NCBI RefSeq assembly: GCF_000007705.1
Contig: NC_005085.1
Location: 3,605,752-3,669,751, forward strand
From: Chromobacterium violaceum ATCC 12472
Lineage (GTDB): Bacteria; Pseudomonadota; Gammaproteobacteria; Burkholderiales; Chromobacteriaceae
DNA length: 64,000 bases
Direction of reading: 5' to 3'
Shown here one piece after another: positions 1 through 64,000 of the stretch. Both the position numbers and the translations under genes were made by a program. Under the pieces are notes generated by a model that was not told where the DNA came from, searched no databases, and was given only the letters and a program-made list of their open reading frames with translations. Numbering within the stretch: position 1 is the first letter of the stretch; every line of letters begins with the position of its first letter.

Positions 1-749
1 TGGACGGCGAGCCGGGGCTGAAATTCAAGCTGCCGCTGGTGGACAGCGTGCAGTACTACGATACCCGGCTGCAGATGCTGGCCCCGCCGCCGGAGCAGGT
101 GATCCTGGGCGACGAGAAGCGGCTGGAGGTGGAAACCTACACCCGCTACCGCATCGCCGACACGCTGCGCTTCTACCAGGCGCTGCGCACCGAGGAGCAG
201 GCGCGCGCGCAGCTGGCGCAGTTGGTCAGCACCTCGCTGCGGCGCGAGCTGGGCAAGGCGCCGCTGACCGATCTGCTGTCGCCGCGCCGGCGCGCCATCG
301 TCGCCCGCATCCAGCAGGAAGTGGCGGAACGCGGCCGGCCGCTGGGCCTGGAGGTGACCGAGGTGCAGCTGCACCGCGCCGACCTGCCGCTGGAAACCAG
401 CCAGGCCATCTACGACCGGATGAAGTCGGCCCGCCAGCAGGAGGCCAAGGAATTGCGCGCCCAGGGCGCGGAATGGGCGCAACAGATCCAGGCCAAGGCC
501 GAGCGCGACCGCACCGTGATCCTGTCCGAGGCGCAGCGGCAAAGCGCCATCATCCACGGCGAGGCCGACGCAGAGGCCGGCCGCACCCTGGCCCAGGCCT
601 TCAGCAAGGATCCCAAGTTCTACAAGTTCTACCGCTCGCTGCAAACCTACCGCCAGTCGCTGGCCGACTCCGCGCCGACGCTGGTGCTGTCGCCCGACTC
701 CGCGCTGCTGCATGACCTGAAAACCGGTCCGGCGGGCGGCAAGCCATGA
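1..749 (+). CDS. SPFH/band-7 HflC-like protein, 5' end outside the window
   Basis: The reading frame is open from the first bases of the window, so the N-terminal membrane anchor is missing; at least 248 residues are present. The visible part carries the SPFH (prohibitin/stomatin) core, with the VDSVQYYDTR and LEVETYTRYRI stretches typical of HflC. A charged, Ala/Glu/Gln-rich helix follows (about QEAKELRAQG to AEAGRTLAQAF), which in this family forms the coiled coil of the oligomeric cage. HflC with HflK modulates the FtsH protease at the inner membrane. The stop overlaps the Nramp-like gene by ATGA, so it is translationally linked to metal transport genes rather than to the usual hfq/hflX partners. 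It may be an HflC paralogue with a different job. The family call is firm; the exact role is inferred. Confidence 0.85.
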   Translation, partial: DGEPGLKFKLPLVDSVQYYDTRLQMLAPPPEQVILGDEKRLEVETYTRYRIADTLRFYQALRTEEQARAQLAQLVSTSLRRELGKAPLTDLLSPRRRAIVARIQQEVAERGRPLGLEVTEVQLHRADLPLETSQAIYDRMKSARQQEAKELRAQGAEWAQQIQAKAERDRTVILSEAQRQSAIIHGEADAEAGRTLAQAFSKDPKFYKFYRSLQTYRQSLADSAPTLVLSPDSALLHDLKTGPAGGKP

Positions 750-1999
750 GCGGGACCGACATGCCGCTGCAACCATCGGCGCTGCGCCGGCTGCGCCACC
801 TGCTGGCCGCGCTCGGCCCCGGCCTGGTGGTGATGCTGGCCGACACCGAAACCGGCAGCGTGATCGCCGCCGCCCAGAGCGGCGCGCACTGGGGCTACCG
901 CATGCTGCCGCTGCTGTTGGTGCTGATTCCGTTGCTGTACCTGGCGCAGGAGCTGACGATACGGCTGGCGCTGGGCACCGGGCTGAGCTACGGCGAGCTG
1001 GTGCGCCGCCGCTGGGGCCGCCGCGCCGAGCGGGCCTCGGCCGCCGTGCTGCTGCTGAGCTGCCTGGGCGCGCTGGCCACGCAGCTGGCAGGCCTGGCCG
1101 GCATCGGCCAGCTGTTCGGCATCCCCGCCTGGCAGACGATAACCCTGCTGTGCGCGCTGGTCCTGGCCATGGTGTGCACCGGCAGCTACCGCTCGGTGGA
1201 GCGCATCGTGCTCTGCCTGGGCGTGTTCGAGCTGGCTTTTCTGGCCGAAGCCTGGCTGGCCCGCCCCGACCCGGGCCAGATGGCGGCGCAGCTGTCCAGC
1301 CTGCCGCTGGGCAGCCACGACTTCCTGCTGCTGGCCGCCGCCAACATCGGCACCTGCGTGATGCCGTGGACGCTCTGCTACCAGCAATCGGCGCTGCTGG
1401 ACAAGGGGCTGACGCTGGACGACCTGAAGCCGGCGCGGCTGGACACGCTGCTGGGCGCCATCCTGTGCCAGATCATCACCGCCGGCATTTTGATCGCCGC
1501 CGCCGCGGCCTTCGGCGACGGCGCCGGCGGACAAAGCTTGGACACCATCCCCGAGATCGCCGGCGGCTTCACCCGCCTGCTCGGCCCCACCGGCGGCCGC
1601 CTGCTGTTCGCGCTGGCGCTGGGCGGCGGCGCGCTGGTCGCCGCCATCGTGGTCTGCCTGACCAGCGCCTGGACGCTGGGCGAACTGGCCGGACGGCGCG
1701 ACTCGCTGGAAAAGCATCCGCTGGACGCGCCCTGGTTCTACGGCGGCTTCGCCGCGATGCTGGCCGGCGCCGACGCGCTGGTGGCCTCGGGCGTCAACCT
1801 GGTCAAGCTGTCCATCGTCACCTCGGTCGCCAACGCGCTCTTGCTGCCCGTGATGCTCGCCGGGCTGTACTGGCTGGCCTGCCGCGAGCTGCCGGCGCCG
1901 CTGGCGCCGAGCCGCCGCTACCGGATGGCGCTGGCGCCGCTGTTGCTGCTGCTCGCCGGCTTCAGCCTCTACGCCGGCGTCGTCGGCAGCCTGGGCTGA
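746..1999 (+). CDS. Nramp-family divalent metal transporter, non-canonical metal site
   Basis: A 417-residue polytopic membrane protein with about eleven hydrophobic segments and the opening GPGLVVMLADTETGS, which aligns with Nramp transmembrane helix 1. Canonical Mn/Fe transporters have DPGN in helix 1 and an MPH motif in helix 6. Here these positions read DTET (residues 33-36) and MPW (206-208), so the aspartate and methionine are kept but the asparagine and histidine are replaced. Nramp-related proteins with such changes are known to differ in substrate, some carrying Mg or Al, so Mn uptake should not be assumed. The ATG overlaps the HflC-like stop. TerC follows 24 bases later, suggesting one transcript for metal handling. 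Family membership is confident; the substrate is unknown. Confidence 0.85.
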   Translation: MSGTDMPLQPSALRRLRHLLAALGPGLVVMLADTETGSVIAAAQSGAHWGYRMLPLLLVLIPLLYLAQELTIRLALGTGLSYGELVRRRWGRRAERASAAVLLLSCLGALATQLAGLAGIGQLFGIPAWQTITLLCALVLAMVCTGSYRSVERIVLCLGVFELAFLAEAWLARPDPGQMAAQLSSLPLGSHDFLLLAAANIGTCVMPWTLCYQQSALLDKGLTLDDLKPARLDTLLGAILCQIITAGILIAAAAAFGDGAGGQSLDTIPEIAGGFTRLLGPTGGRLLFALALGGGALVAAIVVCLTSAWTLGELAGRRDSLEKHPLDAPWFYGGFAAMLAGADALVASGVNLVKLSIVTSVANALLLPVMLAGLYWLACRELPAPLAPSRRYRMALAPLLLLLAGFSLYAGVVGSLG

Positions 2000-2023
2000 C
2001 GCCCGATCCTCAAGGAATACGCT

Positions 2024-3094
2024 ATGGAACCCGACAGCCTCGCCCGCTCGCTGAGCCTGACCTTCCAGGTCTCCTTCCTGGACCTCATCCTCAGCGGCGA
2101 CAACGCGCTGGTGATCGCGCTGGCCTGCCGCTCGCTGCCGGAAGCGTTGCGCCGCCGCGCCGTGCTGTGGGGCACCGGCTTCGCCATCGTCCTGCGGCTG
2201 CTGCTGGCCGCCGTCACCGGCGTGCTGCTGCGGGTGCCGATGCTGAAGCTGATCGGCGCCGTCATCCTGCTGGCCATCGCCATCCAGCTGCTGCTGGGCG
2301 GCGACGAAGACGGCGGCGGCGAAGCGCTGGCGGAGCGGGCCGGCCACAGCCAGCAACTATGGAACGCGGTGATGCTGGTGGTGGGCGCCGACCTTGCGCT
2401 GAGCCTGGACAATGTGGTGGCGCTGGCCGCCGCCGCCCAGGGCAGCGTGCTGTTCCTGCTGCTGGGCCTGGCGCTCAGCGTGCCGCTGCTGATGTACGGC
2501 AGCTTGCTGCTGTCCAGGCTGATGGACGGCTACCCGCTGCTGATCCCGGCCGGCGCCGCGGTGCTGGGCTGGCTGGCCGGCGGCCTGGCCGCCGGCGACG
2601 CGCTGTGGGGGGACTGGGTGGCCAGCCAGGCCCCGGCTCTGCTGGTGGTGGCGCCGCTTCTGGGCGCGGGCTTCGTGCTGCTGCAAAGCCGCATCGTCCG
2701 CGAGCAGCGGGCCAAATTGCCGGAGCCGCCGCCGACGCCGCTGTTCGCCCCCCTGGCCCGCAGGCTGGCCAGCCTGGGCGATGCCGGAACCCATGCCGGC
2801 CCGGCCCCGGCCATCCCGCTGTCGACGCCCGCCGAAACGCCGCCCGCCAACCTCCCTCCGGCGTCCGTCGACGCCGCTACCGCGGCCGAAATCCTTCCGC
2901 CGGCGATAACGGCCTCGACCGAGCCGCTGCCGCGCGCCGGTCGCGACGATTCTCGCCTCAGCCCCGCGCTCAAGCTGCTGGTCGGCCTCGCCGCGGCGAT
3001 AGGCGCGGTCGTCTTGCTGTGGCTGGCCTGGCATTTGATCAGCCAGGGCCTGCTTCCCGCGCCTCACCATCGCGCGCCGTCTCCTCACCCCTGA
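2024..3094 (+). CDS. TerC-family membrane protein with C-terminal extension
   Basis: A 356-residue integral membrane protein. The first 230 residues are a standard TerC (YjbE/YkoY type) domain with its two acidic signatures: LSGDNALVIAL (GDN at 25-27) and GADLALSLDN (121-130). Members of this family export Mn or help load metal onto exported proteins. Usual length is 220-240 residues; here a Pro/Ala-rich linker (about 235-315) and one further transmembrane helix (about 317-345) are added. The start ATG lies 24 bases after the Nramp-like gene behind an AAGGAA Shine-Dalgarno. Pairing a putative importer with a putative exporter suggests a metal homeostasis unit. The extension is unexplained. 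Confidence 0.85.
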   Translation: MEPDSLARSLSLTFQVSFLDLILSGDNALVIALACRSLPEALRRRAVLWGTGFAIVLRLLLAAVTGVLLRVPMLKLIGAVILLAIAIQLLLGGDEDGGGEALAERAGHSQQLWNAVMLVVGADLALSLDNVVALAAAAQGSVLFLLLGLALSVPLLMYGSLLLSRLMDGYPLLIPAGAAVLGWLAGGLAAGDALWGDWVASQAPALLVVAPLLGAGFVLLQSRIVREQRAKLPEPPPTPLFAPLARRLASLGDAGTHAGPAPAIPLSTPAETPPANLPPASVDAATAAEILPPAITASTEPLPRAGRDDSRLSPALKLLVGLAAAIGAVVLLWLAWHLISQGLLPAPHHRAPSPHP

Positions 3095-3095
3095 C

Positions 3096-3116
3096 ATCTG
3101 GTATGTATCTGGTATG
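3096..3116. repeat. Two tandem ATCTGGTATG repeats, 11-bp period
   Basis: The decamer ATCTGGTATG occurs at 3096-3105 and exactly again at 3107-3116, immediately after the terC stop codon. An 11-bp period places both copies on the same face of the helix, as expected for a pair of protein-binding sites. It lies 22 bp upstream of the CviR-type box and about 370 bp upstream of the chitinase. No binding protein can be named from sequence. Confidence 0.5.
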
Positions 3117-3138
3117 CAACACATTCGAGGCAGGCAGG

Positions 3139-3154
3139 CTGACCTGACGGCCAG
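3139..3154. promoter_or_regulatory. Perfect CviR-type quorum-sensing operator upstream of the chitinase
   Basis: CTGACCTGACGGCCAG matches the published Chromobacterium violaceum CviR consensus CTGNCCNNNNGGNCAG at every fixed position. It sits inside a larger inverted repeat with 11-bp perfect arms, CAGGCAGGCTG (3131-3141) and CAGCCTGCCTG (3152-3162). It lies about 320 bp before the chitinase GTG in the only intergenic region of that gene. Chitinase activity is known to be acyl-homoserine-lactone controlled in C. violaceum. The palindrome could also act as a hairpin after terC, but it lacks a T tract. Confidence 0.65.
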
Positions 3155-3162
3155 CCTGCCTG

Positions 3163-3476
3163 GAAGCCGAAATCAGCGTAAGCGCGCCTGACATCCCTTC
3201 CTCCCCATCGCCTCTCATCGCTTTCAAGCTGGCAAAGTCTGGCGCTGCAAGCCTTCCCCCACACCAAACAAGGACAATGTCATTTTGCGCTTTTTCTCTA
3301 AATGACTGCATTGATTAACAAACAAGCCGCTATCTAAAAGTTATTAATTACAAGACCAGCCTGCCAAAAAGTACAGGGTCATTTTTCCTCCTAGTCGCTA
3401 CATTCCAATTTGCAATACCACTTCAATACAACTCACAACGCTTGTTTCCGCACCCAATGACAAAGGGAGATACCGA
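3163..3476. other. Chitinase upstream region, AT-rich
   Basis: About 310 bp with no gene. It becomes strongly AT-rich from about 3280 to 3430, unlike the flanking coding DNA, and contains several plausible -10/-35 combinations, none clearly best. It presumably carries the chitinase promoter and untranslated leader. A GGGAGA Shine-Dalgarno lies at 3465-3470, before the GTG start. Confidence 0.5.
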
Positions 3477-5852
3477 GTGAGCAAGACCCTGATGCTTGTG
3501 AAAAGCGGCCTCGCAGCCGGCGCCATGGGCGGCGTCGCGTTGGTGGCCGGCACCGCGCAGAACGTCGCGCCGCCCCCCGCGGCGCTGGCGCCCTCCTACC
3601 TGGTCAAAACCGCCGACAGCAGCTGCGCCGACCCGGCCTGGAACGCCGCCGCCGTCTACACCGGCGGCCAGCGCGTCAGCTACCAGAACCAGACCTGGCA
3701 AGCCAAGTGGTGGACGCAGGGCAATACCCCGGCGGCAGGCGACGCCAGCCCCTGGCAGCTGATCGGCCAATGCGGCGGCGGCACGCCGTCCGATCCGCCG
3801 CTGGTGCAGGTGCCGCCGCCGACCGGCAACGCGCTGTGCCGGCCCGAGGCGCTGGCGCAGACCCAGGGGGTGGACGTTCCTTACTGCGCGGTCTACAAGC
3901 AGGGCGGCGCGGAGCAGCTGGCCAACGGCAGCCGCCGCCGCATCATCGGCTACTTCACCAGCTGGCGCACCGGCAAGGACGGCAGCCCGGCCTACCTGGC
4001 CAGCGACATCCCCTGGAGCAAGCTCACCCACATCAACTACGCCTTCGCCCACGTGGATGGAAGCAACAAGCTGTCGGTCAACGAGACCGCGCCGGGCAAC
4101 CCGGCCACCGACATGAGCTGGCCGGGCGTGGCCGGCGCAGAGATGGACGCCAGCCTGCCGTACAAGGGCCACTTCAACCTGCTGACCCAGTACAAGCGCA
4201 AGTATCCCGGCGTGAAGACGCTGATCTCGGTCGGCGGCTGGGCCGAAACCGGCGGCTACTTCGACGCCAACGGCAAACGCGTGGCCAGCGGCGGCTTCTA
4301 CAGCATGACCGTCAACGCCGACGGCACCGTCAATCAGGCCGGCATCAACGCCTTCTCCGACTCCGCCGTCGCCTTCCTGCGCAAATACGGCTTCGACGGC
4401 GTCGACATCGACTTCGAATACCCGACCTCGATGAACAACGCCGGCAACCCGCTGGACTGGACCTTCTCCAACGCCCGCCTGGGATCCTTGAACAAAGGCT
4501 ACGTGGCGCTGCTGCAGACGTTGCGCGACCGGCTGGACCGCGCCGCCGCCCAGGACGGCCGCTACTACCAGATCACCGCCGCGGTGCCGGCCTCCGGCTA
4601 TCTGCTGCGCGGCATGGAAACCTTCCAGGGCCTGAAGTATCTGGACTTCGTCAACGTGATGTCCTACGACCTGCACGGCGCGTGGAACCGCTTCGTCGGC
4701 CCCAACGCCGCGCTGTACGACGACGGCAAGGACGCGGAACTGGCGTTCTGGAACGTGTACAGCACGCCGCAGTACGGCAATATCGGCTACCTGAACACCG
4801 ACTGGGCCTACCACTACTACCGCGGCGGCCTGCCCGCCTCGCGCGTCAACATGGGCGTGCCCTACTACACCCGCGGCTGGAAAAACGTCAGCGGCGGCAG
4901 CAATGGCCTGTGGGGCAGCTCGGTGGGCAGCAACTGCCCGGCCGGCCTGACCGAATGCGGCGACGGCGCGGTGGGCATAGACAACATCTGGCACGATCTG
5001 GACGACAGCGGCAAGGAGATCCCGGGCGGCTCCAACCCGATGTGGCACGCCAAGAACCTGGAGAAAGGCCTGGCCGGCAGCTACCTCGCCGCCTACGGCA
5101 TCGACCCGACGCTGCCGATCAACCAGCTCACCGGCAGCTACCAGCGCAACTACAACGGCGCGCTGGCCGCGCCGTGGCTGTGGAACGCCGGCAAGAAGGT
5201 GTTCCTGTCCACCGAGGACGAGCAGTCGATCGCGCAGAAGGCCGCCTGGATAGACGCCAACAACGTCGGCGGCGTGATGTTCTGGGAGCTGGCCGGCGAC
5301 TATGACTGGAAAGCCCAGCGCAACAACGGCCAGGGCGAGTACTTCATCGGCACCACGCTGACCTCGCTGCTGTACAACACCTTCAGCCAGCCGCCCAAGG
5401 TCAGCGCCCGCCGCGCCGACGCCGCGCCGGCGCCGACCGCGGCGATAGACGTGGGCTTCAGCCTGGGCGGCTTCAAGCTGGGCGACCAGAACTATCCGAT
5501 CAACCCCAAGCTGACCATCGTCAACCGCTCGCAGACCACGCTGCCCGGCGGCACCGAGTTCCAGTTCGACGTGCCGACCTCGGCGCCGGCCAATATCGCC
5601 GACCAGTCCGGCTTCGGGCTCAAGGTGGTCAGCGCCGGCCACAGCGGCAGCAACGTCGGCGGCCTGAAGGGCGACTTCAACCGCGTGTCGGTGAAGCTGC
5701 CCAGCTGGCAGAGCCTGGGCGCCGGACAAAGCGTGACGCTGGACGTGGTGTATTACCTGCCGATCTCGGGCCCCAGCCACTACACGGTGGGCCTGAACGG
5801 CAAAACCTACGCTATCCGCGACGAAGCGCCCTACCTGCCTTATCTGCGCTGA
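3477..5852 (+). CDS. Secreted multidomain GH18 chitinase
   Basis: A 791-residue protein starting at GTG behind GGGAGA. It has a hydrophobic N-terminal signal-like segment (about 8-28). A CBM5/12-type chitin-binding module follows at about 50-99, with the family's Trp and Tyr residues (PAWNAAAVYTGGQRVSY). The GH18 barrel spans about 152-625. SVGGW is at 251-255 and the catalytic DGVDIDFE at 307-314, so E314 is the predicted acid and D312 its partner. The C-terminal 130 residues (about 655-785) resemble the ChiC-type beta domain seen after other bacterial chitinases. It hydrolyses beta-1,4-GlcNAc chitin outside the cell and would cooperate with the AA10 oxygenase at 14629. The CviR-type box upstream suggests quorum control. 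Confidence 0.95.
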   Translation: MSKTLMLVKSGLAAGAMGGVALVAGTAQNVAPPPAALAPSYLVKTADSSCADPAWNAAAVYTGGQRVSYQNQTWQAKWWTQGNTPAAGDASPWQLIGQCGGGTPSDPPLVQVPPPTGNALCRPEALAQTQGVDVPYCAVYKQGGAEQLANGSRRRIIGYFTSWRTGKDGSPAYLASDIPWSKLTHINYAFAHVDGSNKLSVNETAPGNPATDMSWPGVAGAEMDASLPYKGHFNLLTQYKRKYPGVKTLISVGGWAETGGYFDANGKRVASGGFYSMTVNADGTVNQAGINAFSDSAVAFLRKYGFDGVDIDFEYPTSMNNAGNPLDWTFSNARLGSLNKGYVALLQTLRDRLDRAAAQDGRYYQITAAVPASGYLLRGMETFQGLKYLDFVNVMSYDLHGAWNRFVGPNAALYDDGKDAELAFWNVYSTPQYGNIGYLNTDWAYHYYRGGLPASRVNMGVPYYTRGWKNVSGGSNGLWGSSVGSNCPAGLTECGDGAVGIDNIWHDLDDSGKEIPGGSNPMWHAKNLEKGLAGSYLAAYGIDPTLPINQLTGSYQRNYNGALAAPWLWNAGKKVFLSTEDEQSIAQKAAWIDANNVGGVMFWELAGDYDWKAQRNNGQGEYFIGTTLTSLLYNTFSQPPKVSARRADAAPAPTAAIDVGFSLGGFKLGDQNYPINPKLTIVNRSQTTLPGGTEFQFDVPTSAPANIADQSGFGLKVVSAGHSGSNVGGLKGDFNRVSVKLPSWQSLGAGQSVTLDVVYYLPISGPSHYTVGLNGKTYAIRDEAPYLPYLR

Positions 5853-6057
5853 GCGCCCGGCCCGCGCCAGCCGCGGGCCCGGATCCATCCCTGCTTCCTC
5901 CGCTTGCGGCCGGCTCATCCCGGCCGTCTTTTTTTTCGTCTCCCCATTGCATCACCTCGCTCAGGCGGCTCAAGGCCTCCCGGGGATCGATGCCGAACCG
6001 CCTGGGTTGGCGGCCCAGATAGGCCTGTAAAAAACGCGACAAACGATCCTGCTCCAT
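5812..6057 (-). CDS. Possible small hypothetical protein, antisense to the chitinase end
   Basis: An 81-residue reading frame, convergent with the chitinase and overlapping its last 41 bases. Its ATG (6057-6055) has a good Shine-Dalgarno, GAGGAG, 8 bases upstream. The N-terminal half (MEQDRLSRFLQAYLGRQ, then a basic and helical stretch) looks protein-like; the C-terminal half is Gly/Ala/Arg-rich low complexity. It runs through the chitinase terminator at 5907-5936, whose A tract encodes the Lys-Lys near the middle. It is divergent from the SgrR-like regulator. No family is recognised. The tail may be non-functional and the whole may be a chance frame. Confidence 0.35.
   Translation of the reverse strand: MEQDRLSRFLQAYLGRQPRRFGIDPREALSRLSEVMQWGDEKKDGRDEPAASGGSRDGSGPAAGAGRALSADKAGRALRRG
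5907..5936 (+). terminator. Rho-independent terminator of the chitinase
   Basis: A CGGCCGG/CCGGCCG stem with a six-base loop, followed by TC and eight T residues, 55 bp after the chitinase stop. A second GC-rich inverted repeat lies immediately after the stop but has no T tract. Confidence 0.8.
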
Positions 6058-6143
6058 CTTGGACTCCTCATGCTGGATGCCGCATTGTCGCGCTGATAAC
6101 ATGAATAAAAAATTGCTGACTTTTTCCTACAAATTTCCTCTTT

Positions 6144-7829
6144 ATGAGCCATAACCGCCTGTTGCAACAGTACAGCCGCCTGCATCGGGGCTGCTCCGGC
6201 CAGGACTGCGAAGCTACGCTGCAGCAGTTGGCCGACCTGCTGTGCTGCACCCGCCGCCACATGCGCAGCCTGCTGTCGCAAATGCAGCGGCTGGGCTGGC
6301 TGGAATGGAGCGCCCGCTCCGGGCGCGGCAGCCGCTCCGGCCTGCGTTTCCTGCGCGGCATGGCCGAGCTGCAGCGCCAGCAGGCCGAACAGCTGCTGGA
6401 GCAGGGCCGGGTGGAGCAGGCGGTCGAGCTGCTTGGCGACGATCCCAGGCAGTTGGCGCCGCTGCTGCTGTCCCGGCTGGGACACCGCTGGAGCCAGGAC
6501 CGGCAGGTGCTGGGCGTGCCCTATTACCGGCCGATGCCCAATCTGATGCCCGGCACGCCGCTCAGGCGCTCCGAGCGCCACCTGGTCTCCCAGATATTCA
6601 ATGGCCTCACGCGGCTAAACGAGGAAAAAGGGGAAGTGGAAGGCGATCTCGCTCATCGCTGGGAGCAGCACTCGGAACGGGAATGGCACTTCCACCTGCG
6701 GCCGCGCGTGCGCTGGCACGATGGCCGCGAGCTGAGCCTGGACGACATCGCCTCTACCTTGGAACGCTTGCGGACACAGCCCCTGTTCTCCCATTTGGCC
6801 GGTGTCCGCCGCCTGTCGCCGCGCTGCGTCGCCGTGCTGCTGTCCGAACCCGACCCCTGGCTGCCCCGGCTGTTGGCCGACCCGGCGGCGCTGATCCTGC
6901 CGGCCGATCGCGACGCGCGCCCCGGCTTCGCTTCCCTTCCTGTCGGCACCGGCCCCTACCGGGTGGCGATCAATGACGCCCATCGGCTGTCGCTGCAGGC
7001 TTTCGACGACTATTTCGGCCATCGCGCGTTGCTGGACCAAGTGGACATCTGGATGGTGCCCAAGCTGGGAGACCAGCTGGAGCTGGACGTGCAGGGGGCA
7101 TGCGACCTGACGGTGGAAATCAACCCGCGGCCGGCGCTGGAGCAGACCGAGATGTCGCTGGAGGCCGGCGTCTATTTCCTGCTGTGCGACAACCGCTCCC
7201 CCGCGATGCGGGACGACGCCGTCCGGCAATGGCTGGCCCAGGCTTTGACGCCGCTGGCCATCATGCAGCAGACCGCGCCCGCCGCGCGCCAGTTCTGGGT
7301 GGCCGCCGCCGGCCTGTTGCCGCGCTGGCACCACAGCCGGCCCCAGACGCCCCCCCCCGCGCCCAAGCTCCCGTCATTGCGGCTGGCCTACTACGAACAA
7401 CATCCGGAATACCGGCTGATCGCCGAGGCCATCGCGCAATGCCTGGTCCCGCACGGCATCTGCGTCGAGTGCAGGACCTGCAGCTATCAAGATTGGGAAT
7501 GTGGCGAAGGAGAGGCCGATCTATGGCTGGGCACGGTCAACTTCAGCTGCGACATAGACTACGCGGTGCCCGCCTGGCTGCTGGGCACGCCCTTGCTGCG
7601 GCGCAGCCTGGAGCCGGCGTTGCCGCTGCAGGCATGGCTGCAAGGCTGGCGCCGCGGCGAGGAGCAAGCCTCCGGCTTGTCGGCCCAGGTGGTTCGGCGG
7701 CACTGGATGCTGCCGCTGTTCCACAATTGGCTGCGCTTGAAGGGCCCCGGCCAGGTCGAAGACTTTCGCCTCAACAGCATGGGCTGGTTCGACTTCAAGT
7801 CTGTCTGGCTGAGGCCGGCGGACATCTAG
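6144..7829 (+). CDS. SgrR-like transcriptional regulator with periplasmic-binding-protein fold
   Basis: A 561-residue protein in two parts. Residues 1-110 form a winged-helix DNA-binding region (LLQQYSRLHRG, then CTRRHMRSLLSQMQRLGWLEW). Residues about 130-555 resemble a cytoplasmic SBP_bac_5 solute-binding domain (PNLMPGTPLRRSERHLVSQIFNGLTRL). This matches SgrR/YbaE-type regulators, about 550 residues long, where the binding domain senses a small molecule; E. coli SgrR responds to sugar-phosphate stress. No sgrS-like RNA or sugar transporter gene is adjacent, so the regulon is unknown. There is no clear Shine-Dalgarno before the ATG. The next gene runs in the opposite direction. Confidence 0.85.
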   Translation: MSHNRLLQQYSRLHRGCSGQDCEATLQQLADLLCCTRRHMRSLLSQMQRLGWLEWSARSGRGSRSGLRFLRGMAELQRQQAEQLLEQGRVEQAVELLGDDPRQLAPLLLSRLGHRWSQDRQVLGVPYYRPMPNLMPGTPLRRSERHLVSQIFNGLTRLNEEKGEVEGDLAHRWEQHSEREWHFHLRPRVRWHDGRELSLDDIASTLERLRTQPLFSHLAGVRRLSPRCVAVLLSEPDPWLPRLLADPAALILPADRDARPGFASLPVGTGPYRVAINDAHRLSLQAFDDYFGHRALLDQVDIWMVPKLGDQLELDVQGACDLTVEINPRPALEQTEMSLEAGVYFLLCDNRSPAMRDDAVRQWLAQALTPLAIMQQTAPAARQFWVAAAGLLPRWHHSRPQTPPPAPKLPSLRLAYYEQHPEYRLIAEAIAQCLVPHGICVECRTCSYQDWECGEGEADLWLGTVNFSCDIDYAVPAWLLGTPLLRRSLEPALPLQAWLQGWRRGEEQASGLSAQVVRRHWMLPLFHNWLRLKGPGQVEDFRLNSMGWFDFKSVWLRPADI

Positions 7830-8051
7830 GACCTGTTGACGCCCATTTGGCGCCGCATGATGCCAGGCTGGGACTTGGGTTGCGCGCGGCCTGCGGCAAA
7901 GCGGCGCCCGGCTCCGCAAAGCCCTGCCAAGCCGTCCGCTGCCGCGTTGCCGGATGGGCCCGTGGAGTGCCGCGCGCCTCATCCGCCGCCAGGCATGGAG
8001 TCGACCTCGCCAGAACGCGCGCCGGCCAAGTTGGCGTCAGGCCGGCCGCGC

Positions 8052-8624
8052 TCAGTTGTACGGCAGCTCGTACACGTGCAGCGCCTGCAACGCCAGCGGA
8101 TTGACCGACTCAACCTTGCCGCTGCGGTAATCGACGATCAAGGGATGCCTGGCAGGGTCGCAGGCGGTCGCGACGCCGCCGGCTCGATCGCCGCCGGATA
8201 TGTTCACCGACGTCGGCCCCACTCCCGCCGGCTTGCGGTCCTGATTGCTCAGCTCCAGCGCATTGGCGAGGTCGCCGGACAGGAACAGCGGCCGCACGCC
8301 GCGAGGATGGTTGCGCACGCACAGGAAGGACTGGAAATAGCGCACCTTGCGATTGTTGATCAGATAGAAATCGTTGTCGTAGATCGCCTCGTTGACCACG
8401 TAGGCCATGTCCTGGGTTTCGCCCTCCGCCCCGCCCGCATTGACGATGAACCGGCTGCCGGGAGTCAGGCACCCCAGGCGCTGGTCCAGCCACATGTCGT
8501 CCATGCCCGACGCCGAGCACTTGAGCGGCCCCTGGTACGGCCTCATCCCCTCGGCCGCGCGCGCCGGCGTGGCCAGACAAGCCGCCAGCGGCAGCCACAA
8601 CAGTATTTGCAATATCTTGCGCAT
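8052..8624 (-). CDS. Small secreted protein of unknown function, four cysteines
   Basis: A 190-residue protein starting at the ATG behind AGGTGA with 7-base spacing; a longer in-frame start is less likely. Residues 1-22 form a clear signal peptide (basic MRKI, hydrophobic core, cleavage after ATPARA). The mature part has four Cys, enough for two disulfides, and no recognised domain. It is convergent with the SgrR-like gene and has its own promoter region. No paralogue occurs in the window. Export to periplasm or medium is inferred. Confidence 0.75.
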   Translation of the reverse strand: MRKILQILLWLPLAACLATPARAAEGMRPYQGPLKCSASGMDDMWLDQRLGCLTPGSRFIVNAGGAEGETQDMAYVVNEAIYDNDFYLINNRKVRYFQSFLCVRNHPRGVRPLFLSGDLANALELSNQDRKPAGVGPTSVNISGGDRAGGVATACDPARHPLIVDYRSGKVESVNPLALQALHVYELPYN

Positions 8625-9529
8625 TTGCCCATCACCTAAGCAGAAATCGTTGCCCGGCGGCGCAATCCGCTCCATCCCTCAATGGAACACCCGCCGCCGT
8701 CCGTACCCCGCAAGGCTTCACCACCTTAGAGTTCCCCTGAGGCGCCCCGCGCCTCATTCCCCACCGCCCCCGCCAGCGCCCCCCCCAGGACGCCTGGCTC
8801 GCTGCTCGCGGCCAAAGGAAACAAAAACCCGTTAGCATATTCCTGCCAAAACTTTATGTCACCAAGAATTTTCAAAACCAGCCAACCCGCATGATCCGGC
8901 CCGCCATGCCGGCGCATATTATTAAGGTGACACCCATCGCAGACGGCGCCATGCCCGCACACACGCGAATACCGGAGCTTCCGGCGTTTCAGCCCAATAA
9001 CAGTGGCTGACAAAACTCAGTTTTACGGCTGAGGCAAGGCGCGCCGACGCAGACCGTACAAGCCGTACGGCAAGTCGGCGCCACACAGCATCAGCGGTTT
9101 TGTCAGCCGCGCTAAGAAGCGCTTTGTTTGTCCGCAGCAGCCTCCGCTGCGGAAAAACACTGCGCGAGATTCGCCGATGGCGGCTCGCCCGCCGGCCTCT
9201 GGACGGCCGCGCGCGCCTGTCTCGACCAGCGGGCGAAGCGCCGCCCGGCCGCCTGGAGCGCCTGGCCGGCTTGGAACATGGCGCGGCAATTGGCGGCCGC
9301 GGAAAAGGAATACGGCCCGGAACATCCCGCGCGGCCCGACCTCAGGCGGGGAATCGGCGTCTACCGACGCCACGGCCGCGAATGCGGCCACGCCTGCGGG
9401 CCGCTCCGCCCCGCAGCGCACCATGCCACTTAAACGACAGTCTGCCTGGATGGCAACTTCGCCTATAGTGAAATCCGGCATGCGAGTCAGCGCCATTCAG
9501 ATCCCACCATCCCCGAAAGGGAGAACGAC
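8625..9529. other. Gene-poor stretch with hairpin, repeat element and weak coding signal
   Basis: About 900 bp without a gene that can be defended. It holds the promoter side of the secreted protein, a GAGGCGC/GCGCCTC hairpin at 8739-8755, an AT-richer patch at about 8815-8940 and the inverted-repeat element at 9005-9108. From 9128 to 9433 a plus-strand frame has coding-like third positions, discussed under findings. The last 60 bp contain a TATAGT -10-like box (about 9469) and an AAAGGGAGAA Shine-Dalgarno for the chemoreceptor. Confidence 0.6.
9005..9108. repeat. MITE-like element with 12-bp perfect terminal inverted repeats, copy 1
   Basis: A 104-bp element beginning GGCTGACAAAAC (9005-9016) and ending GTTTTGTCAGCC (9097-9108), exact reverse complements. 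It has no coding capacity. Its reverse complement shares two blocks with the element at 40179-40250: GACAAAACCGCTGAT near one end, and GCGCC followed by CTCAG before the GTTTTGT end. This copy has extra internal sequence, including a GCCGTACGGC palindrome. No transposase is nearby, so any mobility would be in trans. Confidence 0.65.
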
Positions 9530-11515
9530 ATGTTGTCGAGGCTGTCCATCGCCAGCAAACTGCTGCTGTTGCTATTGCCCTTTTCCCTGGCCCTGGTAGG
9601 ACTCGCCAGCATCCTGTCGCTGGACCGCCAGCAAACGCTGAATGAGCTGCGGCGCTCGGACCGGCTGATTTCCATCGCCGGCGGCTCCAGCCAACTGATA
9701 CACGACCTGCAAACCGAACGCGGCCTCAGCAACGGCTTTCTCAGCGGCCAGGCCGCCTCGTTGCCGCCTCCGCTGCAGGCGGCGCGCGCCAACAGCGACA
9801 AATCGCTGGCCGCCTTTACCGCCGTCAGCGGCGAACTGGGCGACAGCCGGCTGAGCGAGCGGCTGGGCGCGCTGAACGGCCAGCTGCAGGGGCTGGCTCA
9901 GTTGCGCGCCGATGTCGAGAAACGCGGCATCGCGGCGCCGGACGCCTTTTCATCCTACTCCAAGGACATCGACGCGCTGATCGGGCTGATCGCCCGCCTG
10001 GCGCAGGCCAACAACGACGGCGACCTGCTGCGCAGCACCATGGCTCTGCTCAACCTGCAGTGCGAAAAGGAATTCGCGGGGCGGGAGCGGGGCTATGTCA
10101 ACGGCTTGCTGCAGGCCGGCGTGCTCAACCAGCAAAGCCACGCGCAGGCGGCCAGCCTGATCGCCAAGCAGGACGCCTGCGCCAACCAGTTCAAGCTGAT
10201 CGCCGACGATACCCTGCGCGGCCAGAAGGAAGCGCTGGACGGCGGCGACGAAACCCGCGCGGTGCAAGCCTTGCGCGCCAAGGTGATGAACCAGGCGCTG
10301 GGCCAGCCGGTGGGCGTTCCGCCGGCCGAATGGTTCCAGGCCACCACCAGGCGCATCGACGCGCTGAAGGGCGAGCAGGATCAATTGCTGCAACAGATGG
10401 CGCAGATGGTGGCGGTCAAGGTGGCGGCGGCCCGCTCCGACCTGATGCTGACGCTCGGCGGTTCGGCGCTGGTCATCCTGCTGCTGGGCAGCCTGGGCTT
10501 CGCCATCTACCGCGGCATCCACATGCCGGTGCAGCGCCTGGAAGCGCTGATGACGACGATGAGCCAGGACTTCGATCTGAGGCCGCGCGCGACGATCCGG
10601 GGCCACGACGAGATTTCCCGCATGGGCCACGCTTTCGACCATCTGGTGGACGCCTTCGCCCACACGCTGAACGAGGTCAACCGCAACGCCCACACCCTGG
10701 TGGACGCCGCCAACAGCATGCTGAACATCGCCGAGCGGGCGGCCAAGGCATCGGAAACGCAAAGCCAGTCGGCGACCGAAATCGCCGCCGCCGTCGAGCA
10801 GATGACCGCCGGTATCGAATCGGTCACCAGCAACACCCAGCAATCGCTGACCCTGGCCCAGCAGATGCAGCGCAGCGTCCACGACGGACGCGAGCGCATG
10901 GGCGACACCACCTCGGCCATGCATCAGACTTCTTCGGTGCTCGACGACGCGGGCAACCGCATCGAATCGCTGCAGCGGAAATCGGAGGACATCCGCTCCA
11001 TCATCACCGCCATCCGCGAGATTGCCGATCAAACCAACCTGCTGGCGCTGAATGCCGCGATCGAGGCGGCGCGCGCCGGCGAAATGGGCCGCGGCTTCGC
11101 CGTCGTGGCCGACGAGGTGCGCAAGCTGGCCGAACGCACCGGCAAGGAAACGCTGGACATCACGGCGCTGATCGAGGACATCCGCGGCGAGACGCAGACC
11201 GCGGCCCACCACATGCAGGAGGCGCAGGAAAGGATGGAGTCCGGCCTGCAGATGGTCAGCCGGACCGTGGACGATCTGGAGCAGATACACAGCGAAGCCG
11301 GCCACGCGGCCAGCAAGAGCCAGGATACCGCCACCGCGATGGCCGAGCAGACTTCGGCCAGCAACGAGGTGGCCACCAACATCAGCGTCATCGCCTCGCT
11401 GGCCGAGGACAACGCCTCCCTGGTGCAGGAGGTGGCCAAGCTGTCCGACCGGCTGAACGCGTCGGCCGGGGAACTGGTGCGCCTGGTGGACCGCTTCAAG
11501 CACCTCGCGGATTGA
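9530..11515 (+). CDS. Methyl-accepting chemotaxis protein with NIT sensor domain
   Basis: A 661-residue transmembrane chemoreceptor. The order is TM1 (about 10-30), a periplasmic nitrate/nitrite-sensing-type (NIT) domain (about 45-295) with the family start [18 protein letters not shown]2 (about 304-327), HAMP (about 328-382) and a cytoplasmic signalling domain. The conserved hairpin tip [15 protein letters not shown] starts near residue 503. No C-terminal NWETF-type CheR-binding pentapeptide is present. NIT domains bind nitrate or nitrite in characterised members, but ligands vary. It is the first of two tandem NIT receptors, 7 bp apart, followed by a periplasmic binding protein gene. Confidence 0.93.
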
Positions 11516-11522
11516 TCCTGCC

Positions 11523-13370
11523 ATGCCCCGCCGTTTGAAACTGGTCCACAGGCTGGTGCTGCTCACCGCGCCGCTTGCCCTGCTGCTGCTCGCCGGCGGC
11601 GGCGCCTACACTGTCGACCGGCTTCAAGCCGCGGCCCAATTGCAAAGGGACGTGGCGCTTACCGACAACGTGGCGCTGATCGGGGAGCTGATACACGCGC
11701 TGCAAAGCGAGCGCGGCCTGAGCAACGGCTATCTGAACACATCCACGCCGCTGCCGGACGCCTTGCGCCGACGGCGCGCGGAAGCCTCCGCGCTGCTGGA
11801 CAGGCTGCGCCAGCAGCCTGCCGGCCATCTGACGCCGCGGCTGCGCGCTTTCATCGACAGCGACGTGCCCACCTCGGGCCAGCTCGAACGCCTGCGCGCC
11901 GGCATCAGCGCCCGCCGCATGGTGCCGCAGGAGGCCTTCACCGCCTATTCGGCGATGATAGATCAGTTGGCCGGCGTGATCGCTCTGTTCGACGCGCAAA
12001 GCGAAGACATCCGCGCCAGCGTCCAGCAATGGTCGGCGCTGCAATGCCAGAGCGAGTACACCGCCCGGACCCGCGGCCTGGTCAACGGCGTGCTGTCGGC
12101 GGGCCGGATGACGGTGACCGACGTCCGCCGCGTCAGCGGCGTGGTGTCCCAGGAGAGCCTGTGCCAACAGCTGTACCTCCAGCATGGCGGCAATCCCTCG
12201 GCGCTGGCGCTGGCGCTGCACTCCACCCGCGCCTTCGAGGCCATGCGCGACGCGCTGCTGGAGCGCGAGCCCGGCAAACTGGGCCCGCAGCCGTCTCCCG
12301 CCATTTGGTTCCAGAGCGCCAGCGCGCGCATCGACGCGCTGTACCAGTTGCAGGGGCAAATGCTGCGCGATATCCGCCAGCGCGCGGCCGAACAGGCCGA
12401 ACAGGCCCGCCGCCACGGCTGGATGGCGCTGGCCGGACTGCTGGCCCTGCTGCTGCCGATAGGCGCGTCCATCCTGCTGGCCCGCGACATCATCCGCACG
12501 CTGGGCGCGGAGCCGGACGACGTCGCGCAGGGCATGCGCGAACTGGCCGACGGCCGGCTGGACTTCACCCTGCCTCTGGCCAAGCGCGACACCAGCAGCC
12601 TGGCCGCCCATATCCGCAAGATGGGCGAGAAGCTGTCCACGGTGATCCTGCAGGTGCAAGCCGACGCCGACGCCGTGGCCAACGCTTCGCTGGAATTGAA
12701 CACCGCCTCGCAAAACCTGTCGACCAGCGCCTGCGGCACTTCGGCCGACATCGAGCAAACCTGTGTCTCGGTCAACGACATCAGCCGGCAAATGTTCCAT
12801 ATGGCGGACCAGGCGAGCCATACCGGCGACATCGCCAGCCAGGCCGCCAGCCAGGCCGACTCCGGCAACCGCGTCGTCGGCGAGGCGATACTGGCGATGC
12901 GCCACATCGCCCAGCGCACCGAGATCATCGACGACATCGCCTACCAGACCAATCTGCTGGCGCTCAACGCGGCCATCGAGGCCGCGCGCGCCGGCGAGGT
13001 CGGCAAAGGCTTCGCCGTGGTGGCGGACGAGGTGCGCAAGCTGGCGATCCGCAGCCAGAACGCCGCCAGGGAAATCAGCCAGGTCGCCACCCGCAGCGTG
13101 CGGCTGGCGGAAAGCGCCGGCGCCAGCCTGGACGCCATCGTCGCTGCCAGCCACCAGACCCGGGAGCTGGTGGACGGCATCTCGCGCGACGCCGCCGCCC
13201 AGGCGCGCCAGGTCGGCAACATCACAACGGTGATGCAAGGCCTGAGCCATCTGTCCCAAGACAACGCCGCCACCAGCGAAGAACTGTCGGCCGCCGCCCA
13301 CGAAACCGCTCAGCGCGCCGACAGCCTGCGCCGGCAGATGGAATATTTCCACCAGCCGCGACCGGATTGA
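11523..13370 (+). CDS. Second NIT-domain methyl-accepting chemotaxis protein
   Basis: A 615-residue paralogue of the preceding gene: TM1 (about 10-30), NIT-type periplasmic domain (about 38-290, with [15 protein letters not shown]), TM2 (about 298-320), a HAMP-like segment and the signalling domain, whose tip [15 protein letters not shown] is near residue 477. The sensor half has diverged strongly from its neighbour while the tip is nearly identical, so the pair probably detects different ligands and feeds the same Che pathway. The start lies 7 bp after the first receptor, implying cotranscription. No CheR-binding pentapeptide is seen. Confidence 0.92.
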
Positions 13371-13428
13371 ACGCCCGGCCCCGACCCAGCGAAGCGCCAG
13401 GACCGCACAGGATGCAACCCACCCGCCC

Positions 13429-14379
13429 ATGGCGCGCCCTCCGATGAAGCCGCTCCCCCATTCCCGCGCCCAGGTTTCCATGGCGCGCGCGATATTGTCC
13501 GCCGCGCGGCGCTGGCTAGCGCCCATATGCTTTCTCGCATGCATGGCGGCGGCCTGGGCTGGCGAGCCCATCCTCATCCGCTATCCGGCTTTCTCACCCG
13601 AGTCCGAAGCCCGTTTCCAACCTTATCTCGACTTGTTGCGCGAGGCCTTGGAACGCACCAGCCCCAAATATGGTCCGGCAGAACTCCAGCCCTCGCCCCA
13701 ATCGATGACCGAGACCCGCTACCTGCAGGAACTGCTGCTGGGCAATCTGGACGTGGCCTGGAGCTCCACCAGCGAAGAGCGGGAGCGGCTGATGCGGCCC
13801 GTCCGCATCCCCCTGGACAAGGGGCTGCTCGGTTATCGGGTCGCGCTGATACCGGCGGCGCGCCAGTCCGTCATAGCCGGCGTGCGCGATCTGGCCGGAC
13901 TGCGGCGACTGCGCGTGGGCCAGGGACTGGGGTGGGGCGACGTCCGGCTTTACCGCCACAACGGCATCCAGGTGACCGAGGCCGGCTACGAGCTGTTGTT
14001 CGCCATGCTGGACAAGGGGCGCTTCGATCTGTTTCCCCGCGGCATCGGCGAGGTGTTTTCCGAACTGGACAACCGGTCCGCCGCCTATCCCGGCCTGGCA
14101 GTGGACAAGTCGCTGCTGATCTACTACCCCTGGCCCTATTATTTCTTCTTCAACCGCGAGCGCGGGGCGGAATTGGCGAAGCGGGTGGAGGAAGGCTTGC
14201 GCCTGATGCTGAAAGACGGCTCCTACGATCGGTTTTTCCAGCAGCATTACGGCGCGTCGATACGCCGCGCCGATCTGGACGGCCGCACGCTGATCCGGCT
14301 AGACAATCCGATGCTGCCGAAAAAGACGCCGCTGGACGACGCCAGGTTATGGTACCAGCCCGCCTCCCGGGCCAGGTGA
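13429..14379 (+). CDS. Periplasmic solute-binding protein, amino-acid type
   Basis: Up to 316 residues. Three in-frame ATGs are possible (13429, 13444, 13480). The last gives the most normal signal peptide (MARAILSAARRW, hydrophobic core, cleavage after AWA) and a 299-residue protein, but none has a good Shine-Dalgarno. The mature part (EPILIRYPAFSPESEARFQPYLDL in two blocks) resembles family-3 extracellular binding proteins. It has no ABC permease or ATPase next to it and lies 58 bp after two chemoreceptors. It could serve as their ligand-binding partner; that is inference from position only. Confidence 0.7.
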   Translation: MARPPMKPLPHSRAQVSMARAILSAARRWLAPICFLACMAAAWAGEPILIRYPAFSPESEARFQPYLDLLREALERTSPKYGPAELQPSPQSMTETRYLQELLLGNLDVAWSSTSEERERLMRPVRIPLDKGLLGYRVALIPAARQSVIAGVRDLAGLRRLRVGQGLGWGDVRLYRHNGIQVTEAGYELLFAMLDKGRFDLFPRGIGEVFSELDNRSAAYPGLAVDKSLLIYYPWPYYFFFNRERGAELAKRVEEGLRLMLKDGSYDRFFQQHYGASIRRADLDGRTLIRLDNPMLPKKTPLDDARLWYQPASRAR

Positions 14380-14547
14380 TCGTCTCTTACCGGGCCGGCC
14401 CCGAATATTGCAAGACAATCGAACTGTACGTTCAAATAAAATTCAAAAATAACCAATGCAAGAAAAATTGATCAAACGCCAACAAACAGCAATTTAGTTG
14501 TCCAAATGAGCGATTTATGCAAGTTAGGACCATATCCGCAGCATAGC

Positions 14548-14626
14548 TTGGACTCCGTCGAGGCAAGTGGTGCCAAAGTGGTATCAACTTACAGCGACAT
14601 TCGGCAAACCGACAGACGGAGTCCAA
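14548..14626 (+). promoter_or_regulatory. Structured leader of the chitin oxygenase gene; arm contains the Shine-Dalgarno
   Basis: TTGGACTCCGTC (14548-14559) is the exact reverse complement of GACGGAGTCCAA (14615-14626). The right arm contains the GGAG Shine-Dalgarno of the gene at 14629. The 55-base interval can fold into three small hairpins: GGCA/TGCC (14562-14574), AAGT/ACTT (14576-14590) and TCGG/CCGA (14601-14612). The whole would be a multi-branched RNA closed by a 12-bp helix that hides the ribosome site. It does not show the conserved core of c-di-GMP-I riboswitches. Function is inferred. Confidence 0.5.
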
Positions 14627-14628
14627 AC

Positions 14629-15777
14629 ATGAAACCGCATTTTTCCATTGTCATGATGCTGGCAGGATTAAGCACCTCGTCATGGGCGCACGGCACCATG
14701 GAAGTGCCGATCAACCGCACCTACAGTTGCTCCAAGGAAGGCGCCGAATCCCCCAAGACGCCCGCCTGCCAGGAAGCCAAACGCGTCGGCGGCACACAGG
14801 CGATGTACGACTGGAACGGCATCAACCAGAATCCTCCGGGAGACAACCACCAGTCCGTTGTTCCAGATGGCACGCTGTGCGGCGGCGGCCAGGCGAAATT
14901 TAAGGGCTTCAACCTGGCGCGAACCGACTGGCCGACCACCAATATCGTCCCGGACGCCAAGGGCAATTTCGAATTCATCTATACCGCGACCATGCCGCAC
15001 GCCACCAAGTACTTCAAGTTCTACGTCACCCGGAACGGCTGGAATCCGAATCAGCCGCTCAAATGGTCGGATCTTGAACCGTTCGGCACTTACAACGGCA
15101 ATCCGCCGCTCGACGACAAGCAGCGCTACCACATGACCATGAAGCTGCCGACCGGCAAGACCGGCCGCCACATCATCTACAACGTGTGGAAGCGTTCGGA
15201 CAGCGAAGAGGCTTTCTATTCGTGCTCCGACGTCAACTTCACCAACGACGGCAAGCCGGAGCCGCCGCCGATCTCCAATCCGTGGAAGGAAGCAGGCAGC
15301 GTGACCGCCCACGAGAACCTGCCGGACAAGAGCTCGGTGACGCTGCGCATCTTCGACAGCCATGGCCGCGACGTGGAAAGCCACAAGGTGGACCTGAGCG
15401 CCTCCAGCGGCCAGGCAGCCAATTGGCCCTACGAACTGGGCGTCAAGGTCAATGCCGCCTCCCAGATCGGCCGCATCGGCGTGATCAGCAGTAAACAACG
15501 CGCCGTCACGATCAACCCGGTCCGCAGCGCCACCGCCAACCGCGTGTGGCTGAATGAGCGCTATAGCGGCTACCGGTACCAGATCGACATCAAGAAGGGC
15601 GACGGCGGGGTGAATCCGCCGGTGCCGGGCGACGAGTGGCGCGAGGGCGTGGCCTACACCGTGGGTCAGATCGTCAGCTACCAGGGCCGCCGCTATCGCT
15701 GCCTGCAGGGCCACACCGCCTGGACCGGCGCCGGCTGGACGCCTTCCACCCAGCCCGCGCTGTGGACCCCGGCCTAA
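14629..15777 (+). CDS. AA10 lytic polysaccharide monooxygenase (GbpA-like chitin-binding protein)
   Basis: A 382-residue secreted protein, started at the ATG behind GGAG (7-base spacing); a longer frame from 14506 lacks support. The signal peptide ends SSWA, so the mature protein begins with His21 (HGTMEVP), the N-terminal copper ligand required in AA10 enzymes. His124 in TMPHATKYF is the probable second ligand of the histidine brace. The catalytic domain (21-about 210) is followed by a GbpA-like middle region and a C-terminal CBM5/12 module (about 337-381, with YTVGQIVSYQGRRYRC). It cleaves crystalline chitin oxidatively and should act with the chitinase at 3477. The upstream DNA is unusually AT-rich, and the leader can pair with the Shine-Dalgarno. 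Confidence 0.93.
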   Translation: MKPHFSIVMMLAGLSTSSWAHGTMEVPINRTYSCSKEGAESPKTPACQEAKRVGGTQAMYDWNGINQNPPGDNHQSVVPDGTLCGGGQAKFKGFNLARTDWPTTNIVPDAKGNFEFIYTATMPHATKYFKFYVTRNGWNPNQPLKWSDLEPFGTYNGNPPLDDKQRYHMTMKLPTGKTGRHIIYNVWKRSDSEEAFYSCSDVNFTNDGKPEPPPISNPWKEAGSVTAHENLPDKSSVTLRIFDSHGRDVESHKVDLSASSGQAANWPYELGVKVNAASQIGRIGVISSKQRAVTINPVRSATANRVWLNERYSGYRYQIDIKKGDGGVNPPVPGDEWREGVAYTVGQIVSYQGRRYRCLQGHTAWTGAGWTPSTQPALWTPA

Positions 15778-15803
15778 ACCGCTAACCCCATAGAAACGCG
15801 TCT

Positions 15804-15823
15804 GGAGGCGGCTCGCCGCCTCC
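15804..15823. other. GGAGGCGG/CCGCCTCC hairpin after the chitin oxygenase gene
   Basis: A perfect 8-bp inverted repeat with a CTCG loop, 26 bp after the stop and 25 bp before the cytochrome gene. It has no T tract, so it may slow or process the transcript rather than terminate it. Confidence 0.4.
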
Positions 15824-15848
15824 CGCCGCCCCTCGCTTCGAGAAATCC

Positions 15849-16370
15849 ATGAAACGCTATCCTTTCCTGGCGATGCTGCTGCATTGGCTGAGCGCTGCCG
15901 CGATACTGTGGGCGCTGTGCAGCGGATTCGCGCTGGCCTCCGGCATCCTGCCGCCGATCTGGGCCAAGGCCATCCCGCCGCTCAACATCGCGCTGACCAC
16001 GCTGCTGCTTCCTTTCTGGCTGCTGCGCCTCTTCTACCGCCTCACTTTCCGCATGCCCCCGCCCGCAGACATGGCCCCGCGCGACTGGGCGATGGCCAGG
16101 CGCGGACATCTGGCGCTCTACGCGCTGGGATCGCTGTCGCTGCTCAGCGGCATCTTGATGATGGAGCGCCCGATGAGCGTATTCGGTTGGTTCACGCTGG
16201 CCGCGCCGCTGCCGCCCGGCCTGCTGACCAGCGGCTTCGCATTGGCGCATTTCGTCAGCAACGTGCTGCTTGCCCTGGCCGTCGCCGCCCACATCTCAGC
16301 GGTCGCCGTCCACCACCGCCGGGGCCTTCCCATCCTTAGGCGCATGAGCTCCGGCCGTTCCGAGCGATGA
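15849..16370 (+). CDS. Cytochrome b561 family membrane protein
   Basis: A 173-residue protein with four hydrophobic helices. It carries membrane histidines placed as in prokaryotic cytochrome b561/YodB-type di-haem proteins: LLHW in helix 1, RRGHLALY in the middle and ALAHFVSN with AAHISAVAVHH near the end. Such proteins move electrons between the quinone pool and periplasmic partners. A link to reduction of the chitin oxygenase just upstream is attractive but only positional. The stop codon lies inside a long perfect hairpin. Confidence 0.85.
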   Translation: MKRYPFLAMLLHWLSAAAILWALCSGFALASGILPPIWAKAIPPLNIALTTLLLPFWLLRLFYRLTFRMPPPADMAPRDWAMARRGHLALYALGSLSLLSGILMMERPMSVFGWFTLAAPLPPGLLTSGFALAHFVSNVLLALAVAAHISAVAVHHRRGLPILRRMSSGRSER

Positions 16371-16408
16371 TCTTCCTTCTCCGCCGCCAGGCGGAGAAGG
16401 AAGATCAT
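16367..16408 (+). terminator. 19-bp perfect hairpin overlapping the cytochrome b561 stop
   Basis: The arm at 16367-16385 begins ATGATCTTCC and contains the TGA stop. It is perfectly complementary to 16390-16408 around a GCCA loop. Only TTT follows, so termination would depend on stem strength. The symmetry would allow function in both directions. Confidence 0.6.
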
Positions 16409-16540
16409 TTCCTATCAGACACTTAGCGCGCCACCTTGAAATCCGGGCGCCGCCGCCGCCGCGCCCGTCGCTTTTGCTGCGCCGCAAAACCTTGCCAAGC
16501 CTGCCGAAAACCGATAAATTCGACCGCTCTAGCGAAGCGC

Positions 16541-16614
16541 GCGGGTGTAGCTCAATGGTAGAGCAGAAGCTTCCCAAGCTTACGACGAGGGTTCGATTCC
16601 CTTCACCCGCTCCA
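16541..16614 (+). tRNA. tRNA-Gly (anticodon CCC)
   Basis: A 74-base cloverleaf. Acceptor arms GCGGGTG and CACCCGC are followed by the discriminator T and an encoded CCA; the D arm is AGCTCAATGGTAGAGC, the anticodon loop TTCCCAA, and the T arm contains GTTCGATTC. The anticodon CCC reads GGG codons. It closely resembles E. coli glyU. It is isolated from other RNA genes and lies 55 bp before asmA. Confidence 0.95.
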
Positions 16615-16669
16615 CAGGCTTCTCGCATCCCCCAGACAACTCCATGCATGGCCTCTCCGAGCGATCCCG

Positions 16670-18820
16670 ATGAAATTGAACTCCGGCCGGCTGTGGCTAA
16701 GAATCGCGACCTACGGCACCTTGGCCGTGGTCCTGCTGCTGGTATTGATCCGCGCGCTGATCTACTGGCAATTCGACGAAGCTGCCGTGCGCAGCAGCCT
16801 GACCCACGCCCTGCAAGACACCGGGCGCAGCGTCCGCATCGACGGCCGCATCACGCCCCAGGTTTTCCCCTCCCCCGGCATTGAGATAGAAAAACTCAGC
16901 ATCAGCGACCCCGGCAAGCCCGACGCCTTCGCCCGCGTCGAGATGCTGCGCGTGTCGCTGGCCTGGATGCCGCTGCTGTTCGGCAACCGCGAAGTCAAAG
17001 CGCTGGACCTGTACGGCCCCAGCGCCGGCGTCAGCCGCGGCCTGGACGGCCAGCTGAACATCGCCGACCTGTTCCAGCGCCGCCACCAGGACAGCTACAC
17101 CCTCAAGCTGGACCGGCTGACCGTGCGCGAAGGCACGCTGCTGCTGTCCGACCAGCTGACCCACACCGACAAGCGCCTGGCCAGCATCAGCCTGGACGCC
17201 GACAATCTGCGCGGCACCGCCGACGTCAGCTTCGGCGCCATCCTCGACGACGACAGGCGGCCGGTGCGGCTGGCGCTGACCACCCCGCTCACGATACAGG
17301 ACGACCAGGTCAGCCTGCCCGAGCTGGAGGCGGTGGCGATCAGCAACATCCAGGGCCTGGGCGAGACCAAGCTGACCATCGCCGGCCAGTACAAGCTCAA
17401 CTTCGCTTCGCTGCAGGCCACCGGCAGCGAGGTGACCGTCAGCTTCACCAGCGAGCGCCCCAGCAGCGAGGTCAAACTGACCCTGCCGCAGATCAACGCC
17501 AGCCTGCGCGAGCTGACCATGCCGTCCGGCAGCCTCAGCGCCAAGCTCAGCTACGCGCGCAGCCAGTACCAGCTGCAGGCGGCGCTGGACAATCTGAAGC
17601 TGAGCGAGGGCGGCCTCTACGCCGACAAGCTGGACGGCGAGTTCAACTGGCTGGCCGGCTCCAGCAAGGTCAACGTCAAGCTGAACGCGCCGCTGTCGCT
17701 GGCCGGCATGAACCAGCTGCTGATGCAGCCGCTGAAGCTGACCAGCACCATCACCACGCCGGCGCTGCCGCGCGGCCGCCTGGTGGCCAGCATGGAGGGC
17801 GCGCTGGACGGCGACATCGACGAGCCGCGCTTCAACCTGCGCGTCGCCGGCAAGCTGGACGGCTCAGAGGTGTCCGCCACGCTGAGCCAGTATGGCCTGA
17901 TCAAGCCGCGCCACGAGGCCACGCTCAACATCGGCAAGCTGGACCTGAACCGCTACCTGCCGGAAACCCAGGGCGATCCGGTGGCCATCTTCCAGAACAC
18001 CAACGAGATTCCGCTGGACTGGCTGGACTTCTTCGACCTGAACGGCAAGGTGGCGATAGGCGAACTGGCGATGGGCCGCTTCCGCATCAACCACATCACC
18101 AGCAACGTGCGCATCAACCCGCGCGCCTTCGAGCTGGACCAGATGTCCGCCGACATCTACGACGGCCGCCTGCAGGGCGACGCCTCCCTGAGCCGGCGCG
18201 ACGTGCCGCACCTGCAGGTCAAGCAGACGCTGCAGGGCATGAAGATACGCCCGCTGCTGGTGGACCTGTTCAACTTCAACCGCCTGGACGGCAAGGGCAA
18301 CGGCAGGATAGACATCAACGCCGACGGCAAGTCCTTCGCCGAGCTGCGCAGCACGCTCAGCGGCGACGCCTCCTTCAGCCTGAACAACGGCGCGCTGACC
18401 GGCATAGACCTGGTCGCCGCGCTGAAGAACCTGCCGGCGGAATTGAAGGAATGGAACGGCGCTGCGCAGAACGACCAGAAAACCACCTTCTCCACGCTGT
18501 CCACCAGCTTCAAGCTGGACAGCGGCGTGGCGCGCAGCCAGGACCTGAAGCTGGCCTCGCAGCTGGTCAACGTCAACGGCGGCGGCAAGATGGACCTGAA
18601 GCAGAACATCGTCGACTACACGATGGACGTGCAGGCCAACCCTCAGGAATTCGCCCGGCTGAAAGGCGTCAACGTGCCGCTCAAGATCACCGGGCCGATC
18701 AACTCGCCGGTGTACGCGCTGGACTTCAACGCGCTGGTCAAGGGCAAGAAGACCGAAGGCGAAAAGCAACAGGCGCTGAAGCAGCAGCTTCAGAAGCAGA
18801 TCACCACGATACTGCCCTGA
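16670..18820 (+). CDS. asmA: AsmA-family envelope protein
   Basis: A 716-residue protein with one N-terminal transmembrane helix (about 11-33) followed by a long, beta-rich periplasmic region. The AsmA N-terminal signature (RSVRIDGRITPQVFPSPGIE) is near 50-70, and the C-terminal AsmA_2-like repeats occur near 470-690. AsmA-type proteins are thought to form hydrophobic grooves that carry phospholipids between membranes and affect outer-membrane assembly. Length and architecture are normal. The gene stands alone after the tRNA, ends at a strong terminator and is convergent with the Kef-type gene. Confidence 0.9.
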   Translation: MKLNSGRLWLRIATYGTLAVVLLLVLIRALIYWQFDEAAVRSSLTHALQDTGRSVRIDGRITPQVFPSPGIEIEKLSISDPGKPDAFARVEMLRVSLAWMPLLFGNREVKALDLYGPSAGVSRGLDGQLNIADLFQRRHQDSYTLKLDRLTVREGTLLLSDQLTHTDKRLASISLDADNLRGTADVSFGAILDDDRRPVRLALTTPLTIQDDQVSLPELEAVAISNIQGLGETKLTIAGQYKLNFASLQATGSEVTVSFTSERPSSEVKLTLPQINASLRELTMPSGSLSAKLSYARSQYQLQAALDNLKLSEGGLYADKLDGEFNWLAGSSKVNVKLNAPLSLAGMNQLLMQPLKLTSTITTPALPRGRLVASMEGALDGDIDEPRFNLRVAGKLDGSEVSATLSQYGLIKPRHEATLNIGKLDLNRYLPETQGDPVAIFQNTNEIPLDWLDFFDLNGKVAIGELAMGRFRINHITSNVRINPRAFELDQMSADIYDGRLQGDASLSRRDVPHLQVKQTLQGMKIRPLLVDLFNFNRLDGKGNGRIDINADGKSFAELRSTLSGDASFSLNNGALTGIDLVAALKNLPAELKEWNGAAQNDQKTTFSTLSTSFKLDSGVARSQDLKLASQLVNVNGGGKMDLKQNIVDYTMDVQANPQEFARLKGVNVPLKITGPINSPVYALDFNALVKGKKTEGEKQQALKQQLQKQITTILP

Positions 18821-18837
18821 GCCGACGGCCCCAAACG

Positions 18838-18865
18838 AAAAGCCCCGGGAAACCGGGGCTTTTTC
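18838..18865. terminator. Terminator between asmA and the convergent Kef gene
   Basis: AAGCCCCGG and CCGGGGCTT pair around a short A-rich loop, with a T tract after on the plus strand and A residues before it. It can serve both converging genes. Confidence 0.85.
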
Positions 18866-18879
18866 ATTGGGCGCGGGGC

Positions 18880-20850
18880 TCAATCTCCCTGCAGGATTCT
18901 CGACTCAGCCAGCGCCAGCTGCTCCGGCGTGCCGAGCAGCACCATCACGTCGTCCGGCGCCACCTCGAAGCTGTCGTCGAAATCGGTGCGGCGCACGCGG
19001 TTGCGGCGGATCGCCTTCAGCTCCACGCCCAGCGCGTCCAGGCCCAGCGCGCCCAGCGGCTGGCCGATCGCCGCCGCGCCGCCGCATACCTGCACGCTCA
19101 GCAGCCGGGGCACCAGCGACTCCTCCAGGCTTTCCGTCTCGTCGCTGCTGCCGCGGAAGAAGCCGCGGAACAGATCGTAGCGTTCCTCGCGCACCGCGCG
19201 GATGCGCCGCAGCACCCGGCTGGGCGGCACGCCCGCCTCCAGCAGCGCCTGCGAGGCCAGCATCAGGCTGCCTTCCATCACCTCGGCCACCACCTCGTCG
19301 GCGCCGGCCTGGCGCAGCACGTCCAGCTCGCTTTCATCTATGGTGCGCACGATCACCGGCAGATCCGGCCGCACCTCGCGCACCGTGTGCAAAATGCGCA
19401 AGGCGGCATGGGTGTCGGCGAAGGTCACCACCACCACCTTGGCGCGCATCAGGCCGGCGGCGAGCAGCACCTCCTTCTTGCCGGCGTCGCCGAACACCAC
19501 CGGGTCGCCGGCCTCGCCCGCCTCCCTCACCCGCTCCGGATCCATGTCCAGCGCGAACATATTGATCTTCTCGGTCTCCAGCAAACGGGCCAGCGCCTGG
19601 CCGCTGCGGCCGTAGCCGCAAATCAGCACATGCTCGTCCTTGCTCATGCCGGCCACCAGCATCTGGTGCAGGTCCAGCGATTGCAGCATCCAGTCCTGCT
19701 TGATCAGCCTGCGGGTGATGCGCTCGCCGTGCATGATCAGGAAAGGCGCCGCCAGCATGGAGATCAGTATCGCGGCGATGGCGGCCTGGGCCATCGGCGC
19801 GGCCACCAGCTTCAAGTTCAGCGCCAGCGACAGCAGCACGAAGCCGAACTCGCCGCCCTGGGCCAGAGCCAGCGCCGAGCGCATCGCGTCGTTGGAACGA
19901 TGGCCGAACAAACGGCCCAGACCGAACACCACCGCCAGCTTCAAAGGCAGCAGCAGCGCCAGCAACAGCAAAACCTCGCCGAAGCGGCCGAACAGCACCG
20001 ACAATTCCAGCTTCATGCCCACGGTGATGAAGAAGAAACCCAGCAGGATGTCGCGGAAAGGCTTGATGTCCTCCTCCACCTGGTAGCGGTACTCGGTTTC
20101 CGAGATCAGCATGCCGGCGACGAAGGCCCCCAGCGCCAGGCTGAGGCCGGAGAGCTCGGTCATCCAGGCGATGCCCAGCGTCACCAGCAGCACGTTGATC
20201 ATGAACAATTCGCCGGAACGCTGGCGCGCCACCAGGTGGAACCAGGGCCGCACCAGACGCTGGCCGAAGAACAGCAGCAAGGCCAGCACCACCAGCACCT
20301 TGCCGCCCGCCTTGGCCAGATCCAGCCACAGCGTGTCGCTGCCGCCGGCGAAGGCCGGCAGCATGATCAGCAGCGGCACCACGGCGATGTCCTGGAACAG
20401 CAGCACGCCGATCGCCAGCTGGCCGTGCGGCTGGTTCAATTCCAGCCGTTCCGCCAGCAGTTTGCTGACGATGGCGGTGGACGACATCGCCAATGCCCCG
20501 CCGATGGCGAAACCAGTCAGCGGGCTGCCTGTCAGATAGGCGATGGCCATCGCCACCAGCAGCATGGTCAGCGCCACCTGGGCGAAACCGACGCCGAACA
20601 CCAGCTGGCGCATCGCCCTCAGCCTGGGCAGCGAAAACTCCAGGCCTATGGTGAACATCATGAACACGATGCCGATCTCGCCGAGGAAGGCAGTCTCCTT
20701 GCCCTGCGGAATCAGGTTCATCACCCCCGGCCCCGTCAGGAAGCCCACCACCAGGTAGCCGAGCATGGCCGGCACCTTCAGGCTGCGGCACAGGGTGACC
20801 ACCAGCACGGCGGCCAGCAGGACGAGGACGATGGGGGCCATGGAATGCAT
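18880..20850 (-). CDS. Kef-type monovalent cation:proton antiporter (CPA2)
   Basis: A 656-residue protein; the ATG at 20850 follows CAGGAG, while an upstream TTG is less likely. About twelve transmembrane helices form a CPA2 exchanger (LVVGFLTGPGVMNLI near the start, GVLLFQDIAVVPLL in the middle). They are followed by a cytoplasmic RCK/TrkA-N domain with the nucleotide motif ICGYGRSGQ, and a C-terminal TrkA-C domain (about 565-650). KefB/KefC proteins release K+ in exchange for H+ during electrophile stress. No KefF/KefG ancillary oxidoreductase gene is adjacent. KefB versus KefC cannot be decided. Confidence 0.88.
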   Translation of the reverse strand: MHSMAPIVLVLLAAVLVVTLCRSLKVPAMLGYLVVGFLTGPGVMNLIPQGKETAFLGEIGIVFMMFTIGLEFSLPRLRAMRQLVFGVGFAQVALTMLLVAMAIAYLTGSPLTGFAIGGALAMSSTAIVSKLLAERLELNQPHGQLAIGVLLFQDIAVVPLLIMLPAFAGGSDTLWLDLAKAGGKVLVVLALLLFFGQRLVRPWFHLVARQRSGELFMINVLLVTLGIAWMTELSGLSLALGAFVAGMLISETEYRYQVEEDIKPFRDILLGFFFITVGMKLELSVLFGRFGEVLLLLALLLPLKLAVVFGLGRLFGHRSNDAMRSALALAQGGEFGFVLLSLALNLKLVAAPMAQAAIAAILISMLAAPFLIMHGERITRRLIKQDWMLQSLDLHQMLVAGMSKDEHVLICGYGRSGQALARLLETEKINMFALDMDPERVREAGEAGDPVVFGDAGKKEVLLAAGLMRAKVVVVTFADTHAALRILHTVREVRPDLPVIVRTIDESELDVLRQAGADEVVAEVMEGSLMLASQALLEAGVPPSRVLRRIRAVREERYDLFRGFFRGSSDETESLEESLVPRLLSVQVCGGAAAIGQPLGALGLDALGVELKAIRRNRVRRTDFDDSFEVAPDDVMVLLGTPEQLALAESRILQGD

Positions 20851-20961
20851 CGGCGGACGGGGCTCCTGGGTAAGAATTGGCAACGGAAAACACGACCGCC
20901 AAGCAAAACTTGCACCAGCACCCGCGTCAATCGATTATAACCTTTGATATACTTTTGCCTT

Positions 20962-21939
20962 ATGGAAAAAACTCACATCAGCCGCCTGGAGACGGCGCGC
21001 GAAGTGCTGCTCACCGAAGCGGCCGCGCTGAGCACCCTGGCCGAACGCCTGAACGGCGAGTTTCTGGACGCGGTGGAAGCGATTCTGGCCTGCCAGGGCC
21101 GCGTGATTGTCACCGGCATGGGCAAGTCCGGCCACGTCGGCCGCAAGATCGCCGCCACGCTGGCCAGCACCGGCACCCCGGCCTTCTTCGTGCATCCGGC
21201 CGAAGCCGCCCACGGCGACCTGGGCATGATCACCGGCGACGATGTGGTGATCGCGCTGTCCAACTCCGGCGAGTCGGCCGAAGTGGTGTCGCTGCTGCCG
21301 GCGCTGAAGCTGAAAGGCAGCAAGCTGATCGCGGTGACCGGCCGGTCCGAATCGACGCTGGCGCAGGCCGCCGACGTCCTGCTGCACACGCATGTCGAGC
21401 GCGAGGCCTGCCCGCTGAACCTGGCGCCGACCACCAGCACCACCGCGCAGATCGCGCTGGGCGACGCGCTGGCGGTGACGCTGATGGAGGCGCGCGGCTT
21501 CGGGCAGAGCGATTTCGCGCTGTCCCACCCGGGCGGCAGCCTGGGCCGGCGCCTGCTGGTGCACGTGAAGGACCTCATGCACGGCGGCGACGCCCTGCCC
21601 CGCGTGGCGCCGGGCACGCCGCTGAAGGACGCGCTGCTGGAAATGTCCCAGAAACGTCTGGGCATGGTCACCGTCGGCGATGCCGACGGCACGCTGCACG
21701 GCATCTACACCGACGGCGACTTGCGCCGCACGCTGGAAAAGGGCGTGGACGTCTACCGCTTGAAAGTGGACGAGGTAATGGGCCGCAAGCCGCGCACGAT
21801 ACAACCGGACAAGCTGGCGGCCGAGGCCGGCTTCCTGATGAAACAGCACCAGATCACCAGCCTGGTGGTCGTCGACGCCCAGGGCAAGCTGGCCGGCGTG
21901 CTCCACATGCACGACCTGCTGCACGCCGGCGTGTTTTAA
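20962..21939 (+). CDS. kdsD: Arabinose-5-phosphate isomerase
   Basis: A 325-residue enzyme converting ribulose-5-phosphate to arabinose-5-phosphate, the first committed step to KDO of LPS. The N-terminal SIS domain has GMGKSGHVGRK, the catalytic-region AHGDLGM and SNSGESAE. Two CBS domains follow (about 200-320). The ATG at 20962 gives the usual N-terminus (MEKTHISRLETAREVL); the frame could start earlier at a TTG. A TATAAC/GATATAC-rich promoter lies just upstream, divergent from the Kef gene. It heads a long operon with kdsC and the lpt genes. Confidence 0.95.
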   Translation: MEKTHISRLETAREVLLTEAAALSTLAERLNGEFLDAVEAILACQGRVIVTGMGKSGHVGRKIAATLASTGTPAFFVHPAEAAHGDLGMITGDDVVIALSNSGESAEVVSLLPALKLKGSKLIAVTGRSESTLAQAADVLLHTHVEREACPLNLAPTTSTTAQIALGDALAVTLMEARGFGQSDFALSHPGGSLGRRLLVHVKDLMHGGDALPRVAPGTPLKDALLEMSQKRLGMVTVGDADGTLHGIYTDGDLRRTLEKGVDVYRLKVDEVMGRKPRTIQPDKLAAEAGFLMKQHQITSLVVVDAQGKLAGVLHMHDLLHAGVF

Positions 21940-21985
21940 CACCAGCCGGCCGGTCGCATCGACCGGCGGCGGCAAGGATCAAGCA

Positions 21986-22510
21986 ATGCGTATGATTTCC
22001 GAGCAGGCCCGCAAGGTGAAACTGCTGATCATGGATGTGGACGGCGTTCTCACCGACGGCCGCATCTACTACAACGCCCAGGGCGAGGAGAGCAAGTCCT
22101 TCTACGTGCAGGACGGCCTCGGCCTGCGCCTGCTGCAGGGCGCAGGCGTGCAGCTGGCCATCATCTCCGGCCGCGCCGACCGCTGCGTCGAGCATCGCGC
22201 CCGCGCGCTGAACATCGACCATTACTACGGCGGCGTCCACGACAAGCAAGTCGCGCTGGCCGATCTGCTGGACAAGACCGGCCTGTCCGCCGACGAGTGC
22301 GCCTTCATCGGCGACGACCTGATCGACCTTCCCATCCTGACCCGGGTCGGCCTGGCCGTGGCCGTGCCCGAGGCTCCGCCGCAGGTGCGCCAGCATTGCC
22401 ATTACGTGACCGGCAACCCCGGCGGCCACGGCGCGGTGCGCGAGCTCGCCGAGCTGATCATGCAGGCCCAGGGCAGTTTCGAAGGCGTGCTCGCACGGTA
22501 TCTGGCATGA
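21986..22510 (+). CDS. kdsC: KDO-8-phosphate phosphatase
   Basis: A 174-residue HAD-family phosphatase with the nucleophile motif MDVDGVLTDG (Asp17 and Asp19), SGR in motif II and GDDLIDLP in motif IV. It removes phosphate from KDO-8-phosphate. The short size without a large cap fits the tetrameric C0-type KdsC. Its stop overlaps lptC by ATGA. Confidence 0.95.
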   Translation: MRMISEQARKVKLLIMDVDGVLTDGRIYYNAQGEESKSFYVQDGLGLRLLQGAGVQLAIISGRADRCVEHRARALNIDHYYGGVHDKQVALADLLDKTGLSADECAFIGDDLIDLPILTRVGLAVAVPEAPPQVRQHCHYVTGNPGGHGAVRELAELIMQAQGSFEGVLARYLA

Positions 22511-23076
22511 TCAAGCTGCTGCGCTCACACCGCCTGTTCCCGGTGCTGCTGATCGGCCTGACCGCGCTGCTGACGGTATGGCTGGACCAGATCTCGCGCT
22601 GGGACAGCCACCGCCGCGAGCTGGACCCGGACAAGCCCGAATACGTGGCGGAAAACCTGGTGGCAACCCGCTACGACAAGCAGGGCATGCTGATGGACAA
22701 GCTGATCGCCACCCGGATGTGGCAATACCCAGGCAAGCCCGACGCCTATTTCGAGAACCCCGACCTGTACCAGTACCAGCAGGGCGCGCTGCAATACCAC
22801 GTGACCGGCGAGACCGGACGCTACAACAACAAAAGCCAGCAGGCCTACTTCGACAAGAAAGTCGTTTTGATCAAACCCGCAGACAGCAAGCAACCGGAAA
22901 CCCGGCTGGTCAGCAGCGCGATGTTCGTCGACACCGGCAAGCGCTTCGCCAGCTCCAAGGCGCCATCGGTGATCTATCAGGGCAATTCGGTGGCCAACTC
23001 CATCGGCTTCAGCTACCAGGAGTCGCTGGGCCTGCTCAATCTGTACTCCAAAACCAAGATCGTCTATGTCAAATAA
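22507..23076 (+). CDS. lptC: LPS export protein LptC
   Basis: A 189-residue bitopic protein: an N-terminal transmembrane helix (about 10-26), then a periplasmic beta-jellyroll (PDYLAENL-type stretch near 45, here PEYVAENLVATRYDKQG). It passes LPS from LptBFG to LptA. The start overlaps kdsC and the end overlaps lptA by 11 bp, which supports both starts. lptF and lptG are not in this window. Confidence 0.93.
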   Translation: MIKLLRSHRLFPVLLIGLTALLTVWLDQISRWDSHRRELDPDKPEYVAENLVATRYDKQGMLMDKLIATRMWQYPGKPDAYFENPDLYQYQQGALQYHVTGETGRYNNKSQQAYFDKKVVLIKPADSKQPETRLVSSAMFVDTGKRFASSKAPSVIYQGNSVANSIGFSYQESLGLLNLYSKTKIVYVK

Positions 23077-23622
23077 CTCCCGCATCCTGCTGGCCGGCCT
23101 GCTGCTGTCCGCCGCCGCGCTGGCCCACGCCGAACAGGCGGATAAAACCAAGCCCATCGAAATCACCAGCGACAACGGCTGCACCATGGAGCAGACCAAG
23201 GGCATCTCCACCTGCACCGGCAACGTGGTGGTGGTGCAGGGCACGCTGCGCCTGAACGCCGACAAGGTAGTCGCCACGCAGGACCAGCAGGGCAACCAGA
23301 CGCTGCAGGCCACCGGCCGCATCGTCACCTTCCGCCAGAAGCTGGACAACAACAGCGGCTGGATCGAAGGCCAATCCAGCAAGCTCGACTACGACAGCGC
23401 CAAGCACTTCGCGGTGCTGACCGGCAACGCCCGCGTCAAGCGCAACGGCGACCTCGTGATCGGCAACGTGATCACCTACGACACCCAGAGCGAGGTCTAC
23501 CAGGTGATGGGCGGCGGCGCCAGCGCCGGCAAGGGCGGCGGACGCACCACGGTGATCCTGCAGCCCAAGACCTCCGCGTCGCAGCCGGCGGCCGCCAAGC
23601 CCGCCGCCGGAGCCGCCAAGCC

Positions 23623-23626
<4 letters not shown>
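23066..23626 (+). CDS. lptA: Periplasmic LPS transport protein LptA
   Basis: A 186-residue protein with a signal peptide (cleavage near ALAHA) and an OstA-like beta-jellyroll ([29 protein letters not shown] in two pieces). It ends in an Ala/Pro/Lys-rich tail of about 20 residues. It bridges the inner and outer membrane Lpt complexes. It overlaps lptC at its start and lptB at its stop. Confidence 0.94.
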
Positions 23627-24351
<725 letters not shown>

Positions 24352-24354
24352 GCG

Positions 24355-25755
24355 ATGAAACAGGCCCTTCAGCTCAAGGTATCCCAGCAACTGACGCTGA
24401 CGCCGCAGCTGCAGCAGTCGATCAAGCTGCTGCAGCTGTCCACGCTGGATCTGCAGGCGGAAGTGGAACGCTTCCTGCTCGACAATCCGCTGCTGGAGCG
24501 CGGCGACGAGCCCCGCGACGGCGAGGCCCCGGGCGACGGCCCCGAACAGCAGGACAGCCCGGTCGAAGCGCAGGAAGCCGATAGCCGCGACGACGGCGCC
24601 GGCGAGCTGCTGGACTGGGGCGCGGGCGCACGCAAGGGGGACGACGACGACTTCGACCCCATGCTCAACGTGCCCTGCCCCATCAGCCTGCGCGAGCACC
24701 TGCTGACCCAGCTGGGCGAGCTCGCCCTCACCGACCGCGACCGCGCGGTGGTCAGCCTGCTGATCGAGGAGCTGGACGACGACGGCTACCTGCCGCTGGG
24801 ACTGGACGAACTGGCCGGCAACCTGCCGCTGGAACTGGAGCTGGACAGCGACGAGCTGGCGGTGGGCCTCGCGCTGCTGCAGCAGTTCGACCCGGCCGGC
24901 GTCGGCGCCCGCTCGCTGGCCGAATCGCTGACGCTGCAGCTGCGGCGCCTGCCGGGAGACGAGCCCGGGCACGCGCTGGCGCTGGCCATCGTCCGCGAGC
25001 ATCTGGCATTGCTGGGCGGACGCGACTACGCCAGGCTGAAAAAGCTGCTGCGCTGCGACGACGCCGCGCTGCGCGACGCGCAGGCGCTGATCGCCAGGCT
25101 CAACCCCCATCCCGCCACCGGCTTCGGCCACGGCGACGTCCACTACGTGATCCCCGACATCAGCGTACGCAAGCTGCGCGGCCGCTGGACCGCCGAGCTC
25201 AACCGCGCCGCGATGCCCCGCCTGCGGGTCAACCGGCTGTACGAACGGATGCTGGCCGACCACCGCGCCGGCGGCGAAATGTCGGGCCGTCTGCAGGAGG
25301 CGCGCTGGCTGGTCAAGAACATCCAGCAGCGATTTGACACCATACTCAAAGTGGCGGAAGCTATTGTCGAGCGTCAACAGTTGTTCTTTGAGCACGGCGA
25401 AGTGGCGATGCGCCCGCTGATTCTGCGGGACATCGCGGAAGAGCTGGGCCTGCACGAATCCACCGTTTCCCGATCCACCAGCCAGAAATACCTGCTCTGT
25501 TCGCGGGGTTTGTTCGAGCTCAAGTATTTCTTCGGCAGTTCGCTGGAAACTGAAAGCGGCGGCGAGTGCTCCGCCACCGCGATCAAGGCCCATATCCGCG
25601 GCATGATAGACGCCGAGGACCGCGCCAAGCCGCTGTCCGACAGCGCCATCGCCGACGCGCTGGCCAAACAGGGAATTCAGGTTGCCAGACGCACCGTAGC
25701 CAAGTATCGTGAAGCCATGCAGATTCCGGCGGTGAATCTGCGCAAGGCGCTGTAG
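24355..25755 (+). CDS. rpoN: RNA polymerase sigma-54 factor
   Basis: A 466-residue sigma-54. Region I is Gln/Leu-rich (LKVSQQLTLTPQLQQSIKLL); region II is an acidic, variable spacer (about 45-105); the core-binding and HTH regions follow. The C-terminal RpoN box reads ARRTVAKYREAM. It directs transcription from -24/-12 promoters with AAA+ activators. The gene lies between lptB and hpf as in many proteobacteria. Confidence 0.96.
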   Translation: MKQALQLKVSQQLTLTPQLQQSIKLLQLSTLDLQAEVERFLLDNPLLERGDEPRDGEAPGDGPEQQDSPVEAQEADSRDDGAGELLDWGAGARKGDDDDFDPMLNVPCPISLREHLLTQLGELALTDRDRAVVSLLIEELDDDGYLPLGLDELAGNLPLELELDSDELAVGLALLQQFDPAGVGARSLAESLTLQLRRLPGDEPGHALALAIVREHLALLGGRDYARLKKLLRCDDAALRDAQALIARLNPHPATGFGHGDVHYVIPDISVRKLRGRWTAELNRAAMPRLRVNRLYERMLADHRAGGEMSGRLQEARWLVKNIQQRFDTILKVAEAIVERQQLFFEHGEVAMRPLILRDIAEELGLHESTVSRSTSQKYLLCSRGLFELKYFFGSSLETESGGECSATAIKAHIRGMIDAEDRAKPLSDSAIADALAKQGIQVARRTVAKYREAMQIPAVNLRKAL

Positions 25756-25822
25756 GGCGCCTCAAGAATACAATGCCGCCCGACAACCCGACCGGGCGGT
25801 CAACACCAGAAGGAGCTAGGGT

Positions 25823-26155
25823 ATGAACCTCAAAGTAACTGGCCTGCACCTGGAAGTCACCCCGTCGCTGCGCGAATACATCGAGAACAAGCTGGAGCGC
25901 ATTACCCGCCATGTCGACCATGTGATCGACATCTCCGTCACCCTGTCGGTGGACAAGCTGGTCCAGAAGGCCGAAGTCAATGTGCACCTGTCCGGCAAGG
26001 ACATCCACATCGAGGCTTCCGAGGCCGATCTCTACGCCGCCATCGATATCCTGATGGACAAGCTGGACCGCCAGGTCCTGAAATACAAGGAAAAGCTGAC
26101 CGAGCACCGCGCGCTGGGCTCGGGCGAGGCCTCGCAGACCCAGGCTTCGCTGTAA
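25823..26155 (+). CDS. hpf: Ribosome hibernation promoting factor, short form
   Basis: A 110-residue HPF/YfiA-fold protein ([20 protein letters not shown], then KLERI). It lacks the C-terminal dimerisation domain of long HPF, so it belongs to the short gammaproteobacterial/betaproteobacterial type that acts with RMF-like partners to inactivate 70S ribosomes. A strong AAGGAG Shine-Dalgarno precedes it and a terminator follows. Confidence 0.93.
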
Positions 26156-26170
26156 GGCCTGACTGAAGAG

Positions 26171-26198
26171 AACGGGAGCCTGGCGGTTCCCGTTTTTC
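26171..26198 (+). terminator. Terminator after hpf
   Basis: AACGGGAGCC pairs with GGTTCCCGTT around TGGC (one G-T pair), followed by a run of T. It separates hpf from ptsN, though readthrough is possible. Confidence 0.8.
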
Positions 26199-26277
26199 TT
26201 TGCGCTTGCCGGTTTTCAGTACTATCAAGGCAACGTAGAATCCACAGTTTCCCCAAAAGCCGCATGCATAATCCAAC

Positions 26278-26739
26278 ATGAATCTCATCGGCAAGATCCT
26301 GACCCCGGACCATATCCTGCTGGACCTGGACGTCGCCAGCAAGAAACGGGTGTTCGAGCAGGTGGGCCTGCTGGTGGAAAACACCCGCGGCATCGCCCGC
26401 AGCGAGATTTTCGACAGCCTGTTCAGCCGTGAAAAACTGGGCTCCACCGGACTCGGCCAGGGCGTGGCCATCCCCCATGGCCGCGCGCGCGGCCTGAAGG
26501 AAGCCACCGGCGTGTTCATCCGCCTGAAGGCGCCCATCCCCTTCGACGCCCCGGACGGCAAGCCGGTGCAATGCCTGTTCGTGCTGCTGGTGCCCGAGCA
26601 CGCCACCGACCTGCATCTGCAGGTGCTGTCGGAGCTGGCGCAGATGTTCTCCAGCCGCCAGATGCGCGAGCAGATGCTGGGCGTGGACGCGCGCGACGAC
26701 CTGTACCAGCTGCTTTGCGAATGGACCCCCCATGCCTAG
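26278..26739 (+). CDS. ptsN: Nitrogen-PTS enzyme IIA
   Basis: A 153-residue EIIA-Ntr. The phosphorylatable histidine is His67 in GVAIPHGRA. It receives phosphate from NPr/EI-Ntr and regulates K+ transport, nitrogen and envelope functions instead of carrying sugar. It overlaps hprK by 8 bp. Confidence 0.94.
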
Positions 26740-27688
26740 CATCACCGTGCGCCGGCTGTATCAGGAAAACCAGCAGAAACTGAATCTCACCTGGGTCGCC
26801 GGCACCGGCGGCTCCGACAATGTGATTGGCAACGACGACCAGCGTCCTACGCTGGCCCTGGTCGGCCACCTGAACTTCATCCACCCCAACCGGGTGCAGG
26901 TGCTGGGCCTCGCCGAGGTGGACTACCTGAACAAGCTGGAGCAGTCGGCGGCCAAGACCGCGCTGGACCAGCTGTTCCACAAGAGCATGTCGGTGGTGAT
27001 GGTGGCCAACGGCCAGCCCGTGCCCCGGCTGCTGCGCGACTACTGCCACAGCCACAACGTGCCCTTGATGTGCAGCACGCTGGAAAGCCCGTACCTGATG
27101 GACGTGCTGCGGATTTACCTGGCGCGGGCGCTGGCGGTGTCCACGGTGCTGCACGGCGTGTTCCTCGACGTGTTCGAGATCGGCGTGCTGATCATGGGCG
27201 ACTCGGCGATGGGCAAGAGCGAACTGGCGCTGGAGCTGATTTCCCGCGGCCACGGCATGGTGGCCGACGACGCGGTGGAGCTGTACCGCATCGGCCCGGA
27301 CACGCTGGAGGGCCGTTGCCCGCCGCTGCTGCGCGACTTTCTGGAAGTGCGCGGCCTCGGCATCCTCAACATCCGCACCATCTTCGGCGAGACCGCGGTC
27401 CGTCCCAAGAAAGTGCTGAAGCTGATCATCCACTTGGTCAAGGCCAACGACCAGGCGATGCAGGCGCTGGACCGGCTCAACATCCAGTCCGAAACCCAGG
27501 ACATCATCGGCGTCACCGTGCGCAAGGTGGTGCTGCCGGTGGCCGCAGGCCGCAACCTGGCGGTGCTGGTGGAAGCCGCGGTGCGCAATTACATCCTGCA
27601 GCTGCGCGGCATAGACAGCACCCGCGAGTTCATCGAACGCCATACCAACTTCTTGAGAGACCAGGAAAATGCGCCTGATATTGATTAG
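26732..27688 (+). CDS. hprK: HPr kinase/phosphorylase
   Basis: A 318-residue HprK with the P-loop GDSAMGKSE near residue 155 and the C-terminal signature [17 protein letters not shown]. It phosphorylates and dephosphorylates a regulatory serine on HPr-like proteins. Its presence beside ptsN and rapZ is typical of beta- and alphaproteobacteria, which lack complete sugar-PTS carbon repression. It overlaps rapZ by 20 bp. Confidence 0.95.
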
Positions 27689-28511
27689 CGGCCTGTCCGG
27701 CTCCGGCAAGTCGGTGGCGCTGCGCGCGCTGGAGGACTCCGGCTTCTATTGCGTGGACAATCTGCCGGCCACCATGCTGCCCGAGGCGATGGCGATGTAC
27801 GACGACTTCGGCTACCAGGATATCGCCATCAGCGTCGACACCCGTTCCGGCCCGTCGCTGGGCGCGCTGCCGCAGGTGGTGGAAGGACTGAAAACCCAGG
27901 GCATCGACGTGCGCCTGCTGTTCCTGGAAGCCAAGCCGGAAACGCTGGTCAAGCGCTTCTCAGAGACCCGCCGGCGCCATCCGCTGTCCGGCTCGGGCAT
28001 CACGGTGGAGGAAAGCATACTGCTGGAACAAGAGATGCTCGCCGATGTGCTGGAGCTCGGCACCCGCATCGACACCAGCGAATTGTCGGCCAACGCGCTC
28101 AGAAGCTGGGTGCGCGAACTGGTGGACGCGGACGGCAACCGGCTGACGCTGATCTTCGAATCGTTCGGCTTCAAGCACGGCGTTCCCCAGGACGCCGACT
28201 TCGTGTTCGACGCCCGCTGCCTGCCCAATCCCTACTACGACCCGCAGCTGCGCCCGTTCACCGGCCGCGACGAGCCCATCATCGACTTCTTCTCCGGCAA
28301 CAAGGCCGTGGCCGAAATGATAGCCGACATCCAGGCGATGATCGCCAAGTGGCTGCCCTGCTACGGCAAGGAAAACCGCAGCTACCTGACGGTGGCCGTC
28401 GGCTGCACCGGCGGCCAGCACCGCTCAGTCTACATCATCGAAAACCTGGCGCGCGCCTTCTCCGACCGCCAGGTGCTGGTCCGCCACCGCCAGCTGTACC
28501 GCGAACACTGA
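27669..28511 (+). CDS. rapZ: RNase adapter / nucleotide-binding protein RapZ
   Basis: A 280-residue protein with an N-terminal Walker [11 protein letters not shown] (residues 8-17) and the conserved C-terminal region [12 protein letters not shown]. In E. coli RapZ guides RNase E to the GlmZ small RNA and senses glucosamine-6-phosphate, linking it to cell-wall precursor supply. Whether a GlmZ-like RNA exists here is unknown; none was identified in the window. It closes the operon. Confidence 0.93.
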
Positions 28512-28563
28512 ATGGCCGGGAAGACGCCGCGCTTCCCTCCCCGCTTGGCTCAAGAAGGATGAA

Positions 28564-29169
28564 ATGACCCGCAAGACCATCACCGTCGCGCTGACCGGCG
28601 CCTCCGGCCTGCCCTACGGCCTGCGCCTGATCGAAATCCTGCTCGCCGCCGGCGCGCGGGTATGGGTGCTGTACTCGCAGGCCGCCCAAGTGGTGGCCAA
28701 ACAGGAAATGCAGCTGACGCTGCCTTCCCGTCCCGCGGAAATGCTCGCCTGGCTGCGGGAGCGCTACCCGGCCGGCGACGGCCAGCTGGAAGTGTACGGC
28801 CGCGAGGAATGGTTCGCGCCGGCCGCCTCAGGCTCCAATCCGCCGGACGCGATGGTGGTATGTCCGTGCTCGATGGGCACGCTGGCGGCCATCCGCCACG
28901 GCATGAGCGACAACCTGATCGAACGCGCCGCAGATGTCTGCATCAAGGAGCAGCGCAAGCTGGTGCTGGTGCCGCGCGAGACGCCGCTGTCCGCCATCCA
29001 CCTGGAGAACATGCTGGAGCTGGCGCGCCTGGGCGTGGTGATCCTGCCGCCTTCCCCCGGATTTTATACCCACCCCAAGAGCGTGGACGACATGGTGGAC
29101 TTCGTCGTCTCCCGCATCCTCGATCAACTGGGCGTAGCGCAGACATTGACGCCGCGCTGGGGAGAGTAG
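28564..29169 (+). CDS. ubiX: Flavin prenyltransferase UbiX
   Basis: A 201-residue flavoprotein of the UbiX/Pad1 family: ALTGASGLPYGLRL at the start, CPCSMGTLAAIRHG in the middle, and VPRETPLSAIHLENM near the end. It prenylates FMN to make the cofactor of UbiD decarboxylases, used in ubiquinone synthesis. Together with coq7 at 61731 it indicates a ubiquinone pathway. The next gene starts 2 bp later. Confidence 0.94.
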   Translation: MTRKTITVALTGASGLPYGLRLIEILLAAGARVWVLYSQAAQVVAKQEMQLTLPSRPAEMLAWLRERYPAGDGQLEVYGREEWFAPAASGSNPPDAMVVCPCSMGTLAAIRHGMSDNLIERAADVCIKEQRKLVLVPRETPLSAIHLENMLELARLGVVILPPSPGFYTHPKSVDDMVDFVVSRILDQLGVAQTLTPRWGE

Positions 29170-29171
29170 GC

Positions 29172-30638
29172 ATGGACGGCGGCCCGATCCTGAGCCTGGA
29201 AGCGCTGCGCCGGCTGGAGAAGGCCGCCGCCGGCGACGGCCTGGACCTGATGCGCCGCGCCGCGCTGGCCGCCGCGGACTGGGTCACCCGCCACTGCCCG
29301 CCCGCCTCTTCGCTGCTGGTCTGCGCCGGCCCCGGCAACAACGGCGGCGACGCGCTGTACGCGGCGCTGGAGCTGCAGAAGCGCGGCCATCCGCTGACGG
29401 TCCTGCAACCCGTCGCGCCGGCCAGCGACGCATGCCGTGCCGCCCGCCTCCAGGCCGAAAGCGCGGGCATCGCCATCCTGGCGGAGCTCCCCGACAATGC
29501 GCCGACGCCGGCGCTGCTGATAGACGGCCTGTTCGGCATCGGCCTGTCCCGGCCGCTGGACGCGTCCTGGCAAGACCTGATCGCCCGGCTGAACCGGCTG
29601 GACTGCGCCAGGCTGGCGCTGGACTGCCCGAGCGGGCTGGACGCCTACACCGGGCATGCCCTGGGCGCGGCGATCCGCGCCGACCACACGCTGACTTTCC
29701 TCTGCCACAAGCCGGGTCTGTTCGGCGGCCCCGGCGCGGATTTCGCCGGCCGGGTGGAACTGGCGGCGCTGGATTGCCCCGCCGCCCTGTACCCGGAAGC
29801 AGAAGGCGAGCTCAACCGCCCGTCAGCGGCGGCGCTCGCCCGTTCCCGCGACAGCCACAAGGGCAGCTACGGCTCGGTGTCGGTCATCGGCGGCGCGCCC
29901 GGCATGCTGGGCGCGGCGCTGCTCGCCGGGCGCAGCGCGCTGGCAGGCGGCGCCGGCAAGGTCTACCTGTGCGCGCTGGACGACAGGCTGCCCGTCGATC
30001 CGGCCGCGCCGGAACTGATGATGCGCCCGGCGGACGAGTCGGCGGACATCCCCGCCGCCGACGTGCTGGCCATCGGCCCCGGCCTGGGGCAACAGGAGCT
30101 GGCCGAGCGGCTGCTGGAACTGGCGATCTCCCGCGCCTGTCCGCTGGTGCTGGACGCCGACGCGCTCAATCTGCTTGCCGTCCGCCGCGACCTGGCCGCC
30201 CGCATCGCGGCGCGCGGCGCGCCCACCGTGCTGACGCCCCACCCAGCCGAGGCGGCGCGGCTGCTGAAGCTGGACACGCGGGAAATCCAGGCCGATCGCG
30301 TTGGCCATGCCCGGCGCCTGGCCGCCCTCTTCAACTGCGTGGTGGTCTTGAAGGGCGCGGGCAGCCTGATCGCGCGGCCGGACGGCTATTATCGCGTCAA
30401 CGACAGCGGGGGGCCGGAACTGGCCTCCGCCGGCCAGGGCGACGTGCTGACCGGCCTCGTCGCCGCATTGCTGGCCCAGGGCCTGGACGCCTTCGACGCG
30501 GCCTCGCTGGCGGCGCGGCTGCACGGCCTGGCCGGCGACGGCTACCGCGCCGAAAGCGGCGGCCCGATCGGACTGACCGCGTCCGCCACCGTTCCGCGCC
30601 TCAGCCGCGCGCTCAACCATCTGCACGCCGAAGGCTGA
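29172..30638 (+). CDS. nnrD: Bifunctional NAD(P)HX epimerase / ADP-dependent dehydratase
   Basis: A 488-residue YjeF-type fusion. The N-terminal NnrE epimerase domain has CAGPGNNGGDALYAA near 55-70. The C-terminal NnrD (carbohydrate kinase-like) domain has SHKGSYGSVSVIGG, KGAGSLIARPDG and the catalytic-region GQGDVLTGL. It repairs hydrated NADH and NADPH. The start is the ATG 2 bp after ubiX; the frame itself is open further upstream. Confidence 0.93.
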   Translation: MDGGPILSLEALRRLEKAAAGDGLDLMRRAALAAADWVTRHCPPASSLLVCAGPGNNGGDALYAALELQKRGHPLTVLQPVAPASDACRAARLQAESAGIAILAELPDNAPTPALLIDGLFGIGLSRPLDASWQDLIARLNRLDCARLALDCPSGLDAYTGHALGAAIRADHTLTFLCHKPGLFGGPGADFAGRVELAALDCPAALYPEAEGELNRPSAAALARSRDSHKGSYGSVSVIGGAPGMLGAALLAGRSALAGGAGKVYLCALDDRLPVDPAAPELMMRPADESADIPAADVLAIGPGLGQQELAERLLELAISRACPLVLDADALNLLAVRRDLAARIAARGAPTVLTPHPAEAARLLKLDTREIQADRVGHARRLAALFNCVVVLKGAGSLIARPDGYYRVNDSGGPELASAGQGDVLTGLVAALLAQGLDAFDAASLAARLHGLAGDGYRAESGGPIGLTASATVPRLSRALNHLHAEG

Positions 30639-30706
30639 AGCGCTTTGCCGATGACGGCGGTTTGTAGTTAAGATCGACCGGCAAGCCCACATACCGGAGA
30701 GCCGTC

Positions 30707-31630
30707 TTGTCGTCCGCCCATAACCAGAAAAAAGCCTACGCCTTCGGCCTGGGCGCCGTGCTGGCCTGGTCCACCGTCGCCAGCGCCTTCAAGCTCAGCC
30801 TGCAATATCTCAGTCCGATGCAGCTGGTGCTGTACGCCAGCGCCGCCTCGCTGCTGTCGCTGCTGTCCATCCTCGCCTGGCAAGGACGGCTACCCGAGCT
30901 GGCCGCCGCCTTCCGCCGCCACTGGAAAAGCTCGCTGCTGCTCGGCGCGGTCAACCCCTTCGCCTACTACCTGGTGCTGTTCCAGGCCTACTCGCTGCTG
31001 CCGGCGCAGGAGGCGCAGGCGATCAACTACACCTGGGCGCTGACGATGACGCTGCTGGCCGTGCCGCTGCTGAAGCAGAAGCTGAGGTTGCAGGACGCGA
31101 TGGCCGCGCTGGTCTGCTATCTGGGCGTGCTGGTGATCGGCACCCGGGGACAGCTGCTCGAACTGCATTTCTCCAACCAGTTGGGCGTGCTGCTGGCGCT
31201 GGCCTCGACGCTGCTGTGGGCAGGCTACTGGATATTCAACACCCGCGACACGCGCGAACCGGTGCTGGGACTGGCGCTGAACTTCGCCTCCAGCCTACCC
31301 CTGAGCCTGGCCTGGTGCGCCTGGCATGGCCAGTTGACGCCGCCCGCCTGGCAGGGACTGGCCGGCGCGGCCTACGTCGGCGCGCTGGAGATGGGCTTCA
31401 CCTTCGTGCTGTGGCTGTCGGCGATGAAGCTGACGCGCAGCACCGCCAGCATCGCCAACCTGATCTTCCTGTCGCCCATGGCGTCCTTGCTGCTGATCCA
31501 CCTGATCGTCGGCGAGGCCATCCTGCCGTCTACGCTGCTGGGCCTGGCGCTGATCCTGGGCGGCCTGCTGGCGCAGAAACTGCCGCTGCGCCGCGTCCAG
31601 CCGCAGCCGCTGGCCAACCCGCCGTCCTGA
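30707..31630 (+). CDS. EamA/DMT-family transporter, probable TTG start
   Basis: A 307-residue protein with ten transmembrane segments in two EamA repeats, as in drug/metabolite exporters (RhaT/YddG type). The best start is TTG at 30707, placed 8 bases after GGAG, giving MSSAHNQKKAYAFGLGAVLAWSTV in two pieces. No early ATG gives a complete first helix. The substrate cannot be predicted. It stands alone between nnrD and the kinase genes. Confidence 0.87.
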   Translation: MSSAHNQKKAYAFGLGAVLAWSTVASAFKLSLQYLSPMQLVLYASAASLLSLLSILAWQGRLPELAAAFRRHWKSSLLLGAVNPFAYYLVLFQAYSLLPAQEAQAINYTWALTMTLLAVPLLKQKLRLQDAMAALVCYLGVLVIGTRGQLLELHFSNQLGVLLALASTLLWAGYWIFNTRDTREPVLGLALNFASSLPLSLAWCAWHGQLTPPAWQGLAGAAYVGALEMGFTFVLWLSAMKLTRSTASIANLIFLSPMASLLLIHLIVGEAILPSTLLGLALILGGLLAQKLPLRRVQPQPLANPPS

Positions 31631-31733
31631 TCCGCGAACCAGGCATCGGCAGGGCGGCCGCTCTCGATCCAGCATGGCAATTCCGGCTCCCTCTGCCTAC
31701 GATTGATTCTGAGGGCACGAGCAAACAGGCACC

Positions 31734-33281
31734 ATGAAAAGCATCAAGACAAGGTTAATGTTATGGCTGATGGCATGGATCACCACCATTCTGGGGACGA
31801 CCGGACTGTATTTCTACATCCATGACTACAATATCGACCAGAACGACTTCCAAACCCAACGCGCCGCCGTGCAATCGCGCCTGTCGCTGTCCCTGCCCCA
31901 CGGCATCTGGCAGCTGGATGACGAGAACGTCCGCCTGGCGCTGGACAGCGAGCTGAGTTGGCCATCGGTGATCGCCATCAACGTAAAGGGGGAAAGCGGC
32001 CTCAACCTGGGCCGCACCCGCGACGCCAACGGCAATCTGCGCGACATGCTGCCCAACGAGCAGCCCAAGGTCGACGACACCCTCAGCATCCCCATCATCT
32101 ACCAGGGCAAGGAACACCTGGGCACCGCCACCGTCTACCTGTCGCACGACGCGCTGCGCGCGCGCGAAGACCAGCACCTGATCACCATCTTCGCCCAGAT
32201 CATCCTGCTGGACGGCCTGATCTTCTTCATCATGTCGTTCAACCTGCAGCGCTTCATCTTCCAGCCGCTGTCCAAGCTGCAGCTGGCGCTGAACACCGCG
32301 ATCCGCGCGCCGGACGCCAGCGGCGCGCAGATCACCCACCTGGCGGACGACGAGATCGGCGGCATCGTCAACGGCTTCAACCGCATCGTCGCACGCACCG
32401 CGGCCGACCTGGTGAAACGGACGGCGGCCGAGGCCGTCGCGCGCGAGGAAAAGGAAAAGGCGCAACAGGCCTACAGCCAACTGATGGCGACGCAGGAAAC
32501 GCTGGTGGAGGCGGAAAAGATGGCCTCGCTGGGCAGCCTGGTGGCAGGCGTCGCCCACGAGATCAATACGCCGGTCGGCATCACGCTGACCGCCGCCTCC
32601 CACCTCGGCACCGCCACCTCCCACATCACCGGCAAGTTGGACAGCGGCAACATCAAAAAAAGCGACTTCCAGAGCTACCTTGAAACGGCCCAGGAATGCT
32701 GCGAGCTGATCCTGGCCAACTCCGAACGCGCCGCCAACCTGATCCACAGCTTCAAGCAGGTGGCGGTGGACCAGACCAGCGAGGCCCGTCGCAGCTTCCA
32801 TCTGCACGACTACCTGAACGAGGTGATCACCAGCCTGAAACCACGCTTCAAGCACACCAAGGTCGCGATAGACATCCAGTGCGAGGAGGACATTCTGCTG
32901 GACAGCTATCCCGGCGCGCTGGCCCAGGTGCTGACCAATCTGGTGGTCAACGCGCTGATACACGGCTATGAAAGCGGCGAAATTGCTGGCACCATCGTCA
33001 TCGAGGCCCACCGCAGCGACGCCCAGCACGTGTCGATGACCATCAGCGACAGCGGCAAGGGCATTTCGCCGGAAAACCTCGGCCGGGTGTTCGAACCTTT
33101 CTTCACCACCCGCCGCGGCAGCGGCGGCAGCGGTCTTGGCCTCAACATCGTCTACAACATCGTGCGGCAGCGACTGGGCGGCAACATCGAGGTTCACAGC
33201 GAAGTTGGACAGGGCACCCGATTCACGCTGGACATGCCCTGCATCGCACCCACCGTCCAGCACAAGGAGAATGTGGCATGA
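31734..33281 (+). CDS. Membrane sensor histidine kinase
   Basis: A 515-residue kinase: TM1 (about 9-29), a periplasmic sensor of about 115 residues without a named fold, TM2 (about 148-170), a HAMP-like segment, a coiled linker, and a transmitter. The phosphoacceptor is His275 in VAGVAHEINTPVG. The ATPase region has NLVVNALIHGYE, DSGKGISPENLG and GGSGLGLNIV. The H-box with EINTP is typical of HPK4-like kinases. Its stop overlaps the response regulator by ATGA, making a cognate pair very likely. Confidence 0.92.
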   Translation: MKSIKTRLMLWLMAWITTILGTTGLYFYIHDYNIDQNDFQTQRAAVQSRLSLSLPHGIWQLDDENVRLALDSELSWPSVIAINVKGESGLNLGRTRDANGNLRDMLPNEQPKVDDTLSIPIIYQGKEHLGTATVYLSHDALRAREDQHLITIFAQIILLDGLIFFIMSFNLQRFIFQPLSKLQLALNTAIRAPDASGAQITHLADDEIGGIVNGFNRIVARTAADLVKRTAAEAVAREEKEKAQQAYSQLMATQETLVEAEKMASLGSLVAGVAHEINTPVGITLTAASHLGTATSHITGKLDSGNIKKSDFQSYLETAQECCELILANSERAANLIHSFKQVAVDQTSEARRSFHLHDYLNEVITSLKPRFKHTKVAIDIQCEEDILLDSYPGALAQVLTNLVVNALIHGYESGEIAGTIVIEAHRSDAQHVSMTISDSGKGISPENLGRVFEPFFTTRRGSGGSGLGLNIVYNIVRQRLGGNIEVHSEVGQGTRFTLDMPCIAPTVQHKENVA

Positions 33282-34870
33282 GCCAACAAGCCTCTCTTCC
33301 CGACGACGACAACTGGCTGCTGGAAGATACCGACGGCGACGAAGCCGGACGGCCGTCCGAGGTGCGCAAGCCCTGGAAAGTGCTGATCGTCGACGACGAA
33401 AAGGATGTGCATACCGCCACACGCATCGCGCTGCGCGGCATCAGCTACAAGGAGCGCCCGCTGGAGCTGCTGAGCGCCTACAGCGGCGCCGAGGCCTTCC
33501 AGATGCTGCAGCAGCACGCGGACATCGCGCTGATCATGCTGGACGTGGTGATGGAAAGCGAGGACGCCGGCCTCAGGCTGGTGCATCGCATCCGCGAGGA
33601 GCTGGACAACGGCGTGGTGCGCATCGTGCTGCGCACCGGCCAGCCCGGCCAGGCGCCGGAACAGGAAGTCATCCTCAACTACGACATCAACGACTACAAG
33701 ACCAAGACCGAGCTGACCACTCAGAAGCTGTTCACCACCACCATCGCCTCGCTGCGCGCCTACGAGAACCTGGTATCGCTGGAAAAGAACCGCCAGGGCC
33801 TGGCCAAGATCCTGGAAAGCGCGTCCGACCTGTACCAGCTGCACTCGCTGCGGGAATTCGCGTCCGGCGTGCTGCGCCAGATCAGCGCGCTGTTGGACAT
33901 CGGCACCGACGGCATCCTGTGCGTGCGCAACGACAACCTGGTCGGCCGGCCGGAGCTGGAAATCCTGGCGGTGTCCGGCGCCTACGAATACCTGGCCGAG
34001 TCCGGCGACCTGTCCAACGAGCCGCACCTGGCGGCGGTGTTCCAGCAGGTGTTCAAGGAAAAACGCAGCATCTACCAGCATCCGTACGACGTGCTGTACA
34101 TTTCCTCGCGCAACCGCCGCGAATTCGCCGTCCACTTCATGCCGCAGTGGCCGCTCGACTCGGTGGAGCGCGACCTGCTGGACGTATTCTGCCAGCGCAT
34201 CTCGGCCGCCTACGACAACCTCTACCTGTACAACCAGCTGCGCAGCGCGCAGGAGGCGACGGTGGTGGCGCTGGCCGACCTGGCGGAATTCCGCGACACC
34301 GACACCGGCGATCATGTGCTGCGGGTGCAAAAGCTGACCGACGCCATCGCCGAGGAAATGGTCAGCCACAACCATTATCCCGAACTGATGACCCATGAAT
34401 TCATGGACATGGTCGGCATGGCCAGCATCCTGCACGACATCGGCAAGGTGGCGACGCCTGACCACATCCTGCTCAAGCCCGGCAAGCTGGACCCGGAAGA
34501 GCGCGCCATCATGGAGCAGCACGCGACGATAGGCGCGCAGATCCTGGCCAAGTCCGCCCAGCTGGTCGAAGGCGCCAGCTACCTGTCTCTGGGCTCCGAG
34601 ATCGCCGGCGGCCATCACGAGCACTTCGACGGCAACGGCTATCCCGGCAAGCTGCAGGGCCAGGCCATCCCGCTGTCCGCGCGCATCGTCGCGGTGGTGG
34701 ACGTGTTCGACGCGCTGCTCAACAAGCGCCCCTACAAGGAGCCCTGGAGCATGGAGGACACGATGAAGTACATCAACGGCCGCTCCGGCACCCAGTTCGA
34801 CCCGCACGTGGTCGCCGCGCTGAGCCGGCTGGTGAGCGAGGACCGGCTGCCGGTGCAGTTCGGCGACTGA
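33278..34870 (+). CDS. Response regulator with DUF3369 and HD-GYP domain
   Basis: A 530-residue protein. The receiver domain (about 33-160) has the acidic pair Asp39/Asp40 and phosphorylation site Asp89 in IMLDVV. A DUF3369 sensory module (about 170-335) and an HD-GYP domain (about 340-525) follow. The metal site is intact: HDIGK at 386-390 and HHEHFDGNGYPG from 446. Such proteins hydrolyse cyclic di-GMP, so the kinase upstream would control second-messenger breakdown. The variant NGYPG replaces the common TGYP but keeps the GYP core. Confidence 0.93.
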   Translation: MSQQASLPDDDNWLLEDTDGDEAGRPSEVRKPWKVLIVDDEKDVHTATRIALRGISYKERPLELLSAYSGAEAFQMLQQHADIALIMLDVVMESEDAGLRLVHRIREELDNGVVRIVLRTGQPGQAPEQEVILNYDINDYKTKTELTTQKLFTTTIASLRAYENLVSLEKNRQGLAKILESASDLYQLHSLREFASGVLRQISALLDIGTDGILCVRNDNLVGRPELEILAVSGAYEYLAESGDLSNEPHLAAVFQQVFKEKRSIYQHPYDVLYISSRNRREFAVHFMPQWPLDSVERDLLDVFCQRISAAYDNLYLYNQLRSAQEATVVALADLAEFRDTDTGDHVLRVQKLTDAIAEEMVSHNHYPELMTHEFMDMVGMASILHDIGKVATPDHILLKPGKLDPEERAIMEQHATIGAQILAKSAQLVEGASYLSLGSEIAGGHHEHFDGNGYPGKLQGQAIPLSARIVAVVDVFDALLNKRPYKEPWSMEDTMKYINGRSGTQFDPHVVAALSRLVSEDRLPVQFGD

Positions 34871-34890
34871 TCCCCGCGGCCATCCAAACA

Positions 34891-34918
34891 AAAACGGCAG
34901 CGCTCCGCTGCCGTTTTT
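34891..34918. terminator. Bidirectional terminator between HD-GYP and hemolysin III genes
   Basis: AAAACGGCAGCG and CGCTGCCGTTTTT pair around TC. A-rich and T-rich flanks on both sides fit the two converging genes. Confidence 0.9.
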
Positions 34919-34936
34919 CCGTTTCCGCCCGCTCGC

Positions 34937-35554
34937 TCAGGCGACGTAGTTCAACACGCACAGGTACTGGCAGATGCTGCCCCCCAGCACGAACAGATGC
35001 CAGATGCCATGGCCGTGGCGGATTTTCTCGTCGTTGAGAAACCAGTAGATGCCGGCGCTGTACAGCAGGCCGCCCAGCGCCAGCCAGAACAGTCCGCCCG
35101 GCTCCAGCGCCTCGATCAGCGGCTTGACGGCGATCAGCACCAGCCATCCCATCGCCACGTACAGGATCATGGACAGGATGCGGGTGCGCCGCCCCAGCGT
35201 CAGCTCCTGGACGATGCCGAACAGCGCCAGTCCCCAGCTGATGCCGAACAGGGTCCAACCCCAGGCGCCGCGCAGCGTCACCAGCGCGAACGGCGTGTAG
35301 CTGCCGGCGATCAGCAGGTAGATCGCCGAATGGTCGCATTTCTGCAAGATGGCCTTGGCCCTGCCCTTGAAGCTGTGGTACAGCGTCGAGATCAGGTACA
35401 GCGTCACCAGGGTGCCGCCGTACAGGCTGAAACTGACGATCTTCCACGGATCGCGCTGCATGGCCGCCTCGACCACCAGCACCACCAGGCCGGCTATCGC
35501 CAGCAGGGTGCCGGCAAGATGCGAATAGCCGTTGAAACGTTCGCCGCGATACAT
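34937..35554 (-). CDS. Hemolysin III family membrane protein (YqfA-like)
   Basis: A 205-residue protein with seven transmembrane helices and the PAQR/HlyIII signatures YSHLAGTLLA, LYHSF and KCDHSAIYLLIAGSYTPF, with late histidines in IRHGHGIWHLFVL. The ATG at 35554 follows AAGGA with 9-base spacing; a longer in-frame start lies in the leader hairpins and is rejected. The physiological role in bacteria is poorly known and hemolysis should not be assumed. A leader with two perfect hairpins lies between it and the adk terminator. Confidence 0.9.
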   Translation of the reverse strand: MYRGERFNGYSHLAGTLLAIAGLVVLVVEAAMQRDPWKIVSFSLYGGTLVTLYLISTLYHSFKGRAKAILQKCDHSAIYLLIAGSYTPFALVTLRGAWGWTLFGISWGLALFGIVQELTLGRRTRILSMILYVAMGWLVLIAVKPLIEALEPGGLFWLALGGLLYSAGIYWFLNDEKIRHGHGIWHLFVLGGSICQYLCVLNYVA

Positions 35555-35569
35555 GATTGTTTTTCCTTG

Positions 35570-35638
35570 GCGCCGGCATCCGGCCGGCGCTTGAAACGGT
35601 TGCAACCCAGATTGGAGCCTTCCCGGCTCCTCTGGGTT
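35570..35638 (-). promoter_or_regulatory. Two-hairpin leader upstream of the hemolysin III gene
   Basis: Hairpin 1 (35604-35638): AACCCAGA pairs with TCTGGGTT, and inside it GGAGCC pairs with GGCTCC, with a two-base bulge. Hairpin 2 (35570-35590): GCGCCGGC pairs with GCCGGCGC around five bases, ending one base from the AAGGA Shine-Dalgarno. Neither is followed by a T tract. The adk terminator isolates the region from upstream transcription. It looks like a structured 5' leader; any ligand or protein is unknown. Confidence 0.4.
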
Positions 35639-35686
35639 CCATTGTCCCCCGTCCGGCGGCCCAAGACTAGCGGTTTGCGCAAACAA

Positions 35687-35709
35687 AAAGCGGGCCGAAG
35701 CCCGCTTGC
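35687..35709 (-). terminator. Terminator after adk
   Basis: On the minus strand AGCGGGC and GCCCGCT pair around TTCG, a very stable tetraloop stem, followed by TTTTTG. A perfect 12-bp palindrome GTTTGCGCAAAC (35673-35684) lies next to it. Confidence 0.88.
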
Positions 35710-35729
35710 TTGCCGATTGCCGCGGAGAC

Positions 35730-37200
<1,471 letters not shown>

Positions 37201-37204
<4 letters not shown>

Positions 37205-37383
37205 TTGACTTCTTCTTCCGGGGCCAGCTCGCGCGCTTCGCTCTCCAGCATCATCGGGATGCCGTCCTTGATCGGGAACGCCAGGCGGTCTCCCTTGCAG
37301 ATCAGCTCGTCCTTGCTCTTGTCGAACACCAGCGGGCCCTTGCACAGCGGGCACACCAGGATTTCCAGAAATTTAGCGTCCAT
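37201..37383 (-). CDS. Trm112/YcaR family small protein
   Basis: A 60-residue protein with the family start [18 protein letters not shown] and the block [13 protein letters not shown]. Only one CxxC is present, as usual for bacterial YcaR. It is conserved between lpxK and kdsB in many proteobacteria; its role there is not established. It overlaps both neighbours. Confidence 0.92.
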
Positions 37384-38392
37384 GTTTCGTCTTCAAGCGG
37401 GCTAGTATCCATTCGCACAGATCAGGCGCCAGCGTGGCCTGAACCGGCAAAACCCATAGTCTAGCACGCTGCGCCGCATCATGAATCACGCGCGCGAGCT
37501 TGACCGCGTCCTTGCTGGTGACGATCACCGCGTCGGCGTCGGCGGGAATGTCGCCGGGGACGAACGCGTGGTGATCGGGGAAGGACAGTCGTTGCTCGAC
37601 GGCGATGCCCTGCCCCGCCAGCGTGTCGAAAAACCGCTCGGGATGGCCGATGCCGGCCAAGGCCGCCACCTTCCGCCCGGCAAAGCCGGCCGCGTCCCGC
37701 GCGCGCGACGCGTCGTCCAGCGCGTGGCAGGCGCCGGGGCGCAGCGTCATGGCGAAGCGCGGCAGACCATCCGGCAACGGCAACTGGGCGCCCTCGCCGT
37801 TGACCACCACGGCATCCACCGCCGCCAGCCGCGACGGCGGCTCGCGCAGCGGGCCGTTGGGCAGCAGCCGGCCGCTGCCCAGGCCGCGGCTGCCGTCCAG
37901 CACGACGATCTCCAGATCGCGCGCCAGCCGGTAATGCTGCAGGCCGTCGTCGCTGAGAATCAGCTCCACGTCCGGATGCCGCGCCAGCAGATGGCGGCCG
38001 GCGGCGACGCGGTCGCGCCCCACCACCACCGGCGCGCCGGCGGCGGCCAGCAGCAGCGGCTCGTCGCCGACCAGGGCCGGGTCGCTGTCCGGCCCCACCT
38101 CGGTCGGCGCCGGCGCCTTGCCGCCGTAGCCGCGGCTGATCACCCCGACCTTGACGCCGCGCGCGGCGAAATCGCGCAGCAGCGCCAGCGTCAGCGGCGT
38201 CTTGCCGACGCCGCCGACATTGATGTTGCCTATCACCACCACCGGAACCGGCAGTCGCCCGCTCGTTTTCCAGCCGCGGCGGAACGCCTGCCGGCGAGCA
38301 GCGGCCAGCAGCGCAAACAGCCCTTCCAGCGGCGCCAGAAGGGCTGTCAGCCAGCCTCGCGGCCGGTACCAGTGTTGTTCGATCAGACGCAT
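37373..38392 (-). CDS. lpxK: Tetraacyldisaccharide 4'-kinase
   Basis: A 339-residue membrane-associated kinase of lipid A synthesis. An N-terminal hydrophobic helix is followed by the P-loop-containing stretch [21 protein letters not shown] and [10 protein letters not shown] match the LpxK family. It adds the 4' phosphate to the lipid A precursor. It follows exbD by 13 bp and overlaps the Trm112-like gene by 11 bp. Confidence 0.94.
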
Positions 38393-38405
38393 GCGGCCTT
38401 CGGCT

Positions 38406-38822
38406 TCACTTCAGGTTCTGGGTGGCGAAAGTCAGTTGCGACAGGCCGGCCTCGCGCGCGGCCTCCATCACGGTGATCACCGATTGATGCGTGGACCTGG
38501 CGTCGGCGTTGACCACCACCACCACGTCTGTCTTGCCGGCCGCGGCGGTTTTCAGGCTGGCCAGCAGCCCGGCCTTGTCGCCTGGCGCCAGCCTGGCGTC
38601 GCCTACCGCCATCGCGCCGTCGGCGGCCACCGCCACCTTGATCTCGACGGTCTTGTTCTGTTGCTGCTCGCCCTGCGCGGCGGGCAGGTTGATCTTCAAC
38701 TCCGAAAAATGCGAATAGGTGGTGGTGACCATCAGGAAGATCAGGATCACCAGCAGCACGTCGATCAACGGGATGAAGTTGATCTCCGGCTCCTCCCGGC
38801 CTCGGCCGCGACGAAAATCCAT
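38406..38822 (-). CDS. exbD: ExbD/TolR-family biopolymer transport protein
   Basis: A 138-residue protein with one transmembrane helix (about 15-37) carrying the key Asp in PLIDVLLVILIF, and a periplasmic domain. It pairs with the ExbB protein 2 bp upstream to harvest the proton gradient. No tonB or tolA is adjacent. Position before lpxK is common in betaproteobacteria. Confidence 0.9.
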   Translation of the reverse strand: MDFRRGRGREEPEINFIPLIDVLLVILIFLMVTTTYSHFSELKINLPAAQGEQQQNKTVEIKVAVAADGAMAVGDARLAPGDKAGLLASLKTAAAGKTDVVVVVNADARSTHQSVITVMEAAREAGLSQLTFATQNLK

Positions 38823-38824
38823 GC

Positions 38825-39439
38825 TCAGCTCCCGTTCTTGCGCTCGCCGTGCGCCACTTCCACCAGCTTGACCGCCTGCGCCTCCATCTCCACCAGCAGG
38901 CCGTCCACCTTGGAGCGGAAGTAGCGGTAGAACATCATGCTGGGAATGGCGACGATCAGGCCGAAGGCGGTGTTGTACAGCGCGACGGAAATGCCATGCG
39001 CCAGTTGCTGCGGATTGGCGCCGCTGGCGTTCTGCGAGCCGAAGATCTCGATCATGCCGATCACGGTGCCGAGCAGGCCCAGCAACGGCGCCATCGCGGC
39101 GATGGTGCCCAGCGTGGTCAGCAACCTTTCCAATTGGTAGGCGACCTGGCGGCCCTCGTCCTCGATCGCCTCTTTCATCACCTCGCGGCTGCCGTGCACA
39201 TTGCGCAGGCCGGCGGCGAACAGGCGGCCCAGCGGCGAATGGCCCTGCAGCCGTTGCAGCAGCTCCTCCTTGTCGCCGACCCGGCGGTACTCCTGCAGCG
39301 TCTGCGCCAGCAGCCCCTGCGGCACCGCCGCGCCGCGCCGCAGCGTGTACAGGCGCTCCAGAATGATGGCCAGCGACACCACGGAAGCCGCGATGATGGT
39401 CCAGATCGGCCAGCCGGCCGCTTCAACGATAGCCCACAC
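38825..39439 (-). CDS. exbB: ExbB/TolQ/MotA-family proton channel protein, GTG start
   Basis: A 204-residue protein with three transmembrane helices and the family stretch TLGTIAAMAPLLGLLGTVIGMI (given in two halves, the second starting PLLGLLG). The start is GTG at 39439, preceded by GGAG with 8-base spacing. It heads the exbB-exbD-lpxK-trm112-kdsB-adk cluster. The upstream region contains two consensus DnaA boxes. Confidence 0.9.
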   Translation of the reverse strand: MWAIVEAAGWPIWTIIAASVVSLAIILERLYTLRRGAAVPQGLLAQTLQEYRRVGDKEELLQRLQGHSPLGRLFAAGLRNVHGSREVMKEAIEDEGRQVAYQLERLLTTLGTIAAMAPLLGLLGTVIGMIEIFGSQNASGANPQQLAHGISVALYNTAFGLIVAIPSMMFYRYFRSKVDGLLVEMEAQAVKLVEVAHGERKNGS

Positions 39440-39585
39440 GAAGCATTCTCCGTCATCGATACAAACGCCAGACTTTATTCCCTACGACCGGGTTCAGGCA
39501 ACCTCGCGGGAATAAATTTCTCGCCGCTTGCCACTTTTTTGGGCAAGCACTGTCAAAAGCCGTTGCCACCGGCACGCCGCGCCAC

Positions 39586-39621
39586 TTATCCACAAGGTTA
39601 TTCCGCGATTGCTGTGGATAA
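39586..39621. promoter_or_regulatory. Inverted pair of consensus DnaA boxes
   Basis: TTATCCACA at 39586-39594 and TGTGGATAA at 39613-39621 are both exact matches to the strong E. coli DnaA box, facing each other across 18 bp. They lie in the 278-bp divergent region between exbB and the DUF4442 gene. Function as a promoter control or DnaA-titration site is inferred; no other origin features are present. Confidence 0.55.
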
Positions 39622-39717
39622 ATCGACAAGCGATTGGACGGATTTCCCCGCGCCGGCATTGACATCGGTCAAAGCTTTGTCGACGATGGAAATATCCAAA
39701 CGACCGTTTGAATAAAA

Positions 39718-40179
39718 ATGAACCTGCCCATCTGGCTGATCAAGCTGCTGTTCAATCTGTGGCCGCCCTTTCTCGGCGCCGGCATCCGCGTGCACAAGCT
39801 GTCCCCCGACTTCCGCCAGGCCGAGGTCAGGCTCAAGCTGGGACTGGGCAACCGCAACTACGTCGGCACCCACTTCGGCGGCAGCCTGTACGCGATGACG
39901 GATCCGTTCTACATGCTGATGCTGCTGCGCCAGCTGGGCGGCGACTACTACGTGTGGGACAAGGCCGGGCGCATAGACTACGTCAAGCCGGGCCGCGGCG
40001 TGGTGCGGGCGCTGTTCCATCTGAGCGACGAACAGCTGGCCGACATCCGCGAGCGCACCGCCGGCGGCGACAAGCACTTGCCGGAAATGACGGTGGAGAT
40101 CCGCGACGCCGACGACGAGCTGGTGGCCACCGTGCACAAGACGCTGTACGTGCGCCGAAAGCCGGACCGGCGCCGATAG
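39718..40179 (+). CDS. DUF4442 hotdog-fold protein, possible thioesterase
   Basis: A 153-residue protein resembling DUF4442/PaaI-like hotdog proteins, with YVGTHFGGSLYAMTDPFYML in the central helix region. It might hydrolyse or bind acyl-CoA, but no catalytic assignment is safe. It is divergent from exbB and convergent with the ArsR-type regulator. The repeat element begins at its stop codon. Confidence 0.8.
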   Translation: MNLPIWLIKLLFNLWPPFLGAGIRVHKLSPDFRQAEVRLKLGLGNRNYVGTHFGGSLYAMTDPFYMLMLLRQLGGDYYVWDKAGRIDYVKPGRGVVRALFHLSDEQLADIRERTAGGDKHLPEMTVEIRDADDELVATVHKTLYVRRKPDRRR

Positions 40180-40250
40180 CCGCCGACAAAACCGCTGATC
40201 CTGCGTTGCGCCTCCTTGGCTCAGACGCTCTACAAGGTTTTGTTAGCGGC
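40179..40250. repeat. MITE-like element, copy 2
   Basis: A 72-bp element whose ends, GCCGCCGACAAAACC (40179-40193) and GGTTTTGTTAGCGGC (40236-40250), are inverted repeats with two mismatches. It shares GACAAAACCGCTGAT and the GCGCC...CTCAG block with the copy at 9005-9108. It begins on the last base of the DUF4442 stop codon. Confidence 0.65.
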
Positions 40251-40262
40251 TGCAAGCGCGAA

Positions 40263-40307
40263 ACCCATATGGAAAAAGCCGCGTTTCGCGGCTTTTTCCA
40301 TATGGGT
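40263..40307. terminator. 21-bp perfect hairpin, bidirectional terminator
   Basis: The arm at 40263-40283 (starting ACCCATATGG, then AAAAAGCCGCG) is perfectly complementary to 40287-40307 around TTT. The internal A5/T5 runs make an efficient terminator core in both directions, between the DUF4442 gene and the convergent ArsR-type gene. Confidence 0.8.
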
Positions 40308-40319
40308 CCCGTGAAGCGC

Positions 40320-40643
40320 TTACTCCCCGAAACCACAGAACACTTCGCGCATCATCCTCAGCACGTCCAGCGTGCGGATGTCGCCCACCCGGTAGTAAAC
40401 CCGGTTGGCGTCCTTGCGCGTGCGCAAAACGCCCTTGTCCCGCATAATGGCCAAGTGCTGGGAAATATTGCTCTTGGAAGTGCCGACCTGCTCGACGATG
40501 TCTTGCACGCTCACCTCCCTGTCTTCCAGCACCGATATGATCTTCAAACGCAGCGGATGCGACATGGCCTTCATCGCCCGCGACGTCTGCTCGATCTGGT
40601 CGTCGTTGAACAGCAAAGCTTTTCTCCTAATGTAGCCTGACAT
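40320..40643 (-). CDS. ArsR-family winged-helix repressor
   Basis: About 107 residues. The HTH region (HPLRLKIISVLEDREVSV, then GTSKSNISQHLAIMRD) is typical of ArsR/SmtB proteins. There is only one Cys, near the C-terminus, so neither a classical metal site nor the two-cysteine switch of BigR/SqrR is seen. The start may be the ATG at 40643, or a TTG 24 bases downstream that has an ideal AGGAG before it. It is divergent from gpmI; a perfect inverted repeat between them is a likely operator. Confidence 0.85.
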   Translation of the reverse strand: MSGYIRRKALLFNDDQIEQTSRAMKAMSHPLRLKIISVLEDREVSVQDIVEQVGTSKSNISQHLAIMRDKGVLRTRKDANRVYYRVGDIRTLDVLRMMREVFCGFGE

Positions 40644-40666
40644 TTTTTTGATTTGACTGCGGTACA

Positions 40667-40692
40667 ATAGTATCCACAAAACCAGATACTAT
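40667..40692. promoter_or_regulatory. Inverted repeat operator candidate between arsR-type gene and gpmI
   Basis: ATAGTATC (40667-40674) and GATACTAT (40685-40692) are perfect reverse complements separated by 10 bp. The left arm overlaps a TACAAT -10-like box (40663-40668). This spacing and position suit a dimeric winged-helix repressor controlling its own gene, gpmI, or both. Confidence 0.5.
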
Positions 40693-40724
40693 CAAGGTTT
40701 TCTAATATTCTGAATGCGAATGCC

Positions 40725-42248
40725 ATGAAATCCATCAAGCCTGTGTTGTTATTGATCCTCGACGGTTTCGGCCATCGCACGGAAGGCGACGACAACGCCA
40801 TCCTGCACGCCAGAATGCCGGTATGGAGCCGCCTGCGCGAACAGTACGCGTACGGAACGATCAACGCCTCGGAAAACTTCGTCGGCCTGCCCTCCGGGCA
40901 GTTCGGAAATTCCGAGGTCGGCCACCTGAACATCGGCGCGGGCCGCATCGTCCAGCAGGACATCAGCCGCATCGACTGCGACATCGAGGATGGCCGCTTC
41001 TCCAGCAATGACACACTGCAGCAAGCCATGAGCAAAGCTCAAGGCTCGGCCCTGCACATCCTGGGCCTGCTGTCCGATGGCGGCGTTCACAGCCACGAGA
41101 ACCACATTCATGCGCTGATCCGCGCCGCCCAGGCCGCCGGCGTGCCCAAAATCTACGTCCACGCCTTCCTCGACGGCCGCGACACGCCGCCGCGCAGCGC
41201 CGAAACCTATCTGAAGCGCCTGGACGCGGCGCTGGCCGAATGCCCGAATGCCCGCCTGGTTTCCGTGACCGGCCGCTACTGGGCGATGGACCGCGACAAG
41301 CGCTGGGAGCGCGTCGAGCCCGCCTACCGCCTGCTGGTGGACGGCGAAGGCCTGTTCCACGCCGAAACCGGCCTGGACGCGCTGAAAGCCGCTTACGAGC
41401 GCGACGAGAACGACGAGTTCGTCAAGGCTACCGGCATCGGCGCGCCGGTGAAGATGCAGGACGGCGACGCGCTGATCTTCATGAATTTCCGCGCCGACCG
41501 CGCCCGCCAGCTGACCTCCGCGCTCACCGACCCGGCCTTCGACGGCTTCAAGGCGCGCCAGCCCAAGTTCGGCTACTACGCCACCCTGACCTCCTACGGC
41601 GAAGCCTACTCGGCGCTGCCGGTCGCCTACGCGCCGCAGAAGATCCACAACGGCATGGGCGAATACCTGTCTTCCAAGGGACTGAAACAGCTGCGCATCG
41701 CCGAAACCGAGAAATACCCGCACGTCACCTATTTCTTCAACGGCGGCGAAGAGCAGGTCTACCCGGGCGAGGACCGCATCCTGGTGCCGTCGCCCAAGGT
41801 GGCCACCTATGACCTGCAGCCGGAAATGAGCGCCGGCGAGGTCACCGACAAGATCGTCGCGGCGATCCAGTCCGGCCAATACCAGGCCATCTTCTGCAAT
41901 TACGCCAACGGCGACATGGTCGGCCACAGCGGCGTGTTCGACGCCGCGGTCAAGGCGGTGGAAGCGCTGGACGGCTGCATCGAACGCTGCGTGGACGCGA
42001 TGCTGGCCGCCGGCGGCGAGGTGCTGATCACCGCCGACCACGGCAACTGCGAGCAGATGTACGACGGCGAGCACCATCAGCCGCATACCCAGCACACCAC
42101 CAACCAGGTGCCCTTCCTCTACATCGGCCGGCCGGCGAAAATCCGCGCCGGCGGCTCGCTGCGCGACATCTCGCCGTCGCTGCTGGCGATGATGGGCCTG
42201 GAACAACCGGCGGAGATGACCGGTCAATCGCTGATCGACTTCCAATAA
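40725..42248 (+). CDS. gpmI: Cofactor-independent phosphoglycerate mutase
   Basis: A 507-residue alkaline-phosphatase-fold enzyme interconverting 3- and 2-phosphoglycerate. The metal Asp in LLILDGFG and nucleophile Ser63 in GNSEVGHLNIGAGR are intact, as are the HAFLDGRDTPP and TADHGNCEQM motifs. Length is normal. A hairpin lies right after the stop. Control by the adjacent ArsR-type protein is possible. Confidence 0.95.
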   Translation: MKSIKPVLLLILDGFGHRTEGDDNAILHARMPVWSRLREQYAYGTINASENFVGLPSGQFGNSEVGHLNIGAGRIVQQDISRIDCDIEDGRFSSNDTLQQAMSKAQGSALHILGLLSDGGVHSHENHIHALIRAAQAAGVPKIYVHAFLDGRDTPPRSAETYLKRLDAALAECPNARLVSVTGRYWAMDRDKRWERVEPAYRLLVDGEGLFHAETGLDALKAAYERDENDEFVKATGIGAPVKMQDGDALIFMNFRADRARQLTSALTDPAFDGFKARQPKFGYYATLTSYGEAYSALPVAYAPQKIHNGMGEYLSSKGLKQLRIAETEKYPHVTYFFNGGEEQVYPGEDRILVPSPKVATYDLQPEMSAGEVTDKIVAAIQSGQYQAIFCNYANGDMVGHSGVFDAAVKAVEALDGCIERCVDAMLAAGGEVLITADHGNCEQMYDGEHHQPHTQHTTNQVPFLYIGRPAKIRAGGSLRDISPSLLAMMGLEQPAEMTGQSLIDFQ

Positions 42249-42260
42249 TCGCCTCACGGA

Positions 42261-42290
42261 GCGGCGGCCATGCTCCGGCGTGGCCGCCGT
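42261..42290 (+). terminator. Weak terminator hairpin after gpmI
   Basis: GCGGCGGCCA pairs with TGGCCGCCGT around a ten-base loop, followed by a poor T tract (TATTGCC). The ATG that would extend the next gene upstream lies within this hairpin, which argues against that start. Confidence 0.55.
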
Positions 42291-42320
42291 TATTGCCTCA
42301 AGCGAAAGAACACCAAGGGA

Positions 42321-43661
42321 ATGAAACCTTACCTGCTGCTGGCCCTGCTGGCCGGCGCCGCCCAGGCGGCCAATACCAACGCCTCCTCCACCAGCCTGTC
42401 CGTCGCCCCGCATCAGCAAGACCTGAAAAACGTGCGCAAGGAGATCGACACCCTGAAGAAGGACCTGGCGCAGAAGCAGACGGTCCAGAAGGAGGCGCAG
42501 TCCGCGATCAAGGAGTCGGAGCAGGCCATCAGCCAGACCAAGCAGGCGCTGGCGACGCTGGAGCAGAAGCAAAACCGTTCCGAACAGCAGCTGGCCGAAC
42601 TGCGCGGCAAGATCGAGCAAACCCGCGCCAAGCTGGCCGGCACCCGCCAGCGCGTCGGCCAGATGCTGGTGCGCCAGTACAAGAACGGCCAGCACGACGC
42701 GATGAAGCTGATGCTGAACGCGGACGACCCCAACCAGAGCGCCCGCGACCTCACCTACTACCAGCACATCGCCCGCGCCGAGCAGCAGCTGGTGCAACAA
42801 CTGGTCGTCCAGCAGAAACAGCTGGAAACGCTATCGGCCCAGTTGGAGCAGGAGCTGGCCAGATTGAACAATCTGTCCGATCGCAAGTCGCAGGAAAAAA
42901 GCGACCTGGAAAAGGACAAGACCCAGCAGGTGCAGCAGCTGAACAAAGTAGCCGGCGAGATCAAGCAGGGCCAGAGCAAGCTGACGCAGCTGCAGGAGGA
43001 CGAGAAGCATCTGGCCAATGTGATCGCCCAGATCAACCGCGAGATCCAGCGCCGCCGCGCCGAGGCCGCGCGCAAGGCCGCCGAGGCGCGCAAGGCCAAG
43101 CTGGCCGCCGCCCGGGAAGCCGCGCGCAAGGAAAACGAGCGTCGCCGCAAGCTGGCCGAGCAAGCCAAGAAACAGGGCAAGCCGGTGCCTGAAGAGGCGA
43201 AGAAGCCGGTGATCGTCAAGGAAGAGCCGGCGCACAAAGTGGACGAAGTCGCGGACGACAGCGCGTCCGGCCGCGCCTTCGCCAGCCTGCAGGGCAAGAT
43301 GAAGATGCCGGTGGCCGGCCAGATCGGCGGCGCCTACGGCAAAGCGCGGCGCGAAGGCACCACCTGGAAGGGCGTGTTCATCCGCGCCGCCTCCGGCCAG
43401 CCGGTGCGCAGCGTCGCCGACGGCACCGTGGTGTATGCCGACGAGTTGCGCGGATTCGGCAAGGCGGTGATCATAGACCACGGCGGCAACTATATGACGG
43501 TGTACACCAACCTGTCCGCCATCGCCAAATCGTCCGGCAGCGGCGTCAAGGCAGGGGAAACACTCGGCAACACCGGAGCACTGGACAACGGCGAATCCGG
43601 ACTGTACTTTGAAATCCGGCACCTGGGCCGCACCCTCAACCCGCAAGCCTGGACGCGCTAA
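42321..43661 (+). CDS. EnvC-like murein hydrolase activator
   Basis: A 446-residue protein with a signal peptide (MKPYLLLALLAGAAQA), a long coiled coil (about 25-260, Gln/Lys/Glu-rich) and a C-terminal LytM-type domain (about 325-445). The LytM zinc ligands are replaced (for example WKGVFIRA where active enzymes have HxGxD), as in E. coli EnvC, which activates amidases rather than cutting peptidoglycan. The ATG at 42321 gives a normal signal peptide; a start at 42270 has a better Shine-Dalgarno but lies in the gpmI hairpin. It is followed by ctpA, a common pairing. Confidence 0.9.
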   Translation: MKPYLLLALLAGAAQAANTNASSTSLSVAPHQQDLKNVRKEIDTLKKDLAQKQTVQKEAQSAIKESEQAISQTKQALATLEQKQNRSEQQLAELRGKIEQTRAKLAGTRQRVGQMLVRQYKNGQHDAMKLMLNADDPNQSARDLTYYQHIARAEQQLVQQLVVQQKQLETLSAQLEQELARLNNLSDRKSQEKSDLEKDKTQQVQQLNKVAGEIKQGQSKLTQLQEDEKHLANVIAQINREIQRRRAEAARKAAEARKAKLAAAREAARKENERRRKLAEQAKKQGKPVPEEAKKPVIVKEEPAHKVDEVADDSASGRAFASLQGKMKMPVAGQIGGAYGKARREGTTWKGVFIRAASGQPVRSVADGTVVYADELRGFGKAVIIDHGGNYMTVYTNLSAIAKSSGSGVKAGETLGNTGALDNGESGLYFEIRHLGRTLNPQAWTR

Positions 43662-43689
43662 GGTCCGGGACACGGAGAATCAGCAAAGC

Positions 43690-45126
43690 ATGAGCAGCCA
43701 AAAAATGAAGAAAATCGCATGGTTGGTGGCAGGCGCCATGGCCGGTGGCGTACTGACCCTCAGCATGCAGGCGCTGGCCGACAAGGAGGCCTCGCCGCTG
43801 CCGCTGAACGAGTTGCGCACCTTCGCCGAGGTGTTCAGCCTGATCAAGCAGAGCTATGTCGAGCCGGTGACGGACAAGAAGCTGATAGACGAAGCCATCA
43901 AGGGCATGTTGACCGGCCTGGACCCGCACTCCGACTACATGGACCCCGAGGAATTCAAGGAACTGCGCGAAGGCACGCAGGGCGAGTTCGGCGGCCTGGG
44001 CATAGAGATCGGCGCCGAGGACGGCCTGGTCAAGGTGGTGTCCCCTATCGAGGACACCCCGGCGCAGAAGGCCGGCATCAAGAGCGGCGACCTGATCATC
44101 AAGATCGACGACACTCCGGTGCGCGGCCTGTCGCTGAACGACGCGGTGAAAAAGATGCGCGGCAAGCCGGGCAGCAAGGTCACGCTGACCATCGCCCGCA
44201 AGAACGAGGCCAAGCCGCTGGTGTTCACGCTGGCCCGCGCGGTGATCAAGACCAAGAGCGTCAAGTACCGGATGCTGGAGTCGGGCTACGGCTACGTGCG
44301 CATCGCCCAGTTCCAGGAACACACCGCCGAGGACCTGGCCGCCGGTCTGCAGAAGCTGTATCAGGAAAACAAGCAGCCGCTGAAAGGCCTGGTGCTGGAC
44401 CTGCGCGATGACCCGGGCGGCCTGCTGAACGGCGCCGTCGGCGTCGCCGCCGCCTTCCTGCCCAAGGACAAGCTGGTGGTCTACACCGAGGGCCGCACGC
44501 CGGACGCCAAGATGCGCCTGACCGCCACGCTGCAGAATTACGCGCGCCAGAACGGCAGCGATCCGCTGGCCAAGCTGCCGGTGGCGGTGCGCAGCGTGCC
44601 GCTGGCGGTGCTGGTCAACGGCGGTTCGGCCTCGGCGTCGGAAATCGTCGCCGGCGCGCTGCAGGACCACAAGCGCGCCGTGCTGGTGGGCACGCAAACC
44701 TTCGGCAAGGGCTCCGTGCAGTCCATCCTGCCGCTGGGCAGCCAGGGCGGCATCAAGCTGACCACCGCCCGCTACTTCACGCCTAGCGGCCGCTCGATCC
44801 AGGCCAAGGGCATCACGCCGGACGTGGTGGCCGAGGACGCGACGCTGACCGCCGCCGACCAGGCGTTGCGCGTGCGCGAGGCGGATCTGGAAAACCATCT
44901 GGCCAATCCCAACGGCGACGACAAGCCGGCCAAGACGGCCAAACCCGCCGCCAAGCCTGCGCAGCCGCCCGCGCCGGCGCCCGTTCCGGAGGGCAAGGAC
45001 AAGGAGCCGGCCGCGCCGGACGCGCAAGGCGGACAGCGGATGCCGAACCCGAAGAGCGACTACCAGCTGTCCCAGGCGCTGAACGTGCTCAAGGTGCAGC
45101 AGATCCTGCAGAAAAACGAGAACTGA
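43690..45126 (+). CDS. ctpA: Carboxy-terminal processing protease (S41)
   Basis: A 478-residue S41 protease with an N-terminal signal/anchor (about 7-30) and a PDZ domain (about 95-180, GLGIEIGAEDGLVKVVSP). The catalytic region has NGGSASASE (predicted nucleophile near Ser315) and Lys in GTQTFGKGSVQ. A Pro/Ala/Lys-rich low-complexity stretch lies near 420-460. Members trim periplasmic proteins, including cell-wall hydrolases, which fits the EnvC-like neighbour. A strong terminator follows. Confidence 0.93.
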   Translation: MSSQKMKKIAWLVAGAMAGGVLTLSMQALADKEASPLPLNELRTFAEVFSLIKQSYVEPVTDKKLIDEAIKGMLTGLDPHSDYMDPEEFKELREGTQGEFGGLGIEIGAEDGLVKVVSPIEDTPAQKAGIKSGDLIIKIDDTPVRGLSLNDAVKKMRGKPGSKVTLTIARKNEAKPLVFTLARAVIKTKSVKYRMLESGYGYVRIAQFQEHTAEDLAAGLQKLYQENKQPLKGLVLDLRDDPGGLLNGAVGVAAAFLPKDKLVVYTEGRTPDAKMRLTATLQNYARQNGSDPLAKLPVAVRSVPLAVLVNGGSASASEIVAGALQDHKRAVLVGTQTFGKGSVQSILPLGSQGGIKLTTARYFTPSGRSIQAKGITPDVVAEDATLTAADQALRVREADLENHLANPNGDDKPAKTAKPAAKPAQPPAPAPVPEGKDKEPAAPDAQGGQRMPNPKSDYQLSQALNVLKVQQILQKNEN

Positions 45127-45146
45127 TCCCCCCGGTTCCCGACACG

Positions 45147-45177
45147 ATGCCGCCCGGCCCCGCCGGGCGGCATTTTT
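45147..45177 (+). terminator. Terminator after ctpA
   Basis: A 12-bp perfect stem (ATGCCGCCCGGC with GCCGGGCGGCAT), CCC loop and four to five T residues. Confidence 0.92.
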
Positions 45178-45271
45178 CATGCAGGCGGGCTTACTTTCCG
45201 AAACACAATGCCGCGGCAATCCTGATATTCTTGATGGTTATCCATTCCTTCCACCGGCCGGAGCCCGCCGC

Positions 45272-46579
45272 ATGCTGACCCGCGAGTTCGTCCACACCTT
45301 CCGCGAAGCCGCCCCCTACATCAACGCCTACCGCGGCAAGACCTTCGTGCTGGCCATGGGCGGCGAGAGCCTGCTGGACGGCGACTTTTCCAGCATGGCC
45401 CAGGACATCAACCTGCTGGTCAGCCTGGGCGTGCGCATCGTGCTGGTGCACGGCATCCGCCCGCAGATCGAAACCCTGCTCAAGCGCCACGGCATCGCCC
45501 GCCTGTTCCACCGCGATCGCCGCGTCACCGACGCCGCTACCATGGACATCGTCAAGCAGGCGGCCGGCGCCACCCGCCATGACGTCGAGGCCCGGCTGTC
45601 GATGGGCATGCCGCACTCGCCGATGCACGGCGCCCACCTGCGCGTGGCCGGCGGCAACTTCGTCACCGCCCAGCCGCTCGGCGTGCTGGACGGCGTGGAC
45701 ATGCAGTACACCGGCCAGGTGCGGCGCGTGGACGCCGCGGCGATCCGCCAGCGCCTGGACGCCGGGGAACTGGTGCTGCTGACCCCGGTCGGCTATTCGC
45801 TGACCGGCGAGAGCTTCAACCTGACCATGGAAGAGCTGGCCACCCACGCCGCCATCGCGCTGAAGGCGGAGAAGCTGATCTTCGTCGTAGAAGGCCGCGG
45901 CGCGGTGGAGCAGGACAGCGAGCTGATCAGCACGCTGACCGCCCAGCAAGCCGAGCAGCTGCTGCAGGCGGGCAGCCTGCAGGACGACGTCGCCGCCTGC
46001 CTGCCCTATTGCATACGCGCCACCCGCGAAGGCATTCCCCGCGCCCACCTGGTCAGCCGCCATCAGGACGGCGCGCTGCTGCTGGAGCACTTCACCCGCG
46101 GCGGCAACGGCACCATGATCGCCCGCGACCCGCTGGTCAAGGTCCGCCACGCCAGCATAGAGGACGTAGGCGACATCATGGGGCTGATCCGCCCGCTGGA
46201 GGAACAGGGCATTCTGGTGCGCCGCAGCCGCGAGCGGCTGGAGGTGGAGATAGGCGAATACTCGGTGCTGGAGCACGACGGCAAGATCTACGGCTGCGTG
46301 GCGATGCACCCGTTCCCGGAAGCGGAGACGGCCGAACTGGCCTGCCTCGCCGTGTCGCAGGAAAAACGCGACGGCGGCTTCGGCGAGATGCTGCTCAAGC
46401 ACGTGGAATACCAGGCGCGCACCCAGGGCCTGCGATCGCTGTTCGTGCTGACCACCCAGACCTCGCACTGGTTCGTCGAGCGTGGTTTCGCCGAGGCCGA
46501 CAAGAGCTCGCTGCCGCTGGCGCGCCAGCAGTTTTACAATTACCAGCGCCGCTCGAAGGTGTTCGTAAAGAAGCTGTAA
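45272..46579 (+). CDS. argA: N-acetylglutamate synthase
   Basis: A 435-residue two-domain ArgA: an amino-acid-kinase domain (about 1-285, VLAMGGESLLDGDF and LVHGIRPQIE) that binds arginine, and a C-terminal GNAT acetyltransferase domain (about 290-435, ELACLAVSQEKRDGGFGEML). It starts arginine synthesis from glutamate and acetyl-CoA and is normally feedback-inhibited. The start ATG at 45272 matches the family N-terminus. Confidence 0.93.
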   Translation: MLTREFVHTFREAAPYINAYRGKTFVLAMGGESLLDGDFSSMAQDINLLVSLGVRIVLVHGIRPQIETLLKRHGIARLFHRDRRVTDAATMDIVKQAAGATRHDVEARLSMGMPHSPMHGAHLRVAGGNFVTAQPLGVLDGVDMQYTGQVRRVDAAAIRQRLDAGELVLLTPVGYSLTGESFNLTMEELATHAAIALKAEKLIFVVEGRGAVEQDSELISTLTAQQAEQLLQAGSLQDDVAACLPYCIRATREGIPRAHLVSRHQDGALLLEHFTRGGNGTMIARDPLVKVRHASIEDVGDIMGLIRPLEEQGILVRRSRERLEVEIGEYSVLEHDGKIYGCVAMHPFPEAETAELACLAVSQEKRDGGFGEMLLKHVEYQARTQGLRSLFVLTTQTSHWFVERGFAEADKSSLPLARQQFYNYQRRSKVFVKKL

Positions 46580-46677
46580 CAATTAACGGCGATGATGCCG
46601 CCACGGTTGGAACGGCGCAGGCTCTGTGACACAATAGCCTGTTGTTTCAATCCGATTCCAAGCAAGGATTTCAAGCG

Positions 46678-46950
46678 ATGAGCAGAACCGTTAACTGCAT
46701 CAAGCTGGGCCGCGAAGCCGAAGGCCTCGACTTCCCCCCGCTGCCGGGCGAACTGGGCAAGCGCGTCTACGAAAGCGTGTCCAAGGAAGCCTGGCAAGGC
46801 TGGCTGCGCTACCAGACCATGCTGATCAACGAAAACCGTCTCAGCCTGGCCGACGCCCGCGCTCGCCAGTATCTGGCCAGCCAGCTGGATGCCTACTTCT
46901 TCGGCCAGGGCGCCGACGCGCCGGCGGGCTATACGCCGCCGCAGAACTAA
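46678..46950 (+). CDS. yggX: YggX-family Fe(II) trafficking / oxidative-stress protein
   Basis: A 90-residue protein with the family start [20 protein letters not shown] and conserved Cys7, plus [17 protein letters not shown]. It protects Fe-S clusters from oxidants in enterobacteria. AAGGA precedes the ATG by about 10 bases. It is monocistronic, with a terminator 10 bp after the stop. Confidence 0.93.
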
Positions 46951-46960
46951 AGCCGTGAAC

Positions 46961-46988
46961 AAGCCCTCCAAGCGAGGGCTTTATTGTT
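46961..46988 (+). terminator. Terminator after yggX
   Basis: AAGCCCTC/GAGGGCTT stem around CAAGC, followed by TATTGTTT. Confidence 0.8.
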
Positions 46989-47020
46989 TCCGATCACCGT
47001 CATTTTGGCTCGCATACCGT

Positions 47021-49099
47021 ATGTCACAACCGCAAGACCTGCTGCTGAACCGTGAACTGGGACTGATAGAATTCAACCGCCGCGTGCTGGCCCAGGCGGA
47101 AGACCCGGACCTGCCGCTGCTGGAGCGCCTGAAGTTCCTGTGCATCGTCTCCTCCAACCTGGACGAATTCTTCGAAGTCCGCGTCGCCTGGCTGCAAGAC
47201 GCCGCCCACGCCACGCCCGACCGCATCCTGGCGGATGGCTCCACGCCGGAGCAGGCGCTGGCCAAGGTGTCCCGCGCCAGCCACCAGCTGGTGCGCGAGC
47301 AATACGCGGTGATGAGCGAGGTGCTGTTCCCGGCGCTGCGCGAACAGGGCATCGTGTTCTTGCGCCGCAGCGAGTGGACCGAGCAGCAGCAGGAATGGGT
47401 GAAAAACTACTTCTTCCGCGAGCTGATGCCCATCCTGACGCCGATCGGGCTCGATCCGTCCCACCCCTTCCCCAAGGTATTGAACAAATCGCTCAACTTC
47501 GCGGTGGAGCTGGAAGGCCGCGACGCCTTCGGCCGCGCGTCCGGCACCGCCATCGTGCAGGCGCCGCGCATCCTGCCGCGCGTGATCAAGCTGCCGGCCG
47601 ACGTCTGCGACGGCCGCCCGCACTGCTTCGTGTTCCTGTCGTCGATACTGCACTCGCACGTGCACGAGCTGTTCCCCGGCATGGCGGTCAAGGGCTGCTA
47701 CCAGTTCCGCGTGACCCGCGACAGCGAACTGTCGGTCGACGACGACGACTTCAAGAACCTGCGCACCGCGCTGCAGGGCGAACTGCGCCAGCGCCAGTTC
47801 GGCGACGCGGTGCGGCTGGAGATCGCCGATACCTGCCCGCAACACATGGAATCCTTCCTGCTGACCCAGTTCAACCTGCAGCCGCGCGACGTCTACCGCG
47901 TCAACGGCCCGGTGAACCTGGTGCGGCTAATGCAGGTGCCCGACCTGGTGGACCGCGCCGATCTCAAGTTCGCGCCGTTCACGCCGACGCTGCCGGCCAA
48001 TCTGCAGAAGAAGTCCAAGTCCTCGCTGTTCGACGTCATCCGCAAGGGCGACGTGCTGCTGCACCACCCGTACCAGAGCTTCCAGCCGGTGATCGACTTC
48101 CTCACCCAGGCGGCGACCGATCCGCACGTGGTGGCCATCAAGATGACGGTGTACCGCACCGGCACCGACTCGGTGCTGATGGAGTCGCTGATCGCCGCCG
48201 CCCGCGCCGGCAAGCAGGTGACGGTGGTGGTGGAGCTGATGGCCCGCTTCGACGAAGAGGCCAACATCGGCTGGGCCAGCCGGCTGGAAGACGCCGGCGC
48301 CCACGTGGTCTACGGCGTGATCGGCTACAAAGTGCACGCCAAGATGCTGATGGTGGTGCGCCGCGAGGCCCACGGCCTGCACCGCTACGTGCATCTGGGC
48401 ACCGGCAACTACCACCCGCGCACCGCGCGCTTGTACACCGACTTCGGCCTGTTGACCTGCAACGAGGAAATCGCCAGCGACGTCAACGACATTTTCATCC
48501 AGCTCACCGGCCTGGGACGCGCCGGCAGCCTGAAGCGGCTGTTCCAGAGCCCGTTCACGCTGCACAGCATGATCATGGAGGCGATACAGCGCGAGACCGA
48601 GCACGCGCAGGCCGGCAAGCCGGCGCAGATCATCGCCAAGATGAACTCGCTGCTGGAGCCGCAGGTGATCCACGCGCTGTACCGCGCCAGCCAGGCCGGG
48701 GTGAAGATCCAGCTGATCGTGCGCGGCGTGTGCGCGCTGCGGCCGGGCGTGCCGGGGCTGTCGGACAATATCACCGTCCGCTCCATCGTCGGCCGCTTCC
48801 TCGAACACCCGCGCGTGTTCTACTTCTACAACGATCACAAGGAAGACCTGCTGATGTCCAGCGCCGACTGGATGGGTCGCAACTTCTTCCGCCGCATCGA
48901 GACCTGCGCGCCTATCCTGGACAACAAGTTGAAGCGCCGCATCATCAAGGAGGCGCTGCGCCTGTATCTGGAAGACAACGTCAACAGCTGGGAAATGCTG
49001 CCGGACGGCGGCTACAAGCGCCGGACCAGCCGCGGCAAGCCGCACTGCGCGCAGCGCGAGCTGCTGGCCTCCTATACCGGCAATCCGGAAGCGGAATAA
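47021..49099 (+). CDS. ppk: Polyphosphate kinase 1
   Basis: A 692-residue PPK1. The N-terminal LLLNRELGLIEFNRRVL and SSNLDEFFEVR stretches match the family. The phosphorylatable histidine lies in YKVHAKMLMVVRR and the second catalytic histidine in GTGNYHPRTARLYTD. It makes polyphosphate from ATP, affecting stress survival and motility. No exopolyphosphatase gene (ppx) is adjacent. The DUF456 gene starts 4 bp later. Confidence 0.96.
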   Translation: MSQPQDLLLNRELGLIEFNRRVLAQAEDPDLPLLERLKFLCIVSSNLDEFFEVRVAWLQDAAHATPDRILADGSTPEQALAKVSRASHQLVREQYAVMSEVLFPALREQGIVFLRRSEWTEQQQEWVKNYFFRELMPILTPIGLDPSHPFPKVLNKSLNFAVELEGRDAFGRASGTAIVQAPRILPRVIKLPADVCDGRPHCFVFLSSILHSHVHELFPGMAVKGCYQFRVTRDSELSVDDDDFKNLRTALQGELRQRQFGDAVRLEIADTCPQHMESFLLTQFNLQPRDVYRVNGPVNLVRLMQVPDLVDRADLKFAPFTPTLPANLQKKSKSSLFDVIRKGDVLLHHPYQSFQPVIDFLTQAATDPHVVAIKMTVYRTGTDSVLMESLIAAARAGKQVTVVVELMARFDEEANIGWASRLEDAGAHVVYGVIGYKVHAKMLMVVRREAHGLHRYVHLGTGNYHPRTARLYTDFGLLTCNEEIASDVNDIFIQLTGLGRAGSLKRLFQSPFTLHSMIMEAIQRETEHAQAGKPAQIIAKMNSLLEPQVIHALYRASQAGVKIQLIVRGVCALRPGVPGLSDNITVRSIVGRFLEHPRVFYFYNDHKEDLLMSSADWMGRNFFRRIETCAPILDNKLKRRIIKEALRLYLEDNVNSWEMLPDGGYKRRTSRGKPHCAQRELLASYTGNPEAE

Positions 49100-49103
49100 G
49101 CGC

Positions 49104-49583
49104 ATGGAAATCCTCGGCTATCTCATCGCCGCGCTGATGGTGCTGGCCGGCCTCGCCGGCACCATCCTGCCGGCCATCCCCGGCTTGCCGCTGATGTTCG
49201 GCGGCCTGCTGCTGGCCTCCTGGATGGACGGCTTCAACCATCTGGGCGCGGTCAGCCTGACCATACTCGCGGTGCTGGCCGCGCTGGGCCTGCTGATAGA
49301 CTTCGTCGCCGGCCTGCTGGGCGCCAAGGCGACCGGCGCCAGCCGCCAGGCGTTGTGGGGCGCCTTCATCGGCAGCTTGGTCGGCATGTTCTTCGGCATC
49401 GCCGGCGTGATCCTGGGTCCGCTTATCGGCGCCATCGTCGGAGAATTCATCGCCCGCAAGGACGCGTTCCAGGCCGGCAAGGTCGGCGTCGGCACCTTCA
49501 TCGGCTTCATCGTCGGCGCGGTGGCCAAGGTGGCCTGCGCCTTCGCGATGCTGGCCACCGCCGCGCTGGCGCTGGCGCTGTAG
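49104..49583 (+). CDS. DUF456 family small membrane protein
   Basis: A 159-residue, Gly-rich protein with about four transmembrane segments and the DUF456 motifs ILPAIPGLPLMFGG and GAKATGASRQALWG, with GIAGVILGPLIGAIVGEF. Its function is unknown across bacteria. It is probably cotranscribed with ppk. Confidence 0.85.
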   Translation: MEILGYLIAALMVLAGLAGTILPAIPGLPLMFGGLLLASWMDGFNHLGAVSLTILAVLAALGLLIDFVAGLLGAKATGASRQALWGAFIGSLVGMFFGIAGVILGPLIGAIVGEFIARKDAFQAGKVGVGTFIGFIVGAVAKVACAFAMLATAALALAL

Positions 49584-49692
49584 CCCCCCTGGCCATGCGG
49601 ATGGCCGGCGCGGCCATCCCGGCGGCGGCGCGCAGATTTTGCTATGCTGTTGCGATCGATAGCGCCCGCCCCTTCAGCCGAGGACATCCGCC

Positions 49693-50118
49693 ATGGCCCT
49701 GCAGCATCTGATCTATGTCAGCACCGCCCGCCGGGAATTGGACAACGCGGATCTGGAAGCCCTGCTTGAATCCTGCGTGCGCCACAACCTGCGGAACGAC
49801 ATCAGCGGCGTCCTGCTGTATGGCCCCGGCAACTTCATCCAGGTGCTGGAAGGCGAAGCCGATGCCGTCGCCGAAACCTATCAGCGCATTCTGGACGATC
49901 CGCTCCACCACAATCTGATAGAAATCCTGCTCGAAAACATCGAGCGGCGCAGCTTCGCCGACTGGCGAATGGGCTTCACCCGCCTCGACGACGAGACCAT
50001 CCGCAAGCAGCCGGGCTTCGTGGACATCTATGGTCCCGACTTCCAACCCAAACTGCTGGCGGAACGCCCCTCGCTGGCGATGAGCATGCTGCTGACTTTC
50101 CGCGAGCACTGCCGCTGA
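49693..50118 (+). CDS. Single-domain BLUF blue-light photoreceptor
   Basis: A 141-residue protein made of a BLUF domain and a short C-terminal extension. The flavin-photocycle residues are in place: Tyr8 (LIYVS), Asn32 (NLRNDISG) and Gln50 (NFIQVLEG), plus the variable-site Trp and Met in DWRMGF. No output domain is fused, so it should act by binding a partner, as PixD- or YcgF-like short BLUF proteins do. The neighbours (DUF456, EttA) do not reveal the partner. Confidence 0.93.
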   Translation: MALQHLIYVSTARRELDNADLEALLESCVRHNLRNDISGVLLYGPGNFIQVLEGEADAVAETYQRILDDPLHHNLIEILLENIERRSFADWRMGFTRLDDETIRKQPGFVDIYGPDFQPKLLAERPSLAMSMLLTFREHCR

Positions 50119-50205
50119 CCGCCATCCGCTCATCCCGGCCGCAGGATGGGCGCGGATTTCGTTATAATCGACGCTTAGTCCCATCCAACCAATGTGAACG
50201 CACTC

Positions 50206-51873
<1,668 letters not shown>

Positions 51874-51888
51874 TCCGCGGACAACAGC

Positions 51889-51914
51889 AAGCCCCCTTCG
51901 CCGGGGGCTTTTTT
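51889..51914 (+). terminator. Terminator after ettA
   Basis: AAGCCCCC/GGGGGCTT stem with loop TTCGCC and a six-base T run. It ends just before the convergent interrupted gene. Confidence 0.9.
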
Positions 51915-51918
51915 GCCG

Positions 51919-52641
51919 TCACTCCAGATAATGCGCCGCCACGCGCGCGCCGGTGCCGTCGTCGCGCAGCTGCTTGAACGCGGCGCCCAGCTTTTGCGCC
52001 AGATCGTCCGGCATCCGCCGGCTGCAAGCCAGATAGATGCCGGTGCTCTGCAGCTTCATCACCTCGCGCACCGGCACCGCGCCGCTGCCCTGTTTCTTCA
52101 CCAGGTAGCGCGCCACCGGGCTATGCACCGCCCAGACATCGGCGACGCCGCTGCTCAGTTCCCGATAGGCGTCCTCGGTGGTCGGCAACTCGGAAAACGC
52201 CACCTAGTGGAGGCGCAGCCAGTCCGCCATCGACGAGCCCAGCAGCGCCACCACGCGCAAGCCCTTCAGATCCGCCACGCCCCGAAGCTGCAGCTTGCTG
52301 CCGGCGGCCACGAACAGGGACTGGCTGCTCTCGTCCATCAACCCCACCCAGCGATAGGTGTCCTCGCGCTTGGGCGAACGGGTCAACGGCAACAGGCAAC
52401 CGTTTTCCTCGGCCTGCACCTGCAGCTGCGCCCGCTTCCACGGCAGGTCGACGTATTGCGCGTGAACGCCGCTGCGGGCAAGCGCCTGCCCCAGCAAATC
52501 GATGGCGATGCCGTGCAGCGCATGATCGTGCCCCTCGCGGATCACGAAAGGCGGGTAGTTGATGGTATACAGATTGATGACGGGTTCCGCCCGGCAGAAG
52601 GAACCAATGCAACACAAGCCAAGCCAAAGCCATTTCCTCAT
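51919..52641 (-). pseudogene. Periplasmic amino-acid-type binding protein interrupted by an in-frame amber codon
   Basis: One continuous reading frame of 241 codons is split by a single TAG at 52206-52204. Upstream of it lie 145 codons: signal peptide MRKWLWLGLCCIGSFCRA, then VINLYTINYPPFV and LPWKRAQLQVQAEENG, typical of family-3 binding proteins. Downstream, the same frame continues with VAFSELPTTEDAYRELSSG and SPVARYLVKKQG, also typical, to a normal stop. No frameshift is needed, so a single base change explains it. It may be a recent pseudogene, a sequencing error or a suppressible gene. No transporter genes are adjacent. Confidence 0.85.
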
Positions 52642-52710
52642 CGCGGCGCCCCGTCGATCCGCTCGCCGGGACTGCGGCCCGGCAGGCGGACGATGATAGA
52701 ATCCCAAACC

Positions 52711-53394
52711 ATGTCCCTGCGTACTCTTATTCTTTGTAGCAGCTTATTGCTAGCTGCCTGCGCCACGCCATCCGCGTCGAACGCGCCGGCTCCCGCCGGC
52801 TATTACCGCGTCCAGCCGGGCGACACGCTGTACCGCATCGCGCGCCAGAACAAGCAAAGCGTCGCCAACCTGGCGCGCTGGAACCAGCTGGCGGACCGCT
52901 CAAGCATCCAGGCCGGGCAGCTGCTGCGGATCCAGCCGCCGGCCAGCGCAGCCAGGCCGCCCTCGGCCGGCAAGCCTTCCGCGTCCAAGCCGGCGGAGAC
53001 CCGGCCGGCGCCGCCGCCGGCCAAGCTGGACATCAAGCTGCAATGGCCGGCCGACGGCGCGCTGATATCCGGTTTCGACGGCAACCGCAACAAGGGGCTG
53101 GACCTGGCCGGCAAGGCCGGCGACCCTGTGCGCGCCGCCGCGGCGGGCAAGGTGGTGTACGCCGGCAAGGGCATACGCGCCTACGGCAATCTGCTGATCG
53201 TCAAGCACAATGAAAACACCTTGACCGTCTACGCCCACAACCAGAAGCTGCTGGTGCAGGAAGGCCAGCAGGTGAGCGCCGGCCAGCAGATCGCGACCAT
53301 GGGCGACTCCGGCGCCAACCGGGTCAAGCTGCATTTCGAGCTGCGGCTGGGCACCCGGGTGGTGGACCCGGCCGCCTACCTGCCGCCGCGCTGA
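52711..53394 (+). CDS. nlpD: NlpD-like amidase-activator lipoprotein
   Basis: A 227-residue lipoprotein with lipobox LLAAC (Cys17), a LysM domain (about 32-76, YRVQPGDTLYRIARQNK), a Pro/Ala/Lys linker and a LytM domain (about 108-225). Two zinc ligands of active M23 enzymes are changed (NKGLDLAG and VKLHFE instead of HxGxD and HLHFE), as in E. coli NlpD, so it should activate AmiC-type amidases. An ATG 18 bases upstream is possible. rpoS, the usual neighbour, is not in the window downstream; a DUF1615 gene follows instead. Confidence 0.9.
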   Translation: MSLRTLILCSSLLLAACATPSASNAPAPAGYYRVQPGDTLYRIARQNKQSVANLARWNQLADRSSIQAGQLLRIQPPASAARPPSAGKPSASKPAETRPAPPPAKLDIKLQWPADGALISGFDGNRNKGLDLAGKAGDPVRAAAAGKVVYAGKGIRAYGNLLIVKHNENTLTVYAHNQKLLVQEGQQVSAGQQIATMGDSGANRVKLHFELRLGTRVVDPAAYLPPR

Positions 53395-53502
53395 GCCAGG
53401 GCCAGACTTGCCGGGACGCGCGCGGGCTCGGCTGACGGCGCTTGCGCGCCCAGGCGGCTTGGCCTAACCTCGCCGCTGTCGCACCGCTCCAGACCTAGAA
53501 AA

Positions 53503-54714
53503 ATGAAAAAGCTTCCATTGATGCTGTTGTGCTCGCTGCTGGCCGCCTGCGCCGGCACGCGCCCCGCTCCGGCCTCCGCACCGCTGACGTCTCCCGAAAC
53601 CGTGCCGCCCGCGGCCGATGCCATGCAGCCTCTCCCGCCGCCCGTCGAACCGCCCCCCGCCGCGCCGGCCACGCCGCCGCAGAACAGCGCGGCCAAAACG
53701 CCGCCGGTTTCGCGCGCCTTCATCGCCGCCGCGGTCCCCAGCGGCGCGCGCGACCGCCAGGGCTGGATCGCCGACATCGACGGCGCCTTCCGCCACCTGC
53801 AGATTCCCGCCACCGCCGACAATGCCTGCGCGCTGGCGGCGGTGATCGAGCAGGAGTCCAGCTGGCAGGCCGATCCGGTGGTGCCTGGCCTGCCCAAGAT
53901 CGTCTGGGGCAAGATAGAGGAGCGCGCGCACCGCTACCTGGTGCCGCTGACCGTGGTGAAGGGCGCGCTGTTGAAAACCTCGCCCAACGGCCAGAGCTAC
54001 AAGACGCGGATAGACAACCTGCGCACCGAGCGCGAAATGAACCTGCTGTACGAAGACATGTCGCGGGAGGCGCAAAAACTGGGCCTGCCGATGGAGATGA
54101 AGAACCCGATACGCACCGGCGGGCCGATGCAGGTCAGCGTGGAATTCGCCGAAGGGCACGCCAGGGTCTGGCCCTATCCCTATCCGGTGCAGGGCAGCAT
54201 ACGCCACGAAGTGTTCAGCCGCCGCGGCGGCGTCTATTTCGGCGCCGCCATCCTGCTGCAGTATCCGGCCCCGTACCGGGACATGCTGTACCGCTTCGCC
54301 GATTTCAACGCCGGCCGCTACAGCAGCCGCAACGCCGCCTTCCAGGCCGCGCTGTCGCGGCTTTCCGGCCGCAAGCTGGCGCTGGACGGCGACCTGTTGA
54401 ACTACCAGGGCAAGGCCGCCTCCGGCAGCCAACAGGCCGCGCTGTCGCTGGCCGGCCGGCTGGGCATGAGCGCCGCCGCCATCCAGCGCGATCTGCAGCT
54501 GGAAAAGAACGCCGCCTTCGGGCAAACCCCGCTCTACCGGCAGGTGTTCGCGCTGGCGGACAAGCAGGCTGGCCAGGCGCAGCCGCGCGAGCGGATGCCG
54601 CAGATCGACCTGAAAAGCCCCAAGATCAGCCGCAAGCTGACCACCGAGTGGTTCGCCAAGCGGGTGGACGGCCGTTACCGCCAGTGCCTGGCCCGCGCAG
54701 CCGGCGCGCGCTGA
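53503..54714 (+). CDS. DUF1615 lipoprotein
   Basis: A 403-residue protein with lipobox LLAAC (Cys16), a Pro/Ala-rich tether (about 20-65) and a globular region with WIADIDGAFRHLQIP, AVIEQESSWQADP and MQVSVEFAEGH. The Glu in a VIEQESSW context recalls lysozyme-like folds, so a peptidoglycan link is plausible but unproven. It ends with a basic tail. It probably sits in the outer membrane. Confidence 0.82.
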   Translation: MKKLPLMLLCSLLAACAGTRPAPASAPLTSPETVPPAADAMQPLPPPVEPPPAAPATPPQNSAAKTPPVSRAFIAAAVPSGARDRQGWIADIDGAFRHLQIPATADNACALAAVIEQESSWQADPVVPGLPKIVWGKIEERAHRYLVPLTVVKGALLKTSPNGQSYKTRIDNLRTEREMNLLYEDMSREAQKLGLPMEMKNPIRTGGPMQVSVEFAEGHARVWPYPYPVQGSIRHEVFSRRGGVYFGAAILLQYPAPYRDMLYRFADFNAGRYSSRNAAFQAALSRLSGRKLALDGDLLNYQGKAASGSQQAALSLAGRLGMSAAAIQRDLQLEKNAAFGQTPLYRQVFALADKQAGQAQPRERMPQIDLKSPKISRKLTTEWFAKRVDGRYRQCLARAAGAR

Positions 54715-54824
54715 TGCGCTGGCGCTGACGGCGTCATATAATGCCCACGCAACGGCCGGCCCCTCCGGCCGTTTGTGCATTCAAAAAAAACAGCGGCGAC
54801 GCCGCATTTGCTCAGGTTGAACCC

Positions 54825-55853
54825 ATGCCTTCCACTTTTTCCTATTTCCGCGGCTCGCTGATCTTCAGCGTCGCCGTGCTGGCCGCCGTCGCCTGGTACG
54901 GCCACATGCGCGGCGGCGCCGAGCTGGCCGGCGCCTTCCTGCTGACCACCGCGGTGCTGGCGGTGCTGGAAACCAGCGTCTCCTTCGACAACGCGGTGGT
55001 GAACGCCACCGTGCTCAAGGCGATGAGCCACCGCTGGCGGCAAGTCTTCATGACCGTGGGCATCGCGGTGGCGGTGTTCGGCATGCGCGTGCTGTTCCCG
55101 CTGCTGATCGTGTCCACCGCCGGCGGCGTATCGCTGGCCGAAGCCTTCGCGGTGGCGACCCGGCAGCCGGAACGCTATCAGCAGATCATGCACGACAGCC
55201 ATCTGATGATCATGGGCTTCGGCGCCACCTTCCTGCTGATGGTGGTGATCGAATATTTCGTCCAGCACGAGAAGGACGAGCACTGGCTGCCCGGCATCGA
55301 GCCGTTGCTGGCCAAGCTGGGCAGCGTGGAGAACGCCCAGTCGCTGGTCACCATCCTGGTGGTGGCCGCCATCGCCGCGCTGCTGCCGGCCGGACAGAAA
55401 ATGGCTTTCATCAGCAGCTGCTTCTGGGGCTACGTGGTGTTCATGGTGCTGCACATGTTCAAGCAGCTGTTCGGCGGCGTGGACATCCAGACCGCCGCCG
55501 CCAAAAACGGCCTGATCGGCTTCGTCTACCTGGAGGTGCTGGACGCCAGCTTCTCCATGGATGGCGTGATCGCCGCCTTCGCCATCACCAATGATTTCTG
55601 GCTGATCGCCGCCGGCCTGGGGATAGGCGCGATGTTCGTGCGCTCGCTGACCCTTTACCTGGTGGAGCGCGACGTGATGAGCCAGTTCAAGTATCTGGAA
55701 GTATCGGCGTTCTGGGCGATCGCCGCGCTGGTGGCCATCATGTTCGCCGCGGCGCTGCACGTGGAGCTGGGCGAAGTGGCGACCGGCCTGATCAGCGTCG
55801 CCATCATCGGACTGGGCGTGCTCACCAGCCTGCCTTCGCGCAACAAGCGCTGA
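54825..55853 (+). CDS. DUF475 / TerC-superfamily membrane protein
   Basis: A 342-residue polytopic protein with two related acidic signatures: ETSVSFDNAVVNATVLKAM (Glu49, Asp55, Asn56) and EVLDASFSMDGVIAAFAIT. These match DUF475 and the wider TerC superfamily, pointing to ion transport. The ATG at 54825 is preferred over a longer frame from 54741. It is the second TerC-like protein in the window and is unrelated in detail to the one at 2024. A terminator follows. Confidence 0.85.
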   Translation: MPSTFSYFRGSLIFSVAVLAAVAWYGHMRGGAELAGAFLLTTAVLAVLETSVSFDNAVVNATVLKAMSHRWRQVFMTVGIAVAVFGMRVLFPLLIVSTAGGVSLAEAFAVATRQPERYQQIMHDSHLMIMGFGATFLLMVVIEYFVQHEKDEHWLPGIEPLLAKLGSVENAQSLVTILVVAAIAALLPAGQKMAFISSCFWGYVVFMVLHMFKQLFGGVDIQTAAAKNGLIGFVYLEVLDASFSMDGVIAAFAITNDFWLIAAGLGIGAMFVRSLTLYLVERDVMSQFKYLEVSAFWAIAALVAIMFAAALHVELGEVATGLISVAIIGLGVLTSLPSRNKR

Positions 55854-55872
55854 GCCGCTGAGGCTGCCAGGA

Positions 55873-55900
55873 AAAAGGCCGGGGTTTCCCCCGGCCTTTT
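55873..55900. terminator. Bidirectional terminator after the DUF475 gene
   Basis: A 12-bp perfect stem, AAAAGGCCGGGG with CCCCGGCCTTTT, around TTTC. It serves the DUF475 gene and the convergent Gly/Ser-rich gene. Confidence 0.88.
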
Positions 55901-55936
55901 CCATCCCGACTCGGCGCCCCGCGCGGGGCAACCTGG

Positions 55937-56617
55937 TCAGGCGGAAGTGCTCAGCAAAGCGCCGACGCCCGCATGGGCGCCGGGCTGGTTCTGTTGCAGA
56001 TCCTTGGCCAGGTTCTGCAGAAACGTCTGCAGGGAAGACGACTGCCCCGATTGCCCGCCGCTCAGGCCCAGCGCCTGCTGCAGGCTCTGGAAAGCCGACT
56101 GGATGCCCGAGGCGGCGTCGTTTTGGGTGCCGTTGGCCAGATCCTGCAGCAGCTGCTGCAGATTGTTCTGCAGGCCGCCGTAGGCGCTGCCGCCGACCGC
56201 CGCGCCGCTGTCCTGGTCCTGTCCGCCGCTGTCGACGTCTCCGTCATTGTCGGAAGCGGAGCCCGAGCCGCTGGCGGAGGACGCCCCCTCCTGCCGCAAG
56301 GCCTGGAACAATGAATGGATGAAGGCGTGCACCGCTTGCCCGGTGTTGCCGGCCGCGCCCACCGCGCCGGCGTCGCCGCCGCCCGTTGGGCCTCCGCTGT
56401 CGCCGCTCGAGCCGGCGGACGCCTGCTGCAACAGTCCCGATTGCTGCAGCGCCTGCAGCACGCTCTGCGTCAGCTCGCCGCCGCCTCCGCGATGCCGATG
56501 GCCGCCGCCCTGAACCGCGCCGCCGCCCTGACCGGCGTCGGACGAGAAGCTTTCCTGAATGTCGACCTGTGTGTACTGCAAGGAAATGGAGCTGTTGCCG
56601 AGAGAACTGACTGACAT
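55937..56617 (-). CDS. Gly/Ser/Gln-rich protein of unknown function, harpin-like composition
   Basis: A 226-residue protein; its ATG has AAGGAG 7 bases upstream. There is no signal peptide or transmembrane helix. It starts MSVSSLGNSSISLQYTQV and then alternates Gly/Ser-rich low-complexity blocks with short amphipathic Gln/Leu helices (SVLQALQQSGLLQQ, AFIHSLFQALRQE, NNLQQLLQDLANG, AFQSLQQALGL, SLQTFLQNLAKDLQQ). Only the composition resembles heat-stable type III harpins; no homology can be claimed. A GC-rich inverted repeat and the frd terminator lie upstream. Function is unknown. Confidence 0.8.
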   Translation of the reverse strand: MSVSSLGNSSISLQYTQVDIQESFSSDAGQGGGAVQGGGHRHRGGGGELTQSVLQALQQSGLLQQASAGSSGDSGGPTGGGDAGAVGAAGNTGQAVHAFIHSLFQALRQEGASSASGSGSASDNDGDVDSGGQDQDSGAAVGGSAYGGLQNNLQQLLQDLANGTQNDAASGIQSAFQSLQQALGLSGGQSGQSSSLQTFLQNLAKDLQQNQPGAHAGVGALLSTSA

Positions 56618-56779
56618 GACGCTCTCCTTACCTGGATGACGGAACGGCCCGCGCCCAGCCTGCGCTGATATCGGTATATCGGCACCGAAGGCCCGGCGCA
56701 CAGCGACAAAGTGCAAATCTTTGTTAATTCAAGCAAAACACCAGAAATGCCATTGCGCAAGCCCGAATTGCGTCACCCA

Positions 56780-56812
56780 TGCCCCGGCCGGTCCGAATGG
56801 CCGGGGGCATGC
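56780..56812. other. GC-rich inverted repeat in the intergenic region
   Basis: CATGCCCCGGCC and GGCCGGGGGCATG pair with one bulged G around nine bases. It lies between the Gly/Ser-rich gene promoter and the frd terminator, with no T tract. Confidence 0.4.
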
Positions 56813-56815
56813 GAC

Positions 56816-56860
56816 AAAGCCGACCGCCCCGCCCCCAAGGGCCAGACACGGTCGGCTTTT
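56816..56860 (-). terminator. Terminator of the dcuA-frdABCD operon
   Basis: AAAGCCGACCG and CGGTCGGCTTT form an 11-bp stem around a 22-base loop, 14 bp after the frdD stop on the minus strand. Confidence 0.65.
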
Positions 56861-56873
56861 CATCGAACAAGGC

Positions 56874-57236
56874 TCAGATGCCGGCCAACAGCCACATCGC
56901 CGCCAGCGTGCCCGCCGCCGCCACGCCATAGGTCAGCGCCTTGGCCAGCGGGCCGCCATGCACGCCGACATCGTGCAGACTGTGATAGATGCGGTGCGCC
57001 GCATGCCACAGCAGCAGGCTGATCAGTCCCCACAACACCAGCTTGCCGGTCAGGCTCTGCGCCAGCGCCAGCGCGCCCTGGTAGCTGGCGGCCTTGGCCG
57101 GCAGCCAGCCCAGCGGCGCGGCGAAGCCGGTGATGGCCACCAGCATCGGCCCGAACAGCGCGGCCAGCATGCCGCCTGCGCCGAACAATCCCCAGAAGAT
57201 GGGCGCGTGGGAACGCTTCAATTGGCGGTTTTTCAT
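56874..57236 (-). CDS. frdD: Fumarate reductase membrane anchor subunit D
   Basis: A 120-residue protein with three hydrophobic helices and the family pattern KRSHAPIFWGLFGAGGMLAA; E. coli FrdD is 119 residues. With FrdC it anchors FrdAB and binds menaquinone or a related quinol. The ATG overlaps the frdC stop. Confidence 0.92.
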   Translation of the reverse strand: MKNRQLKRSHAPIFWGLFGAGGMLAALFGPMLVAITGFAAPLGWLPAKAASYQGALALAQSLTGKLVLWGLISLLLWHAAHRIYHSLHDVGVHGGPLAKALTYGVAAAGTLAAMWLLAGI

Positions 57237-57631
57237 TGCGAGATCCCCCATACGACGCCCAGCAAGGCCAGGCTGGCCAGCAAGGTAGCGGCGAAGCCCC
57301 CGGCTGTGATGGCGGTGGCGGAGACGCGCCTGCCGCCGATGATCAGCGGCGGCAAGGTGCGCGGCATGATCTTGAACCAGGTGTAGCCGTGATAGCCGAT
57401 CATGGCGAGCAGGATCAGGTGCAACAGCATGGACAGCGGGCTTCGCAGCGCGGCGACGAAGCCGTTCCACGCCGCCTCGCCCTGGCTCAAGCGCCACAGG
57501 CCGAACAGCAGCACAAAACCGTAGGCGGCGACGAACAGCGCCGTGCCCTCGTGGATCATGTACTCGATGAAGTAGGGGTTCTTCTTCCACCAGCCTTCCA
57601 TCGGCCGGACGTAGGGCTTGCGCTTGCTCAT
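57233..57631 (-). CDS. frdC: Fumarate reductase membrane anchor subunit C
   Basis: A 132-residue three-helix protein whose N-terminus, SKRKPYVRPMEGWWKKNPYF, closely matches E. coli FrdC. Of two adjacent ATGs, the one at 57631 has the correct 7-base distance from AAGGGAG and overlaps the frdB stop; the one at 57637 would be only one base away. No haem-ligand pattern like that of succinate dehydrogenase subunit C is expected. Confidence 0.93.
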   Translation of the reverse strand: MSKRKPYVRPMEGWWKKNPYFIEYMIHEGTALFVAAYGFVLLFGLWRLSQGEAAWNGFVAALRSPLSMLLHLILLAMIGYHGYTWFKIMPRTLPPLIIGGRRVSATAITAGGFAATLLASLALLGVVWGISQ

Positions 57632-58374
57632 TGGCATGCTCCCTTAGGTCTGACGAATCGCAGGAAATAGTCCTTGGCCACTTCGGTCTTGTTCAGGTTG
57701 ACCGCATTGGCCGGGTCCACCGCCTTGGGACAGACTTCCGAGCAGTAACCCACAGCCGTGCAGTTGAACACGCCCTCCTGCGCCGCCAGCAGCGCCATGC
57801 GCTGTTCGGACGCGCCATCGCGGCTGTCCTGGTTGTAGCGGTGCAAGAGCGCGATGGCGCCGGGGCCGAGGAAATCCGAGTTCAGGCCGTATTGCGGACA
57901 GGCGGCGTAGCACAGCAGGCAATTGATGCAGCCGCTGAACTGGGCGTACCAGTCCATCTGCGCCGGCGTCTGCTGGTACTCGCCCTCGGACAAGGGCTTG
58001 TCTTCCTTGGGCACGATATAGGGCGTGATGCTTTCGAGTTTGTCGATGAAGTCGTCCAGCACCACCACCAGATCGCGCTCGATCGGGAAGTGGTTCAAGG
58101 GCTCGATGCGCACCCTGCCCGGATAGTCGCGCAGAAAGGTCTTGCAGGCGAGCTTGGGCACGCCGTCCACCATCATGCCGCAACTGCCGCAGATGGCCTG
58201 GCGGCAGGACCAACGGAAGGCCAGCGTGCCGTCGAGATAATCGCGGATGTATTGCAGGCCCTGCAGCACCGACATGTCGTCGCTGTACGGCACGTCGAAG
58301 CCTTGCAGCCACGGCTCCTTGTCCTGCTCGGGCCGGTAGCGCAGCACCTCGATATGGATGGTTTTGTCCGTCAT
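57628..58374 (-). CDS. frdB: Fumarate reductase iron-sulfur subunit
   Basis: A 248-residue electron-transfer subunit. The [2Fe-2S] ligands lie in CRQAICGSCG and the following PKLAC; the [4Fe-4S] and [3Fe-4S] ligands lie in CINCLLCYAACP and CTAVGYCSEVCP. It passes electrons from quinol to FrdA. Overlaps of 4 bp with frdA and frdC indicate coupled translation. Confidence 0.95.
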   Translation of the reverse strand: MTDKTIHIEVLRYRPEQDKEPWLQGFDVPYSDDMSVLQGLQYIRDYLDGTLAFRWSCRQAICGSCGMMVDGVPKLACKTFLRDYPGRVRIEPLNHFPIERDLVVVLDDFIDKLESITPYIVPKEDKPLSEGEYQQTPAQMDWYAQFSGCINCLLCYAACPQYGLNSDFLGPGAIALLHRYNQDSRDGASEQRMALLAAQEGVFNCTAVGYCSEVCPKAVDPANAVNLNKTEVAKDYFLRFVRPKGACQ

Positions 58375-60146
58375 GCCTGTTCTCCTTGTTCTGCGGCCAC
58401 CCCCGCCGCGCCATAGGCGCGCACGCCGGGTTGGGACGTGGTGATCTTCACTGCGCCGTACTCGATGCGCGGCCCGGCATCCGGCTGATAAATGGCGTGG
58501 CTGTGCTTGAGGAAGTTGGCATCGTCGCGCTGCTCGAAGCCGTCCAGCCGCTGGTGGGCGCCGCGCGATTCCTTGCGGTGCAGCGCCGAATGCGCCATCG
58601 CCTCGGCCACGTCCAGCTGGTAGCCCAGCTCGATGGCCAGCAGCCAGTCGCTGTTCCACACGCTGGATTTATCTTCCACATTGACGTTCCGGAAGCGTTG
58701 CTTGAGCTCGGCCAGCTTGTCGCAGGTGGCGCGCATGCTGTCTTCCATGCGGTAGATGCCGCAGCCTGCCTCCATGGTTTCCGCCATTTCGCGACGCAAA
58801 TCGGCGATGCGCTCGGTGCCGTCCTTGGCCCGCAGCGCATGCAGGCGGGCCTGGACCGCCTCCGCCTGCTTCAGCAGCGACTCCCGCTTGGCGGGTTTGC
58901 AGTCGCGTGCGAAACGCGCGGCCTCGACGCCGGCCACCTTGCCGAACACCGACAGCTCGGCCAGCGAATTGGAGCCGAGACGATTGGCGCCGTGGATGCC
59001 GACGCTGGAGCACTCGCCCGCCGCGTACAAGCCAGGCATGGGCGCGGCGCAATGTCCGTCCACCAGGATGCCGCCCATGGTGTAGTGCACTGCCGGCCGC
59101 ACCGGGATCGGTTCCTTGGCCGGATCGATGCCCAGGAACTCCTCGGCCAGTTCGCAGATTTGCGGCAGCCGCTCGCGCAGCTTGGCATGGCCCAGGTGGC
59201 GCAGGTCCAGGTATACGGCGGAACCCCATGGTCCCTGCACGGTGCGGCCCTTCTGCTGCTCGTACCAGAAGGCCTGGCTCAGGCGGTCGCGCGGGCCCAG
59301 CTCCATGAACTTGTTGCGCGGCTTGTCCTCGGCCGGCCCCAGTCCATAGTCCTGCAGGTAGCGGTAGCCGTCCTTGTTGATCAACAGGCCGCCCTCGCCG
59401 CGGCAGGCCTCGGTGAACAACAGCCCGGTGCGCGGCATGCAAGTAGGGTGGTACTGGACAAACTCCATGTCCCTGAGCGGCACGCCGTGGCGGTAGGCCA
59501 GCGCCATGCCGTCGCCGGTGACGATGCCGCCATTGGTGTTTTCGCGGAACACCCGCCCGGCGCCGCCGGTGGCCATCACCACCGCGCCGGCCTCGATCAA
59601 GACGGATTCGCCGCTGGCGATCTCGATGGCCAGCACGCCGCGCGCCTGGCCATCCTCGACGATCAGGTCGGCGCAGAAGTATTCGTCGAAACGCTGGATC
59701 TGAGGAAACTGGATCGAGGTCTGGAACAGCGTGTGCAGCATGTGGAAGCCGGTCTTGTCGGCGGCGAACCAGGTCCGCTCTATCTTCATGCCGCCGAAGG
59801 CGCGCACGTTGACGCTGCCGTCGTCCTTGCGGCTCCACGGACAGCCCCAATGCTCCAGCTGCACCATCTCTTCCGGACACTGGCGGACGAAATACTCGAC
59901 CACGTCCTGTTCGCACAGCCAGTCGCCGCCGGCCACGGTGTCGTGGAAGTGGGCGTCGAAGCTGTCATGATCCTGCTTCACCGCTGCCGATCCGCCCTCC
60001 GCCGCCACCGTGTGGCTGCGCATCGGATACACCTTGGACACCAGGGCGATCTTGAGCTTGGGATCGAACTGCGCGGCGGCGATGGCCGCCCTCAGGCCGG
60101 CGCCGCCGGCGCCGACAATCACTACGTCTGCTTGGCAGGTCTTCAC
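58371..60146 (-). CDS. frdA: Fumarate reductase flavoprotein subunit
   Basis: A 591-residue flavoprotein. The N-terminal FAD fold reads VVIVGAGGAGLRAA; His45 in SHTVAAEGG is the predicted covalent FAD site. HPTCMP, TEACRGEGG and GANRLGSNSL surround the active site, and the C-terminal region is normal. Together with frdBCD and dcuA it supports fumarate respiration. Sequence alone cannot exclude succinate oxidation, but the FrdC/FrdD anchors favour fumarate reductase. Confidence 0.95.
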   Translation of the reverse strand: MKTCQADVVIVGAGGAGLRAAIAAAQFDPKLKIALVSKVYPMRSHTVAAEGGSAAVKQDHDSFDAHFHDTVAGGDWLCEQDVVEYFVRQCPEEMVQLEHWGCPWSRKDDGSVNVRAFGGMKIERTWFAADKTGFHMLHTLFQTSIQFPQIQRFDEYFCADLIVEDGQARGVLAIEIASGESVLIEAGAVVMATGGAGRVFRENTNGGIVTGDGMALAYRHGVPLRDMEFVQYHPTCMPRTGLLFTEACRGEGGLLINKDGYRYLQDYGLGPAEDKPRNKFMELGPRDRLSQAFWYEQQKGRTVQGPWGSAVYLDLRHLGHAKLRERLPQICELAEEFLGIDPAKEPIPVRPAVHYTMGGILVDGHCAAPMPGLYAAGECSSVGIHGANRLGSNSLAELSVFGKVAGVEAARFARDCKPAKRESLLKQAEAVQARLHALRAKDGTERIADLRREMAETMEAGCGIYRMEDSMRATCDKLAELKQRFRNVNVEDKSSVWNSDWLLAIELGYQLDVAEAMAHSALHRKESRGAHQRLDGFEQRDDANFLKHSHAIYQPDAGPRIEYGAVKITTSQPGVRAYGAAGVAAEQGEQA

Positions 60147-60159
60147 GGACTCCCCCTCG

Positions 60160-61488
60160 TCAGAAATAAAAATGTGTCAATGCGTAGGCCGCCAACGTGG
60201 ACACGCCCACCCCGATCAGGCCCGGCATCATGAAACTGTGGTTGAGCAGATATTTGCCGATGCGGGTGGTGCCGCTGCGGTCCATATTGATGGCCGCCAG
60301 GTCGCTGGGATAAAAGGCGAAAAAGAAATAGGCGTAACAGGACGGCATGATGGCCAGCAACTGGTGCGGGGTCAGCCCCAGCGCCAGGCCGAACGGCACC
60401 ATGATGGTCAGCGTGGCGGCCTGGCTCTTGACGAAGGCCGACACCGCGAACATCGCCAGCGCGAAGGTCCACGGCGCGTAGGCCACCATCACCTTGATGT
60501 TGTCGACCAGGAAGGCCTCGTTGGCCTTGACGAAGGTGTCGCTCATCCAGGCGATGCCGAAGATGGACACCACGGCGATCATGCCGGCGGTAAATACTTC
60601 GGAGCGGGCGATCACGGCGGCCTTGGCCTTGGACAGGAACAGGATGAAGGCGCCGAAGGCCAGCATCACGAACTGCACCGCCGTCGTCATCGGCACCGGC
60701 TTGCCCTTGCCGTCCAGCGGCAGCCAGTGCGGGAACAGCGCCAGCAGCACCACCAGCAAAATGCCGGAGAAGAACAGGACCACCGCCGGCTTGGCGTGGG
60801 CGGGCAGCGTCTTGTCCAGCGTGGTCACCGATTTTTCTATCGACGCGCGGAAATCCGGGTCCAGCAGCCGCGCCTGGTATTCCGGATCCTGATCCAGTTC
60901 GGCGCCGCGCCTCAGGCTCCAGAAGGCGGCGGCCAGCACGCCGACCAAACCGGCCGGAATGGTCACGATCAGAATCTGCCACAAGCTCAGCGGCTGCCCG
61001 CTCTTGGCGGTCAGCGCCAGCAGCGTGGTCACCGCCGCCGCCGCCGGGCTGGCGGTGATGCCCATCTGCGAGGCCACGCTGGCCATCGCCATCGGCCGCT
61101 CCGGGCGGATCTTGGTTTTCAGCGACACGTCGGCGATCACCGGCAGCAGCGAATACACGGCGTGGCCGGTGCCGACGCACATGGTGAGCAGAAAGGTGGA
61201 CAAGGGCGCGAGGAAGGTGATCTGCTGCGGATGCCTGCGCATCAGCCGCTCCGCCTGCTGCACCAGGAAGTCCAGCCCGCCCGCCACCTGCAGCGTGGCC
61301 GACGCGGTCACCACCGCCAGGATGATCAACATCACCGTGATCGGCGGCTCGGCCGGCGCCACCCGGAACACGAAGGCCATCACCGCGACGCCCAAGCCGC
61401 CTATCATCCCCAGCGCCACGCCGCCGCGCCGTATCCCGATCAGGATGGCGGTCAGCAGCAACGCGAATTCAATCCAGAAAGTCCACAT
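60160..61488 (-). CDS. dcuA: Anaerobic C4-dicarboxylate antiporter (Dcu family)
   Basis: A 442-residue transporter with about ten to twelve helices. The family features include GGLDFLVQQAERLMRRHPQ (DcuA/DcuB hallmark), TGHAVYSLLPVIADV and SQMGITASPAAAAV. It exchanges fumarate or aspartate for succinate. It lies 13 bp before frdA, giving import, reduction and product export in one operon. DcuA rather than DcuB is the better fit but is not certain. Confidence 0.92.
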   Translation of the reverse strand: MWTFWIEFALLLTAILIGIRRGGVALGMIGGLGVAVMAFVFRVAPAEPPITVMLIILAVVTASATLQVAGGLDFLVQQAERLMRRHPQQITFLAPLSTFLLTMCVGTGHAVYSLLPVIADVSLKTKIRPERPMAMASVASQMGITASPAAAAVTTLLALTAKSGQPLSLWQILIVTIPAGLVGVLAAAFWSLRRGAELDQDPEYQARLLDPDFRASIEKSVTTLDKTLPAHAKPAVVLFFSGILLVVLLALFPHWLPLDGKGKPVPMTTAVQFVMLAFGAFILFLSKAKAAVIARSEVFTAGMIAVVSIFGIAWMSDTFVKANEAFLVDNIKVMVAYAPWTFALAMFAVSAFVKSQAATLTIMVPFGLALGLTPHQLLAIMPSCYAYFFFAFYPSDLAAINMDRSGTTRIGKYLLNHSFMMPGLIGVGVSTLAAYALTHFYF

Positions 61489-61677
61489 GCCTGCTCTCCG
61501 TGGCCGCCCGGCCGGCTCCGGATGAGCCGGGCCGGAAACGCAGCCGCTTGCTATTGCGACCGTTTATAGGACATGCGCGGATGCGGATGGTAGACCTTGA
61601 TCAAGCAAGCAGGACGCGGGTTGACAGGATATGAAGACGGCATGGCGAATCCGAGCCAAGTTTGAGGCAGGACAAAC
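61489..61677. promoter_or_regulatory. Upstream region of dcuA-frd, with CTTGATCAAG palindrome
   Basis: About 190 bp that must hold the promoter of the anaerobic operon. A perfect CTTGATCAAG palindrome lies at 61596-61605. It contains the TTGAT and ATCAA half-sites of an FNR box but overlapped, without the four-base spacer, so it is not a standard FNR/Anr site. Confidence 0.3.
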
Positions 61678-61700
61678 AAAAAGCCGGCGCAAGGCCGGCT
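61678..61700 (-). terminator. Terminator after coq7
   Basis: On the minus strand AGCCGGC and GCCGGCT pair around five bases and are followed by TTTTTGTTTG. Confidence 0.88.
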
Positions 61701-61730
61701 GGGAGGAGCGCGATCGGGTGGCGGACGCCA

Positions 61731-62351
61731 TTACACGCGGTAGCTGCTGCCGGTCATCACCTTGGCCGACAGCTTCATCGCCGCCTTCACGGGCGCGGGC
61801 AATTCCGCCGCGCCCAGCTCATGCGCCATTTCGGCGTGCTGCAACTCGTCGTCGCGCATCTGGCGGACGATGGCGCGGCTTCGGGCGTCATCCGGCGGCA
61901 AGGCGCTCAGATGGCTGTCCAGATGGGCGCCGACCTGGCGCTCGGTTTCCTGCAGGAAGCCCAGATTCCATTTGTCGCCCAGCACGCCGGCCGCCACGCC
62001 CAGCGCCAGCGAGCCGGTGTACCACAGCGGATTGAGCAGGCTGGGCCTGCCGCCCAGCTCGCGGATGCGGCGCTCGGTCCAGGCCAGGTGCTCCACCTCT
62101 TCCTGCGCCGCCTGGCGCAGCGCCTCGCGCGCCGACGCGTCGCGCGCGGTCAATGCCTGCCCCTGGTACAGCGCCTGCGCGCACACCTCGCCGCAGTGAT
62201 TGACCCGCATCAGTCCCAAGGCATGCTTCTTCTCCGCCGCGGAAAGATCCGCCTCGGCGATATCCTGGTCCGGATGCGCGCGGCCGCTGTGCGCCGGCGC
62301 GCAGAGCGTGCGCAGCCCCTTGTCCAGTTCGGTGATCAACTTGTCCAGCAT
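61731..62351 (-). CDS. coq7: Coq7-type demethoxyubiquinone hydroxylase
   Basis: A 206-residue ferritin-fold di-iron monooxygenase. Metal ligands are visible in [20 protein letters not shown] and [11 protein letters not shown]. It performs a late hydroxylation in ubiquinone synthesis, consistent with ubiX in this window. It is monocistronic, divergent from ppa. Confidence 0.94.
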
Positions 62352-62422
62352 CGGGCGGTCTTCCTAGCGAGCGTCGTCAAACCGGCGATTATACCTTGCG
62401 GGCACAGCGCCGGCAGCTGCTG

Positions 62423-62428
62423 ATATAA
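62423..62428 (+). promoter_or_regulatory. TATAAT -10 box upstream of ppa
   Basis: An exact TATAAT lies 50 bp before the ppa start in the divergent coq7-ppa region. The -35 element is not clear: TTGCGG is too far (21 bp). Confidence 0.5.
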
Positions 62429-62478
62429 TCGGCCGGTTAAACCCGTTCATCTACATCAAACACGAAGGATTGCGCGCA

Positions 62479-63006
62479 ATGAACCTCGCAAGCATCGGCC
62501 CGGGCAAGGACATGCCGGGCGACTTCAACGTCGTCATCGAAATCTCCGCCAACGCCGCTCCGATCAAGTACGAATTCGACAAGGACTGGAACACGCTGGT
62601 GGTGGACCGCTTCATGGGCACCTCCATGATGTACCCGGCCAACTACGGTTTCGTGCCGCAAACCCTGGCCGGCGACGGCGATCCGGTGGACGTGCTGGTG
62701 GTCACGCCGTTCCCGTTGCCGCCGGGCGTGGTGGTGCGCTGCCGCGCGCTGGGCCTGATCAAGATGGAAGACGACGGCGGCGTGGACGCCAAGCTGGTCG
62801 CCGTCCCGGTCGAGAAGCTGTGCCCGATGTACAAGTCCATCCAGAAACTGGAAGACCTGCCGGAACTGCTGCGCAACCAGATGGTGCACTTCTTCGAGCA
62901 CTACAAGGACCTGGAAAAGGGCAAGTGGGTCAAGATCCAGGGCTGGGGCACGCTGGAAGACGCCAAGACCGAACTGGTCGAAGGCATCGAACGCTTCGGC
63001 AAGTAA
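62479..63006 (+). CDS. ppa: Inorganic pyrophosphatase
   Basis: A 175-residue family I pyrophosphatase with the signature DGDPVDVLV and conserved YEFDKD, MMYPANYGF and KYKDLE-type stretch (HYKDLEKGKW). It hydrolyses pyrophosphate with Mg. The ATG at 62479 follows AAGGA by about ten bases and gives the usual MNLASIGPGKD start. A strong terminator follows. Confidence 0.96.
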   Translation: MNLASIGPGKDMPGDFNVVIEISANAAPIKYEFDKDWNTLVVDRFMGTSMMYPANYGFVPQTLAGDGDPVDVLVVTPFPLPPGVVVRCRALGLIKMEDDGGVDAKLVAVPVEKLCPMYKSIQKLEDLPELLRNQMVHFFEHYKDLEKGKWVKIQGWGTLEDAKTELVEGIERFGK

Positions 63007-63023
63007 GCTGCCTCCCGCGCGAC

Positions 63024-63049
63024 AAACCGGCCACCTGGCCGGTTTTTTT
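63024..63049 (+). terminator. Terminator after ppa
   Basis: AAACCGGCCA/TGGCCGGTTT stem with a two-base loop and seven T residues. Confidence 0.9.
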
Positions 63050-63171
63050 ATCGCCCGGCTGATGCTGCATTGCACAATATTCGCATTCCGCAGGATAATG
63101 GTTTGCCGTGGCCGGTGATATCTGCCACGCTTTCCATGCAACCTCGCTTCATGGTGGTCCGTGGTATCCGA

Positions 63172-63894
63172 ATGATGGCCGTTTCCTATCGCATAGGGGA
63201 GCACGCTCCCCATCTTCCCTGGTTCTTGCGCCGGCTTGCCGCGCAAGGACTGGCGGCCGCGCCGGCAGACAATCGCCCCCTGCGGCTGCCCGCCGATTGG
63301 ATCGGCCTGGAGTTTGCCGACGGCTGGCTGGATCTGGGCCGCGACGGCGACGCGGCGCTGGCGGAGCGGGCCGCCCATTGCCGCGCCATCGGCCTGCCTT
63401 TCGCGGAACTGGCCGGCGACTGGATGCCCGCAGGCGGCGAATTCGGCTTCATGTTGCTGGTGGGCGACGCCCCCCTGCCCGGCTCGCAGGCGCGCGCCGG
63501 ACTGGACGCGCTGGCGCCCCAGCCCGGCTGCTGGCTGCATAGCGGCCCCGTCCACAGCGCGCGTTTCTGCCAGCGCGCCTTCGCCGGCCTGCTGCACGCG
63601 GGCCTCTTCTCCTTGCCTCCGCCAGACGGCCAGCCGCGGGCGCTGGACTGGGAAGGCGCGCTGCGCCGGCAATGGGCGCTGGCCGACAAGCTGCGCGCGC
63701 TGGCCGAAGCCTACCTGGCCGAGCGGGTCGGCCAGCTCCCACCGTATCCGGCCCACGCCCCCGACGCCGCGGCCCATTACGCGGCCAATCTGGCCAGGAC
63801 CATCCTGCTGGCGATGCCGGATGGTCAGGACTGGGCCGCTTTGCAGGATGAACTGGCCGCCAGCCCGCAAGAGCCATCCGGCGCCAGGAAATGA
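63172..63894 (+). CDS. Hypothetical protein, start uncertain
   Basis: The frame is open from 63070; the ATG at 63172 (MMAVSYRIGEHAPHLPWFLRR in two pieces) gives 240 residues, and others at 63136 and 63151 are possible. None has a clear Shine-Dalgarno. The protein is soluble, rich in Ala, Leu and Trp, with blocks such as WIGLEFADGWLDLGRDGD and GEFGFMLLVGDAPLPG, and two central Cys. No family is recognised. Third-position GC bias supports coding. Confidence 0.65.
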   Translation: MMAVSYRIGEHAPHLPWFLRRLAAQGLAAAPADNRPLRLPADWIGLEFADGWLDLGRDGDAALAERAAHCRAIGLPFAELAGDWMPAGGEFGFMLLVGDAPLPGSQARAGLDALAPQPGCWLHSGPVHSARFCQRAFAGLLHAGLFSLPPPDGQPRALDWEGALRRQWALADKLRALAEAYLAERVGQLPPYPAHAPDAAAHYAANLARTILLAMPDGQDWAALQDELAASPQEPSGARK

Positions 63895-63900
63895 AAAACC

Positions 63901-63923
63901 CGCCGCGGCATGCCGTCGGCGGG
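63901..63923. terminator. Possible hairpin between converging genes
   Basis: CGCCG...CGGCG arms flank a nested CGGCATGCCG palindrome, with A-rich sequence just before on the plus strand. It could terminate the minus-strand gene entering from the right edge. Confidence 0.4.
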
Positions 63924-63948
63924 AATGACTTGACCAGAGCGCGCGGGA

Positions 63949-64000
63949 TCAGGCGGCGCTAGAAGCGGTCTTCTTGCTGCGGGACACGGCGGCGCTGGCG
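63949..64000 (-). CDS. 3' end of an Ala/Ser/Lys-rich protein, continues outside the window
   Basis: Only the last 16 codons and the stop are present: ASAAVSRSKKTASSAA. An Ala/Lys/Ser-rich tail of this sort is common at the end of phasins and of histone-like proteins. A phasin is the more likely guess in this genus but cannot be shown from so little sequence. Confidence 0.4.
   Translation of the reverse strand, partial: ASAAVSRSKKTASSAA

Follow-up and report, generated by a model that had tools for sequence, protein, structure and literature searches.

A putative NagQ-type operator in the leader of a chitin-oxidising AA10 gene of Chromobacterium violaceum, with a possible stem over its ribosome-binding site

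Introduction

The c-di-GMP-I riboswitch Vc1 lies before gbpA of Vibrio cholerae. Binding of c-di-GMP in vitro and a positive action are described for it in PMC4744006, and PMC4545359 describes the inhibition of gbpA transcription by c-di-GMP as independent of Vc1. An earlier note on the DNA analysed here took this system as a precedent for riboswitch control of chitin-binding genes; the precedent holds for ligand binding by Vc1, but not for the inhibition of gbpA transcription. A different kind of control is known for GlcNAc and chitin genes, which have operators for NagQ, a regulator of the GntR/HutC type. NagQ motifs are given as direct repeats of TGGTATT in PMC4494728 and as tandem repeats in PMC5343134, which places NagQ in betaproteobacteria among others and includes chitin genes in its regulons. 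The quorum-sensing CviR box is covered in PMC12114271.

Here we analyse the leader of an AA10 gene of Chromobacterium violaceum ATCC 12472 within a window of 64,000 nucleotides (positions 3,605,752-3,669,751 of the 4,751,080-base single-contig genome). Like Vc1, the leader precedes a GbpA-type gene; unlike Vc1, it lies in a window without a match to RF01051. A predicted stem covers the Shine-Dalgarno (SD) sequence, as in RNA thermometers and other SD-sequestering stems, but this perfect 12-bp stem, unlike a thermometer, stays closed on warming in prediction. With NagQ operators the leader shares candidate TGGT-type direct repeats and a place before a chitin gene, and near nag-like genes the genome encodes a regulator of the appropriate family. 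The two putative half-sites in the leader, TGGTGCC and TGGTATC, lie 11 bp apart; they differ from TGGTATT, with which they agree at 4/7 and 6/7 positions. We estimate at about 0.6 the probability that the leader is the control region of the chitin-oxidising AA10 gene with a putative NagQ-type GntR-UTRA tandem operator at its core. As an operator it would belong to a kind that is already known, and as a putative RNA element it is known from two genomes. No title on the AA10 leader was among the matches listed in literature searches on Chromobacterium chitin regulation, transcription starts, riboswitches and LPMO.

Table 1. Features of the AA10 locus and of the chitinase upstream region in window coordinates; G008 is the one other genome with a homologous leader.
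Feature	Position	Strand	Basis or remark
Tandem repeat ATACCACTTCAATACAAC before the GH18-ChiC chitinase gene at 3477	3415..3432	+	Identical 17-mer in G008
Left arm of the inverted repeat, TTGGACTCCGTC	14548..14559	+	10/12 positions kept in the G008 leader
Tandem NagQ-like half-sites (putative), 11-bp period, GATACCAC then GGCACCAC	14567..14588	-	Also the larger inner RNA hairpin
Small 4-bp inner hairpin, TCGG-CAAA-CCGA	14601..14612	+	Predicted fold; 2/4 pairs broken in G008
Right arm, GACGGAGTCCAA, with SD GGAG (14618-14621)	14615..14626	+	11/12 positions kept in G008
AA10 (LPMO_10) gene with GbpA_2 and CBM5/12 domains	14629..15777	+	Pfam
Cytochrome b561 gene	15849..16370	+	Pfam PF01292; starts 71 bp 3' of the AA10 gene

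Results and discussion

The AA10 gene and its neighbourhood

The AA10 protein scores 150.2 bits against the NCBIfam GbpA equivalog, below the cut-off of 481. Homologues occur in 17 of the 19 genus genomes and in 21 of the 61 family genomes (own genome included), and of 15 named loci with relatives of the protein, 11 are from Chromobacterium. The cytochrome b561 gene is possibly co-transcribed with the AA10 gene, and its product is a possible electron-supply partner of the enzyme. A simple sequence-based test with a limit of 500 bp finds the pair (14629-16370) at 7/26 homologous loci, one of them a second AA10 copy of the C. violaceum genome. The protein of 316 aa encoded at 13429-14379, between the AA10 gene and a gene for a NIT-domain chemoreceptor, has no Pfam or NCBIfam match. 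We rejected a coding reading of the leader from an in-frame ATG at 14506, since the frame is not kept across the indels of the G008 leader and the start that looks like that of a signal peptide is 14629.

The outer inverted repeat and the predicted fold

The two arms that flank the core of the leader form a perfect 12-bp inverted repeat, TTGGACTCCGTC being the exact reverse complement of GACGGAGTCCAA, and are separated by 55 bases (14560-14614). The right arm contains GGAG, as the earlier note had stated. A spacer of 7 nt lies between GGAG and the ATG at 14629, and the gap between arm and ATG is 2 bases. For comparison we used 285 leaders, taken from crude gene calls in the window and in 20 segments of 20 kb each (400 kb). 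A perfect repeat of at least 12 bp touching the zone from -20 to -3 is found in two of these 285, the AA10 leader included; the other is a 14-bp repeat at -54 to -16. A longest repeat of 9 bp occurs in 4 leaders, one of 8 bp in 15 and one of 7 bp in 27. Extrapolated from this tail, 12-bp repeats would perhaps arise by chance about 0.1 times per 285 leaders, maybe once or twice per genome. The AA10 repeat is unusual for a single window, but by the same extrapolation one or two of its kind are expected among several thousand genes.

The minimum-energy fold of the leader has -36.6 kcal/mol, and none of 200 dinucleotide shuffles folds as well. The corresponding z of -4.39 varies with the number of shuffles (-4.05 with 40, -5.18 with 60), and values of -4 or lower are reached by 6/285 leaders of the genome, that of AA10 included. 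The stability of the fold exceeds chance. Of the architecture proposed in the earlier note, the closed multi-helix junction is borne out, in the form of a closed three-way junction, whereas the three inner hairpins are reduced to two, a long, interrupted one at 14563-14595 and the 4-bp hairpin of Table 1.

Folding also agrees with the proposal that the leader is able to bury the ribosome-binding site. The SD region is predicted to be 4% unpaired, a degree of concealment reached in 4/285 leaders including this one, against a background median exposure of 0.47. The prediction depends on where the transcript is assumed to start: exposure is 0.04 for starts at or before 14548, 0.20 for a start at 14552 and 0.46-0.48 from 14556 on, the last being about the background median. 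If transcription starts at or before approximately 14548, the stem would mask the ribosome-binding site and reduce translation. A scan for sigma-70 promoters and terminators recognised none. A temperature-controlled switch, one of the options raised earlier, does not fit the predictions. On warming from 15 to 50 °C the predicted SD exposure drops from 0.096 to 0.021 in the window leader, and in G008 it rises only slightly, from 0.294 to 0.315. Since predicted warming does not free the SD, an RNA thermometer is unlikely.

The idea that the leader is a c-di-GMP-I riboswitch, or another riboswitch of a known or new class, draws on the functional analogy with Vibrio gbpA, as described in PMC4744006, and on the junction-like predicted fold. 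Nevertheless, we give it very little credence. Both inner hairpins differ or break in G008, and the larger one coincides with the NagQ-like tandem repeat, which we count against a switch. At gathering thresholds, Rfam finds one tRNA only in the whole window. At E up to 10, no Rfam family matches 14380-14700 save two lncRNA models, whose scores of 17.3 and 13.4 bits fall below their gathering scores of 50. RF01051 is absent from both searches. A search of 19 genus genomes with RF01051 was silent, but 14 controls were silent too, so that it is uninformative on other loci.

Conservation of the leader

A homologous leader is present in one other genome, G008, with 76% identity, which brings the total to 2/61 family genomes including the C. 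violaceum genome. A search back through the 61 genomes with the G008 leader returned both leaders and one 21-base match elsewhere. The earlier note had looked to compensatory changes in homologous leaders to support its RNA reading and held their absence to count against it; in the single sequence pair, none of the 12 pairs of the outer stem (P1) has a two-sided change. Nine are the same, one has changed on one side, one is broken and one is deleted. Among the inner pairs of the window fold, 9 are the same in G008, 2 have changed on one side, 4 are broken and 2 are deleted. These counts use alignment A1 of the two sequences. MAFFT misplaced the right arm in 2/3 alignments. With no two-sided change in P1, a leader in 2/61 genomes and no Rfam match, neither a ligand switch nor a new class is supported, and there is little evidence for a new RNA switch.

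The G008 leader is also predicted to fold stably (-34.6, z -4.10), and its arms pair again in a shifted register around a bulged A. The longest uninterrupted repeat near its SD is 7 bp, and its SD exposure of 0.20-0.30 is not far under the background median. We compared this leader with four simulation nulls of 1000 runs each, in which changed columns were kept and letters randomised, operator changes were held, observed letters were permuted, or changes fell in random places. As many arm pairs as in G008 were kept in 17, 8, 29 and 22 of 1000 runs, respectively; its whole-fold energy was matched in 20, 93, 107 and 11, and its SD exposure in 71, 80, 391 and 293. We regard the simulations as mild support for the outer stem from one species pair, which is not covariation.

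Outside this pair, the leaders examined show nothing similar. The 24 other homologous leaders contain no perfect repeat longer than 6 bp near the SD and have folds that are not unusual (z -2.38 to 1.83); in the AA10 copy of the C. violaceum genome at 590399-591358, the one match without a locus that the analysis covered, the longest repeat near the SD is 5 bp. GGAG is present in 19/24 of the other homologous leaders, and 12/24 have GGAGTC in their last 20 nt but no left arm to pair with it; the right-arm sequence is thus common in leaders that lack the left one. All 26 homologous leaders entered the scoring, including three with doubtful starts (L034, L052, L054) and four with stops inside the matched span (L029, L036, L037, L038), and the leader, repeat and fold counts omit eight distant homologues with 31-44% identity (L043-L046, L049-L051, L055). 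The block upstream of the left arm, 14480-14547, is kept in G008 at 52/68 positions, which is not clearly less than the left arm itself.

A NagQ-like tandem repeat in the leader

The repeat between the outer arms matches the genus pattern ATACCACNNNNATACCA with 2 mismatches (14568-14584). Allowing 2 mismatches, this pattern has 37 matches in the genome compared with 23 for a control pattern, and the score of the AA10 site alone is therefore no evidence. With a matrix built on 3 distinct sequences, the site ranks 17 in 464 kb. The case for it rests instead on its place, on its period and on its retention in G008, where both half-sites and the 11-bp period are present in different letters. A palindrome, TGGTRTTRAYACCA, was tried as the first operator pattern; it had 50 matches compared with 30 for the reversed control, and the tandem form was adopted instead.

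The half-sites TGGTGCC and TGGTATC are complementary to each other as RNA. An operator of such make-up therefore yields the larger inner hairpin without selection for RNA structure, and in this way an operator of complementary direct repeats can mimic a component of an RNA switch.

Possible roles of the leader

We hypothesize that a NagQ-like GntR-UTRA repressor binds the DNA at 14567-14588 and that the bound repressor would keep the AA10 gene, and perhaps also the b561 gene, from being transcribed. By analogy with the family, an amino sugar derived from chitin would release the repressor and allow transcription. Our confidences in this operator and in the alternatives for the outer stem are not mutually exclusive, as the operator and the fate of the stem are partly separate. 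Against the operator reading it can be held that the outer stem is kept in G008 better than in most simulations, whereas an operator does not need the stem. The reading of that stem to which we give somewhat less than even odds is a chance match between a common SD context and an upstream promoter block, with no RNA role. The frequency of GGAGTC without its left arm, the lack of a clear difference in retention between that arm and the upstream block, and the one or two such repeats expected per genome by extrapolation are all consistent with such a match, which is less easily reconciled with a stem that re-forms in G008 above all four nulls.

That same re-forming, along with the low z of both leaders and the SD predicted to be hidden in the window leader, would be expected of a functional cis-acting RNA, whose stem would cover the ribosome-binding site until opened, for instance by a small RNA, an RNA-binding protein or coupled translation. 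It would amount to a local translational attenuator in two related species. We consider this unlikely, given the lack of two-sided changes, the short uninterrupted repeat and rather exposed SD of G008, the simulations that reach its energy and exposure, and the absence of anything alike in the other 24 leaders. Less probable still is a double lock, in which the repeats would act both as an operator in the DNA and as part of the SD-hiding junction in the RNA, so that leaky transcripts made under repression stay untranslated; if true, a secreted oxidase that is costly to make would be locked twice, in a few related species. It is more likely that the outer stem is a local, lineage-restricted feature with a small or constant effect than that it belongs to a ligand- or temperature-operated switch. 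Overall, we read the leader as a probable NagQ-type control region in which a local stem may cover the ribosome-binding site.

Related sites elsewhere in the genome

If the AA10 gene has a NagQ-type operator, it probably belongs to a NagQ-type regulon, as does the window's chitinase gene. The pattern has 11 matches with at most 1 mismatch in the C. violaceum genome; in G008 it has 13, compared with 1 for the control pattern. Six of the 11 lie at five places, before a GntR/AA10 pair, a GH20 gene, two GH18 genes and the GH18-ChiC chitinase gene of the window. The tandem site of one GH18 gene abuts the called start, and the GH20 gene is of the chitobiase type. These copies are closer to the pattern than the site in the leader of the window's AA10 gene. 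A seventh match lies approximately 360 bp before the window's chitinase. The sites at 3415-3432 and 3098-3115 are ATACCA-type tandems in opposite orientation, 316 bp apart, and the same pair at the same distance is present in G008. To us this pair looks like a paired, perhaps looping, candidate operator.

At the GntR/AA10 pair, two overlapping exact matches (three half-sites with an 11-bp period) are located between the AA10 gene and a divergent GntR-UTRA gene. The genes after the latter encode amidohydrolase, SIS and PTS EIIA-HPr-EI proteins, as in a nag cluster. The genome has six places with a UTRA domain, and the GntR-UTRA protein matches no NCBIfam family above its cut-off; the name NagQ is therefore assigned by context. 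An exact ATACCA-n5-ATACCA tandem with the 11-bp period occurs within 400 bp upstream of 17/24 other AA10 homologues. These 17 may go back to a single ancestral site that also serves a divergent regulator; the arrangement was examined in the C. violaceum genome alone. There, the GntR-UTRA gene with its nag-like genes lies at L128:9500-20000 and is divergent from two further AA10 genes of the genome. Finally, the tandem repeat ATACCAAACGCATACCA at G000:C1:3685066-3685082 of the C. violaceum genome, found letter for letter in G008, precedes an open frame without a Pfam match, which is a candidate for an extra member of the regulon.
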